DNA from: a virus
Length of the DNA stretch: 43,430 nucleotides
Virus record (IMG/VR): IMGVR_UViG_3300031566_000109
Coordinates: 1 to 43,430 of that record
Strand: one strand, 5' to 3'
Shown: positions 1 through 43,430 of the stretch, piece after piece
Layout of the letters: each line of letters begins with the position of its first letter
How positions within the stretch are numbered: position 1 is the stretch's first letter
Position numbers and translations under genes: made by a program
Notes under the pieces: generated by a model
Databases searched by the model: none
What the model saw: the letters and a program-made list of their open reading frames with translations, nothing else
Told to the model about the DNA's origin: nothing

Positions 1-3000
1 ACAAAAGCCGGCAAAGCGGCGAAACTGTCTGTATCTGGCATTAAGCAGGCCAAGGCTCTGGGCGGCCTCGATAAAGTCCGAAAGATGGTCAAAATTGCCA
101 AGGTCGGTGGCAAGTTAGATAACACCGCCTTATCCAAAGCGTTCCAGACGTGGTACAAAACAGGTGGTAAGCCCCTTGCAAAGACGTGGGCGAAACAGGC
201 GGAATTAGGCCAGAGGTCGCTCCTGAAGTTTGCCGGTAAGACTGTAATTAAGGGCGAGAAGGCCCTTGGTTTGGCCCAGAAGCTCGGAACTGGCTTTAAG
301 GCGGGCAAAGCGGGTAAACTCTTCTACGCGCCCACCAGACGGGTTCCTGGCGAATTTAAGGAACTGCACGATATATATGTTCATTTCGGCAGAGATTTAC
401 CTCACGTTAAGCAGGCGGCGTATTTTGAGAAGATTAAAGGACTTTTCGACAAGGGTGCTAAGGCCGGTCTTTCCGCCGATGATATGGATAAGACCGTCAG
501 AGCATTTGTCCAGAGGAAATATGCAGGAGAAGGTGGAGAGAGGTTTATTGCACAACGACTGGCCAAAAGGAAGGATATTGCCACTAAGCAGATTACCAAA
601 CTCCAACCAAAACTCGTAAGGGCCAAGGAAAAACTTGCCAAGAAGCAGACGGCTTATCAAGTGGCGGGGGAGTTGCCTGAGCGGGCACAGCCAACACTCA
701 AGAGAGTTCCGAAGTCGAAAGATATAGGTTATGTACCGGAGATAAAAGGCTTCGCTGCCCATAAAAAGGTTGCCAAAGTAGAGCCTAAACAAATCATTTC
801 TCCTTTTGATACCCAGTCGAGAGACTGGTTCAAGCTGAGGGGCCAGCCAGAAGGCAAATTTGTTAAGAATTTATCCTTACATCGTTCTGCGCAAGCCTAT
901 GAAAACCGAATAGCCAAACTTCAGACCAAACTAAATAAGCTAAAAGCCACTGGTACGGCAGCGGACAAAAGGCAGATAGTTAAACTCGAACACCGTATCA
1001 AGGGAATGCAGACAAAATCCTTCATTGATGCCATAAAAGGCGAGAATAGGGCAGCTCTTCGCAAATACCAAAACCTCGTAGGCCGAGACAAGGCGCGAGC
1101 AGCGAAGTATCAGGCGGGGTTGAAAGCAGAGATAAAACACGCCGAACAGCAGACCGATTCCCTGTCCCGCCAAATCCAGCACAAGTCGTTATTTGGTCGA
1201 GGCAAGAAAGTTGAGCATGGAGAGATTGTTGATGTAACTGCAATCGGAAGGGCCAAAGAAAAGGCGGTGATGCGCAAAGGGCAGGCTGCAAAAATGCTCG
1301 CAGAACGACCCAAACAGGCAAAAGTCATAAAGGAAATTGGGGGAGAGTATGACAAATTAAGTAAGGAGTTTCTCGGCAAAGAGGTCGCTGCCGGTGTGCC
1401 GGCTAAAGAACTGGCCATGCCTATAGGGTATGCCCGACGAACCTCCACACCGGAATTTAAGGCTTTTGTCAAGGCGAACAAGCATCGTCCCGAAATAGCA
1501 AGGTTCGCCAAAGATATATCCGCCAAGAACCCGTCCCAGATAGCTCGTAACAAAATTATCGGGCAGATGACCGACGATGAAGCCCTTAGATACTTCCAGA
1601 AATTAGGCTATAAGGGCGAGCAGGTATTTGATGTTGGTATGGCCGGCCCCACGTTTTCAAGGGCGCAGATGTCTACAAGGTCGATAGGCGCAGCCGATAC
1701 TATAAGCGAAGCGTTAAGGAAGTTCTCCAAGCCTGACCTGCCGATGTGGAGGGCAAAAAATTACACCGCCTCCGCGGAACAGTTAATGTTAGGCGCGGGC
1801 ATGGACCCCCAAAAAGCGGCTATGTTCAAAGGCAGGATAATACCAAACGAAATAGCCAACGCCTTATCAAGTATGCACGAATTGGCGACCTCAGAAGAGG
1901 CCTTATCTGCCTTCTGGAACGGCTGGACAGGCTTCCAGAGGTATATGAAGGGTGCTTTTACAATGCCGTGGCCAGCCTATCATTCGAGGAATATGTTCTC
2001 GAACTTCGTTTTGAACTGGATAGAGGGTGTTAAAAACCCACAGTCTTATATTGATGCCTTTATGTATCAAACGAAAAGGGGCAAAGCTCTGGCCCTGCCT
2101 ACTGGTAAAGTTTTGCAGCCGGACGATGTTCTAAGGCTGGCTGACGAATGGGGGATTTTGGGCCGGTCGATAGGAATGATGGCCCCGGAAGAGATAGGCA
2201 AAAAGACCTTTAAGGGCGCTAAGGGCGTCTTACAAAGGCACATAAAGGGCCAAGGGGCAATCAGGAAAGGGGGACAAAAGGTTGGTATAGCTATTGAGGA
2301 CAACGCCCGATTAGCGCATTTCATAGAAAAGCTAAAGATGGGTAATTCCCTTCAGGATGCTGCTGCCAGTGCAAAGAAAGTCCTGTTCGATTACGGCGAT
2401 TTATCCAAATTCGAGAAAACATATTTGAGGGAGAGGGGGATATTTTTCTACACCTTCGCCAGAAAGAACTTCCCGCTCCAGGTCGAGACCTTACTAAAGC
2501 AACCCGGCAAGCAGGCGCTATGGTCACACGTGGCTGGCGGGTCGCCGGAGATGCAGAGCGAGAAGCGTGTGCCTAAATGGTGGCGCGAGCAGATAGTTAC
2601 TCGTCCGTTGAAAGTGCCGTTTATTACTCCAAAGGAAGGCGAAGAGACAAGAATAGCCGGATTAGGAGTGCCTATCGAAGAGGCTTTCGGCTCGTTTGCG
2701 GGGCCTGGTAATACAATGTTTGAGAGTGCCCGAAGAATAGCGGCAAGGCAGTTTGGCAGACTATCGCCGCCGATTACAGCTACGGCGGAGTTTGTTACTG
2801 GTAAAGATATTTTCTTCGATAAGGATATTGACGAAATCGGCTACGCGCCTTATGGGGCCAAATATGCCCCCAAATTCATTAAAAAAGTCGCAGGCATCAA
2901 GCCCATAACCTACAAGGGAGAGGTGTCGAGGTATGCAATGAACCCCCGCCTATCGTGGGCTATTAGAAAATCTCCGGCGGCAAGGATATGGTCGAGCGCC

Positions 3001-3237
3001 GGTATGCTATCGAGGCGAGATGAAGGATTGGGCGCTAAGACTTATCATTTAACTACCGGCTTTAAGCCGAGGGTTATCGACCCTGAATATCAAGAGGAAA
3101 TGGGCTACAAAAGGGCTGTTCAGGAACAGTTGAGGTCAAAGTTCCGAACAGGTGAGATTAAGAGATTCGAGCGGTTCTATAAACCCAAAACCGACCCTAT
3201 AGACAAGGACCTCGCTTTATTACTAAAAGCGCAATAA
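1..3237 (+). CDS. Large internal virion-type protein, 5' end outside window
   Basis: The reading frame is open from base 1 through the first ATG at 85, so the gene very likely starts upstream of the window; at least 1050 residues are present. The first half is rich in Lys, Ala and Gln with long helical, coiled-coil-like stretches. The C-terminal third (about residues 620-800 counted from the ATG at 85) has aromatic helices and a FDYGDLSKFE...FYTFARKNFP segment that resembles the conserved core of large polyvalent or internal virion proteins of podoviruses (LPD38-like, from memory). It probably enters the capsid or is ejected with the DNA. It ends just before a run of small genes. A role as a large structural protein is likely; the exact family is inferred. 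Confidence 0.7.
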   Translation, partial: TKAGKAAKLSVSGIKQAKALGGLDKVRKMVKIAKVGGKLDNTALSKAFQTWYKTGGKPLAKTWAKQAELGQRSLLKFAGKTVIKGEKALGLAQKLGTGFKAGKAGKLFYAPTRRVPGEFKELHDIYVHFGRDLPHVKQAAYFEKIKGLFDKGAKAGLSADDMDKTVRAFVQRKYAGEGGERFIAQRLAKRKDIATKQITKLQPKLVRAKEKLAKKQTAYQVAGELPERAQPTLKRVPKSKDIGYVPEIKGFAAHKKVAKVEPKQIISPFDTQSRDWFKLRGQPEGKFVKNLSLHRSAQAYENRIAKLQTKLNKLKATGTAADKRQIVKLEHRIKGMQTKSFIDAIKGENRAALRKYQNLVGRDKARAAKYQAGLKAEIKHAEQQTDSLSRQIQHKSLFGRGKKVEHGEIVDVTAIGRAKEKAVMRKGQAAKMLAERPKQAKVIKEIGGEYDKLSKEFLGKEVAAGVPAKELAMPIGYARRTSTPEFKAFVKANKHRPEIARFAKDISAKNPSQIARNKIIGQMTDDEALRYFQKLGYKGEQVFDVGMAGPTFSRAQMSTRSIGAADTISEALRKFSKPDLPMWRAKNYTASAEQLMLGAGMDPQKAAMFKGRIIPNEIANALSSMHELATSEEALSAFWNGWTGFQRYMKGAFTMPWPAYHSRNMFSNFVLNWIEGVKNPQSYIDAFMYQTKRGKALALPTGKVLQPDDVLRLADEWGILGRSIGMMAPEEIGKKTFKGAKGVLQRHIKGQGAIRKGGQKVGIAIEDNARLAHFIEKLKMGNSLQDAAASAKKVLFDYGDLSKFEKTYLRERGIFFYTFARKNFPLQVETLLKQPGKQALWSHVAGGSPEMQSEKRVPKWWREQIVTRPLKVPFITPKEGEETRIAGLGVPIEEAFGSFAGPGNTMFESARRIAARQFGRLSPPITATAEFVTGKDIFFDKDIDEIGYAPYGAKYAPKFIKKVAGIKPITYKGEVSRYAMNPRLSWAIRKSPAARIWSSAGMLSRRDEGLGAKTYHLTTGFKPRVIDPEYQEEMGYKRAVQEQLRSKFRTGEIKRFERFYKPKTDPIDKDLALLLKAQ

Positions 3238-3255
3238 TCCAACTAAGGAAAGAAA

Positions 3256-3582
3256 ATGGAAGAAGAGATGGAGACTAACGAGGCCAGAGGCAAGGCGCAC
3301 AAGTTAGAATACGACCCGACAGAGATTCCGGTCGAGGCTATGATACCGCTGGCCAAGCTCCTGACCAAAGAAGCGGGGCCACACGGCGAGGGGAACTGGG
3401 AGAAACTAACTGTTTGCGAACACGTCAAACACCTTCACGCCCACCTGTTTGAGTACGAGCAAGCCTCTCACGACCCCCGCCCATCTAAAGACAAACTGGA
3501 CTACGAACTAATCCGCGTTATGGCAAGGAGTATTTACGCCTATGCCGTATTCACAAAAAACGTCAACTGTGACAGATGCTAA
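3256..3582 (+). CDS. Small protein, possibly DUF5664-like (dATP/dGTP diphosphohydrolase N-terminal type)
   Basis: The protein has 108 residues and starts at an ATG behind AAGGAAAG. It contains a GEGNWEK segment followed by a His-rich helix (HVKHLHAHL) and a second helix with an RxxARS pattern. This layout recalls the phage DUF5664 family, in which NW and several His residues are conserved, but the match is loose. The C-terminus (NCDRC) has two Cys. It follows the virion protein by 18 bases and its end overlaps a small zinc-binding ORF in another frame. A metal-dependent nucleotide hydrolase is a guess. Confidence 0.55.
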   Translation: MEEEMETNEARGKAHKLEYDPTEIPVEAMIPLAKLLTKEAGPHGEGNWEKLTVCEHVKHLHAHLFEYEQASHDPRPSKDKLDYELIRVMARSIYAYAVFTKNVNCDRC

Positions 3583-3706
3583 ATGCTCGATACGCGGTTG
3601 CGAGCTTGGCAACTTCTATCTTGAGATACCCGCTATAAACAAAAAGATATGCCCCGATTGTTGGATTAAGGTACTGAATGAAATCGAGAAAAGTAAAGAC
3701 GCATAG
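3542..3706 (+). CDS. Small four-cysteine zinc-ribbon-like protein
   Basis: A 54-residue ORF overlaps the end of the gene before it (41 bases) and the start of the gene after it (29 bases), each in a different frame. It has Cys at 15, 20, 37 and 40: a C-x4-C pair and a CPDC pair spaced like a zinc ribbon, then a Lys/Glu-rich helix. The overlaps fit the compact coding style here. No strong Shine-Dalgarno is visible, so expression may depend on coupling. Function unknown; structural zinc binding is inferred. Confidence 0.5.
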   Translation: MPYSQKTSTVTDAKCSIRGCELGNFYLEIPAINKKICPDCWIKVLNEIEKSKDA

Positions 3707-3953
3707 ATTCAACGGCGTTAAGTACCATATTATTTTGAGAGACTTGCACGGCTTTACTGATTATGGCCCGACAAAAGATGAATACTCCCTTGTGGTATCT
3801 ACTAAGCCGCGTTCTCGAACAGAGCTTGTCATCTTAATCCACGAAGCTATGCACGCCGGAAACTGGGATAAACACGAGGAAACCATAGACAGGTCATCGA
3901 AAGAAATAGGCAATTTACTCTGGCGATTAGGGTATAGAAGGAAAGGAAAATGA
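3678..3953 (+). CDS. Small HExxH metallopeptidase-like protein
   Basis: This 91-residue protein contains ILIHEAMHAGNWDKHEETID (about residues 52-71), a textbook HExxH zinc site followed by a downstream His/Glu that could be the third ligand. The arrangement recalls minimal metalloprotease-like proteins of phages (ImmA/IrrE or SprT-like logic). It is much shorter than secreted proteases and has no signal peptide, so it would act in the cytoplasm. Its last codons overlap the next gene by 4 bases (ATGA). Zinc binding is well supported; protease activity is inferred. Confidence 0.65.
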   Translation: MKSRKVKTHRFNGVKYHIILRDLHGFTDYGPTKDEYSLVVSTKPRSRTELVILIHEAMHAGNWDKHEETIDRSSKEIGNLLWRLGYRRKGK

Positions 3954-4984
3954 TAAACAAACAGACTAAAAACTCGATACTGGCCGAAGTTGCGGAGGGG
4001 GATTTGTCAACAGAGCAAATCGCAAGGAAACACAATGTATCTCGTTCTGCTATAAAGACCTGGCTGAAGAACGTGCCCGTACAAACCGTACCAAACCAGC
4101 CCAAACCCGACTTCGGCAATATGCCGCAAAGAAAAACCGACCCTATCAAAATGTTGCAGGGTGTTATCAATGTAACGTCGAGCCACGACACGGACGATGA
4201 TTATCGCCAAATCTCAATAGACACCGACAAGCCTATTGCTGTTATGAAGGCGGCGGATTTGCACTTAGGCGGGCTTGACGTAGACTATCCCTCTTTGCTG
4301 GCTAATCTAAAGTTCCTCTTGGAAACGCCCAATTTCTATTTGCAGCTATTTGGCGACGACCTGAACCTGATGGTGATGCACAAAAACGCAGGGGCAAGGC
4401 ACGACATACTCACGCCGGAGCAGCAGATTAACCTCTTGACCGGCATTGTGGATACCTGCTTGGAGAGAGGCAAAATTATAAGTATGGCGTGGGGGAATCA
4501 CAGCGACGAGTTTACAGAGCGTAATGCGGGTTTTGGGATTGTTAGAGCGTTAATGAAGTATAAAGTGCCGTACTTTCGAGGTCTGGGTTACATCGACCTG
4601 AAAGTAGGTAAAAACATATACCCGATGGCGTTCACTCACAAAACCCGCTTCAATTCATTTATGAATGCGCTTCACGGCAATAAGAGGATGGAACAACTAC
4701 ATAAAGAGTTTTTCGGAGGCAATAGACCGCTTGCCAAAGAGTACATCACCGCCCATACCCACTACCCTGCGTGGTCGGCGGAGGGTTGCTTACCAGAAGA
4801 ACGAGTATATTATATCAAGTGCGGGACTTTTAAGACGAACTGCCTGTACTCACAAAGATACTACGGGCAGGGACGAATAGGCGTTCCCACCGTAGTCTAT
4901 CATCCCGACCGCTTTGAACACGTCTGTTTGCCTACCCCCTGGGAAGCCTACCGCTATTTGACAGGTAAAGACTACCACGCTTGA
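3950..4984 (+). CDS. HTH plus calcineurin-like metallophosphoesterase
   Basis: The protein has 344 residues. Residues 1-45 form a helix-turn-helix of the transposase or small-terminase kind (STEQIARKHNVSRSAIKTWLK). Residues 95-290 carry all five metallophosphatase blocks: DLH (103-105), GDD (135-137), GNH (182-184), H230 and HTH (269-271). These ligate two metals in the calcineurin-like family, which includes SbcD/Mre11 nucleases. A DNA-targeting head joined to a phosphoesterase suggests a DNA end-processing nuclease, but the substrate is inferred. It overlaps the gene before it by 4 bases and ends a plus-strand operon. Confidence 0.8.
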   Translation: MINKQTKNSILAEVAEGDLSTEQIARKHNVSRSAIKTWLKNVPVQTVPNQPKPDFGNMPQRKTDPIKMLQGVINVTSSHDTDDDYRQISIDTDKPIAVMKAADLHLGGLDVDYPSLLANLKFLLETPNFYLQLFGDDLNLMVMHKNAGARHDILTPEQQINLLTGIVDTCLERGKIISMAWGNHSDEFTERNAGFGIVRALMKYKVPYFRGLGYIDLKVGKNIYPMAFTHKTRFNSFMNALHGNKRMEQLHKEFFGGNRPLAKEYITAHTHYPAWSAEGCLPEERVYYIKCGTFKTNCLYSQRYYGQGRIGVPTVVYHPDRFEHVCLPTPWEAYRYLTGKDYHA

Positions 4985-5009
4985 GGCAACAGATTGACAC
5001 CTCAAATAA

Positions 5010-5141
5010 TCAATCCGCAATCCACTTTTTCACTATAATTGTCACTATCAGCACGGCCACAGCCCCGCACAAAAGGCACACGCCCAAAGGCATGTCACTT
5101 GCAAACTGATTGATTTTCTCCCACAGAGTTAATTCTTCCAT
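5010..5141 (-). CDS. 43-residue single-TM micro-protein (LWEKI type, copy 1)
   Basis: It starts at an ATG preceded by AAAGAGGT on the minus strand. The N-terminus is amphipathic (MEELTLWEKI), followed by one hydrophobic segment (about residues 19-37) and a short charged tail (KKWIAD). A related 41-residue gene lies at 20492-20617 on the minus strand: 12 of 38 ungapped positions match, including LWEKI, F, P, A, L, I, K and the terminal D. Conservation of two such short ORFs in one genome supports both. The product should be an inner-membrane peptide; holin-like, exclusion or toxin-like roles are possible and undecided. Confidence 0.65.
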   Translation of the reverse strand: MEELTLWEKINQFASDMPLGVCLLCGAVAVLIVTIIVKKWIAD

Positions 5142-5176
5142 TTTTTACCTCTTTCCTAAATATTCTCAAATTTTCC

Positions 5177-5204
5177 TTGACAGGTTCCAAACTTTGCTTA
5201 TATT
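5177..5204 (+). promoter_or_regulatory. Plus-strand sigma-70 promoter in the control region
   Basis: TTGACA at 5177-5182 and TATATT at 5199-5204 are 16 bases apart. The predicted start near 5211 gives a plus-strand RNA that begins with a stem-loop and then runs antisense to the minus-strand gene at 5335-5646. Confidence 0.6.
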
Positions 5205-5210
5205 TACGTC

Positions 5211-5334
5211 ACTGCCCCTGCGATAACCACGAAGCGATGTTGCGGAAACCGCAGGGACGGGCAACGACGAGGGCACGAGGGTATAGCCATGTCGAGTACC
5301 ATTGACTTCGCAAAAGAGCGGCAAATTTACCAAA
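5211..5334 (+). ncRNA. Candidate structured RNA, antisense to the RHH-like gene further on
   Basis: Downstream of the 5177 promoter, CCCTGCG (5216-5222) can pair with CGCAGGG (5250-5256), and flanking TGCCC with GGGCA can extend the helix across a small bulge. The RNA continues into 5335-5646, antisense to a minus-strand gene. The 3' end is not defined because no clear terminator was seen. A plus-strand ORF (5289-5498) lies in this RNA but looks like a shadow of the minus gene. It could be an antisense regulator or a leader for the right-hand genes. Confidence 0.4.
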
Positions 5335-5646
5335 TCACGCAGATTTTGAGGGCTTGGCCAGTTTCCCGGGTTTCTTTTCTACGGGAATCCCTTGGGCTTC
5401 TTTCACAATCTGCAAAACCTTTGCCCGAAACTCGTCATCGGGGATTTGCAAAAATCCCTCTTCGCCCTTATGGTGGTAAAATTGCTTCTGTACGTTAATA
5501 TCTTGCATTACCCACCATTCGGCGAATTTGCGTAATACTTCTTTCTTGATAAACTTGCGAGTTTTGGTTTGGGAGCGGAAAGTTTTAACAAGCTTTGCGT
5601 CTAAATCTGCCCCTAAGTGCAAAATTTTTTTGTCGTCTCGTCCCAT
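5335..5646 (-). CDS. Small RHH-like DNA-binding protein, candidate regulator
   Basis: The protein has 103 residues. Residues 7-47 follow the pattern of a short strand and two helices seen in ribbon-helix-helix proteins (ILHLGADLDAKL then KTRKFIKKEVLRKFAEWW), with a basic C-terminus. The gene faces left, divergent from a second RHH-like gene at 5775, and the intergenic region holds two GTAGTTAC sites. No Shine-Dalgarno precedes the ATG, and a TATACT box (minus strand, 5658-5653) lies only 7 bases upstream, so the mRNA may be leaderless. A plus-strand promoter at 5177 can make antisense RNA over it. A lysogeny repressor role is inferred. Confidence 0.55.
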   Translation of the reverse strand: MGRDDKKILHLGADLDAKLVKTFRSQTKTRKFIKKEVLRKFAEWWVMQDINVQKQFYHHKGEEGFLQIPDDEFRAKVLQIVKEAQGIPVEKKPGKLAKPSKSA

Positions 5647-5667
5647 TTGTAAGTATAGTAATATTCG

Positions 5668-5675
5668 GTAGTTAC
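5668..5675. promoter_or_regulatory. GTAGTTAC site 1, candidate operator
   Basis: GTAGTTAC occurs here and again at 5752-5759, both times preceded by CG (GGTAGTTAC, CGTAGTTAC). The two copies bracket the divergent promoter region between the RHH-like genes, as operators often do. Confidence 0.4.
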
Positions 5676-5718
5676 AAGCTGCAAACTATTTTTTTTTATT
5701 TTTTCCAGTAGAAAACTG

Positions 5719-5746
5719 TTGACAAACACAGCAAAACACCGATAAT
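5719..5746 (+). promoter_or_regulatory. Rightward promoter for the 5775 gene
   Basis: A perfect TTGACA at 5719-5724 lies 16 bases from GATAAT at 5741-5746. The GTAGTTAC repeat at 5752-5759 sits at the expected transcription start, so a bound repressor would block initiation. The promoter would drive the genes from 5775 to 6593. Confidence 0.65.
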
Positions 5747-5751
5747 TTACC

Positions 5752-5759
5752 GTAGTTAC
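5752..5759. promoter_or_regulatory. GTAGTTAC site 2, candidate operator at +1
   Basis: Second copy of the octamer found at 5668-5675. It overlaps the predicted start of the rightward transcript and is followed by the ribosome site AGGAG before the ATG at 5775. Confidence 0.4.
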
Positions 5760-5774
5760 TTAGGAGTAAAAACG

Positions 5775-5981
5775 ATGTCAGAAACTCAAAACATCCCAAC
5801 TGAAACCAGAGATGCAAAAATCACAGCCTCGTCCTTGTTATGGAATGCCTTTGATGAGTGGATGAAGCGTCAAGGGTGTCAAACTTTTACTGAGGGCCTC
5901 CGTACCGCGATAAGACAGGTTACAGGATTCAACGGGGAATGTCAAGGAAAATCTGAAAAAAAAGGAGAGGAACATGGATGA
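5775..5981 (+). CDS. Ribbon-helix-helix-like regulator
   Basis: The protein has 68 residues. Residues 14-50 (AKITASSLLWNAFDEWMKRQ then TFTEGLRTAIRQV) fit the RHH pattern of a strand, helix A, a turn and helix B used by Arc/MetJ-type repressors. It has TTAGGAGT ahead of the ATG, a consensus promoter at 5719, and repeated sites upstream, so self-regulation is likely. Its stop overlaps the next gene's start by 8 bases. It may compete with the divergent gene at 5335-5646 in a lysis/lysogeny switch; that pairing is inferred from position. Confidence 0.6.
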   Translation: MSETQNIPTETRDAKITASSLLWNAFDEWMKRQGCQTFTEGLRTAIRQVTGFNGECQGKSEKKGEEHG

Positions 5982-6348
5982 GCCTACTGTAACAGCAGAA
6001 ATTGGGGAATGGGTAATCGGCGATATTTGCCGCTGGGAAATATGGTCAAATGGTCGCCATATTGCAGACGCCAAAGGTGAATCTGCGCCAGAATGGGCCG
6101 CCCGTGCCCACCAAATAGTCCGAGACCACAATGCTCACGATGGGCTGGTGGCCCACCTAAACTGGGCCTATGACGAATTAACAAATATATACGAAGGGCT
6201 GTCGTTATTGGCCGAAGAAATACCACCCCGATATCGGGTAATAGGGACTATCCTTGCCGAAGCCCTCGCGCAGGGAGAGAAGGGGGGCGGGAAAATTGAA
6301 GTCATCGGCAACGTCCACGATAGCGAACTGTTAGAAAGGGAAGAATAA
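5974..6348 (+). CDS. Hypothetical protein
   Basis: The protein has 124 residues and is acidic, with a strong AAAGGAGAGG ribosome site that lies inside the end of the previous gene. The first 55 residues look beta-rich (WVIGDICRWEIWSNGRHIADAKG); a helical part with HNAH and a hydrophobic helix (LTNIYEGLSLLAEEIP) follows. No family recognised. It is co-transcribed with the RHH-like gene before it and the Cys-rich gene after it (TAATG overlap). Confidence 0.7.
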   Translation: MDEPTVTAEIGEWVIGDICRWEIWSNGRHIADAKGESAPEWAARAHQIVRDHNAHDGLVAHLNWAYDELTNIYEGLSLLAEEIPPRYRVIGTILAEALAQGEKGGGKIEVIGNVHDSELLEREE

Positions 6349-6593
6349 TGGGAAATCCAATAAAGCAAATTGAAGGGCGAAATGTGACTGCTGCTTGCAA
6401 AAATTGTGATGCTTATAGCACCCCCGAAATGGAATGTCGCAAGCACGCCCCAGTATTGTTGCCTTGGATTATAAGAGACCAAGGAGCTTATGATCCTGTG
6501 GCCGTAGCCATAACCGAAACGTATTGCACGGAATGGCCTAAGCCAAAACCTGATGATTGGTGTTGTGAGTGGTTAGCAGAAACGCCGGCTTAG
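6348..6593 (+). CDS. Small Cys-rich zinc-binding protein
   Basis: The protein has 81 residues with CKNC near residue 17, CRKHAP near 30, TYC near 59 and a PDDWCCEW ending. This spacing is common in small phage proteins thought to bind one zinc ion. The start overlaps the stop of the previous gene. Function unknown; it is the last gene before the integrase promoter. Confidence 0.7.
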   Translation: MGNPIKQIEGRNVTAACKNCDAYSTPEMECRKHAPVLLPWIIRDQGAYDPVAVAITETYCTEWPKPKPDDWCCEWLAETPA

Positions 6594-6641
6594 GCCGGAT
6601 AACGCTCTTTTACATTTTAATATGAGGTTACAAAAGGTGGC

Positions 6642-6669
6642 TTGGCGCTGGCTTAAAAAATGTTATAAT
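6642..6669 (+). promoter_or_regulatory. Integrase promoter
   Basis: TTGGCG (6642-6647) and a perfect TATAAT (6664-6669) are 16 bases apart. Immediately downstream, TACCGG and CCGGTA form an inverted repeat across the predicted transcript start, which could be an operator or an mRNA hairpin ahead of the ribosome site. Confidence 0.6.
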
Positions 6670-6710
6670 ACCGGTTCGATGCAATGGCCGGTATCGAAAG
6701 GAGGTTAAAA

Positions 6711-7676
6711 ATGGAGCCGGTATCAAGACTATTTGAACAGTATCTAAATGTGTCGAATCTCGCCGATTCTACGAGGGAAACCAAGAGAAGGGCGGTTAGA
6801 AGATTTATTGATTTGTGTGGTGATTTAGCCATAGAGGACGTTACGTTCACCCACGCAGAAGATTACAGAAAGTGGCTATGCAACCAGACATCTCCTTCGT
6901 CCGCCAACACTTATACGGCCAATCTGAAACCCTTTTTTACTTGGGCCGTAAAAAGAGGCCACATCAAACTTGACCCATTCTACGGCTTATCTTTACTGCC
7001 TATTCAAGAAACAGAATCAGTTCTATTCTCCCCGCACGATATTGAATCAATCATTAAAGTTGCGGACGTGAGATGGAAAGTTTTTGTACTCTTGGCGGCG
7101 GTAGGGGGGCTGCGAAGGGGCGAATCTCAGAACCTAAAGGTTTCGGATATTCACTTCGACGAAAGTTTCATTCAGGTATCCCCCGCAAAGGACGGCCCGA
7201 CGACGTGGGAACACACAATTAAAAATCACACCTGCGCCCCCGTACCATTCCCCGAAATCGTAGAGTTACCACACAGCACTATAAATTACCATACCTTAAT
7301 GGTAACTCTAATCGAGAAATTACAACCTGACCAGCCGTATATAATGTTGACAAGGGACTGTTACGACAGAGCAATGTCACGTAAAAATTCAGGGAAAATG
7401 ACTTATGAGCATCGTGGCAATCCGTGGGGCAATTTCGACAGAAAGTTCAAGGAACTCTGTATCTGTGCGGGAGTGGGGCCAAAAGAGTTTCGTAAGCTGC
7501 GAACCACATTGGGTACGGTCACGGCGAGACATTTCAACCTGACAGACACGCAGAAGTTGTTGCGTCACAAATCGCCCCAGACTACGGCTAAATTTTACAT
7601 AGTCGTAAACCATCAAGAACTGGTGCGTAGAGTGAACGAAGCAACGAAAAAATTTTATGTGACCAATGAAACATAA
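6711..7676 (+). CDS. int: Tyrosine recombinase (phage integrase)
   Basis: The ATG at 6711 is chosen because AAAGGAGGT sits 7 bases upstream; an earlier in-frame ATG at 6684 lacks such a site. The product has 321 residues, with an N-terminal SAM-like core-binding domain (about 1-95) and a catalytic domain. Catalytic residues visible are R135 in GGLRRGE, R264 in KLRTT, H286 in LLRHKS and the nucleophile Y296 in KFYIV. The usual box II His (HxLR) is Arg here (R261). It should integrate and excise the phage DNA. TTATGTGA repeats overlapping its 3' end are candidate arm sites. Confidence 0.9.
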   Translation: MEPVSRLFEQYLNVSNLADSTRETKRRAVRRFIDLCGDLAIEDVTFTHAEDYRKWLCNQTSPSSANTYTANLKPFFTWAVKRGHIKLDPFYGLSLLPIQETESVLFSPHDIESIIKVADVRWKVFVLLAAVGGLRRGESQNLKVSDIHFDESFIQVSPAKDGPTTWEHTIKNHTCAPVPFPEIVELPHSTINYHTLMVTLIEKLQPDQPYIMLTRDCYDRAMSRKNSGKMTYEHRGNPWGNFDRKFKELCICAGVGPKEFRKLRTTLGTVTARHFNLTDTQKLLRHKSPQTTAKFYIVVNHQELVRRVNEATKKFYVTNET

Positions 7677-7725
7677 CATATATAGCGCAACGGGTTATGT
7701 GACAGAAAACCTATTCTTATGTGAT
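7655..7725 (+). repeat. Three TTATGTGAY direct repeats, candidate attP arm sites
   Basis: TTATGTGAC at 7655-7663, TTATGTGAC at 7695-7703 and TTATGTGAT at 7717-7725 lie in the same orientation at the 3' end of int and just after it. Short direct repeats next to int are typical of arm-type sites bound by the N-terminal domain of tyrosine integrases. The crossover core was not identified. Confidence 0.5.
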
Positions 7726-8295
7726 ACCGGCCAAAGCGTCAGGCCGCCTTAAATAAACCGCGTCGGGAGAGATACCTTGACACGGACGGTGCAGACGGAG
7801 CTGCTGCACTATTAAGTAGACCGGCGGCGACTTTCTTTCCACATTTCCATTTAACGGATACGACTACAACTTCCCTTCTTTGTCCCGCCGGTGCAATCAT
7901 CCAATCTTTGCTTGCTGGCGGCGTGAAAAAATCAGGGAGCCTGATTCGTAGCAAGTAGCGGCTTAGGACAGGGAAACGCCACAACCCCTATGGCACTCAT
8001 GTAGGCTTAGCTCGAAGGCGAATGGGGTTCCGCCAGTCGTATTTGCCAAGTCGTAGATATGGGCCTGAGCCTGTCCAGCGAGCATTTTTGTCGGCGGCGG
8101 CGAGCAATCGCTTGGCTACGAGCAGGGGAATACTAACGTATGCCAAAAACTCGGTCGAGTTGACCGCTCGGCGAAGAGCCACAAGGTCATTAAGCCCTAA
8201 TCCTGCCCGCCGACAGTTATCATTTATTCAGCTTCAAACCCTCCTCTTGGGGGTTGGCGACCTCCTCCCGCTGACCCCTATTTTCAGACTTCAAC

Positions 8296-8336
8296 GGGGT
8301 CGGGTTCTCCTCCTCCTCTCCCTCCAGCCCGACCCC
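8296..8336 (+). repeat. GGGGTCGGG/CCCGACCCC inverted repeat with polypyrimidine loop
   Basis: Perfect 9-base arms (8296-8304 and 8328-8336) enclose a 23-base loop of almost pure C and T. No T-run follows, so it is not a classical terminator. It may be an RNA stem-loop or a protein site. Confidence 0.5.
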
Positions 8337-8354
8337 ATATTATTGAAAACGTCA

Positions 8355-8420
8355 GGGGGTGGCGACTGAATTTCTGTTAACCCCAGAAATAGGTTTATAC
8401 ACAAGATACAAGCCGCCCCC
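8355..8420 (+). promoter_or_regulatory. Nested stem structure in the leader of the 8445 gene
   Basis: GGGGGTGGC (8355-8363) can pair with GCCGCCCCC (8412-8420) with one G-U pair. Inside it ATTTCTG (8370-8376) pairs with CAGAAAT (8384-8390) around a 7-base loop. The ribosome site AAAGGA follows, before the ATG at 8445. This is a candidate translational or transcriptional control element. Confidence 0.4.
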
Positions 8421-8444
8421 ATTTTTGAAGAAAGGATTGAAATT

Positions 8445-9032
8445 ATGAAATACTCACTGGATAAAACTTGGGAACTGTGTCTGGAAATGTGGCCAGACCT
8501 TGTGGCCGAGTGGAAGAAAACAGGCAAAGATATAATAGTCTTAAAAGGGAACTGGATGGAAAGAAAAGGCTTTGAGGATATTCTGAATGATTGTTTTTTC
8601 TGCCATTATGCTGGCCAGGACGAGTATGGAGGCGCAGATTGTACTAATTGTCCTGCCATACTGGTTGACCCTGGTTTTGATTGCAAAAATAGTAATTACT
8701 ATTATCGTGACAAGCCCGACCTTTTCCTCGCCAAAATCGTGGAACTAAACAAAAGGAGATTAAAAATGAAATGCGCAAAGCTAATATGTAGTGACGGAAC
8801 GGAAGTAGAAATCAGCGAAGAAACAGAGCGAAACCTGAGAGAGAAATTCGGCAAGAAAAAGGAGTTTGAACCAATTCAGTTGTGTCACCTTCGGGTAGAC
8901 GTGGCAGGGGGGGGGGCTTATGCAATCCTAAGTTGGTATAATTCGTCCAACACCTGTTCCGCCACTCTTGGCGACCTCCGCCGAACAATCGCCGCCATTC
9001 AATCGGCCATAGACTATATCGAGAAGAAATGA
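8445..9032 (+). CDS. Hypothetical Cys-rich protein with internal start
   Basis: The protein has 195 residues. The N-terminal half has CFFCHYA (about residues 50-56), CTNC and a later Cys, typical of a small phage zinc domain. At residue 108 an in-frame ATG (8766) is preceded by AAAGGAGATTAAAA, so a separate C-terminal product of 87 residues is likely. The second half is a different module with KLICSDGTEVEISEET and a closing helix. A run of ten G (8907-8916) lies in the second half. It looks like a fusion of two small genes in which the second gene's ribosome site was kept. Function unknown. Confidence 0.7.
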   Translation: MKYSLDKTWELCLEMWPDLVAEWKKTGKDIIVLKGNWMERKGFEDILNDCFFCHYAGQDEYGGADCTNCPAILVDPGFDCKNSNYYYRDKPDLFLAKIVELNKRRLKMKCAKLICSDGTEVEISEETERNLREKFGKKKEFEPIQLCHLRVDVAGGGAYAILSWYNSSNTCSATLGDLRRTIAAIQSAIDYIEKK

Positions 9033-9358
9033 AAACCCTCATACTCACAATCTGTTTACTGTTAGCCGGTCAACCGGCTGCTAAACGTATGCGCGTCACG
9101 GCTTATTGTCCTTGTGAGAAATGTTGCGGCGAGTGGGCTGATGGTTATTTTGCTGATGGTACACCCGTTGGCGGCTTGGTGGTAGCTGCGCCAAAGAATA
9201 TACCGTTTGGAACTAAACTCGACATACCTGGCTACGGCATAGCGGTTGTTAGGGACAGGGGCGGGGCGATAAAGGGAAACAAATTAGACGTTTACTTTGA
9301 CACCCACCAGGAAGCCCTGAATTGGGGGGTGCAGTATTTGGAAGTGAGGACAAAATGA
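9029..9358 (+). CDS. Exported 3D-domain (RlpA/MltA-like) wall enzyme
   Basis: The protein has 109 residues: a signal peptide (MKTLILTICLLLAGQPA), then a complete 3D domain. VTAYCPCEKCCG begins the double-psi barrel, and the three Asp that name the domain are D76 (VRDRGG), D87 (LDVYF) and D91 (FDTHQEA). In MltA and related proteins this fold cleaves glycan strands, so peptidoglycan remodelling or lysis in the periplasm is likely. The extra CxC...CC motif suggests disulfides or metal. It overlaps the previous gene by 4 bases and the next by 4. Confidence 0.85.
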   Translation: MKTLILTICLLLAGQPAAKRMRVTAYCPCEKCCGEWADGYFADGTPVGGLVVAAPKNIPFGTKLDIPGYGIAVVRDRGGAIKGNKLDVYFDTHQEALNWGVQYLEVRTK

Positions 9359-9774
9359 GACCCCGCGCTTTCAATCATTCCGTTACTGATGTGCCGCCAA
9401 AGCTGGCTGATACGCCGCTAATCGACTATGCGATGCGCAAAAGGGAGATACCGCCACTGGCACACAGAGACGACCCAAAACCGAGCTTTATCGCCGCCGA
9501 CAAACTTCTCGAATTAAATACGGTCGAGAAGCAAATTGCCTTTATGGTAGTTGAATTAAAAAAGCATGACTGGCATCGAGGTCGAGAGCGGATAGAGGGC
9601 TGGACGTGGATGGAGTTGGCAGACGAAATCGACAAGGTTAAAAGAGTTGAATATTACTATATGTTCCAGCGGAGAGCCAGTATCGCAAAAAGGCGGGGGA
9701 AGATTCACGTAGAAATGGAGCGAAAATGCAATTATACCGGCAACCCCGTGCAGGCGTGGAGGGCAGGATTATGA
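9355..9774 (+). CDS. Hypothetical helical protein
   Basis: The ATG at 9355 overlaps the stop of the 3D gene (ATGA) and is preferred over an upstream non-ATG start at 9322. The product has 139 residues, with a helix-turn-helix-like segment in the second half (TVEKQIAFMVVELKKHDW then WTWMELADEIDKV) and a basic RRASIAKRRGK patch, consistent with a winged or HTH DNA-binding fold. No family recognised. It lies directly ahead of the recombination genes. Confidence 0.7.
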   Translation: MRPRAFNHSVTDVPPKLADTPLIDYAMRKREIPPLAHRDDPKPSFIAADKLLELNTVEKQIAFMVVELKKHDWHRGRERIEGWTWMELADEIDKVKRVEYYYMFQRRASIAKRRGKIHVEMERKCNYTGNPVQAWRAGL

Positions 9775-9941
9775 ACGAAACAAAATTTCCAAGCGAGAGT
9801 TATCAGGTTTCTATGCACCTTGACATTCGCTGCCCTATCTGTGGCAACGAGGTTGTCGAACACCCGCTACATAAAGAGGACGAGCCGGTAGAACACGAAG
9901 ATTACTGGCATCACAAACGCTGTTTAGAAAAGAGGACTTGA
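9771..9941 (+). CDS. Small zinc-binding protein
   Basis: The protein has 56 residues and starts at the ATG overlapping the previous stop (ATGA), preceded by GGCAGGA. CPIC (residues 21-24) and HHKRC (about 47-51) form a likely C2HC zinc site. Function unknown. Confidence 0.65.
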   Translation: MNETKFPSESYQVSMHLDIRCPICGNEVVEHPLHKEDEPVEHEDYWHHKRCLEKRT

Positions 9942-9975
9942 AAGCAGAAATGACAAATATGACGGAGCAAGAAGA

Positions 9976-10581
9976 ATGAAGATGTACCAATGCGTACAAG
10001 GCAGTGATGAATGGTTTGCTGTTAAGCTCGGCAAGGTATCTGCAAGCCACTTCTCAGAGGTTTTAAACAAAGCGACTGGCCGTAAGACTTATATGTATAG
10101 ACTGCTTGCTGAAAGGCTTTCTGGCGAGCCACAGGAGTCCTACAACAACAAAGCCATGGAAACGGGCATCGAAACCGAGCCGGAGGCAAGGGCTTACTAC
10201 GAGGCGTTACACGGCCAAATAGAGCAGGTAGGGTTTGTGGAACTTAACGATGATGTTGGCTGCTCTCCTGATGGGCTGGTTGGCCTTGACGGGCTGGTGG
10301 AGATTAAATGCCCCTACCCCTCAACACATATACAATACATCGACAAAAACAAAATGCCAGCGAATTATATACCACAGGTTCAGGGTCAACTTTGGGTAAC
10401 TGGCCGGAAGTGGTGTGACTTTGTATCGTTTGACCCGCGAGTCAAAGCAAGGCCCTTCTGGATGATACGAGTACAGAGGGATGAAAAATACATCAAAGTT
10501 TTGTCATTAGCGGTTGAAACCTTTGTCGGCGAAATGAAGGAACTGGAAGAAAAAATTGTTGGCAAGAAAATAAATTTTTGA
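9976..10581 (+). CDS. YqaJ-like viral recombinase (lambda-exonuclease family)
   Basis: The protein has 201 residues. QGSDEWFAVKLGKVSAS at the start, METGIETEPEA (about 61-71), CSPDGL with D99, and VEIKCP with E109 and K111 are the signature blocks of the YqaJ/lambda Exo PD-(D/E)XK family. Gln residues in YIPQVQGQLW also fit. It should degrade the 5' strand of double-strand ends to give 3' overhangs for the annealing protein encoded nearby. With ERF and SSB it forms a complete phage recombination pathway. Confidence 0.92.
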   Translation: MKMYQCVQGSDEWFAVKLGKVSASHFSEVLNKATGRKTYMYRLLAERLSGEPQESYNNKAMETGIETEPEARAYYEALHGQIEQVGFVELNDDVGCSPDGLVGLDGLVEIKCPYPSTHIQYIDKNKMPANYIPQVQGQLWVTGRKWCDFVSFDPRVKARPFWMIRVQRDEKYIKVLSLAVETFVGEMKELEEKIVGKKINF

Positions 10582-10593
10582 AAGGAATAAATT

Positions 10594-11298
10594 ATGGAAG
10601 CTATTGTGGAATCTGTCGTGCCCGTAGAGGTTCAGAAGAAAATCCAAGAAACAGAAGCCTTGTCAACTGCCTATGCCGGCTACAGTATTGATTGTCCCGA
10701 AAAATATCAAGCATCGGCGGCAGACCTTAAACTCATCAAGACTAAATTCAAGGAATTGACTGATACTCGAATGAGCTTGACCCGCCCAATAGAGGAAAGC
10801 AAGAAAAGGATTATCGCCCTTTTCCAGCGGCCCCTTGATTTCTTATCTCAAGCTGAATTGTCTATTAAAAAAGCAATGGTCGGCTGGCAAACGGAACAGG
10901 AAAGAATCCGCCGAGCAGAACAGGCGAGATTAGATGAGATACAACGCAAAGAGGCCGAGAAGCTACGGCAACAGGCCGAGAAAGAAGCTGCCCGGGCGGA
11001 GTCCCTAAAAACAGAAAAAGGTCAAGCTGCTGCACTCGCCAAAGCAGAAGAGCTGAAAGCTAAGGCGGAAGTGGTCACATCTATAACCCCAACCGTCGAA
11101 AGCAAGGTCGAGGAGGTTGAGGGCGTTTCGACAAGGAAGATATGGAAATTCAAGATAGTCGATGTCAATAAGATACCAAGGGAGTATCTAATCCCGGACG
11201 AAAAATATATCGGCCAAATTGTTCGTGCGTCTAAGGGCAAAAAGCTAATCGAGGGAATTGAAATATACTCAGAAGATGTAATTTCTTCAAGAACCTAA
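10594..11298 (+). CDS. Coiled-coil protein of the phage recombination cluster
   Basis: The protein has 234 residues. A helical N-terminal region leads to a strongly charged coiled coil (about residues 95-160, repeated RRAEQ, RKEAEK and KAEELK patterns). The C-terminal domain contains KIPREYLIPDEK and VRASKGKKLIEGIEIY, which I recognise as common in phage proteins placed between YqaJ nucleases and annealases. It probably works with them, but its biochemical role is unknown. The start has AAAGGAATAA upstream. Confidence 0.8.
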   Translation: MEAIVESVVPVEVQKKIQETEALSTAYAGYSIDCPEKYQASAADLKLIKTKFKELTDTRMSLTRPIEESKKRIIALFQRPLDFLSQAELSIKKAMVGWQTEQERIRRAEQARLDEIQRKEAEKLRQQAEKEAARAESLKTEKGQAAALAKAEELKAKAEVVTSITPTVESKVEEVEGVSTRKIWKFKIVDVNKIPREYLIPDEKYIGQIVRASKGKKLIEGIEIYSEDVISSRT

Positions 11299-11308
11299 GA
11301 GGTGAATT

Positions 11309-12127
11309 ATGGAACTACTGAACAAAATCCAGCAGGAATTAAAAGTCAAAAAGAACAAATATCATAAGCACAGCAACTTTTGGTATCGAAGTGCCGAGGA
11401 CATACTTGAGGCAGTGAAACCGCTGTTGGGCGAAAATATATTGACGATGCAGGACGAGGTGGTGCAGCTCGGTGATAGGTATTATGTCAAAGCGACAGTA
11501 ACGCTAAGAGACGCAGGCGGCAAGGCAATAATAGATTCGACCGCTTTCGCCCGTGAAGTCGCAGAGCGGAAGGGTATGAGTCCAGACCAAATCACCGGAG
11601 CAGCTTCCAGCTACGCCCGCAAGTATGCCCTTAACGGACTATTTTGCATTGATGACGCTCAAGACGCAGACTTAACAGAGAACGGAGATTTACCCCAAAA
11701 ACCAACGGCAGATGAGGAAAAGGTTTTAGCTGCAATTTGCAAACAACTGGAGAAACAGACCAAAAAGAAAGTTATCAAAAACCGCGTAGCTGCAATTTAC
11801 CATACGGAGCTTAATAAGTACCCCTCCGACCCCGAACGTATCACCGCGGCGATAGAATGGCTTGTGGGACTTAATAGGGAGGATGAGTGGACGGAAAGTG
11901 CTGATATGGAAAAGTTAAACAAACTGCTCGACCAGGCGTTTTTTGAGTTCGAGACCGTGAATAAAACTTATCTTGAGGACAAGGACGGCAAAGAGAAGTT
12001 CTGCAACAATGCTTTTATTCGTGCTGTTACAAAGGAGTTTGGCGGCCTGCCGGAGAACAAGACAGTTGAGGAAATAGTCGCAGCAATCAATCCCGAAGAT
12101 GTCGCTGTAAAAGTGAAGGAGAAGTAA
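11309..12127 (+). CDS. erf: ERF-family single-strand annealing protein
   Basis: The protein has 272 residues. The N-terminal part has FWYRSAEDILEAVKPLL, and residues 95-117 contain the ERF hallmark GAASSYARKYALNGLFCIDDA followed by DAD. The C-terminal half is a linker plus a charged helical domain. ERF proteins anneal complementary single strands during phage recombination and genome circularisation. It follows the YqaJ and coiled-coil genes and overlaps ssb by one base (TAATG). Confidence 0.92.
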   Translation: MELLNKIQQELKVKKNKYHKHSNFWYRSAEDILEAVKPLLGENILTMQDEVVQLGDRYYVKATVTLRDAGGKAIIDSTAFAREVAERKGMSPDQITGAASSYARKYALNGLFCIDDAQDADLTENGDLPQKPTADEEKVLAAICKQLEKQTKKKVIKNRVAAIYHTELNKYPSDPERITAAIEWLVGLNREDEWTESADMEKLNKLLDQAFFEFETVNKTYLEDKDGKEKFCNNAFIRAVTKEFGGLPENKTVEEIVAAINPEDVAVKVKEK

Positions 12128-12528
12128 TGAATGTGAATAAAGTTTTTTTGGCAGGGAATTTGACCCGCAACCCCGAATTGAAGTATCTACCAAGCCAGAC
12201 GGCGGTTGTCGAATTTGGTATGGCGATAAACAGGGAATGGAAAGACAAAGCCGGAGAGAAGCAATCAGAAGTCTGTTTTGTTGACTGCGTTGCTTTCGGC
12301 AAGATGGCAGAGAATATCAACAAGTACGTCGGAAAGGGTGACCCGTTCTTTGTTGAAGGCCGACTGACGTTTGATAGCTGGGCGGCACAGGACGGCAGCA
12401 AGCGAAGCAAACACCGGGTGACGGTGGAGAATTTCCAGTTTTTAGGCTCGCCGAAACAAAGTGAACCGAGAAGCGAAGAACGAATGGAATCTGATAAACA
12501 AGCAAAAGGTAAGGATGTGAATTTCTAA
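12127..12528 (+). CDS. ssb: Single-stranded DNA-binding protein
   Basis: The protein has 133 residues with a standard OB fold: MNVNKVFLAGNLTRNPELKY, then FGMAINREWKD, VDCVAFGKMAENI and KGDPFFVEGRLTFDSW. The tail is short and ends GKDVNF; the acidic DDDIPF tip of bacterial SSB is reduced to one Asp before a final Phe. It should coat strands made by the exonuclease and help ERF. Confidence 0.95.
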   Translation: MNVNKVFLAGNLTRNPELKYLPSQTAVVEFGMAINREWKDKAGEKQSEVCFVDCVAFGKMAENINKYVGKGDPFFVEGRLTFDSWAAQDGSKRSKHRVTVENFQFLGSPKQSEPRSEERMESDKQAKGKDVNF

Positions 12529-12545
12529 AGGAAACGAGGGCAAGG

Positions 12546-13016
12546 ATGCCTGTGTATCAAGTGAAATCAATAGTTGAAGGACAGCCTACTTTTGAGAAGC
12601 CGCTGAACGAGATACTTGCAGAACTCAAAGCAGGGGGAGCAGTAAAGACCCTAACACCTCTTGAGTATATCACGGACCAGCAACGCAAATGGTACAAGGG
12701 GATATGCCTGAGAGACCTTGTAAAACACGACGAGAACGGAGAAACAAAGGCGTGGTGGGATATGGAGGTAAAGAAAGTGTGCAACGGCCTTGAGTATCTC
12801 AAAAAGGAAATTTTCTTTTTTGAAGATGGGGCAGGAGGTCGGTTTGGGGTTGGCAGATTAACCACAAAGAACGTAGGCAAAAAGAATATGACAGCTTTTA
12901 TTGAGGAAATATTGTCTAAGGCGATGGTGAAGGGCTGGCCTATCGGCCCACCGGACCCAGAGTTAAGAGTTGGCTACAAGGAAAACAAAACCAAAGAGGA
13001 AAGCGAGGCCGAGTAA
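12546..13016 (+). CDS. NinB-like recombination protein (tentative)
   Basis: The protein has 156 residues. ITDQQRKWYKGICLRDLVKH, TKAWWDMEVKK and KNVGKKNMTAFIEEILSKA with a final PPDPEL match the layout of NinB/Orf-type phage recombination proteins (a QR-x-W/Y-x6-L helix and a late MT-x-FIE helix). It sits next to ssb and upstream of the replication gene, as ninB-type genes often do. The assignment is from pattern only. Confidence 0.6.
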   Translation: MPVYQVKSIVEGQPTFEKPLNEILAELKAGGAVKTLTPLEYITDQQRKWYKGICLRDLVKHDENGETKAWWDMEVKKVCNGLEYLKKEIFFFEDGAGGRFGVGRLTTKNVGKKNMTAFIEEILSKAMVKGWPIGPPDPELRVGYKENKTKEESEAE

Positions 13017-13225
13017 TGGAAGTAACAGGTAGATTCTCCGGCGAAACTTCAAGCCCTGTAAAAGACGTAGTTTTTGAGATGGGTTACATAAAAGCCTTCG
13101 AGGGCTTAGATGATATGTGGATAGATTTTATCAATGAGAGGCTCAAAAAGATGAGCAAGGCCGAGCAGCTAATACTTTTGAATCAAATGGAAATTGCAAA
13201 TATCGAGGAAACACTAAAACGCTAA
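13016..13225 (+). CDS. Hypothetical small protein
   Basis: The protein has 69 residues and its ATG overlaps the previous stop (TAATG). The second half is helical (FINERLKKMSKAEQLILLNQMEIANIEE). No family recognised. Confidence 0.65.
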   Translation: MEVTGRFSGETSSPVKDVVFEMGYIKAFEGLDDMWIDFINERLKKMSKAEQLILLNQMEIANIEETLKR

Positions 13226-13241
13226 AGGAATAGCAGAAATC

Positions 13242-13427
13242 ATGGACGATAAACACAGGGAAGTCTCGAAGTCACGCATACCGCCTTACTCCCTAATCGA
13301 AATCTGTGTTAAGCTGCGCATATCATCCCTGCCCCCAGATTACCAAGACCCCTCGCCCGAAGTTTTGAACCGAATCCGGCAGGAGGAATACGCAGAATAT
13401 CTAAAGAGATTTGATGAGGACTTTTGA
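13242..13427 (+). CDS. Hypothetical small protein
   Basis: The protein has 61 residues and lies directly against the methyltransferase gene (TGA then ATG, no gap). Charged ends flank a middle with IEICVKLRISSLPPDYQDPSPE. No family recognised. Confidence 0.6.
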   Translation: MDDKHREVSKSRIPPYSLIEICVKLRISSLPPDYQDPSPEVLNRIRQEEYAEYLKRFDEDF

Positions 13428-14123
13428 ATGACCCTGCCAGTGAACAAGATAATATGCGGTGACTGCTTAGAGGTTATGGCCGACTGGCCTGACAACTGCG
13501 TGGACTTGGTGCTGACCGACCCGCCGTATGGGATAGGGGAGAGCAATAAAAAAAACCTGAGTAGGGGGAAGTGGGCTAATCCCACAAATTATGGCGAATA
13601 TGAGTGGGACAAAGGCAAAGTTTCTGATGAACACTTAATGAACGCCTGTAGAGTCGGGAAAAACCAAATTATCTTCGGCGGCAATTATTATGGCGGACTA
13701 CTTGGCGATACAAGCTGTTATGTTGTTTGGGATAAAGACAATGGTAAAAGCGACTTTGCTGATTGCGAATTGGCTTGGACATCATTTAAGACGGCCACAA
13801 AGCTGGTTAAGTGGAAATGGCAAGGAATGTTGCAAGAGGCAGGTCACCAAAAAGACTATCGCCAACACCCCACACAAAAGCCGCTCGGCGTGATGAAATG
13901 GATACTTGAACGATACAGCGAGATTGGCCAGTTAGTCCTCGACCCTTTCTGTGGCTCTGGCACTACCTGTGTAGCTGCTAAGATGTTAGGCCGCAACTAC
14001 ATAGGCATAGACATAAGCCCTGAGTATTGCAAGATTGCCGAGCAAAGACTTCGGGCTGTAGATACAGGCGTACCAGTTAAAGAGCAGCGTGCAGGCCAGA
14101 TGGCACTGTTTGAGGAAGGCTGA
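13428..14123 (+). CDS. DNA adenine-type methyltransferase (N6/N4 class, beta order)
   Basis: The protein has 231 residues. The catalytic motif IV DPPY is at 31-34 and the SAM motif I (DPFCGSGTT) at 172-180, which is the beta order of the D12/N6_N4 family. Motif X follows directly with HPTQKPLGVMKWIL. The target-recognition part is short (about 40-140). No restriction partner lies nearby, so it is an orphan enzyme, likely protecting phage DNA or marking it. The C-terminus contains QMALF (224-228), a good match to the bacterial sliding-clamp binding pentapeptide. Confidence 0.92.
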   Translation: MTLPVNKIICGDCLEVMADWPDNCVDLVLTDPPYGIGESNKKNLSRGKWANPTNYGEYEWDKGKVSDEHLMNACRVGKNQIIFGGNYYGGLLGDTSCYVVWDKDNGKSDFADCELAWTSFKTATKLVKWKWQGMLQEAGHQKDYRQHPTQKPLGVMKWILERYSEIGQLVLDPFCGSGTTCVAAKMLGRNYIGIDISPEYCKIAEQRLRAVDTGVPVKEQRAGQMALFEEG

Positions 14124-14125
14124 GT

Positions 14126-14839
14126 ATGTATAGCATAACAAATTATGACGAATTATATCGCCCTTACGACAAATCGGGAGGGGAGCTAAAAAAGCCTGAT
14201 TTTGTAAAGCTACCAGTAAAGCCAAAGGGGGATGGACTACAACTACTTTTAGAGCAAAAGCGGGGGTTAGAAGTCTTTGGTGTTTGGTGCTTATTGCTCG
14301 AAAAAACTACCGGCGAAAAGCCCCAAAATAGGGGCAAATTACTCAATCATAAAGAGGAGCCTGCAACAGTGGAGGAGATTGCGAGAGGAATTAGCCTTAG
14401 AACTAAAATAGGGCTGGTCAAACACGCCCTAACTGCTTTAACGACAATGGGTTGGCTAACTTTTTCCGGCGAAGCGGAACAAACTTCCGGTAAAGTTCCG
14501 CTTAATATAACTAAAGATAACTTAACTAAAGATAAGTACGGGGAATTTGTTTCCCTTACAAAAGAGGAGCATCAAAAACTAATCAAGAAATTCGGTGAAC
14601 AGCAGACGAAAGAGAAAATCGAAGACTTGAATTTGGGTATCGGCTCGAAGGGATATAAATATAAGTCCCACTACCACACGATTTTGAACTGGCATAGGCG
14701 AAGAGAAAAAGAGGGGAAGGCAAAGAGCGGCGAAGAGAAAGAGTGTATCAGAGGGGGGTGTGACGAGTGTGGCCCCGCAATCCACACAGACGATACCGGC
14801 CAGAAGTATTTTATGTGTAAGAGGCACGGAGGCAAATAA
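14126..14839 (+). CDS. Phage replication (initiator or replisome organiser) protein
   Basis: The protein has 237 residues. A winged-helix-like N-terminal region (about 20-115: GVWCLLLEKTTG, ATVEEIARGISL, VKHALTALTTMGWL) precedes a low-complexity linker. A C-terminal DnaD-like part (VSLTKEEHQKLIKKFG then IGSKGYKYKSHYHTILNW) matches phage replication proteins. It ends with a possible zinc ribbon (CDEC ... CKRHGGK). The DNA of the linker has a dyad and two 12-base direct repeats, a possible origin. The next gene starts in its stop codon. Confidence 0.75.
   Translation: MYSITNYDELYRPYDKSGGELKKPDFVKLPVKPKGDGLQLLLEQKRGLEVFGVWCLLLEKTTGEKPQNRGKLLNHKEEPATVEEIARGISLRTKIGLVKHALTALTTMGWLTFSGEAEQTSGKVPLNITKDNLTKDKYGEFVSLTKEEHQKLIKKFGEQQTKEKIEDLNLGIGSKGYKYKSHYHTILNWHRRREKEGKAKSGEEKECIRGGCDECGPAIHTDDTGQKYFMCKRHGGK
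14474..14535 (+). repeat. Candidate replication origin inside the replication gene
   Basis: GCGGAAC (14474-14480) and GTTCCGC (14495-14501) form a perfect dyad. AACTAAAGATAA occurs at 14509-14520 and again at 14524-14535 in an AT-rich stretch. Lambda and relatives place their origin iterons inside the initiator gene, so this is a candidate origin; only two iterons are present. Confidence 0.35.
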
Positions 14840-15291
14840 TGGCTAAAACCAAGAACCCCGAAAGACAGAAGTGCTGGGACGAATTTGCACATTACGTCCG
14901 GCTGAAAGGCTGTCTGGAGACTACGGGTATGGCCTTTGTGGGAATTTGTATCACCTGTGATGTCCAATATCACATTACTTATCTGGCGGCAGGGCATTAC
15001 GTTCCAGGTCGGCGCAACTCGGTTTTGCTGACGAAGAAGTTCATAGATATTCAATGCCGAAAGTGCAATGAAATATACAACGGGCAATCAAAGAAATATC
15101 GCAAGGTTTTAATCAAGAGGCACGGCAAGGACTTTGTGGACAGGTGGAAGAAAAGGCTGCTGGCTAAAATTATCCCCGACAAAGCAATTAAGTGGTCGGC
15201 GCGGCGCGAAAGATATAAGCGCAAGACCCAAAAACTATTAGAAGGTGACGGATACCGGACGTTCAAGGAAGTAACAAGTGACAGAATTTAA
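14839..15291 (+). CDS. ninG: NinG/Rap-like recombination endonuclease
   Basis: The protein has 150 residues. CITC, LAAGHYVPGRRNSVLL, IDIQCRKCNEIYNGQSKKY and LIKRHGKDF are the conserved blocks of lambda NinG/Rap, an HNH-fold zinc endonuclease that resolves recombination structures. The basic C-terminus (KWSARRERYKRKTQK) suits DNA binding. It starts in the stop of the replication gene. Confidence 0.88.
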   Translation: MAKTKNPERQKCWDEFAHYVRLKGCLETTGMAFVGICITCDVQYHITYLAAGHYVPGRRNSVLLTKKFIDIQCRKCNEIYNGQSKKYRKVLIKRHGKDFVDRWKKRLLAKIIPDKAIKWSARRERYKRKTQKLLEGDGYRTFKEVTSDRI

Positions 15292-15307
15292 TTTAAGGAG
15301 ACCATTT

Positions 15308-15496
15308 ATGGCAAAGAAGGTAAAGAAATTTCCGAAGAAGATTTTTGTAAAGCGGGCAACAGATGGCGATTTAGAGTGGTTTGAAATCGGCGAAACGATA
15401 TCAGATGTGGCCGAATTTGCAGACGAAGTACGCGTTGGCGTTTACGAGCTTAGCTATCATGAAGTTATTGAGAACGTAACGCGAATTAAGGCGTAG
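15308..15496 (+). CDS. Hypothetical small protein
   Basis: The ATG at 15308 is chosen because TTTAAGGAGA lies just upstream; the longer frame from 15278 has no such site. The protein has 62 residues: a Lys-rich start (MAKKVKKFPKK) followed by strand-rich sequence (FVKRATDGDLEWFEIGE, VGVYELSYHEVIENVTRIKA). The leader AATTTAAGGAGA is repeated before the gene at 15551. Function unknown. Confidence 0.65.
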   Translation: MAKKVKKFPKKIFVKRATDGDLEWFEIGETISDVAEFADEVRVGVYELSYHEVIENVTRIKA

Positions 15497-15550
15497 TATT
15501 TGGGCGTAGAAATGCGCCCTGCCATAATAACTTAATTTAAGGAGAACGAA

Positions 15551-15856
15551 ATGAGCACTAATGAACACAAAGTAGAAAAAGAAATGAAATCTTATGATGT
15601 TAAAAAGGTTTTAAGCGACTTTATGAAAACGTTGGGGTACAAAGCGTTGCGGGGGTGTGGCGGCGATATAAATATGCGGTTTACTGAAGGCCACCCACGC
15701 AAAACGGCTTCAGTAGACGCGGTTGTGTTTGAAGTTCAAGACCCTCTCAATCCCGAACTCGGCACTGTTTATATCGACAAAAAAGAGGCTATTGAAATTA
15801 TAGCTAAAGCCAAAAAAATTGATACAAAAAACCACATTATTGAAATAACGTCCTAA
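15551..15856 (+). CDS. Hypothetical protein
   Basis: The protein has 101 residues with ribosome site AATTTAAGGAGA. It appears alpha/beta: an N-terminal charged helix (VKKVLSDFMKTLGYKAL), middle strands (SVDAVVFEVQD, GTVYIDKKEAIEIIAKAKK) and a strand end (NHIIEITS). No family recognised. A small hairpin (GGGCG/CGCCC, 15502-15519) lies between it and the gene before. Confidence 0.65.
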   Translation: MSTNEHKVEKEMKSYDVKKVLSDFMKTLGYKALRGCGGDINMRFTEGHPRKTASVDAVVFEVQDPLNPELGTVYIDKKEAIEIIAKAKKIDTKNHIIEITS

Positions 15857-15868
15857 AGGAGACCTGAA

Positions 15869-16183
15869 ATGAAAAGTGTAATGTTAATTGTGATGCTGGC
15901 GGTTTGCCTGTGTTGTGTAGGCTGCCTGCAAGAGTTTGGTGCTGGCGTAGCCACTGGTGTAGTGGCCGCAGAAAAACTATCTGAGGATGCGCAGAACAGG
16001 TTCATTGAGGCGGTCAATGCAATGAACGAAGAAACAGCCAAACTCAATGCCAATGTGGATGCTGAAGCCCTCCAAAGTCTAAAGGGCAGAGAGAAAGACC
16101 CTGTAACGTGGATAGCTTTGGCCTCGGTTTTAGCAAATGCCTTCCTCGGCGGTAAAGCAGTTAGTAAGAAAAAGCCAGAGTAA
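15869..16183 (+). CDS. Small lipoprotein with C-terminal hydrophobic segment
   Basis: The protein has 104 residues. An N-terminal hydrophobic stretch ends in CVGC (C19), a plausible lipobox, so the mature protein would be lipid-anchored. A helical middle (EKLSEDAQNRFIEAVNAMNEETAKL) precedes a second hydrophobic stretch (TWIALASVLANAFLGGKAV) and a Lys-rich tail. Lipid at one end and a membrane segment at the other recall spanin or envelope-modifying phage proteins; the exact role is unknown. A strong AAAGGAGA site precedes the ATG. Confidence 0.7.
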   Translation: MKSVMLIVMLAVCLCCVGCLQEFGAGVATGVVAAEKLSEDAQNRFIEAVNAMNEETAKLNANVDAEALQSLKGREKDPVTWIALASVLANAFLGGKAVSKKKPE

Positions 16184-16205
16184 ACCAGAAGAAAAGGACT
16201 GATTG

Positions 16206-16715
16206 ATGATAACAACAGGCTGTAGAGAAAAATATAGGGGTGTTACTCCTGAAATCGAACACGACGAACTTGTGCAGAGAGCGTTTACTTGGCTGCAATT
16301 TTCCTTTGGTTGTTCGGTTGTATTCAAAGAACGCAAGGCATCTACACAGGAAGAACCAGATGCCATAGGATTCAGAGGCGGATTTAGTTGTTTGATTGAG
16401 TGCAAAGCGTCAAGGGCTGATTTTATTTCTGACAAGAAAAAGTCTTTTCGGAGAACACCGTCTGAAGGTATGGGTTATGAGCGGTTTTATATGGCTCCTG
16501 TTGGGCTATTAGAGCCGTCAGAAATGCCGGATGGATGGGGGCTTCTCGAAGTGTATGAAGTGCCGCCTATGTGTAGAAATCGAACAGTAAAAATCGCAAA
16601 AGAAAGCGAGAAGTTCATTGAGAGAGCTTTGTCAAAAGAAGTGTCGTATTTGGTTTCGGCGATAAGGCGGCTGAATATATCAATGACAGTATTTGTTAGT
16701 GAGGCTCCCAAATGA
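16206..16715 (+). CDS. PD-(D/E)XK nuclease-like protein
   Basis: The ATG at 16206 (AAAAGGAC upstream) gives 169 residues. EEPDAIGF (D52), LIECKASRADF (E65, K67) and KKKSFRRTPSEGMGYERFYMAP form a clear PD-(D/E)XK core of the kind found in MmcB-like and related phage nucleases, followed by a DGWGLLEVY block. It probably cuts or processes DNA, but no target is evident. It stands apart from the recombination cluster. Confidence 0.75.
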   Translation: MITTGCREKYRGVTPEIEHDELVQRAFTWLQFSFGCSVVFKERKASTQEEPDAIGFRGGFSCLIECKASRADFISDKKKSFRRTPSEGMGYERFYMAPVGLLEPSEMPDGWGLLEVYEVPPMCRNRTVKIAKESEKFIERALSKEVSYLVSAIRRLNISMTVFVSEAPK

Positions 16716-16765
16716 AAGCCGAATTTAAGTACCGCAAACTTACAAAGAAAGGGCGTGTAAAATGA
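16712..16765 (+). CDS. 17-residue basic ORF linking two genes
   Basis: An ATG overlapping the nuclease stop (ATGA) opens an 18-codon frame whose stop overlaps the ATG of the next gene (ATGA). The peptide is basic (KxxFKYRKLTKKGRVK). The double overlap suggests translational coupling or a micro-gene; it could also be chance. Confidence 0.3.
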   Translation: MKAEFKYRKLTKKGRVK

Positions 16766-17394
16766 AAATACGATTTTTATTCTACCGAGCGTCACAGGAA
16801 CGCTGGAACATTGTAGGCCACGCCATAGCCCTATATACGGCTTTGCTGCCTATGAACTGGGGCAACTGGAAGTATTGGTATTCGCACGTGGAGGTATGGT
16901 TCCCTGACTACCCGCCAAAAGGCAATGGTTGCGATGAAAATATGTGGACATATCCAAAGTTTTTAGACGCAGGAGAAGATGGCTATGGCCGATTCGGCGA
17001 ACAATTTATGGGTGAGTGCTTTTCCTCAACTACACGCGGCGATGCCGAAGGGACAAGGTTTATCCCTGCCAACAAGTTATTGAAACACCCTGAGCGTTGG
17101 GATTATATCGAGTGTGAATGTGACAAAGTGCAAGAGGTTTACGATTGGTGCAAAACCCAAACCAAAAAGAAATATGATTATTGGGGCTTGTTTGGTTTTC
17201 TCAGCCCTTTTAACATCCAGGACAAAAAGAAATGGTACTGTTCTGAGGTTGCTGCAAGGATAATTTGGAAGTTGAATATTTTGCCAATTCTTTATGAGCG
17301 CATCTCCCCCCGCCGATTAGCGTCTAAGCTGGCGAAGAAATACCACGAGCCGATAAGGCTGGTTGCTGCTTCGGCGGCGAAAGGAAAGAAATGA
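16762..17394 (+). CDS. NlpC/P60-like (permuted papain fold) hydrolase
   Basis: The protein has 210 residues. YSHVEVWF gives the His (H42), CFSSTTRGDAEGTRF is a typical middle block, and DYWGLFGFL followed by KWYCSEV gives the Cys (C160). His before Cys is the permuted order of the YiiX/YebB branch of NlpC/P60 proteins, which act on peptide or amide bonds and sometimes lipids. There is no signal peptide, so the target may be cytoplasmic or reached through a holin. The C-terminus (SAAKGKK) resembles the repeated gene-end linker seen further on. Confidence 0.75.
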   Translation: MKIRFLFYRASQERWNIVGHAIALYTALLPMNWGNWKYWYSHVEVWFPDYPPKGNGCDENMWTYPKFLDAGEDGYGRFGEQFMGECFSSTTRGDAEGTRFIPANKLLKHPERWDYIECECDKVQEVYDWCKTQTKKKYDYWGLFGFLSPFNIQDKKKWYCSEVAARIIWKLNILPILYERISPRRLASKLAKKYHEPIRLVAASAAKGKK

Positions 17395-17633
17395 AAAAAC
17401 GATACAGATATATTCATTTTGAGGAAGTTCTCGATTGTGGGTGGTATTGCTACAACAACGGGTCACATGCTCGGCTCGGAACAGCGACATATTATCCTCA
17501 ATGGGAACAGTGGGTGATGGACTTTCAAGAGGACTGCGTTTTTAATATTCAGTGTTTACGGGACATCGCAGACTTCCTCGGCCAACTAAACAAAAAATCC
17601 AGTAAGCAGTCGGCGAAAGGTGAGAAGAAATGA
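17391..17633 (+). CDS. Hypothetical small protein
   Basis: The protein has 80 residues, rich in Trp, Tyr and Cys (CGWYCYNNGSHARLG, YPQWEQWVMDF, CVFNIQC). Its last codons encode QSAKGEKK, the first copy of the 18-base linker that also precedes the genes at 17867 and 18077. It overlaps both neighbours by 4 bases. Function unknown. Confidence 0.65.
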   Translation: MKKRYRYIHFEEVLDCGWYCYNNGSHARLGTATYYPQWEQWVMDFQEDCVFNIQCLRDIADFLGQLNKKSSKQSAKGEKK

Positions 17634-17845
17634 ATAGGTCATACAGTCATATCGAAGAAACAAGACGTGAGTTTATTCGGGAAAAGCGCAGACATATCAA
17701 AGCGGCAAAAAAGAGTTTTAAGAAATTGAGGTCGGGCTGTGCGTTATCGCTTTTCTTTGGTGGGACGTATGACTTCCAAAGGGCTTGTCGCCAAATGGGA
17801 CTTGCCCTAAAAAAAATGGATGAAATAACAAAGCCGTTGCGATAA
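17630..17845 (+). CDS. Hypothetical basic small protein
   Basis: The protein has 71 residues. The N-terminal helix is very basic (REFIREKRRHIKAAKKSFKKL), followed by SGCALSLFFGGTYDFQRACRQMGLALKKM. It overlaps the gene before by 4 bases and its stop lies in the second linker repeat. Nucleic-acid binding is possible but unproven. Confidence 0.6.
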   Translation: MNRSYSHIEETRREFIREKRRHIKAAKKSFKKLRSGCALSLFFGGTYDFQRACRQMGLALKKMDEITKPLR

Positions 17846-17866
17846 GCAGTCGGCGAAAGGGGAAAA

Positions 17867-18055
17867 ATGAGCAAAGGAAAACCATTAAAATGCGAGCCAA
17901 TAAAAATTGATGACCACACATGGTATTACGAAGAAAAGAAAGGGGTTTGCGTGGTACGGCAGATTTGGCGGCATGGAATTTATTCACATACGGAACAATT
18001 TCATATACCCTGGAAACGATTATTAGAAAGTGTACGTAGGAAATATGGTTTGTAA
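17867..18055 (+). CDS. Hypothetical small protein
   Basis: The protein has 62 residues and begins right after a linker repeat with GGGGAAAA as ribosome site; its stop is in the next repeat. It looks beta-rich (IKIDDHTWYYEEKKGVCVVRQIW) with a basic helical end. Function unknown. Confidence 0.6.
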   Translation: MSKGKPLKCEPIKIDDHTWYYEEKKGVCVVRQIWRHGIYSHTEQFHIPWKRLLESVRRKYGL

Positions 18056-18076
18056 GCAGTCGGCGAAAGGTGAGAA

Positions 18077-18877
18077 ATGAGCAAAATACCTTATTTAGAC
18101 GAAACGTGGAACTTTATGGGCGGCTGTACGCCGGCGGGTGAAGGCTGTGCGCGTTGTTGGGCTTGCAGGCAAGCGGCGGGTCGCCTTAAAAACCATCCGC
18201 TCTATAAAGGCTTAACCCAAAACGGTAAGTGGACAGGCGAGATACGGCTTTGTACTGATATAGGCCGCAGTGATATTCTTGAACAGCCCTTACGCTGGAG
18301 AAAGCCACGAACGATAGGCGTACAATTTATGGGCGATTTGTTCCACAAGAAAGTGTGGATGGATTTTATCGGCAAAGTCTTTGATGTAATGTATAAATGC
18401 AAACAACATACATTCCAGATTTTAACAAAACGACCAGACAGAATGGCCGAGGAAATTGCCTGTCAAATACAAGCCCCTATGAGAATGGGTGGCTTTGATA
18501 ACGTTCACTTCGGCGTATCGTGCGAACTACAAAAGTACACACCCAGAATAGAAACGCTACTCAAGATACCAGCGGCGAAAAGGTTTGTGAGTTTCGAGCC
18601 GTTGCTGGGGGAGATAGACGCAGGTTGGTTTATGAATGTGCCAGAACCACAACCGATTTTAGACTATATCATTATCGGCTCCGAGTCTATCGGCGGTGCA
18701 GCAGGCAGAGAATGTAAGCTGGAATGGGTGGAGAGTTTGGTTGAGCAGGCAAAAGCTGCCGGTGTCCCCTGTGCAGTCAAGCAGATTCACGTCAACGGCA
18801 AATTACTCAAATACGACAAGAAAAACAAAACGTGGCCCTCGGCGTGGCCTGAAAATCTTAGAGTTTGGGAGATATGA
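18077..18877 (+). CDS. DUF5131 (phage Gp37/Gp68-type) protein
   Basis: The protein has 266 residues. DETWNFMGGCTPAGEGCARCWA (residues 8-29) with Cys at 17, 24, 27 and 30, then RPRTIGVQFMGDLF-like and LTKRPDRM blocks, FGVSCE, RFVSFEPLLG and IIIGSESIGG are the landmarks of the DUF5131 family. The Cys cluster and the barrel-like motif order suggest a radical-SAM-related iron-sulfur protein. This is inference; no reaction is known to me. It follows the third linker repeat. Confidence 0.85.
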   Translation: MSKIPYLDETWNFMGGCTPAGEGCARCWACRQAAGRLKNHPLYKGLTQNGKWTGEIRLCTDIGRSDILEQPLRWRKPRTIGVQFMGDLFHKKVWMDFIGKVFDVMYKCKQHTFQILTKRPDRMAEEIACQIQAPMRMGGFDNVHFGVSCELQKYTPRIETLLKIPAAKRFVSFEPLLGEIDAGWFMNVPEPQPILDYIIIGSESIGGAAGRECKLEWVESLVEQAKAAGVPCAVKQIHVNGKLLKYDKKNKTWPSAWPENLRVWEI

Positions 18878-19071
18878 TTATGAGTGTATTTGTAGAATTG
18901 AGCTACAAAAGCAAACCAGTGGGTCAAATCGCGGTAAGTGATAGCGGATTCGTTTTTATGACGGACTATTCACGGCCGTATTTGGGCCAACAAAGCTATC
19001 GTTATTTTGATAATACTAATTGCCCTATATGGGATAAAGCAGAAGTTAAGCAGGAGGCCGAAAATGAGTAA
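18874..19071 (+). CDS. Hypothetical small protein
   Basis: The protein has 65 residues; the ATG at 18874 overlaps the DUF5131 stop (ATGA) and follows a GGGAGA site. It is strand-rich with several Tyr (SVFVELSYKSKPVGQIAVS, RPYLGQQSYRYF). It overlaps the next small ORF by 8 bases. Function unknown. Confidence 0.6.
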   Translation: MIMSVFVELSYKSKPVGQIAVSDSGFVFMTDYSRPYLGQQSYRYFDNTNCPIWDKAEVKQEAENE

Positions 19072-19186
19072 ACGCCGCAGAGCAAGAAAACCTAAGCCGA
19101 AACGCCGCACCGTACTTGAATATATTTTGTGCGGTGTCGGTTTTACTCTTGGTAGAAAGAGCAGAAAGCGAGGCCGAAGAAAATGA
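19064..19186 (+). CDS. 40-residue very basic micro-protein
   Basis: It starts after CAGGAGGCCGAAA, a strong ribosome site. Arg and Lys make up nearly half of the residues (KRRRARKPKPKRR at the start, GRKSRKRGRRK at the end), flanking a short hydrophobic core (VLEYILCGVGFTLG). Nucleic-acid or membrane binding is plausible. Its leader GAGGCCGAAxxxATGAGTAA recurs before the next gene at 19183. Confidence 0.6.
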   Translation: MSKRRRARKPKPKRRTVLEYILCGVGFTLGRKSRKRGRRK

Positions 19187-19980
19187 GTAAGTGTAAAAAC
19201 CCAAAGTGTGTAAATGGAATGGTAACTGATTCTAACGAATGTGGCATTATACACAAGCACTGCCCCGACTGCAAAGGTCAACCACTTCTACCAATGCCGG
19301 AAGAATGGATTGGAATGATATATAATGCCTCTAATGACCCCTGTGATATGTTGTATGGCCCGTGCGCGTGTGGAGCGTGGCATAGCTTAGACGAATGGAT
19401 AATCAAGAGGAAAAAATTAACTTTAGAGGGTTGGGTTGACCCTGACTGCACAGGCGAGCAGCCGGACGCAGGGGAGAAGGTAAGCAAAAAAGAAGAACTT
19501 ATGCTTGCTATTACAGATATTGCGGAAACAGCAAATAAGCGTATCGCCGACCTCCAGACCCAGCTTGCCGAGGCAAAAGAGAGGATTGAGGGCTTGATAA
19601 GCGGGCACTTTTGCTGCTCGCCCCAGTTAGCCAAAATAGCCACCACTTGTAATTGTGCCCATTCAGACAGACACAGAGCTATGGATTGGGCAATAATTGA
19701 CAAACTCCAACAGCAGCTTGCTGAGCTTACAAAGCTAAAGGACTGGGCCGTAAAGCGGGCGCAAGACTTGGCGGTAGAAGTTACCGAGCGGGACAAGGAG
19801 ATAGAGGGGCTGAAAACACTTTGTTATCGAGAAAGCGAGGTATTGAAAAGAGCATTAAAGCTGAAAAACAACAAGTCTATGATAAAGGTTGTGGCCGATA
19901 GTTTAGCCGAGCAAGCCCTCGCAGAAAAGGTCAAGGACGACAAAAATGAGGTCAGGGATGACCAAACCCACCCTAAATGA
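19183..19980 (+). CDS. Zinc-finger plus coiled-coil protein
   Basis: The protein has 265 residues. The N-terminus has CKNPKCVNG and CPDCKG, a DnaJ-like arrangement of Cys pairs, followed by CDML...CACGAWHS. From about residue 100 there are two coiled-coil stretches (ADLQTQLAEAKERIEGL; LQQQLAELTKLKDW) separated by a short Cys/His cluster (CCSPQL...CNCAHSDRH). Function unknown; it may be a scaffold or DNA-binding factor. Confidence 0.7.
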   Translation: MSKCKNPKCVNGMVTDSNECGIIHKHCPDCKGQPLLPMPEEWIGMIYNASNDPCDMLYGPCACGAWHSLDEWIIKRKKLTLEGWVDPDCTGEQPDAGEKVSKKEELMLAITDIAETANKRIADLQTQLAEAKERIEGLISGHFCCSPQLAKIATTCNCAHSDRHRAMDWAIIDKLQQQLAELTKLKDWAVKRAQDLAVEVTERDKEIEGLKTLCYRESEVLKRALKLKNNKSMIKVVADSLAEQALAEKVKDDKNEVRDDQTHPK

Positions 19981-20182
19981 CATATATTCCGTAATGACCG
20001 ACAAGCAGCGCAGGCGTTGTGAAATGCGGTGGGAAAGGCGGTTCTCGGTTAGGTTAATAGCGGCTCTGGAGGGGAAAAGAGAGAGGTCGATATACAAATC
20101 TATCGCCAACGGCAAAAAAAGAGCAGATAAATTCTATAAAAATCTGCCCAAAAGGTTCAAAAAAGGTTCAATAATTCCCTAA
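19946..20182 (+). CDS. Small basic HTH protein (sigma region 4/ArpU-like)
   Basis: The protein has 78 residues. MTDKQRRRCEMRWERRFSVRLIAALEGKRERSIYKSI has the register of a region-4 HTH: a QR-led first helix, a turn and a recognition helix, then Lys/Arg-rich sequence. Similar small phage proteins switch on late genes (ArpU/RinA type). It overlaps the previous gene by 35 bases in another frame. Its place near the end of the early block suits a late regulator, which is inferred. Confidence 0.6.
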   Translation: MRSGMTKPTLNDIYSVMTDKQRRRCEMRWERRFSVRLIAALEGKRERSIYKSIANGKKRADKFYKNLPKRFKKGSIIP

Positions 20183-20205
20183 TAACGTAAAGAGACGGTT
20201 TATTT

Positions 20206-20448
20206 ATGGCGGTACATCGAGGCTTAAACGCGACCAATGGTTCAGACTCACCAGAGGATAAAAGTCTTTTTCAGATTATTTCCAACAGGAGATTGACCTG
20301 TGGACATCAAGTAAACATTGCAATTTTCAAAGAAGAACCACACCGCTGCCCCGCCTGTGGCCTTAGGAGAGCGGATGGTTTTGACGTTGGTATCGAGGGC
20401 AGGTGGATATTCGGGGCCTTGTGTTCTGGGTGTGACTGGAGCTGTTAG
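20206..20448 (+). CDS. Small zinc-ribbon protein
   Basis: The protein has 80 residues. CGHQ, CPACG and CSGCDWSC give two to three Cys pairs spaced like zinc knuckles. It is the last plus-strand gene before the minus-strand operon, and the two transcription units converge within 45 bases. No clear terminator was seen between them. Confidence 0.65.
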   Translation: MAVHRGLNATNGSDSPEDKSLFQIISNRRLTCGHQVNIAIFKEEPHRCPACGLRRADGFDVGIEGRWIFGALCSGCDWSC

Positions 20449-20491
20449 CTCTTTAGGCTGAATACGGCCAAACAAGTAAATAGCGGCTTTT

Positions 20492-20617
20492 TTAATCGAC
20501 TACTTTTTTGTAGAGCACTATTATCAGGACTAATGCTGCGGCAAAAATTCCGGCATACACCGTCCAATCGGGCAATCCATTAACAAAATAGTCGATTTTC
20601 TCCCATAAGCTATACAT
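20492..20617 (-). CDS. 41-residue single-TM micro-protein (LWEKI type, copy 2)
   Basis: MYSLWEKIDYF is followed by a hydrophobic helix (about residues 20-35) and a basic tail ending KKVVD. It aligns without gaps over 38 residues with the protein at 5010-5141. A GAGGTGAA site precedes the ATG. It is the last gene of the minus-strand operon. Topology is probably one inner-membrane span; function unknown. Confidence 0.65.
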   Translation of the reverse strand: MYSLWEKIDYFVNGLPDWTVYAGIFAAALVLIIVLYKKVVD

Positions 20618-20713
20618 AATTCACCTCAATATAAGCCCTGCCCGCCTGCCTTTGTCGCGGATAGAGACGAGCAGGGCCGATTGTAGCCCCATACACAGGG
20701 GCCGGAGTTAAGA
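20618..20713 (-). promoter_or_regulatory. Intergenic stretch with two stem-loops
   Basis: GCCCTGC (20635-20641) pairs with GCAGGGC (20671-20677), and GCCCC (20686-20690) with GGGGC (20698-20702). They lie in the operon mRNA just ahead of the last gene and could control its translation or mRNA stability. Confidence 0.35.
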
Positions 20714-20923
20714 CTAAGCTTGTGCTGGATACGGGTATGTGTTCTCAATTCTGTTAGCAAGCTCTCGCAGAACAAATACCAGTTCCGTTTTGTTTTTGGG
20801 GTCGTTGCAAAATCGGCTTGTTTTGCCGCAGTCGATTGTATAATTTACGTTCATAGCGTGGTTGCTCGATGCATAAACCAAGATTAGCCCTTTGGCAAGG
20901 TCGTTGGAACGCTCTAAAGACAT
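20714..20923 (-). CDS. Hypothetical small protein in the minus-strand operon
   Basis: The protein has 69 residues and starts behind TTTAAGGAGC. It looks like a compact helical protein (VLRELANRIENTYPYP at the end; HAMNVNYTIDCGKTSRFCND in the middle). No family recognised. It is coded opposite to nearly all neighbouring genes. Confidence 0.6.
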   Translation of the reverse strand: MSLERSNDLAKGLILVYASSNHAMNVNYTIDCGKTSRFCNDPKNKTELVFVLRELANRIENTYPYPAQA

Positions 20924-20934
20924 ATTTAAGCTCC

Positions 20935-21204
20935 TTAAATTGACTGTTCAGAAATAATATCAAAGAATTTTCTAAAAGCACCTACTCCACAAGTTTCATA
21001 AGAAAACGGAGGAGTGAAACTGGTTGGTTCTATTTCTCCTGTATTCATTGGGATTCCAAAAACTCGAATATACGCACCTGTCTTGTTTTCGGCACGCTCA
21101 AACATATAATTCGTACCCAACAAATAGCCTTCTAGTCCATTGTTGCCACGTGGCTCACGCTTACAGCAAGCAATGCCACGACTAATAATGTTAATTGTTT
21201 CCAT
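20935..21204 (-). CDS. Hypothetical small protein in the minus-strand operon
   Basis: The protein has 89 residues with ribosome site TTAAGGAGTTAA. The sequence mixes strands and loops (GYLLGTNYMFERAENKTGAYIRVFG) and has CC near the start. No family recognised. Confidence 0.6.
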   Translation of the reverse strand: METINIISRGIACCKREPRGNNGLEGYLLGTNYMFERAENKTGAYIRVFGIPMNTGEIEPTSFTPPFSYETCGVGAFRKFFDIISEQSI

Positions 21205-21236
21205 CTTTCTTAACTCCTTAACTAAGGTTATTTGGT

Positions 21237-21392
21237 TTATGGGCAGTATTCAGGGTTACACAATGAATACTCTTCGCGTTCATCTCCATCATCTTGTGAT
21301 ACCATTTCATCGTAACATTTACGGCAGTAATTCCCAATTTCGACGTCGTTGTTGCAACATTTATCATCAGTATCGCGGCTTGCGCATTTCAT
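21237..21392 (-). CDS. 51-residue Cys-rich acidic micro-protein
   Basis: It starts after ATAAGGAGTT. Cys at 3, 12, 13, 23, 26, 45 and 50 with a YCRKC pair indicate zinc binding; a stretch of Asp and Glu (SQDDGDEREE) lies between the Cys groups. Third from the end of the operon when read from its promoter. Function unknown. Confidence 0.65.
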   Translation of the reverse strand: MKCASRDTDDKCCNNDVEIGNYCRKCYDEMVSQDDGDEREEYSLCNPEYCP

Positions 21393-21412
21393 AATTCTAA
21401 CTCCTTATTCTG

Positions 21413-21428
21413 GCAAGCCTGGGCTTGC
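21413..21428. repeat. GCAAGCC/GGCTTGC hairpin between two operon genes
   Basis: Perfect 7-base arms separated by 2 bases lie between the stop of the clamp-loader-motif gene and the ribosome site of the Cys-rich gene. There is no T-run, so it is more likely a processing or stability hairpin than a terminator. Confidence 0.45.
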
Positions 21429-21430
21429 GG

Positions 21431-21574
21431 TTAGTTAATTTTGTAAGTGTTCCAAATTATCACCGTTATTAAAAGTATTGCCGTAACGCCTATAAAAAGC
21501 GGAGTGTAAAAGGCCGCTTTGGGTTGTCCTAAAACATCACCAAAGCACTTTGGCCGATACTGTTCATATAACAT
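21431..21574 (-). CDS. 47-residue micro-protein: clamp-loader N-terminal motif plus TM helix
   Basis: The first 20 residues, MLYEQYRPKCFGDVLGQPKA, match the start of clamp-loader and RarA AAA+ ATPases (consensus YRPxxFxDVxGQ). No ATPase domain follows; instead residues 25-41 are a hydrophobic helix and the protein ends TYKIN. GAGGAGTT precedes the ATG. First gene of the minus-strand operon. It may be a membrane-bound mimic that binds a clamp-loader partner, or a remnant of a dnaX-like gene; the ribosome site, promoter and intact TM favour a working gene. Confidence 0.65.
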   Translation of the reverse strand: MLYEQYRPKCFGDVLGQPKAAFYTPLFIGVTAILLITVIIWNTYKIN

Positions 21575-21590
21575 AGCTCTAACTCCTCAT

Positions 21591-21684
21591 AAAAAGCAGG
21601 CCTGCGTTCGGTCTTAGCACCGGACAGATGAAAGACTTACTAACAAGCCTGCGTTTTAAGTTGAGTTGTGCTTTCGTCCGGTGC
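21591..21684 (-). ncRNA. Structured leader (possible pseudoknot or attenuator) of the minus-strand operon
   Basis: On the transcript, GCACCGGAC (21684-21676) pairs with GTCCGGTGC (21625-21617). A GCAGGC in the loop (21652-21647) can pair with GCCTGC (21601-21596), which is followed directly by five T and then the ribosome site. The second pairing would form a pseudoknot with, or exclude, the first, and looks like a weak terminator. This layout suits an attenuator or ligand-responsive leader. Confidence 0.45.
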
Positions 21685-21692
21685 ATGGGTAT

Positions 21693-21720
21693 ATTATAAC
21701 ATCGACATAAATAAAGTCAA
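21693..21720 (-). promoter_or_regulatory. Promoter of the minus-strand operon
   Basis: On the minus strand TTGACT (21720-21715) and a perfect TATAAT (21698-21693) are 16 bases apart. Transcription would begin near 21686, right at the start of the structured leader. Confidence 0.75.
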
Positions 21721-21775
21721 GTCTTTAAGCAAAATAAATGGGAAAAAGGTTAAAAAAGCCTGATAAGCCGCTGTA

Positions 21776-21826
21776 TTGAGCCAAAAACAAGGTATTATAT
21801 AATCTAATAAGTATATAAGGTATTAT
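21776..21826 (+). promoter_or_regulatory. Rightward promoter and GGTATTAT repeats before the GIY-YIG gene
   Basis: TATAAT at 21798-21803 lies 16 bases after TTGAGC (21776-21781). GGTATTAT occurs at 21791-21798 and 21819-21826, the second overlapping the ATG, so a protein could bind both and block expression. This promoter is divergent from the one at 21693-21720. Confidence 0.45.
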
Positions 21827-22121
21827 GGAGCGATTGTTATCTTGCAAAAAACGCGGAATTGTTTATCTCATTCGTTGTGATGGCAAGAGGTATTATAAAA
21901 TAGGCGTTACAAAGCAGTTAGAAAAAAGACTTAACACCATTGAAACTTGTTGCCCGTTTCATATTGTACTAACCGCTTGGGCTGAAACAACAACGCCTTA
22001 TGACCTTGAGAGTTATTTACACGGCAGTTATGCAGCTAAGAGGATTAAGGGAGAATGGTTTTTGTTAGACGACTGCGATGTTGCGGCTATACGGCATACA
22101 TTAAAAGCCTCGGTTCTTTGA
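21825..22121 (+). CDS. GIY-YIG/T5orf172-type protein
   Basis: The protein has 98 residues. GIVYLIRCDGKRYYKIGVTKQ supplies the GIY and YIG elements, EKRL the Arg, DLESYLHG the Glu and GEWFLL the closing block of the T5orf172/MUG113 branch of GIY-YIG nucleases. It is the size of the bare catalytic domain, without a separate DNA-binding part. It lies next to the terminase genes, where phage nicking enzymes are often found. The stop overlaps a small ORF (TGATG). Confidence 0.75.
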   Translation: MERLLSCKKRGIVYLIRCDGKRYYKIGVTKQLEKRLNTIETCCPFHIVLTAWAETTTPYDLESYLHGSYAAKRIKGEWFLLDDCDVAAIRHTLKASVL

Positions 22122-22216
22122 TGTTAGTCAATAGCAGTTATCAGCCCAAAAATGAAGATATACCCCAAAACAGCGATATTAAGCCAATAAACACCATAAA
22201 AGCCTTACGAGGATAG
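22121..22216 (+). CDS. 31-residue ORF coupled to the GIY-YIG gene
   Basis: The ATG overlaps the upstream stop (TGATG), so it could be translated by re-initiation. The peptide is polar (QPKNEDIPQNSDIKP). No family recognised; it may be spurious. Confidence 0.3.
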   Translation: MLVNSSYQPKNEDIPQNSDIKPINTIKALRG

Positions 22217-22239
22217 ACCTGGACGCGACAAAGAAGAAA

Positions 22240-22377
22240 ATGAGTACCAAAGCACCAACAAAAACAAGCCCTATAAGCATAGAAGAACTACTCCGCAGAC
22301 AGCAGCAGCAATACAGGGCGTATGAGGCTAAGTATTTAGTTAGACAAGCATGGGAAAAACAAAAACATGTGATGTAG
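22240..22377 (+). CDS. 45-residue helical micro-protein
   Basis: ATG at 22240 follows AAAGAAGAAA. The sequence is a polar start (STKAPTKTSP) and one long helix (IEELLRRQQQQYRAYEAKYLVRQAW). It overlaps the terminase small subunit start by 28 bases in another frame. Function unknown. Confidence 0.45.
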   Translation: MSTKAPTKTSPISIEELLRRQQQQYRAYEAKYLVRQAWEKQKHVM

Positions 22378-22838
22378 CGACCGAACAGAGATATAACATA
22401 TTCGCTGATTGCATAATAAAGGGATTAAGTGGCACGGTAGCCTACAAACAGTCTCACCCTCTCTGCAAGCGAGATGACAGTGCTGCCGTAGGTGGTCATA
22501 GGCTATTAAGGAATGATAAGGTTAAGGCCTTGATAAGGACTAAAAGACAGGCAATACAGGCGGTTGACGAGTATACCCGCACCAAAGCCCAGTCTGAATA
22601 TGAGCAGGTGCGGTCTCTTGCTATCGACAAGGCCGACCTAACCAATGCTAATAGCGCCATACGTGGCAAGGCCAGGCTGTATGGCTTGGAGATAGAGAGA
22701 GTAGAGCATGACCACTTCTTAGGCCGTATGCCGGACGCAGGCCAGGCCATAGAGCGCAGCAAGGCAAGGGCAAAGCAGGTACAAAGCACAGTGATAGACA
22801 GCGGCCAGCTGGGTGATGGTGGGGGTGATGTACCATAA
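22350..22838 (+). CDS. terS: Terminase small subunit
   Basis: The protein has 162 residues. RYNIFADCIIKGLSGTVAYKQSHP then AAVGGHRLLRNDKVKALI match the N-terminal HTH of Terminase_2-type small subunits, where repeated helices end in LL-x-N-x-KV. Coiled-coil-like sequence follows, then a Gly-rich tail. It should recognise phage DNA for packaging. The large subunit begins 1.8 kb downstream, farther than usual, with small genes between. Confidence 0.7.
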   Translation: MGKTKTCDVATEQRYNIFADCIIKGLSGTVAYKQSHPLCKRDDSAAVGGHRLLRNDKVKALIRTKRQAIQAVDEYTRTKAQSEYEQVRSLAIDKADLTNANSAIRGKARLYGLEIERVEHDHFLGRMPDAGQAIERSKARAKQVQSTVIDSGQLGDGGGDVP

Positions 22839-22891
22839 CATTTGTTATGCGACATAGCAACAGCCATTATTGAGCAGCAATCAAGGATAAC

Positions 22892-23041
22892 ATGAATAAT
22901 GATATTATAAGCAAAACTACAGTTGCAACGAGTAGAAAACGGACCGCAACAACAGGCAGACAACGCGGGCAGGTACACCCCGGAGGGGGGCGCAGGGGGG
23001 TGGGGATGTGTATATATAATAACCCCATCTGGATATTTTAG
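22892..23041 (+). CDS. Possible 49-residue basic protein
   Basis: An ORF with AAGGATAAC before the ATG; the first 30 residues are Thr/Arg/Lys-rich, then it crosses a G-rich tract (HPGGGRRGVGM). Composition in the second half is odd, so the true function of the stretch may be the DNA or RNA structure. Low confidence. Confidence 0.3.
   Translation: MNNDIISKTTVATSRKRTATTGRQRGQVHPGGGRRGVGMCIYNNPIWIF
22985..23005 (+). other. G-rich tract
   Basis: Runs of six, six and four G lie within 21 bases (22985-22990, 22995-23000, 23002-23005). It could form a G-quadruplex-like structure in the displaced strand or the RNA. It lies between terS and terL. Confidence 0.4.
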
Positions 23042-23219
23042 TTGAAATCGGATTCAGGACAAGTAAGGACGGAAATTGAAACATATTTTCCCGTATTAGT
23101 AAGCTAAAAGCGGCGATTTGCTTCTATTTTTGGTCTCGTATTTGGTTGATTGTTGGCGACATTGAACCGTACGCTGATGACTACCCTCTATTTTTGTATG
23201 GATAACGGGGTGAGTTGAA
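23042..23219. other. Stretch with no supported gene
   Basis: Together with the weak ORFs on each side this makes about 600 bases after terS without a convincing gene. No clear promoter, terminator or repeat was found. It may hold a packaging (cos/pac) signal because it lies between the terminase genes, but no motif supports this. Confidence 0.3.
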
Positions 23220-23429
23220 GTGTTTTCCCGAAAAAGCAGACAGTTACGGGGTTTTTTGCACAAAGCCCGGACGAGATTTGCCTTTTATTTCAGTGGTCAC
23301 AGGGTCTTTTTTCGGTGTCCCAAGTACGGATTTAGCTTTTCGGTGGGTTACAGTTGGGTTTCTGAGGCCTACAAGGTGACTGTGGTTATCTGGAACTGGT
23401 GTTTTATGTTCCCATTGTGGTGTTGTTGA
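23220..23429 (+). CDS. Possible small beta-rich protein
   Basis: The frame is 69 codons from a GTG with a weak ribosome site. The product is aromatic and strand-like (FAFYFSGHRVFFRCPKYGFSFSVGYSW, YKVTVVIWNWCFM). The alternating pattern looks real, and its stop is directly followed by the ribosome site of the next small gene, but the start is poor. Confidence 0.35.
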   Translation: MFSRKSRQLRGFLHKARTRFAFYFSGHRVFFRCPKYGFSFSVGYSWVSEAYKVTVVIWNWCFMFPLWCC

Positions 23430-23445
23430 GAAAAGGAATGGAATT

Positions 23446-23550
23446 ATGAGATGGCATATTTACAATTTGGCATTTAGGGTTTTTGGCAAAACAAGTCTTG
23501 GTTGGGCTTTAAGATTTGGAGATAAATCAAGGCGGGCGAGGATTTGGTAG
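23446..23550 (+). CDS. 34-residue micro-protein
   Basis: AAAAGGAATGG precedes the ATG and the stop is directly followed by the next ATG, so the pair is translationally coupled. The peptide is basic and aromatic (MRWHIYNLAFRVFGK, GWALRFGDKSRRARIW). Function unknown. Confidence 0.5.
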   Translation: MRWHIYNLAFRVFGKTSLGWALRFGDKSRRARIW

Positions 23551-23757
23551 ATGACCCCTATTGACCAATTACAGAGAAAGATACGTATTCTGACTGATGC
23601 CCTGAAGATTTGCCGTCGCCTTACGGACGAACTTAAAGAAACTAACAAAACACTCCTGGCGGTAAACATGGACCTACAGGAGACATTGCGTGACAGTTTG
23701 ATAGAGGAAAAGGAAATATCCGCAAAGGATGATTTACTGAAAGAGGTAGAAGAATGA
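23551..23757 (+). CDS. Small coiled-coil protein
   Basis: The protein has 68 residues and is almost entirely heptad-like (IDQLQRKIRILTDALKICRRL, LKETNKTLLAVNMDLQETL). It overlaps the next gene by 4 bases. It may form a multimeric rod; function unknown. Confidence 0.65.
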   Translation: MTPIDQLQRKIRILTDALKICRRLTDELKETNKTLLAVNMDLQETLRDSLIEEKEISAKDDLLKEVEE

Positions 23758-24209
23758 AATCGTTACTTAGGTTTTTTGTATGGATTTGTGTAATTGCTAC
23801 GACTTCTGTTCTGCTGGCGGCTGCTGCATCTTCGATTAGCACATCTATTACCATAAGCGGGTTAGGTAACGCCAGTACCAGTCTGAGCATGAGCTACACC
23901 GGTACAGTCCCGGATGCCATAACTAAGGGTTACACCCAAATAGCAGTCGATAACACCGCCGAGGCCCTTGAGGTGGGCGATATATCCACTATCTGCGGTA
24001 TTTTGATTAGCTGCATAGACGATGACGACAGCGATTCAGACCTTATCTTGGAGATAGACCCGAACTACGCCACGTCTTTCGAGGCCCACATCATAATTGC
24101 CGAGGGCGAAAGTGCCTATTTCAAGCCTCACGGTACGGTTTATATAAGAAACGACGCCTCTGATACGAATGATTTAGACTACGAATACGTGGTGTTCGGA
24201 ACGAGATAG
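23754..24209 (+). CDS. Secreted beta-rich protein
   Basis: The protein has 151 residues: an N-terminal signal peptide (LLRFFVWICVIATTSVLLAAAA) and a mature part of strands (TSITISGLGNASTSLSMSYTG, SAYFKPHGTVYIRNDASD) with an acidic loop (CIDDDDSDSD). The mature sequence resembles small phage head- or tail-decoration domains, yet it carries an export signal. It might act at the cell surface (superinfection exclusion) or be a virion protein with an unusual route. Confidence 0.7.
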   Translation: MKSLLRFFVWICVIATTSVLLAAAASSISTSITISGLGNASTSLSMSYTGTVPDAITKGYTQIAVDNTAEALEVGDISTICGILISCIDDDDSDSDLILEIDPNYATSFEAHIIIAEGESAYFKPHGTVYIRNDASDTNDLDYEYVVFGTR

Positions 24210-24223
24210 AAAGGAAGAGAAAA

Positions 24224-24424
24224 ATGGATAGCGAACTCGAAAGAGAAGTTTTTTCTGAATTGAAGCGATGGGCCAAGTGGTCAGAGGAACTTGATGGATG
24301 TGATATGTCGGATGCTGGCCACACAGAAGAACCCGACCCAGACATTATTGGGCGATTCGAGAGAGCTATCGTCGCAGGCAAATATATGCAACCTGTCAAG
24401 TTCCTCCAAGATGTGAAATTTTAA
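24224..24424 (+). CDS. Hypothetical small acidic protein
   Basis: The protein has 66 residues with a GGAAGAGAAAA site. It is helical and acidic (SELEREVFSELKRWAKWSEEL, EEPDPDIIGRFERAI). No family recognised. Confidence 0.6.
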   Translation: MDSELEREVFSELKRWAKWSEELDGCDMSDAGHTEEPDPDIIGRFERAIVAGKYMQPVKFLQDVKF

Positions 24425-24438
24425 GAAAGGTAGAGAAA

Positions 24439-24672
24439 ATGGATTCAGGGACAGGTTATCATTTTGACATAGAATATAAGATTAGAATTGCGAAACGACT
24501 TGGTGGAGACTCTGTAATAAGCGTTTTTTGTGACCAAGACCCGGACAACTTCCTTGAAATGGAATGGTCGCGAGATGACATTAGTCGCGGCTTGACGGGA
24601 GCTGGTGTTGCCATGCGTCGTCATTTTGACAAGCATCTCAAGGAAAAGTTTCTAGCTTGGTTAAGAAAATGA
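24439..24672 (+). CDS. Hypothetical small protein
   Basis: The protein has 77 residues with an AAAGGTAGAG site. It is alpha/beta, with IEYKIRIAKRLGGDSVISVF and a C-terminal helix (AMRRHFDKHLKEKFLAWLRK). Its stop overlaps the terminase start (ATGA). Confidence 0.6.
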   Translation: MDSGTGYHFDIEYKIRIAKRLGGDSVISVFCDQDPDNFLEMEWSRDDISRGLTGAGVAMRRHFDKHLKEKFLAWLRK

Positions 24673-25352
24673 TATACCCGCTCGATAGCGACCTAAAGCC
24701 TGTCATTTTTAAGGAGCAGTTCCAGGCACTCCTCAAGGACAAGGAATGGCAGAAGGATGAGATTGTCCGGTGCTCCGAAGAGCGGTGGTACTTCATAGTA
24801 AATTACTGTTGGACTATTCGCAAAGACGATACCGGCAGTTACGTTGAAAGAGTACCACCTAAAGAATATTTAAGACTGGTAGCAGATGATTGGTGCAGAC
24901 GCCCGTTTTACTTACTTTCCAAGAGCCGCCAACTTATGGCGACGTGGCTGTTTATTATTTTGCATCTCCACGCGTGTATGTTCAAGGAGAACATTCTTGT
25001 CTGTTGTCAGACCAAGAAAGAGGATGTCGCCGACGCCGAGATGATTCAAAGGGCGCGGTACGTTTGGCAGCAGCTTCCGGTCTGGATGAGGAAATTCAGC
25101 ACATCGAGATATAAGTATTGCAAGCTGGACTTTCCCCATACCAGTTCGAGAATGAAGGGCATACCGGCCGGTGCGGACCAGATACGGGCTATGGTCCCTA
25201 ATTACCTGTTAAGTGACGAGTTCGCCTTCCAGCCGGACGCAGAAGAGGCTTATGCGGCGGCCCTGCCGTGCTGTCAGAGGATTACACTGGTATCTTCGGC
25301 CAATCCGGGGTTCATGGACGAACTGGTTCACGATAGGATAAAGGTGGCGTAA
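24669..25352 (+). CDS. terL: Terminase large subunit, ATPase half (split gene, part 1)
   Basis: The ATG at 24669 overlaps the previous stop. The 227 residues contain a complete packaging ATPase: YLLSKSRQLMATW (81-93) is a deviant Walker A with the Lys at the start, NYLLSDEF (178-185) is Walker B with D183 and the catalytic E184, and LVSSANPG (207-214) is the coupling motif. The protein stops soon after (ELVHDRIKVA), where intact terminases continue into the nuclease domain. That domain is encoded separately at 25911. A methyltransferase-like gene lies between them. Confidence 0.85.
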   Translation: MIYPLDSDLKPVIFKEQFQALLKDKEWQKDEIVRCSEERWYFIVNYCWTIRKDDTGSYVERVPPKEYLRLVADDWCRRPFYLLSKSRQLMATWLFIILHLHACMFKENILVCCQTKKEDVADAEMIQRARYVWQQLPVWMRKFSTSRYKYCKLDFPHTSSRMKGIPAGADQIRAMVPNYLLSDEFAFQPDAEEAYAAALPCCQRITLVSSANPGFMDELVHDRIKVA

Positions 25353-25927
25353 TGGAAGTTGAGGCGAATTATAAAGGTTACGGCACTTTGCCGGACGATA
25401 TTTGGGGCTGGTATCAGTTGAGGCTCAAACATTCTGATGGCGGTCGTTACGACAAAGCGCCGTCAACACATGTCCACCTGGAGACCTTGCGTTACTATGC
25501 AAAACAATGTGACCATATAACTGAATTTGGCGTTAGATACGTAGTCTCCACGTGGGCGCTATTAGCCGGAAGCCCGAAAAGAATGGTCTCGATTGATATT
25601 AGAGAATGTCCGGTAGATGTAGTTTATGCCGCCGCTAAAAAGGGTGGTATTGACTACGAGTTTATCTGCGCCGACGATTTAGAGATAGTCATAGAGCCGA
25701 CAGATTTATTACTTATAGACAGTCTGCATACATACGAACACTTGACCGCCGAACTAAAACGCCATGCACAGAATGTCAAAAAGTATATTATCGTCCACTC
25801 TTTATCGTTTCCGGGGGTAAAGAGGGCCATAGTGGAATTTCTCTATAAGAACAAGGACTGGTCTTTTCACGAAGTCAGGCCACAGGCTTACGGTCTGGCC
25901 GTTTTGAAATATGACATGGACGCCTAA
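25352..25927 (+). CDS. Methyltransferase-like protein inserted in the terminase gene
   Basis: The protein has 191 residues and its ATG overlaps the stop of terL part 1 (TAATG), with AAAGGTGG before it. HITEFGVRYVVSTWALL resembles SAM motif I but the usual second Gly of the loop is Val; MVSIDIRE, FICADDLEI and DLLLIDSLHTYEHLTAEL follow as in Methyltransf_24-type class I enzymes. Its last 17 bases overlap terL part 2. It is probably a small-molecule or sugar methyltransferase; altered cofactor binding is possible. Confidence 0.7.
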   Translation: MEVEANYKGYGTLPDDIWGWYQLRLKHSDGGRYDKAPSTHVHLETLRYYAKQCDHITEFGVRYVVSTWALLAGSPKRMVSIDIRECPVDVVYAAAKKGGIDYEFICADDLEIVIEPTDLLLIDSLHTYEHLTAELKRHAQNVKKYIIVHSLSFPGVKRAIVEFLYKNKDWSFHEVRPQAYGLAVLKYDMDA

Positions 25928-26879
25928 ACATCAAGGAGAAGACCTACGGACGGGTTTCTTTCACAGACAGATACACTACTCCGACGACCCGAACAGGGAT
26001 TCCGAATGGGTTAAAACGGAGAGTATCAAATATGGGGGTGTAAATTCCGCCAAGTGGCGGCGCGAGCAGGAGATAGACTGGAACGTATTCGGTGGCCAGA
26101 GGGTCTGGCCGATGATAAACCGCGGATATCACAGTGCGATTATCGACCTTAACGAAGACTGGGCCATATACCGAATACTCGACCACGGGATAAGGCATCC
26201 CACCTGCTGTTTGTGGGTTGGTGTTAATCGAAGGGGTGACAGGCACTTTTTCAGAGAGTATTACGCGACTGATAAGAGTATCGCAATAAATTGTAGGCAG
26301 ATACTAAGGTTCACAGACGAAGAAGTGATTGATTCTTATATCGACCCATCAACGAAAAAGAGGATTAACTACGTAACCACCGATGCCAATAGCGAAAAGA
26401 AGGGTCTTGCCAGAATAATGGATATCTACGAAGAGAACAAGATTCAGTGTTCTCTGGCCGATAACTGTGCCGCCGGCTACGATAAAGTAACGGACGGGCT
26501 TCTATCGACTATGGCCAGACATGCGATGCGAACCGGACAATTACCGGAGTACATGGCGGAGATGGGCATAAATCAGGACCACCTATGTATTCTGGCGGAC
26601 AAGCCCTCGATTACTTTTGATTTAAGGTTCGTACCGAGAGCGTTTAACGAGACGGAGAACCTTCGCTGGAAGGAAATTACAGGTGACATTTCCCAGAAGA
26701 GCGAACCGGAAAAGACGGTTGACGTTCAGGACGAAGGGCCGGATTGCGTAAGGTACGCCATGCAGAGCGATTTATTCTGGCGACGGCCTCTACCGAAAAT
26801 TCAGGAAGGAAGTTATCAGGACACACTTCTCAAGCGGCTTATGAAACGAAGAAGACAGGGATATAGAAAATGGGCATGA
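25911..26879 (+). CDS. terL: Terminase large subunit, nuclease half (split gene, part 2)
   Basis: The protein has 322 residues. It begins within the sequence that normally links the domains (HRQIHYSDDPNRDSEWV), then an RNase H-like nuclease: RILDHGIRHPTC with D91, TTDANSEKKG with D158, and EGPDCVRYAMQSD with D278 are the likely metal ligands. It has its own ATG inside the end of the methyltransferase gene. With part 1 it accounts for a whole TerL. The two chains presumably assemble. The C-terminus (YRKWA) shares its coding sequence with the end of the next small gene. Confidence 0.82.
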   Translation: MTWTPKHQGEDLRTGFFHRQIHYSDDPNRDSEWVKTESIKYGGVNSAKWRREQEIDWNVFGGQRVWPMINRGYHSAIIDLNEDWAIYRILDHGIRHPTCCLWVGVNRRGDRHFFREYYATDKSIAINCRQILRFTDEEVIDSYIDPSTKKRINYVTTDANSEKKGLARIMDIYEENKIQCSLADNCAAGYDKVTDGLLSTMARHAMRTGQLPEYMAEMGINQDHLCILADKPSITFDLRFVPRAFNETENLRWKEITGDISQKSEPEKTVDVQDEGPDCVRYAMQSDLFWRRPLPKIQEGSYQDTLLKRLMKRRRQGYRKWA

Positions 26880-27019
26880 AAAAAGACAAGAACAAAAAAG
26901 GCAAAAAATATTGGTGTAGAGGCAAAAAATGTCCTCTGACCTGGCTAACACTTGACGGTATTTATTTTATCCGTTGCGGATACGATGATTCTGTTCCTCA
27001 GTGGAGAAAATGGGCTTAA
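26870..27019 (+). CDS. 49-residue zinc-binding micro-protein
   Basis: The start overlaps the end of terL part 2 by 10 bases. It has a Lys-rich N-terminus, then WCRGKKC and IRCGYD, a likely zinc site, and ends PQWRKWA. The closing AGAAAATGGGC (27006-27016) copies the end of terL part 2 (26866-26876). Function unknown. Confidence 0.55.
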   Translation: MGMKKDKNKKGKKYWCRGKKCPLTWLTLDGIYFIRCGYDDSVPQWRKWA

Positions 27020-27020
27020 T

Positions 27021-29033
27021 ATGGCAAAAGAAGTAAAGAAAACCGTAGCATCGGAATTGACACCGGCCGAGCGCGAAAAGGCCAATAAAAAGAGAACGTA
27101 TAATTACTGGATGAGTTGTATCGGTCGCGCCAAGAAGCAGATGCCCACTAAAGAATGGACGGCCGCCGAGGAGAGGTACACCGCTAAGAAGAAGGACAAG
27201 AACGGGCAGGATATTCGGCCGTTTGTTAATGACTGTAGAAAACTGCACGAATCGTCCATGTCGTTTCTCGACCAGCAGGAACCGTCTTTTAAGGTCTCCC
27301 CCTCAGAGGCTTTTATGAGTTCCGAGATTGCTATGAAGCAGGCCGAATGTGACGGCGCTTATCTGAAAGCCGTGTGGCGGGAACAGCACTGCCAGAAGGC
27401 CCAATCGAGAAAACTGGGTTCCGCTTTGCTGAAGAATAACGGCTACACCCTGCATCAATTCGATGTTAAGAAGTGGATGCCGTTTATCAAATACGTAAAA
27501 CCTGAAAACGCATTACTCGACCCGGACTGTGACGGTCTCGAAGAGAACGCTAACTGGAAGGGTTACTTCGAGCCGGTATCACTGGAGGAGTTCAAGAGCT
27601 GGCATCCCGACATTGGTGACGATATAATTAAGGCCCTCAGGGAGAATGCCGGTTCCGTTCTTACCGAGGAGGAAAGGACAGAGACGGCGGACGAGGACAA
27701 ACCGCTTTACCAGACTGTTCTGGTCTATCATATCTACGCACGGAACGCCGCGGCTATAAGGAAAATCAAAGACGACGCTATGGCCGAAGTGCCGGAAAAG
27801 AGGCTCGCCGAGGAACTGCAACTGGAGACCCCGCGGAGGTATCTCCAGTTCGCAGAAGGTTATTCGGCCCCGATAGTAGATGAGGATTTTTGGCCGTTTG
27901 ATTTGGACCACGACGAATTTCCCCTTACGCACTTACAGTTTAATACCGCCGATTCGCTTTACGGGTTCACCGACTACGAGCAGATGCAGCGCCTCGACCT
28001 GTTAAGCGATGATGTGATAAGGGATTTGGGGTTAGCTTCTTTCTGGGCGGCGGTCCAGAAGTTTATAGGCAAAGCCAATCTTTCAGTAACCCGAACTGCA
28101 ATCGAAGATTTCCTCAATAATACCAAAACATCTTTTCTCGAAGGTTTGGCCGATTCCGCAGGCGAACCGTTAATCCAACCTCTTGAAAGAGGACGAATCG
28201 ACCAGGCTCAAATGGCGGTCTACACCTTGGTTCACGACCAGTCGAAAGAGGCTTCCGGGCAATCGGAACTATTAGAGAACGCCGATGCTCAGGCGTATAA
28301 AGATGTCACCGCCTTGGCTACGAGGGTAATAGAGGCCAACCTGCACCAGAGAGTAAATAGGAGACTGGGCGGGCCGTGGGGGTACGAACAGTCGATAGCC
28401 GAAGATGCGATAAAGATGCTGGAAATAGCACACCAGTTCGTACCACAGGTTTCGCAGGTGGCTATGATGGCAGATTTCCCCGTTGAGGATGAAGTAGGTG
28501 CTCCTATTTTTGGCGAAGATGGCATTACTCCATTGACCGAACAAAAAGAAGACGTAAAAGACCTGCCGTGGGACGAGGCGTTGAAAGCAATAGCTGAAGG
28601 CGGTCAGTTGATTAAGTTGGGGGTAGATGCTCTCGTCGGGCCGGAGTTGGCACAGTTCTGGTCGTATAAGACCCCTGCTGTGCAATGGAGATTAAGCACG
28701 AAGGTAACGGTCGAACCTGGTACTACAAGGTCGGTTACTAAAGAACAGCAAACCGCTGTTATGAAGCAGTTGTATCTTGAAGTATTTTTCCCGTTCTACC
28801 AAATGACCGGCAAGATAGATTTGATGCGAGACTTTATCGAGATGATTGGCCGCATGGGCGGTGTGCCCAACATCGACTCGAAACTGCCTACGGTCAACGA
28901 ACTAAAACAGATGATGGTTATGGCGGCGGAACAGAAGGCCGCGGAGCAGCAGGCACAGGAACAAATGGGCGAGGCCGGTGGCCAGCCGTTAAATTCAGCG
29001 GATGCTAACGGGGGAGAAGAACAATCAGTTTAA
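27021..29033 (+). CDS. Portal protein
   Basis: The ATG at 27021 (after TTAAT) gives 670 residues; a longer frame from 26952 overlaps the previous gene and has no better site. Features of podoviral portals are seen: an N-terminal helical region, KYVKPENALLDPDCDGLEENANW (clip/wing region), long beta-containing middle, and a C-terminal Gln/Ala-rich helix (MMVMAAEQKAAEQQAQEQMGEAGG) like a barrel or crown. The size and order (terminase, portal, scaffold, capsid) fit. It forms the dodecameric DNA gate of the head. Confidence 0.82.
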   Translation: MAKEVKKTVASELTPAEREKANKKRTYNYWMSCIGRAKKQMPTKEWTAAEERYTAKKKDKNGQDIRPFVNDCRKLHESSMSFLDQQEPSFKVSPSEAFMSSEIAMKQAECDGAYLKAVWREQHCQKAQSRKLGSALLKNNGYTLHQFDVKKWMPFIKYVKPENALLDPDCDGLEENANWKGYFEPVSLEEFKSWHPDIGDDIIKALRENAGSVLTEEERTETADEDKPLYQTVLVYHIYARNAAAIRKIKDDAMAEVPEKRLAEELQLETPRRYLQFAEGYSAPIVDEDFWPFDLDHDEFPLTHLQFNTADSLYGFTDYEQMQRLDLLSDDVIRDLGLASFWAAVQKFIGKANLSVTRTAIEDFLNNTKTSFLEGLADSAGEPLIQPLERGRIDQAQMAVYTLVHDQSKEASGQSELLENADAQAYKDVTALATRVIEANLHQRVNRRLGGPWGYEQSIAEDAIKMLEIAHQFVPQVSQVAMMADFPVEDEVGAPIFGEDGITPLTEQKEDVKDLPWDEALKAIAEGGQLIKLGVDALVGPELAQFWSYKTPAVQWRLSTKVTVEPGTTRSVTKEQQTAVMKQLYLEVFFPFYQMTGKIDLMRDFIEMIGRMGGVPNIDSKLPTVNELKQMMVMAAEQKAAEQQAQEQMGEAGGQPLNSADANGGEEQSV

Positions 29034-29042
29034 GGAGAGAAA

Positions 29043-29249
29043 ATGTATTGCAAAGATTGTAAGTTTTGGAAACCACGAAAAGAGCAGGACGAATTGGACG
29101 AATGCTCAAACGAAAAAGTAGAGGACTTGTATTTTAGTAGCAACTATGGCGGTGGCCCGCCCATGTGCGCTCGTCCCAATTTTGGTTGTGTTTTATTTGA
29201 AGCAAGGAGAGAAAATGGACATTTGCACAGCGATGTACCATCGCGTTAG
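29043..29249 (+). CDS. Small zinc-binding protein
   Basis: The protein has 68 residues after TTTAAGGAGAG. YCKDCKFWKP, DECSNE, PPMCARPNFGCVLFE form the common four-to-five-Cys pattern of small phage zinc proteins. Its 3' end overlaps the glycosyltransferase gene by 35 bases. Function unknown. Confidence 0.65.
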   Translation: MYCKDCKFWKPRKEQDELDECSNEKVEDLYFSSNYGGGPPMCARPNFGCVLFEARRENGHLHSDVPSR

Positions 29250-29985
29250 CGATGATGTTTTCGAGACGTTTCTGAGGACTTTCAGGAAGGTTTCAGGCGC
29301 TCATTTACAAGTTTATACCGACAATGTACCCCTTGGACTTCAAAAGAAGTGGTCTAACGACTACCAAGTGGTATGGGTAAATATTGAGTCCATGAAGGGC
29401 AAAAGGTGTTACGTCAAGATGCAGGCGGTCAGGAGCGCCCTGTCTAAGTGTAAAGACGGCGACAGGATAATCGTTTCCGACGTAGATACATACTATCTTG
29501 CCGACCCGTTCTTGGCGTTTAGTAAATTAGATTATCAACAGAATCTCGCACACGACAATCACGGAACTTGCAATTTTGATATAGGCGTTACGCTAAGACT
29601 CCACTCTTATAAGTTTCCGGTCAATTCCGGCGTGTTCTTTATCAACGTGAACAAGAAAAGCAGGGAATCTTTTGACTACTTTGATGTATACGCAGAAGAC
29701 CACAAAAACAGTTGGGATTGGTTTGTTGACCAAGACTTCATTAACTTCTTGTACGAATGTGGCGAAGCTGTTGATGTTGGCTGGGAGTACAACTTCTGCC
29801 CGAACACCGATTATTTTGGGGTTGACAAGGCCGCCGATATGATTAAGAGGGCTTACGAATCCAAATCAGTTAAAGTTCTTCATTTGAAAAGCGAATTGAA
29901 GATGTGTATTTACGAAGGTTTTTTGGAAGATGCCGTGACCAAACACCTAAAAGGTGGTTGGGACTGGCGGAAAGAAGGCGCTTAA
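29215..29985 (+). CDS. GT-A fold glycosyltransferase (GT8-like)
   Basis: The ATG at 29215 follows AAGGAGAGAAA, giving 256 residues. The nucleotide-sugar site is clear: RIIVSDVDTYYL has the DxD at 89-91, FPVNSGVFFIN (135-143) is the acceptor-side block, and WFVDQDFINF (170-178) follows, as in GT8-like nucleotide-sugar transferases. A metal-dependent sugar transfer is expected; acceptor unknown. It starts a three-gene overlap series with a methyltransferase and a second glycosyltransferase. Confidence 0.82.
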   Translation: MDICTAMYHRVSDDVFETFLRTFRKVSGAHLQVYTDNVPLGLQKKWSNDYQVVWVNIESMKGKRCYVKMQAVRSALSKCKDGDRIIVSDVDTYYLADPFLAFSKLDYQQNLAHDNHGTCNFDIGVTLRLHSYKFPVNSGVFFINVNKKSRESFDYFDVYAEDHKNSWDWFVDQDFINFLYECGEAVDVGWEYNFCPNTDYFGVDKAADMIKRAYESKSVKVLHLKSELKMCIYEGFLEDAVTKHLKGGWDWRKEGA

Positions 29986-30626
29986 TGACGAAATCTTTGT
30001 GGTGCATACCGGCGGATGACAAGCCAATAATGGCCCGTTACGTAAATCTTCTCGATACCATAAAAGAGAATGACTGTAAAGTCATAATGGAAATCGGGGT
30101 CTTTAACGGGTTTCACGGCAAGCAGATGATATTGGCTGCGCTTGAGACCCTTGGCGAGGTTCATTATTACGGCTTTGATTTGTTCGAGGACGCTACCCTT
30201 GAAATTCTGGAAAAGGAAGTAGCGCCTCGGCCGCCAACAATGGTAAGGGTGCAGGAGAATATGAAAGGCGCAGGCGTACAAGTCCAGCTTTTTAAGGGGT
30301 TTTCGGTTGATACCGTACCCTTGTTTGCAACAATGAATATTCAACCCGACCTTATTTTCATAGACGGCAGCCACACAACAGAGAATACACGAATTGACTG
30401 GGACAACTGCAAGAAGTTAATGCACGAAACCACTATCGTCTTTTTCGACGATTACATGTCGAACTTCAAAGAGATTGGCTGGGGCTGTAACGAGGTTGTT
30501 GACGCTATTGAAGGGTATAATATCGAGTTTTGCGAGCCGCACGATACGTACATGGCGAGAAGGCCGTATACAGAAGAAAGGTTTTTAACCGAAGCGAGGT
30601 TGGTCAAAGTATGGAATGCCCACTAA
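29985..30626 (+). CDS. Class I SAM-dependent methyltransferase (Methyltransf_24-like)
   Basis: The ATG overlaps the previous stop (TAATG); 213 residues. IMEIGVFNGFHGKQMI (34-49) is motif I, YYGFDLFED the acidic motif II, LIFIDGSHTTENTRIDW and IVFFDDY the later blocks. This family often methylates sugars or makes sugar-linked changes, and it lies between two glycosyltransferases. The methyl acceptor is unknown. It overlaps the next gene by 16 bases. Confidence 0.82.
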   Translation: MTKSLWCIPADDKPIMARYVNLLDTIKENDCKVIMEIGVFNGFHGKQMILAALETLGEVHYYGFDLFEDATLEILEKEVAPRPPTMVRVQENMKGAGVQVQLFKGFSVDTVPLFATMNIQPDLIFIDGSHTTENTRIDWDNCKKLMHETTIVFFDDYMSNFKEIGWGCNEVVDAIEGYNIEFCEPHDTYMARRPYTEERFLTEARLVKVWNAH

Positions 30627-31588
30627 CAAAACTTGGTCATTGTGAGAAAATTGACAGGAAAGTCCCGCCTATGTTCTGTTTGTCCTGCCAAGGAGATGCA
30701 GAGCAGATAAATAAGTGGAAAAGGGTGGACATATTAAAATGGCGAGAAGAAAATACTCCACCGCTTACTGAACAGCAGAAGGCCGACAAGGACATGGTTT
30801 CTGTGATAATGCCGGCAAGGGACTGTGAAGAGCCTTATATCCAAAAGACTATTGACAACCTTAGAGAAACGGCGGTCGGCCCGATTGAGATTATCGTTAT
30901 CTGCGACGGCTGGGAAGGTAAATACGGCGACTTTACTCTGTGTACTGCCGAATGTGAGGGCCAGAGGGCTATATGCAATAAGGCAGTTAAATACGCTAAG
31001 GGAAAATATCTTTACAGGCTCGATGCACACGTGGCAATGAGCGACGGATGGGATGCGAGAATGAAATCGTCCTGCGGAGAGAAGGACTTAATTTGTCCCG
31101 TGTTCGACCATTTAGATATAGAAACGTGGAGTCCTACCGGAAGGGATACGGCATTCTGGTATTTAGACCCTGAGTTAAAATGTGCTTCCGTCAGACCGTG
31201 GATACCGCCCCAGTTAAGAAAGATAGAAGAACCGACAATGGCCCAGCCCGGTGGGGCGTGGATGGTCAGAAAGAAGAGATATGAAGAACTCGGCGGTCAC
31301 GATGAATGGCTCGGCAAGCACGGAGCAGTCGGGCCGGAGTGGTCGCTAAAGACATGGCTCACTGGAGGGAATGTTTTAATTAGAACCGATGTTGTATGTT
31401 CGCATTATTTTAGAAGTAAATCGCCTTACGGGTACGATTGGAACGAGAGGGAGAAGGCGTTCAGGGAACTGAAGAGAATGTGGGTTGCCGGAACCGATAA
31501 GAGACGGACGAGGCCGATGGAATGGCTATTATACAAATTCAATAGTTACGTAAAATACCGACCAACTTCGAGGGTTACTTTAAGATAA
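30611..31588 (+). CDS. GT-A glycosyltransferase resembling polypeptide GalNAc transferases
   Basis: ATG at 30611, 325 residues. The N-terminal tag has Cys and His (CPLTKLGHC, MFCLSC). The GT domain begins VSVIMPARDCEEPYIQ, has the DxH triad DAH at 138-140, GGAWMV at 214-219, ELGGHDE at 226-232 and SHYFR at 264-268. DxH and the late GG/HDE/HxFR pattern are those of the GT27 (ppGalNAc-T) catalytic core rather than ordinary bacterial GT2 with DxD. A lectin domain is missing. It may O-glycosylate a virion or host protein. Confidence 0.8.
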   Translation: MECPLTKLGHCEKIDRKVPPMFCLSCQGDAEQINKWKRVDILKWREENTPPLTEQQKADKDMVSVIMPARDCEEPYIQKTIDNLRETAVGPIEIIVICDGWEGKYGDFTLCTAECEGQRAICNKAVKYAKGKYLYRLDAHVAMSDGWDARMKSSCGEKDLICPVFDHLDIETWSPTGRDTAFWYLDPELKCASVRPWIPPQLRKIEEPTMAQPGGAWMVRKKRYEELGGHDEWLGKHGAVGPEWSLKTWLTGGNVLIRTDVVCSHYFRSKSPYGYDWNEREKAFRELKRMWVAGTDKRRTRPMEWLLYKFNSYVKYRPTSRVTLR

Positions 31589-31918
31589 ATGCCTCTCTAC
31601 GAATACAGATGTAAATGTGGCAAGATTACGATGGAGATTCGTAGTTTCGCCAAGGCCAACAAACCCGTGACCTGTAAGTGTGGCGGTAAGACCCGCAAGA
31701 TAATATCACGACCCAATCTTATCACTGATACGAACTTTGGTTACACTGGCAAATACGATGGCAGATTTGGCGGACCAAAGATAGAGGGCAGGCAGGATTT
31801 CTGGAGGAGAGTAAAGAACCAAGGTCTTAAAGAAGTCGATTTGAAGGAGTTGGCCGACAGGCCGCAAACTATGGAAAAGCGGCTTGCTAAGCGACTCTCG
31901 ACAATAAACGCCGACTAA
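31589..31918 (+). CDS. FmdB-like zinc-ribbon protein
   Basis: The protein has 109 residues and abuts the gene before it. MPLYEYRCKCGK and VTCKCGGKTRKIIS form the FmdB/CxxC_CxxC zinc ribbon, followed by a Gly/Arg-rich and a helical part. In phages such proteins are common near the head genes; function unknown. Confidence 0.8.
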   Translation: MPLYEYRCKCGKITMEIRSFAKANKPVTCKCGGKTRKIISRPNLITDTNFGYTGKYDGRFGGPKIEGRQDFWRRVKNQGLKEVDLKELADRPQTMEKRLAKRLSTINAD

Positions 31919-31928
31919 TACGGGGGCA

Positions 31929-31945
31929 ATAGAGACGTTCTCTAT
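31929..31945 (+). repeat. ATAGAGA/TCTCTAT hairpin before the scaffold gene
   Basis: Perfect 7-base arms with a 3-base loop in the 62-base gap. It has no T-run; it may be a mRNA processing site or stabiliser for the head-gene transcript. Confidence 0.4.
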
Positions 31946-31980
31946 CCTGTATCGGCTCACTTCATAAATGGGGGCTTATT

Positions 31981-32895
31981 ATGGCCAAAGAAGGAATCGT
32001 TAGTTCTACAGACACGTCTGAAAATGTAGGCGCAGAGGAAACCTCTGTAAAAATGGACGAAGCATTCGAGTCGGACACCGAACAGGTAGAAACCGAACAA
32101 CTCGAAAAAGACGGTTCGGCACAGACCGAGCAAACCGCATTTGACTGGGGGAGTTACGGCTTCCCTGAACTGGTAGGTAAGGACGCTGAGTACGTTAAGA
32201 ACCACTTTTCGTTCACACGCCGCCAGTATGGTCGTCAGGCCAATGAGTTAGGTGAACTGCGCAGGCGGGCCGAGGAACTCAAAAAACTAAGAGAGCAAGT
32301 GACCGGCAAAGAAACTCCCGCCAAAGAGATTGTTTCTGAGATGGACGACTTTGAATTGCAGGCATTTGCGAATTTGTTTAATCAGAATCCTCACGCCGCC
32401 ATCGACAAGTTTATCAAGCCAGGTCTTAAAGAATCCCTGAAGGCAGACCTTATAAAGGAACTTCGGGAGGAATTCGGCAAGACCGTTGATGAGAAAGTCG
32501 GCAGTTTGGCTACCGAGCAGGAATGGCAGGCTTTTACGGCAAGACACCCTGATTACGAGCCGCACTTGGATGTCATGAGGACTTTAATGACCAATGAATA
32601 TCTCAGTGAAAACGTGCCGTATGAAGAGGTCTATAAGCTGGCGGTATTGGCTAAAGAGGAAGCATCGCTCTTTAGTGACACATGCGCGCTTATGGCCAAG
32701 GGACTTCCTTTTGAACAAGCAAAAGGATATGCCGCAGCCAAAGTCCATCAATCTGCGAACGCAGACGGCAAGAAAGCACAGGTTAAGAAAGAAATCGCTT
32801 CCGCCGGTGGCGGTCTAAAGCGGTCAGTAAGTGGACAAAAAGTGTCCGAACCTGTCATAACTACGATGGACCAAGCCTTCGGTGAAGAAGACTGA
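31981..32895 (+). CDS. Scaffolding-type protein
   Basis: The protein has 304 residues, lying between portal and capsid. The acidic low-complexity start (residues 1-55) gives way to charged helices (ELGELRRRAEELKKLREQV), a helix-rich middle (FELQAFANLFNQNPHAAIDKF) and a basic C-terminal part (KKAQVKKEIASAGGGLKRS), the end that usually binds capsid protein. It should guide procapsid assembly and then leave. Confidence 0.8.
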   Translation: MAKEGIVSSTDTSENVGAEETSVKMDEAFESDTEQVETEQLEKDGSAQTEQTAFDWGSYGFPELVGKDAEYVKNHFSFTRRQYGRQANELGELRRRAEELKKLREQVTGKETPAKEIVSEMDDFELQAFANLFNQNPHAAIDKFIKPGLKESLKADLIKELREEFGKTVDEKVGSLATEQEWQAFTARHPDYEPHLDVMRTLMTNEYLSENVPYEEVYKLAVLAKEEASLFSDTCALMAKGLPFEQAKGYAAAKVHQSANADGKKAQVKKEIASAGGGLKRSVSGQKVSEPVITTMDQAFGEED

Positions 32896-32918
32896 GGGCG
32901 TTTTTAAGGAATTAAATC

Positions 32919-34040
32919 ATGGGATTAACCGATGCACAAACCGCTCAGGGTATGGCTACGCGCCACAGGAAATCAGTCAAGGCCATTGTCGCCGGACTGG
33001 TCGAGGTCAACGCCCTGTTAGCGAAGATGTTAAAAGGAGACCGTATCAAGTGGGGTGGATACGGAACACATTTCGACTGGTATGTACGTAAACTAAAAGA
33101 AACCTCTTCGTGGGTAACCGGTCAATTAGGTTCTCGTACCTTTGAGGAACGCGACCCAATGGCCAATCCGACGTTGCCGTATTGTTTTATCGATGAGAAA
33201 TACGGCGTTTCGGAGAAGTCTATTAAGACCAACCGCGCTGCGGGTGAAATGAAGATTTACGACATCCAGAAGGAAAACGCGCTCGTTGCGCAAAGTGCCT
33301 TGTATAGGGCTATTGCTGCTTCTTTGTATAGCAATGGCGCTGACGACCCGCTTGAGCCGGTCGGCCTCATGGCAATAGTAGGCGATGCCTACGCAACCAC
33401 AACCGCATCGACCGTGGCGGCATTGAAGGCTTACGCCGGAATTGCCCTTACCACCGCCGGAGTTTCAGCTTACAACGCTGCTTATTCGTCAATGGGTTGG
33501 GACAATGAGTATTGGTATCCGCTGGTCGTAAACACCGGCGAGATTCCAACCAAAAGCGCAAGTCCCTTGTGGTCTACCGACTGTATTAAGGACCTTGCGT
33601 GGATGGTACACGCAATGCAGCGGACGGCGGACAAATCCGGAACCGGCAAGATTCTCAAACCAGACCTGGCACTGATGAATACTGACCCGTGGAGTGCGTT
33701 AATGGCACTACTGGCAACAAGCCAGACCACATATAACATTCCTTTGGGTTCTGCCACGCCGGAATTGGCCAACTTCTCACATATCAAAGTAGGCACCCTT
33801 GATGTAGTTTTTGATGAGAATGTACCAGACGACGCCGGCTCAGAGGAACGAGTTCTCGTTCTGGATTCAAAGGCGTTTGTACTTGAAACCTGTAACACAA
33901 AGTCAGAAGGCCTGGTTGAAGGCCAATGGAAGCAAAACGACCCCGAGGTCGTTGGTGGGGTCGGCATTTACAAGTCCAATATGGGCCTGCGCTGCGAATC
34001 TCCTCACGCCGTTGGCGTTATTCTGGCCTGCGACACATAG
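32919..34040 (+). CDS. Major capsid protein
   Basis: The protein has 373 residues, directly after the scaffold. It contains blocks expected of the HK97 fold: a helical N-arm, an E-loop-like part (WVTGQLGSRTFEERDPMANP), a spine-helix-like MKIYDIQKENALVAQSALYRAIAASLYSNG, and a C-terminal beta-rich part ending in VGIYKSNMGLRCESPHAVGVILAC. No protease gene was found. Identification rests on position, size and composition. Confidence 0.82.
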   Translation: MGLTDAQTAQGMATRHRKSVKAIVAGLVEVNALLAKMLKGDRIKWGGYGTHFDWYVRKLKETSSWVTGQLGSRTFEERDPMANPTLPYCFIDEKYGVSEKSIKTNRAAGEMKIYDIQKENALVAQSALYRAIAASLYSNGADDPLEPVGLMAIVGDAYATTTASTVAALKAYAGIALTTAGVSAYNAAYSSMGWDNEYWYPLVVNTGEIPTKSASPLWSTDCIKDLAWMVHAMQRTADKSGTGKILKPDLALMNTDPWSALMALLATSQTTYNIPLGSATPELANFSHIKVGTLDVVFDENVPDDAGSEERVLVLDSKAFVLETCNTKSEGLVEGQWKQNDPEVVGGVGIYKSNMGLRCESPHAVGVILACDT

Positions 34041-34057
34041 TCTAAAGGAGGCCAATC

Positions 34058-34807
34058 ATGGCTAAGTTTTTACCTAATTGTGGAATCCCTGTAGATTTTG
34101 AAGGATTCCAAAACGCAAGGTCGCCGAGGGACGTAGTTGTGTTCTTCGACGACTTTTTGGGAGCATCCTGGAGTTCCAGTGCTGACGCAGCCAAATGGAA
34201 TTACACCCTTATTACCACCCAAGCAACGCTTCCGACCTGTCTCGACGGGACAGATGCGGCAGAAGATGAAGCTGGTGGTATTCTTAAACTCGGAGTTGAT
34301 AACACCGCCGATGAGGGCATCAACATGCAGGTGAACGGTGAACAGTTCCATTTGGACGGTGGTTATCCGCTGTACTTCGAGGTCCGCGTCAACGCTGCAA
34401 GCATCCTTGATATAGACTGGTTCATTGGTCTTGCCCAGACGGATGCCGAAATTATCACCGGTGGGGTCACTAACAGAGTAGGTTTTGAATCTGTCATAGG
34501 CACAATGAGCTTTGTTTCGGAAGATGCTGACAGCCAGAAAACAGTTGGCACAGCTATTACCGAAGCTGCCGACGACTGGATTCGCCTTGCTTTCTTCTGG
34601 GACGGCAAGAAGTTGCATTTCTCGGTTGACATCAACGATAACGGTGAGTTCGAGTACAAGGGCTGTCTGGTTGCTGCGACTACGGCACATTATGTGCCGC
34701 AGGCGATTATGATGACCCCAACGATAGAGGCTATCGTAGCCGCGACAGGCGGAACGTATCTCTACGTTGACTACGTACTCTGTATGCAACAAAGGTTTAG
34801 TGAATAG
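34058..34807 (+). CDS. Head decoration or jelly-roll protein
   Basis: The protein has 249 residues after AAAGGAGG. It is strand-rich with VVFFDDFLGASWSS, YFEVRVNAASILDIDWFIGLAQTD, WIRLAFFWDGKKLHFSVD and YLYVDYVLCMQQ, the pattern of a concanavalin-like jelly roll. Placed right after the capsid gene, it is probably a surface decoration or fibre domain. Carbohydrate binding is possible. Confidence 0.65.
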   Translation: MAKFLPNCGIPVDFEGFQNARSPRDVVVFFDDFLGASWSSSADAAKWNYTLITTQATLPTCLDGTDAAEDEAGGILKLGVDNTADEGINMQVNGEQFHLDGGYPLYFEVRVNAASILDIDWFIGLAQTDAEIITGGVTNRVGFESVIGTMSFVSEDADSQKTVGTAITEAADDWIRLAFFWDGKKLHFSVDINDNGEFEYKGCLVAATTAHYVPQAIMMTPTIEAIVAATGGTYLYVDYVLCMQQRFSE

Positions 34808-34827
34808 TTTTCTCTCCTTTCTCTGTG

Positions 34828-34847
34828 GGCGCGTCTTCGGGCGCGCC
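34828..34847 (+). repeat. GGCGCG/CGCGCC hairpin after the decoration gene
   Basis: A 6-base GC-only stem with an 8-base loop (TCTTCGGG) lies 20 bases after the stop. No T-run follows, so it may only reduce read-through or protect the capsid mRNA. Confidence 0.45.
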
Positions 34848-34871
34848 TATGGGAGGGAATTAAGGAACAAT

Positions 34872-35111
34872 ATGTCAAAATTAAATGGATATACCAAACT
34901 TGTGGCGAGTTTCCTCGTTGGCCTTGCAGTTCCAGGCCTTATAGCGTGGGGTTCACTTCATAATCAGGTCAAAATAAACAGGGAGCAAATCGGCAATGCA
35001 GTTAAGCAAGAGGCTTTTTCTGAGTACAAAGATGGTGTTGAAAACCAGCTTGAATCGCTGAATGATAATGTTAAAAAAATCCTGGATACGTTACTGAAGG
35101 AGCAGAAATGA
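34872..35111 (+). CDS. Holin-like one-TM protein
   Basis: ATG at 34872 (TTAAGGAACA before it), 79 residues. One hydrophobic segment (VASFLVGLAVPGLIAWGSL, about 11-29) is followed by a heptad-like coil (VKINREQIGNAVKQEAF, VENQLESLNDNVKKILDTLL). This is a frequent layout for phage holins and membrane anchors. It overlaps the next gene by 4 bases. Confidence 0.55.
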   Translation: MSKLNGYTKLVASFLVGLAVPGLIAWGSLHNQVKINREQIGNAVKQEAFSEYKDGVENQLESLNDNVKKILDTLLKEQK

Positions 35112-35671
35112 AAAAGTTAATAGTCTTTTTAATACTGACCTTAGGTTTGCTTTCCGGCACTGCCAGTGGCAAAGCTTACACCGAGAGTATATTCCTTTCT
35201 AACGGCGCAACTGACGTAAATCTGTATATCTTGATGGAAGACGCGGCTGACGACCCGTGTGATGGCCTTACTGTAACCAACTTTGATATGTATTATCTCG
35301 AAGATGGAACGGCGTGGTGTACCAAAAGAGATGCAAATGCTTTGGGTTCTGCCGTTGCCGCACACGACGACTGGGAGGCACATGATTGCAATTTTGGTGT
35401 TTACCGCGTTGATTTTCCTGATGCCGCTTTTGACGGAGGAGTAGGCAAGCAAGTTATTCTATACGTTACCGACGCAGCCACGGCCAATACAAGCGATGTT
35501 GCTATTTTGACGGTCATATTAACTGATATAGCAACGGCAACGAACCAAGCAACAATAGCGGGCTATATTGACACAGAAATAGCGGCCATACTCGCCGACA
35601 CTAACGATATTCAGGAAGATTGGTCAACCACGATTGGGTACATTGCAGACCTCTGGCTCGATGCCGGATAG
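35108..35671 (+). CDS. Secreted beta-domain protein
   Basis: The protein has 187 residues: a signal peptide (KKLIVFLILTLGLLSGTASG) and a beta-sandwich-like region (VNLYILMEDAADDP, WEAHDCNFGVYRVDFPDAAF, KQVILYVTDAAT), then a helical C-terminus (ATNQATIAGYIDTEIAAILADTND) like a trimer stalk. The beta domain resembles the N-terminal domain of the following adaptor gene, suggesting shared origin. An export signal on a protein coded among tail genes is unusual. Confidence 0.65.
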   Translation: MKKLIVFLILTLGLLSGTASGKAYTESIFLSNGATDVNLYILMEDAADDPCDGLTVTNFDMYYLEDGTAWCTKRDANALGSAVAAHDDWEAHDCNFGVYRVDFPDAAFDGGVGKQVILYVTDAATANTSDVAILTVILTDIATATNQATIAGYIDTEIAAILADTNDIQEDWSTTIGYIADLWLDAG

Positions 35672-35680
35672 GAGTTATAA

Positions 35681-36745
35681 ATGGCGAATGAATTATTTGT
35701 GGCTCACCAGCCAAGCAAAACCATCTATGCTATTTTGTGGAAAGTTTCTACTAACTACGTTTGGGACACGGGCGATGAGGCCCTTGAAGCCGCCGGTACG
35801 TGGAACGCCACAAGGATGGCCCAGTGCGATATTGCCTTAACTGACAGGGGGGGTGGCTACTACACAGCTACTTTTCCGGCCGCCTGTACGACAGAAGGTA
35901 TTTACCGAGTACTATATTACGAGAGGGCCGGTGCAGCGCCGGCAACTACCGACCGGAGAATAAAAGAGCAGGAAATCAACTGGAACGGCACTTCGGAAGT
36001 CACCAGCCCGACAGCTACGGGTTCGGGGTATACCCTGGCCGACCTAATGAGTATTTGCTATTATCACGGCTGGCATGACAAGTCTACTGATGGGGCAAGT
36101 GCTCTTACAAGGTTTATCAACCAGACAATATACAAACTAACCACTCTCGCTCCATGGCCGGAATATCACAGAAGGAACGGGAGGATAACTCTGGCCACAT
36201 CTGACAATGATTACGTCTGCACCGATTCCGATGACACGGAAATTGAAGGGCTGGGCAAAGTAGGTCCCGTTATCAGCGCTGCCAGAAGCGTTCCTCTCAA
36301 CGAGATAACAATAGAAGAATGGCTGTTCGAGACGACCTATCACGCGGGTACTGGCCAACCTCTTCAGTACGCACTAAGAAAGTATCTAAGTTCAGGACTG
36401 GTCAGGCAGGAGATGTTGGTCTATCCGAATCCAACGAGTTCACAAAACGGGGACTATCTCTACTTTCCTTACTGGGTACAGCCAGTTGAATTAGCTCTAT
36501 CTACTGATACTACCGACTGGCCCAATTACAGGGCGTGGCTCCTGGAAGAAGCATTAGAAATGAGAATAGCTTCCGGCAAGAGGGATACACAGGGGACTAT
36601 TCTGGAATCGCAGGACTTTATGATGATGGTGGAAAGGGCGTTTGCCGATTCCCGAACAAGCTACATGCCGATTCAGGCCAAGTCAATCGAAGCTATAGCG
36701 CCCGGTAAGTGGACACTTGACAATATAAATAAGGTATTCTCGTGA
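35681..36745 (+). CDS. Tail adaptor (head-tail connector) protein
   Basis: The protein has 354 residues. An N-terminal beta domain (1-105; AILWKVSTNYVWDTGDEALEA, GYYTATFPAACTTEGIYRVLYYERAG) is followed by an adaptor-like part: TLADLMSICYYHGWHD, TRFINQTIYKLTTLAPWPEYHR and RAWLLEEALEMRIASGKR. The latter fits the tail-tube-A/gp4-type connector that sits under the portal in podoviruses. The next gene starts in its stop codon (GTGA), with the nozzle protein expected to follow. Confidence 0.75.
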   Translation: MANELFVAHQPSKTIYAILWKVSTNYVWDTGDEALEAAGTWNATRMAQCDIALTDRGGGYYTATFPAACTTEGIYRVLYYERAGAAPATTDRRIKEQEINWNGTSEVTSPTATGSGYTLADLMSICYYHGWHDKSTDGASALTRFINQTIYKLTTLAPWPEYHRRNGRITLATSDNDYVCTDSDDTEIEGLGKVGPVISAARSVPLNEITIEEWLFETTYHAGTGQPLQYALRKYLSSGLVRQEMLVYPNPTSSQNGDYLYFPYWVQPVELALSTDTTDWPNYRAWLLEEALEMRIASGKRDTQGTILESQDFMMMVERAFADSRTSYMPIQAKSIEAIAPGKWTLDNINKVFS

Positions 36746-38451
36746 TAAACCAGAGAATAGATACTTTCTACGGTCTGAATAATATGCTCAACCCCGCCAG
36801 CGCCGAGTACAGGGAGGGTATGGCGTATAGGAGTTATCGGGGCAGAATTGACGAGCATGGTGTATGGGCCGCGCAGTCTGCGCTTGTCGGTATAACTTCT
36901 CCGCCCTCCGAATTAGGCTCTCCACACGGCTCCGGTAATTACCTGAAATATCTGGCAGTTGACGGCACTTCCCGCGTGGTCAGTATGGGACTTGACACAA
37001 TCTGCGATGTAGGCCCGAACAAGAAATTATACTCGACTGACGGGGATACATTAAAAAACGCCGCCGGAACGGTGACGGCATACACCCCGCCTTCTGCACC
37101 GACGCCTGTGGGAACAGACGGGACCGGCAGGCAGGAGATAGGCACTTATTATTACATGTGTACCTATTACGATAATATCTATAAAAGGGAGAGTCTGCCG
37201 TCTATCGTAGCGGCGGCGACTAACGACATTGACAGGGATTCTTATGACTACAATGCGGTTGGTACGCCTACTGCCACAGATGACAAAAGAGTAAGACTGT
37301 ACCGCTCTAAAAGAACGTCGGCAGAGGACAGTGTATGGAATGCTGCCAATGTATTTTACTTCGTTACCGAACTAACAACGGGTAATTCTTATAACGACCG
37401 GATGAGCGACAGGGAAATCGGCAACGTCGAATACGAAGGGCGTGGTACTGACCCCGTAACGGCCATAGGCGCAGCGCCAGATTGTATTGCATCGTTCCAT
37501 AATCGAATGATGTATTTTTATGACAATATACTTTACTGGTCTGCCGCCGGTCAACCACAGGATGTCGCTGTTGATTACTCAGTTACAATAGACAGTACGG
37601 CGGTTGCCTGCAAGCCTAAATTGAGCATAGGCGTTTACGCTGAAGCTAAATATGAAATAACCGAACTCGACGGCCATAAAGTTTTGGCTGCTTTTCCTAT
37701 GGATGGGAAATTATGGGTCTGGACTAAAGACAGGATGGGCTTTATCGAGCCTACTAATAGGCTGGAGGGTTACAAGTTTTTTCTCAAATGGAGCGGGGTA
37801 GGGGTAACAAGCGACAAGGTTCTGGCTTTATCTCCTTACGGATTGTTCGGGGCGGATAAACAAGGTGTATGGCTGTTCGACGGGAGGAACACGCCTAAAA
37901 GACTGACCGATAAGGCAATCGACCTGCACGCAGGGGCTGATACTACTTTTTCAAATATCAATTTTGATAACAGCTTCGGGGTGTGGGTCCCGAAATTAAA
38001 CGAATACTGGTGGGGTGTGAGTGGGAAAATTCTTGCATATCAGGCTGACAGGAGGATTTTCTGCGGGCCTTATTCTTACTCCAAAACCGGCGGCTGCACG
38101 GTCGGCTCTGACGCGTACCTGACCGGCGCTGTTGCTCCGAGTATGACGACAAAAGAAGACGTTGCTCAGAATATGGAGTTCTGGTTCGGCCAGTCCGTAC
38201 CGAAAGCGATTAAAGACGAAGTTGAAGTTGAGATATGCCACTCTATTGCAGGGGGCGCAACGGCACAATTATACCAAAACGCGATAGCATCTGAAACGGG
38301 TGCTACTTCCGATACGGCCATAACCTATACTACTTCGATAGGGAAAGTAAAAGGGACAAAGAGCGGCAGGATGTTCATGTTGAAATTAACTTTGGGGGCG
38401 TATCCGCTTGCGGCGATAAGTTATAAATATCGAATTTTGGAGCCTGAATAA
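36742..38451 (+). CDS. Tail nozzle (tail-tube B-like) protein, copy 1
   Basis: GTG start overlapping the previous stop, with AAGG 7 bases before it; 569 residues. YREGMAYRSYRGRIDEHGVW, LAVDGTSRVVSMG, CIASFHNRMMYFYDNILYWS, LSPYGLFGADKQGVWLF, NSFGVWVPKLNEYWWG and GPYSYSKTGGCTVG mark a repeated-blade beta-propeller nozzle like podoviral tail tube B. A closing module of about 80 residues contains LYQNAIASETGATSD, also found in the small genes at 42843 and 43160. A paralogue without this module follows at 38621. Confidence 0.8.
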   Translation: MINQRIDTFYGLNNMLNPASAEYREGMAYRSYRGRIDEHGVWAAQSALVGITSPPSELGSPHGSGNYLKYLAVDGTSRVVSMGLDTICDVGPNKKLYSTDGDTLKNAAGTVTAYTPPSAPTPVGTDGTGRQEIGTYYYMCTYYDNIYKRESLPSIVAAATNDIDRDSYDYNAVGTPTATDDKRVRLYRSKRTSAEDSVWNAANVFYFVTELTTGNSYNDRMSDREIGNVEYEGRGTDPVTAIGAAPDCIASFHNRMMYFYDNILYWSAAGQPQDVAVDYSVTIDSTAVACKPKLSIGVYAEAKYEITELDGHKVLAAFPMDGKLWVWTKDRMGFIEPTNRLEGYKFFLKWSGVGVTSDKVLALSPYGLFGADKQGVWLFDGRNTPKRLTDKAIDLHAGADTTFSNINFDNSFGVWVPKLNEYWWGVSGKILAYQADRRIFCGPYSYSKTGGCTVGSDAYLTGAVAPSMTTKEDVAQNMEFWFGQSVPKAIKDEVEVEICHSIAGGATAQLYQNAIASETGATSDTAITYTTSIGKVKGTKSGRMFMLKLTLGAYPLAAISYKYRILEPE

Positions 38452-38624
38452 TGGCTGGTAACTATACAGAAATCCAGAACAGACCCAATAACAAGAAGAG
38501 GCAGGAAGCCTATCAAATGGGGGTGGGGTTTACCGACGTTGACGGAAATTCCGACCAGTACAAGGGCAGGTCGAAAGAAGATTTGAGAGTTAATTCACTT
38601 CCCACTCAAACGGAAAGCTCATGA
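38451..38624 (+). CDS. 57-residue protein between the nozzle paralogues
   Basis: Its start overlaps the stop before it (TAATG) and its stop overlaps the start after it (ATGA). Polar and Gly/Asn-rich (NRPNNKKRQEAYQMGVGFTDV, NSDQYKGRSKEDL). Perfect coupling on both sides argues for a real gene. Function unknown. Confidence 0.6.
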   Translation: MAGNYTEIQNRPNNKKRQEAYQMGVGFTDVDGNSDQYKGRSKEDLRVNSLPTQTESS

Positions 38625-40288
38625 AAGTATTTCGTAGCGTAGATATAACTAAGGGTCTGATAAATGCAATCAGCCCGTCTTCCGGCACTTACCCCGAAGG
38701 CGCAGCGTGGGTTTCTGACAATTCCCGCATAGACAAAAACGGGGTCTGGAATAAAGGGCCCTCTTTGGGGTCGCGAATAGTAGGTGTGCCATCAACAGTC
38801 ACGCATCCTGGTACGGCAGGTCTTCATTTTGCTTCCGTATCAATTTTGGGTAGTCATAAAATAGTAAAAAATATTGGCGATACGTGTGTTGTTGAAGGGC
38901 CTAATGGATATGTGTACTTTCCGATAGACGGAGAGGCGGCAAACGCGTGGTCTGGAACTGGCGACGAAACTGACGTTGGAATAACCGCCCCTACCTCTTA
39001 TCCGACAATAGCCATTTCTGCCACCGGGGCAAGGCAGGAGTCGGGAATATATTACTATATGGCAACTATTTACAATCCCGATAGAGATGTGGAATCACTT
39101 CCGTCTTACGTGGGTGAACATTGGGTAGGCAGAATTTACGCTTATCTTTCCGGTACTACCAACCATCCTGACCAGAGGATACCAGACGTACCCAGATTGA
39201 GCGGAATAACATCTTCAGGAAATAAAATAAGGTGGTACAGGTCCAAGGTTGTCAAAATCAAAAAAGGCGACACGTTCCAGACCCCACAGGCGAATATGCC
39301 GACCGAATTTTACTTTGTAGGAGAGGTGGATACCGGCTCGAATTTTGACGATTACGCACATGATTCGGAAATAGCCACACCTGAAAACCTATACACTGGA
39401 AGAGGAAGTAAGCCCGTAACCGACCCCGATATTCTTGCTGTATTCGACAATAAGATGTTCTATTTTTACGCAGGCAAGATTCGCTGGTCGAGTTCAGGCC
39501 GACCGGAAGAAGTGCCACAGGAATACTCCTTAACCGTCAGACATGATTACAGTGTCGGCACATGGGGCCAGACGGCAGATGATACCTTCATGCAGAAGCT
39601 CAAGAAGGGCACTGCCGTTACCAGTACGGTGACTAAAAAACCATTACTCGATACGGGAGTTTACGCAGAGGCCCTTATAATGCCGCCTGAGTTGGCGGGT
39701 AAAACAGTTAAAGCGGCCATAGAATATAACGGTAAACTGTGGGTGTTTTGCGAGACACAAACAGGATATATCGTTCCGTCGGCGAGTGAAGGTTATAAAT
39801 ACGTTCACGTTTCAGGTGGTATAGGCGCGGTGAATCAGTGGGTATTGGCGAAATCTCCTTATGGTTTGTTTGGGGCCGACCAAAAGGGCGTGTGGGTTGT
39901 AACCGAATCCATCCGCAGATTGAGTGATGGAATTATAGATATAGGCGATTCCGACAAGAGTACCTACGCCTATTCAATCTCTAATAGCTTCGGGGTTTGG
40001 GTGGATTTGCTTAATGAATATTTATGGTGCTATACGGGTTCGGACAGCGCAAAAGTTCAACTTGCTTACCAAGCCGATAAGGAGAGGTTTGTCGGGCCTT
40101 ACGCCCTGAGCGTTACCGGCGGGTGTACCTATAATTTAGGTGACGTTAGTGAGTGTTATATGACCAGCGCCAAGACTCCCATTCTTTCTACAAGGTCGGG
40201 CGCGCAGACCTTGAAGTTCTGGATGGGGCAGAGTGAATACGTAAAAGACAACCTCAAAATAGAAATTCTATACGACAGCATATCTTAA
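38621..40288 (+). CDS. Tail nozzle (tail-tube B-like) protein, copy 2
   Basis: The protein has 555 residues. It shares landmarks in order with copy 1: GLINAISPSSGTYPEGAAWVSD, RIDKNGVW, FDNKMFYFYAGKIRWSS, KSPYGLFGADQKGVWVV, NSFGVWVDLLNEYLWC, LAYQADKERFVGPYALSVTGGCTY and FWMGQSEYVKDNLKIEILYD. It stops where copy 1 continues with the YQNAIASETGAT module. It has an extra blade-region insertion near SVGTWGQTADDTFMQKLKKG. It is either a second nozzle ring or a diverged subunit. Confidence 0.8.
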   Translation: MKVFRSVDITKGLINAISPSSGTYPEGAAWVSDNSRIDKNGVWNKGPSLGSRIVGVPSTVTHPGTAGLHFASVSILGSHKIVKNIGDTCVVEGPNGYVYFPIDGEAANAWSGTGDETDVGITAPTSYPTIAISATGARQESGIYYYMATIYNPDRDVESLPSYVGEHWVGRIYAYLSGTTNHPDQRIPDVPRLSGITSSGNKIRWYRSKVVKIKKGDTFQTPQANMPTEFYFVGEVDTGSNFDDYAHDSEIATPENLYTGRGSKPVTDPDILAVFDNKMFYFYAGKIRWSSSGRPEEVPQEYSLTVRHDYSVGTWGQTADDTFMQKLKKGTAVTSTVTKKPLLDTGVYAEALIMPPELAGKTVKAAIEYNGKLWVFCETQTGYIVPSASEGYKYVHVSGGIGAVNQWVLAKSPYGLFGADQKGVWVVTESIRRLSDGIIDIGDSDKSTYAYSISNSFGVWVDLLNEYLWCYTGSDSAKVQLAYQADKERFVGPYALSVTGGCTYNLGDVSECYMTSAKTPILSTRSGAQTLKFWMGQSEYVKDNLKIEILYDSIS

Positions 40289-41505
40289 TGATAATTTACC
40301 CCATACCATCCAGAGAATCACTTGGTCTCGCCGAGACGGACAGTCCGGCCTTCACTGACCTGACAATCTCTTCGCCATCCAATATCTATGCGCTAAGCCA
40401 CGACAGTTTCGCCGATTACGCAGCCAATAAACATATCGATTGGACGAATACCGCATCTAATTTCTCTACCTCCGGCACGCTCGGCGCAGGGGCGGGTACT
40501 TTAACATCCCTAATCTGCCCGACTATCGGCGTTTCGGGCGATACTGATTTATTAGGCTTGGCGGCCAATGCTTTGACGGTGAACGGCACGCTGGGCGCAG
40601 GGGCGATAACCGGTACATCCTTAAATATATCTGGTGACGCTGATATTAGAGGGGCACAATTCAGGGGTTGGGGCGACGGGACAAGATTGCTATTTTCTAC
40701 AGCAGGGCCTTCGTATATTGGCGGAACAGATGTGGTGTGGTTAGGCTATACAGCTGCTCCGGGTCAATGGTTTTTAGGTACTGCCATTGGCGATATAGCT
40801 TTTAGGGCGGCTAACACCAAAAAATTACATATAGGGATTAGTGATGGCGCTGGCACTTCCTACCCAAAAATGACTTTTAGTTCTGCTGGAATAGCAATCA
40901 ATCCAAGTGATTCAATTATAACACCGACTAATGCAATGTCTTTTGCCCTCGACAAATGGATAGACTTCGGCGCAGCCACGCAAAGAGTAGGCTCTGACGA
41001 TGAGAACTATTTAGACCTGCAGGCGGCTACCGGCATTAGGGCAAATGCGGGCTTAACTGCAACGGGGTTTGTCACCACCGGCAACATAGGCGACGGCACT
41101 TATACTAATACAGTAGCACAGTTGGCTACTGCCTCAATAAACTTTGTTATTGACGGTGGCGGGTCTGCAATAACTACCGGAATTAAGGGCTATATTGAAG
41201 TTCCTTTTGCCTGCACAATAAAACAAGTCACCTTACTGGCCGACCAGAGTGGCGCGATTAAAATAGATATATGGAAATGTAGTTATGCCGATTATGACGT
41301 TTCCACCCACCCCGTTGATGCCGATACGATAACCGGAGCGAACGAACCGGAAATAGCGGCAAGCGGTGTTAAAGACCAAGACGCGACCTTAACAGGCTGG
41401 ACTGTTGCAATAGCGGCGGGAGATATTCTGGCCTTCAATGTAGATTCTATAACTACCATAGAACGATGTACTCTTTCTCTCAAAGTAATTAAGGACAACG
41501 CATAG
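40288..41505 (+). CDS. Tail fibre or appendage protein
   Basis: The protein has 405 residues; TAATG overlap with the gene before. Gly/Thr/Ala-rich strands with repeats (TLGAGAGTLTSL, TLGAGAITGTSLNISGD) suggest a triple-stranded beta shaft. The C-terminal part (GGSAITTGIKGYIEVPFACTIKQVTLLADQSGAIKIDIWKC) is a jelly-roll-like tip seen in phage fibres. Adhesin role is likely; receptor unknown. Confidence 0.7.
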   Translation: MIIYPIPSRESLGLAETDSPAFTDLTISSPSNIYALSHDSFADYAANKHIDWTNTASNFSTSGTLGAGAGTLTSLICPTIGVSGDTDLLGLAANALTVNGTLGAGAITGTSLNISGDADIRGAQFRGWGDGTRLLFSTAGPSYIGGTDVVWLGYTAAPGQWFLGTAIGDIAFRAANTKKLHIGISDGAGTSYPKMTFSSAGIAINPSDSIITPTNAMSFALDKWIDFGAATQRVGSDDENYLDLQAATGIRANAGLTATGFVTTGNIGDGTYTNTVAQLATASINFVIDGGGSAITTGIKGYIEVPFACTIKQVTLLADQSGAIKIDIWKCSYADYDVSTHPVDADTITGANEPEIAASGVKDQDATLTGWTVAIAAGDILAFNVDSITTIERCTLSLKVIKDNA

Positions 41506-41714
41506 TGGACGACAAAATTTGTGAAATTTATGATAAGAGGCCGGATATTTGCAGGCGGTTTCCCACTACCGAATACCAGATAAAGGACTTTGATAAATGC
41601 ACCTACTATTTTAAGGATGGTATGCGGAAAGGCTCTTGTTGCGGGTGTGGTCAGTGCTGTGTAAATATGCCCTGGCCGGATGGTAAAGATGATATTTGCA
41701 GGTACTTAAAATAA
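41505..41714 (+). CDS. Circularly permuted YkgJ-type Cys protein
   Basis: GTG start overlapping the TAG before it (TAGTG), 69 residues. ICEIYDKRPDICRRFP comes first and SCCGCGQCCVNMPWP with DICRYLK comes last. In ordinary YkgJ-type (CxxCxxCC) proteins the CGxCC block precedes the CxIYxxRPxxCRxFP block. The residues are otherwise intact, so the two halves appear to be swapped. Metal or iron-sulfur binding is expected. It lies among tail fibre genes and overlaps the next ATG by one base. Confidence 0.7.
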   Translation: MDDKICEIYDKRPDICRRFPTTEYQIKDFDKCTYYFKDGMRKGSCCGCGQCCVNMPWPDGKDDICRYLK

Positions 41715-42232
41715 TGGCACAGGAAACACTAAATGCCGGTAGCGTAAGTTCAGTTAATGCGACGTGGACTGACGCTGCCAATATAAGAGCCCAATACGAT
41801 GTTGCTACGGCCTATTTTGACCAGGCAGCCGCAGGTGATTATTCGGGCGATGCCAATCTTGAGGACACCACTAACACCCCAACGGCCGTAAACCACTTCA
41901 AGGTTATCTACTGGAACTCCGGCAGTCCCATAGCCGACGACACCTTCTCACTACAGGTTTACAATAACCATACAACTGCTTGGGAGGAATTGGGGACAGA
42001 CCTACAGAAAAGTGAAACCGAATACAATGATACATATTTGGCTGCTATACAGGCCAAGTTTGCCGCTGCTGCTGATAAGGCCGCTTTTGTGAATAATCTT
42101 GCGGTAAGATGGGCGATAGTCCTTACCAAAAGTGCTGACGGCGTCCAGATTTCTACTCAGGGCATCGAGATGGAGATTGAATATACAGCCCCAACAGGCT
42201 TTCCACATTCACAATGTTTAATTATAGGATAA
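41714..42232 (+). CDS. Virion appendage-type protein
   Basis: ATG at 41714 (TAATG overlap), 172 residues. Strand-rich with LNAGSVSSVNATWTDAANI, HFKVIYWNSGSPIADDTFSLQVYNN and GIEMEIEYTA, ending PHSQCLIIG. A single jelly-roll-like domain is likely. Probably part of the tail or fibre set; not recognised further. Confidence 0.6.
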   Translation: MAQETLNAGSVSSVNATWTDAANIRAQYDVATAYFDQAAAGDYSGDANLEDTTNTPTAVNHFKVIYWNSGSPIADDTFSLQVYNNHTTAWEELGTDLQKSETEYNDTYLAAIQAKFAAAADKAAFVNNLAVRWAIVLTKSADGVQISTQGIEMEIEYTAPTGFPHSQCLIIG

Positions 42233-42242
42233 GGAGAAAAGA

Positions 42243-42407
42243 ATGAAAGCAAGCGAAAACAAAGCAAAGGATACTGAAACAGACCCACAAAGAGAGAAAG
42301 ACTATGCCGAGCTTGGCAAACTTTCTTTAGAGATGGGCAAAATGCAGGCCGTATTTGCCCGCCTGCAAAAAAGAGCAAATGAATTAGGCGCGAAACTAAA
42401 TGGCTGA
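42243..42407 (+). CDS. 54-residue helical micro-protein
   Basis: The ATG follows AAGGAGAAAAG, a strong site. The peptide is highly charged and helical (REKDYAELGKLSLEMGKMQAVFARLQKRANEL). It overlaps the next gene by 8 bases. It could be a fibre chaperone or coil; unknown. Confidence 0.6.
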   Translation: MKASENKAKDTETDPQREKDYAELGKLSLEMGKMQAVFARLQKRANELGAKLNG

Positions 42408-42846
42408 CGAAATCCAATTTGGATATTTGATTGATAAGACCCTGACCTATGGGGCGTACGCTCCCGACGGCACGGAGAGGACTGCCGCAGGTACGAGTTT
42501 GCCTCAGGATGCGTCTATCGACGGGTATTACCACGCTACCGATGCTAATATAGTTTCCGGTGACGTTGTGATAGTCAAGGAAGGCACTGTGCCTGTGGGG
42601 TGGGGTCAATACAATCCAAACGTACTTCTGGCTTCGGACGGGCTTGACAATATTTCTACTACCGAACCTTCCGGTCTGGCCTCAAATTTTAGGGAAATGT
42701 TTATACAGGTATTCAGGAGGCTGTTTGGCAAAGCCACTATGACAAATTCGGCCTTGATATGCTACAAAGAAGACGAAACTACCGTAGCTACAACGCAGGT
42801 CATTAGCGATGATGGCACAACGCAGACGCAGGGAGAGGCGGCGTGA
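42400..42846 (+). CDS. Hypothetical virion-associated protein
   Basis: The protein has 148 residues. Beginning with FGYLIDKTLTYGAYAPDGTERTAAG it resembles an early fibre or adaptor domain; the second half has FREMFIQVFRRLFGKATMTNS and a Thr-rich tail. It overlaps both neighbours by a few bases. Function unknown; placed with tail genes. Confidence 0.6.
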   Translation: MADEIQFGYLIDKTLTYGAYAPDGTERTAAGTSLPQDASIDGYYHATDANIVSGDVVIVKEGTVPVGWGQYNPNVLLASDGLDNISTTEPSGLASNFREMFIQVFRRLFGKATMTNSALICYKEDETTVATTQVISDDGTTQTQGEAA

Positions 42847-43163
42847 GATTATTCGGGAATATAGACAGTAGGATAACAAGTAAGGACTTGCCCTTCTTTT
42901 ATATTTGTCCTTTTGCTCCTGATGATTATGACAGCGAACTGGACATTACAATCCACCAGAACGTAGTGGCCAAAGAGTTAGGCGCAACGATAAGCGGGCC
43001 TTATGCAAGTGGGTATAGCACCGAAATAAGCCATATAGACCCGATAGGTTCAGGTAGGTTCTTTGAGATTGATATTGAAATTCCGGCGAATGTAAGTTCC
43101 AAGATTAAATTTATTAACTTCTCCGCCGACGTTGTACCCAGACCGGAAAGACATTTAAGATGA
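42843..43163 (+). CDS. Small nozzle-module protein, copy A
   Basis: The protein has 106 residues. The C-terminal 75 (DITIHQNVVAKELGATISG, GSGRFFEIDIEIP, PRPERHLR) is homologous to the next gene and, more distantly, to the end of nozzle copy 1. The first 30 residues are an extra N-terminal piece. It probably acts as a free subunit of the tail tip. Confidence 0.65.
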   Translation: MRLFGNIDSRITSKDLPFFYICPFAPDDYDSELDITIHQNVVAKELGATISGPYASGYSTEISHIDPIGSGRFFEIDIEIPANVSSKIKFINFSADVVPRPERHLR

Positions 43164-43390
43164 GTATAGACGTAGTTATCTATCAAAACGCAGTCACTTC
43201 CGAAACGGGAGCCACTACCAGTAATACCTTCGAGCATACGGACTCTAATTTAGTTGGTCTGGCAGAGCCACAGGGTTCGGGGCGGTTCTTTGAAGTTTCT
43301 ATCGCCATAGGAGCAAGTGACACGGCGGAGATTGCTGCGATAAATTATAAGGCTGATATTATACCGAGAACGGAAAGACACCTGCGATGA
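43160..43390 (+). CDS. Small nozzle-module protein, copy B
   Basis: The protein has 76 residues, overlapping copy A by 4 bases. VVIYQNAVTSETGATTSN closely matches LYQNAIASETGATSD of nozzle copy 1, and GSGRFFEVSI and PRTERHLR match copy A. A compact beta module; function inferred as a tail component. Confidence 0.7.
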   Translation: MSIDVVIYQNAVTSETGATTSNTFEHTDSNLVGLAEPQGSGRFFEVSIAIGASDTAEIAAINYKADIIPRTERHLR

Positions 43391-43430
43391 CCGAAGACTT
43401 GCTCAAAAGAATGGAGAATATAGAAGAGTT
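43387..43430 (+). CDS. Partial gene at the window edge
   Basis: The ATG overlaps the previous stop (ATGA) and the frame MTEDLLKRMENIEE is open to the last base. The 3' end is outside the window. Only 14 residues are visible, helical and charged. Confidence 0.5.
   Translation, partial: MTEDLLKRMENIEE

Follow-up and report, generated by a model that had tools for sequence, protein, structure and literature searches.

A terminase large subunit encoded as two chains in a clade of uncultured phages, with a methyltransferase-like gene between them in one member

Split essential phage genes are already known. They include nrdA/mobE of Aeh1, gene 60/mobA of T4 and gp43A/B of phage 25, in each of which the gene is split and two polypeptides together supply an essential enzyme (PMC2988022). 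Split nrdA yields a fully active enzyme, and the 43A and 43B products co-purify with polymerase activity (PMC2988022). These cases are sporadic and are tied to homing endonucleases or to an untranslated spacer. The gene for the terminase large subunit (TerL), whose nuclease domain has been reviewed as a universal associated feature (PMC7824862), can also be interrupted, sometimes into several ORFs. It is split by group I introns and restored by splicing in Jug phage (PMC12363816), carries spliced group I introns in Bacillus phage SIOphi and Bastillevirinae (PMC11878797), and contains an intein in Mic1 (PMC7156551). The product in each case is spliced to one chain. Our search of open-access papers, with most subscription journals outside it, returned only intron or intein cases of a split or two-gene terminase, and no published description of a clade-wide two-gene TerL was found. 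The split terminase described here is characteristic of a whole clade, its gene order is inverted in one lineage, and the gene intervening in the window is not a nuclease.

The terminase locus

The window is the whole stretch of DNA that was analyzed, an IMG/VR virus record of 43,430 bases. The relevant features are as follows.

6684-7676: integrase-like ORF
22350-22838, + strand: terminase small subunit (TerS); phrog_51 E 7e-9, Pfam Terminase_2 7e-4
24439-24672, + strand: ORF 5' of chain 1, overlapping it by ATGA, in the same operon
24669-25352, + strand: TerL chain 1, ATPase core; ATG at 24669, TAA at 25350-25352, 227 aa
25350-25354, + strand: TAATG stop-start coupling, with a Shine-Dalgarno-like AGGTGG directly 5'
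25352-25927, + strand: methyltransferase-like middle (cargo) gene; TAA at 25925-25927, 191 aa
25911-25927, + strand: 17-base overlap of the cargo-gene end and the chain 2 start
25911-26879, + strand: TerL chain 2, last ATPase strand, lid and nuclease; TGA at 26877-26879, 322 aa

The two TerL halves share one reading frame and are separated by 561 bases. Within the insert, which is almost wholly coding, that frame contains many stops. These coordinates agree with the first-pass annotation in placing a complete 191-residue gene, with its TAATG and 17-base overlap, between two separately translated TerL chains. No Shine-Dalgarno sequence was seen on inspection of the chain 2 start, and its translation probably begins by re-initiation. 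A 5-base repeat, ATGGA, flanks the insert (25352-25356 and 25916-25920). It is too short to carry much weight, and deletion of one copy would leave the stop in place. When TerL profiles were compared with the ORFs of the record, no further TerL-like ORF was found at E<0.01. The record is without terminal repeats and may be incomplete, so that a second terminase elsewhere is conceivable.

Chain 1 carries a Walker A-like KSRQLMATW, a Walker B motif DEFAFQPD and a coupling motif III, SSANPG, which corresponds to STPNG in T4-like phages. Its Walker A sequence is a variant, KSRQ, that lacks GKT. Chain 1 matches phrog_5989 (E 8e-10), its family profile matches residues 99-287 of T4 gp17 in the PDB (E 9e-12), and tblastn with it matches 189 phage records, down to 1e-9. 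The motifs KSRQ..W, DE.AFQP and S.A are invariant or nearly so across the family. With Walker A and B, the catalytic acid, motif III and a RecA-like core all present, this half is the ATPase part of a TerL, as first annotated, and it ends at its own stop about 11 residues past motif III.

Chain 2 contains the strand IHYSDDP (residues 21-27), lid residues W49 and E52, and an RNase H-fold nuclease. The nuclease acids had been given as D91, D158 and D278. D91 is invariant in the family and D278 nearly so, while D158 is not conserved and is replaced in this role by the invariant D145 (DPS). Chain 2 matches phrog_5653 (E 4e-5), and its family profile finds the TerLs of P22, SPP1 and D6E in the PDB (E 6e-6 to 1e-3). 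An AlphaFold model of chain 2 resembles the D6E, SPP1 and P22 TerL nucleases in Foldseek comparisons (E 1e-5 to 6e-5). The fold and the conserved acids identify it as the nuclease part of a TerL. A tblastn search with the nuclease half among cultured phages gave no match. Modeled alone, chain 2 has unfolded residues 1-25 (pLDDT under 50), a prediction consistent with a need for chain 1; the match to TerL nucleases lies in the remainder of the model.

When joined, the window halves align end to end with intact phage TerLs, and no core residues are missing at the junction, where a loss had been a concern of the first-pass annotation. They share with T4 gp17 its ATPase motifs, its lid and its RNase H nuclease, arranged in identical linear order. 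T4 gp17 and the eight intact TerLs used below as an outgroup are single chains, whereas here the two parts are separate ORFs. The joint falls in a variable loop of the alignment, after motif III and before the IHYSDDP strand. The equivalent position was located in a fused relative, L187, whose full-TerL model (pLDDT 90) matches the T4 gp17 structure over its length (E 9e-17). In that model strand 248-253 and motif III are followed by a loop, 264-280, that is equivalent to the cut, and then by an ATPase strand at 291-295. The cut thus lies between ATPase strands, inside the ATPase core and not between the two domains as had been supposed, so that the last ATPase strand and the lid sit on the nuclease chain.

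Recurrence of the split among relatives

Exact-peptide scans with single window halves recovered no relatives, and a degenerate REQEIDW pattern gave chance matches only. The main survey scanned IMG/VR with degenerate DNA encoding the Walker B peptide DExAFQP[DE], a pattern that is blind to the split. It returned at least 120 stretches, some of them near-duplicate contigs, and loci were classed with profiles built from the matches. Among the matches listed, 68 loci have separate halves and 4 have one chain; a further 15 show the ATPase half alone within the sequence covered. The separate loci, again among the matches listed, comprise 49 with the ATPase first and 19 with the nuclease first, and in about 20 the halves are at most 25 bases apart or overlap. 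The cut is at one and the same place in all split loci among these matches. A second sample was collected with nuclease motifs and shares part of its contigs with the Walker B survey; of its loci that have both parts, 20 are separate and 3 fused. Its more distant TerLs are mostly single ORFs of 447-647 aa and serve as a control, showing that splitting of TerL is not a general feature of IMG/VR contigs.

Relatives were also found on contigs of metagenome-assembled genomes (MAGs), including Omnitrophota, Latescibacterota, Phycisphaerae, Bacillota, Synergistaceae and others. None of the ten is fused and nine have a separate nuclease ORF; the contig of the tenth, L218, ends just where that ORF is expected. 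In the prophage-like L216, of a Bacillota lineage and on a 229-kb scaffold, the halves are joined directly by TAATG, the same junction that the window has between chain 1 and its cargo gene. Where dS was not saturated, dN/dS in relatives was 0.02-0.3 for both halves, showing that purifying selection acts on each. These results bear on the reading that the terminase is degenerate or artefactual, from a decaying prophage or a chimeric record. The record is metagenomic and without terminal repeats, and its methyltransferase copy lacks several invariant residues. We nonetheless regard this reading as highly improbable, since most family-invariant residues are present in both window halves, the overlaps are clean, the split recurs in dozens of independent contigs, and both halves are under purifying selection in relatives.

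In the reversed loci (L092, L093, L100, L121, L156, L209 and relatives) the nuclease gene is 5' of the ATPase gene, and small basic ORFs and TerS lie between the halves. A conserved protein of 187-202 aa with CSDEDLRNR and ILREWF motifs is also found there. Separately, the ATPase half at L215:863-1627 is itself two ORFs with a stop between them, either a real second split or a sequence error.

The architecture of these loci addresses splicing, and introns and split inteins are both very unlikely on sequence grounds. A group I or II intron would remove the insert from the transcript. The gene terL is a favored intron target, and HNH ORFs occur in the gaps of some relatives. The window insert, almost all coding, has no recognizable intron RNA: with the cut-off relaxed to E<=5, Rfam returned no family for window 25000-26300, and 16 gapped relatives yielded one tRNA and nothing else at the gathering threshold. 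Among the matches listed, about 20 relatives have no gap and 19 have reversed order; touching or overlapping halves and reversed gene order rule out cis-splicing at those loci. The first-pass view that the insert holds no intron therefore stands. Protein trans-splicing by a split intein could instead join the two chains after translation, and inteins are known in TerL (Mic1, PMC7156551; an intein-like insert in L103). This is the least probable of the readings considered, as neither the window nor other members leave room for intein halves: in the window, chain 1 ends shortly after motif III and chain 2 begins about 20 residues before IHYSDDP.

A quick tree, several of whose branches are long, was built from both halves with the eight intact phage TerLs as outgroup. 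The 61 sequences form one clade apart from the outgroup (SH-aLRT 100), with 57 split and 4 fused. The fused members (L131, L114 with L152, and L187) scatter among the split ones, and the split or fused state requires at least 4 changes within the clade. This fits one old fission followed by about three re-fusions, it being understood that a tree alone cannot tell gain from loss. We infer a single origin of the fission. The inversion of gene order needs one change. An unsplit gene at this site, which the first-pass annotation had named as the result that would count against it, occurs only in those 4 relatives, scattered as re-fusions would be. The sister of the window is L213, from a Phycisphaerae MAG (SH-aLRT 93). 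It is also split, and its gap holds two small ORFs unrelated to the middle gene of the window. Given the diverged window TerL, its long branch and the support of only 93, it is conceivable that this lineage was split separately.

The middle gene and other gap contents

The 191-residue middle protein has only a marginal Pfam match, to Methyltransf_24 (E 0.047, below cut-off); matches to LuxS and erbB look like chance. By blastp it has more than 50 IMG/VR relatives, mostly at 35-46% identity over most of the length (best E 1e-36). The phage family so defined shares the motifs E[FM]G.R, ID[TS]LHTY[DE] and FHDT. Clear family members match Methyltransf_24 and RMNT_CmcI, some of them are fused to glycosyltransferase domains, and several lie in multi-gene or multi-domain sugar-modification settings. 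The middle gene clearly belongs to this widespread family of phage methyltransferase-like proteins. Of the features expected in a class I SAM-dependent methyltransferase, a SAM-binding motif I and conserved acidic motifs, the window copy retains EFGVR and IDSLHTYE, with HDT changed to HSL and SDI to STH. It has the family residue at 22 of 29 strongly conserved positions, fewer than any other aligned family member; the seven diverged positions are 38, 39, 121, 124, 130, 150 and 151. The HDT aspartate is present in 26 of 26 relatives and absent here, which makes methyltransferase activity of the window copy uncertain.

Other methyltransferase genes were noted. A DNA methyltransferase gene (window 13428-14123, phrog_67 E 7e-52) adjoins a replisome-organizer-like ORF. 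A glycosyltransferase-like (Nucleotid_trans) gene and a Methyltransf_24 gene form a second cargo-like pair at window 29146-30626 in the structural region, directly 3' of a 693-aa ORF (26952-29033) that is itself next after TerL. The possibility that the middle gene is a recent copy of the methyltransferase at 29904-30626 was rejected. L078 has a more distantly related methyltransferase directly 5' of TerS and TerL, and L063:470-4534 encodes a 1354-aa phage protein that combines the methyltransferase domain of the middle gene with glycosyltransferase 2 and FkbM.

Gap contents vary among relatives: there may be none, an HNH endonuclease (L103, L163, L197), an HE..H-motif protein (L117, L124) or other small proteins. 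No methyltransferase of the middle gene's family was found between TerL halves at any other sampled terminase locus. This distribution weighs on the earlier proposal that a methyltransferase gene recently entered an intact terL and thereby split it. A complete gene does lie exactly between in-frame halves from which no residues have been lost, and phage genes split by inserted homing endonucleases are known (PMC2988022). The identical cut occurs clade-wide with other inserts or with none, however, including in the nearest relative, and is shared by 57 of the 61 sequences. We consider recent disruption very improbable; as judged from these comparisons, the middle gene is a passenger and not the cause of the split.

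The middle ORF is methyltransferase-like, so the window shows no insertion of the homing-endonuclease (mobE-like) type. By analogy with Aeh1 nrdA (PMC2988022), the HNH ORFs of relatives hint at a homing endonuclease as the agent of the first split, although they are no proof of it. In L103 (11010-12524, - strand) the split ATPase gene is interrupted in frame at Walker B by an intein-like insert, approximately residues 189-455, with C...HN/S boundaries and a weak Pfam Intein_splicing match (2e-3); the gap before its nuclease half holds a NUMOD3/HNH ORF. An intein-like insert in this gene suggests that the gene must still yield a product.

A proposed motor assembled from two chains

Our preferred reading, to which we assign a probability of about 85%, is that TerL in this clade is a two-chain enzyme that assembles non-covalently into a motor of the ordinary type, following an old fission inherited by the clade, and that the gap between the genes tolerates cargo. 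Chain 1 would bring both Walker motifs, the catalytic acids of Walker B, and motif III. Chain 2 would supply the final beta-strand of the ATPase sheet, with lid and RNase H nuclease after it. The separately made chains are proposed to pair so that the orphan strand of chain 2 completes the ATPase fold of chain 1, and the pair would package DNA as an ordinary TerL does. The fission was probably passed down through a large clade of uncultured phages, in which the gap gains and loses genes. In the window that gap presumably took up the methyltransferase-like cargo gene, embedded by stop-start coupling, with the order chain 1, cargo, chain 2 read by putatively coupled translation. Such coupling of the cargo gene would maintain translation of chain 2.

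A broader reading is held only tentatively, as a real possibility short of an expectation: that a broad clade of uncultured tailed phages has an obligately two-chain TerL, with a strand-donated ATPase core encoded by separately tuned, re-orderable and exchangeable genes. If so, the two activities could be expressed at different ratios. TerL is used as a marker that all tailed phages carry as one gene; a clade with a two-gene TerL would be overlooked or scored wrongly when TerL searches and trees are filtered by length. With motor and nuclease naturally separated, the stoichiometry of the nuclease and its coupling to the ATPase within the packaging motor would become directly testable.
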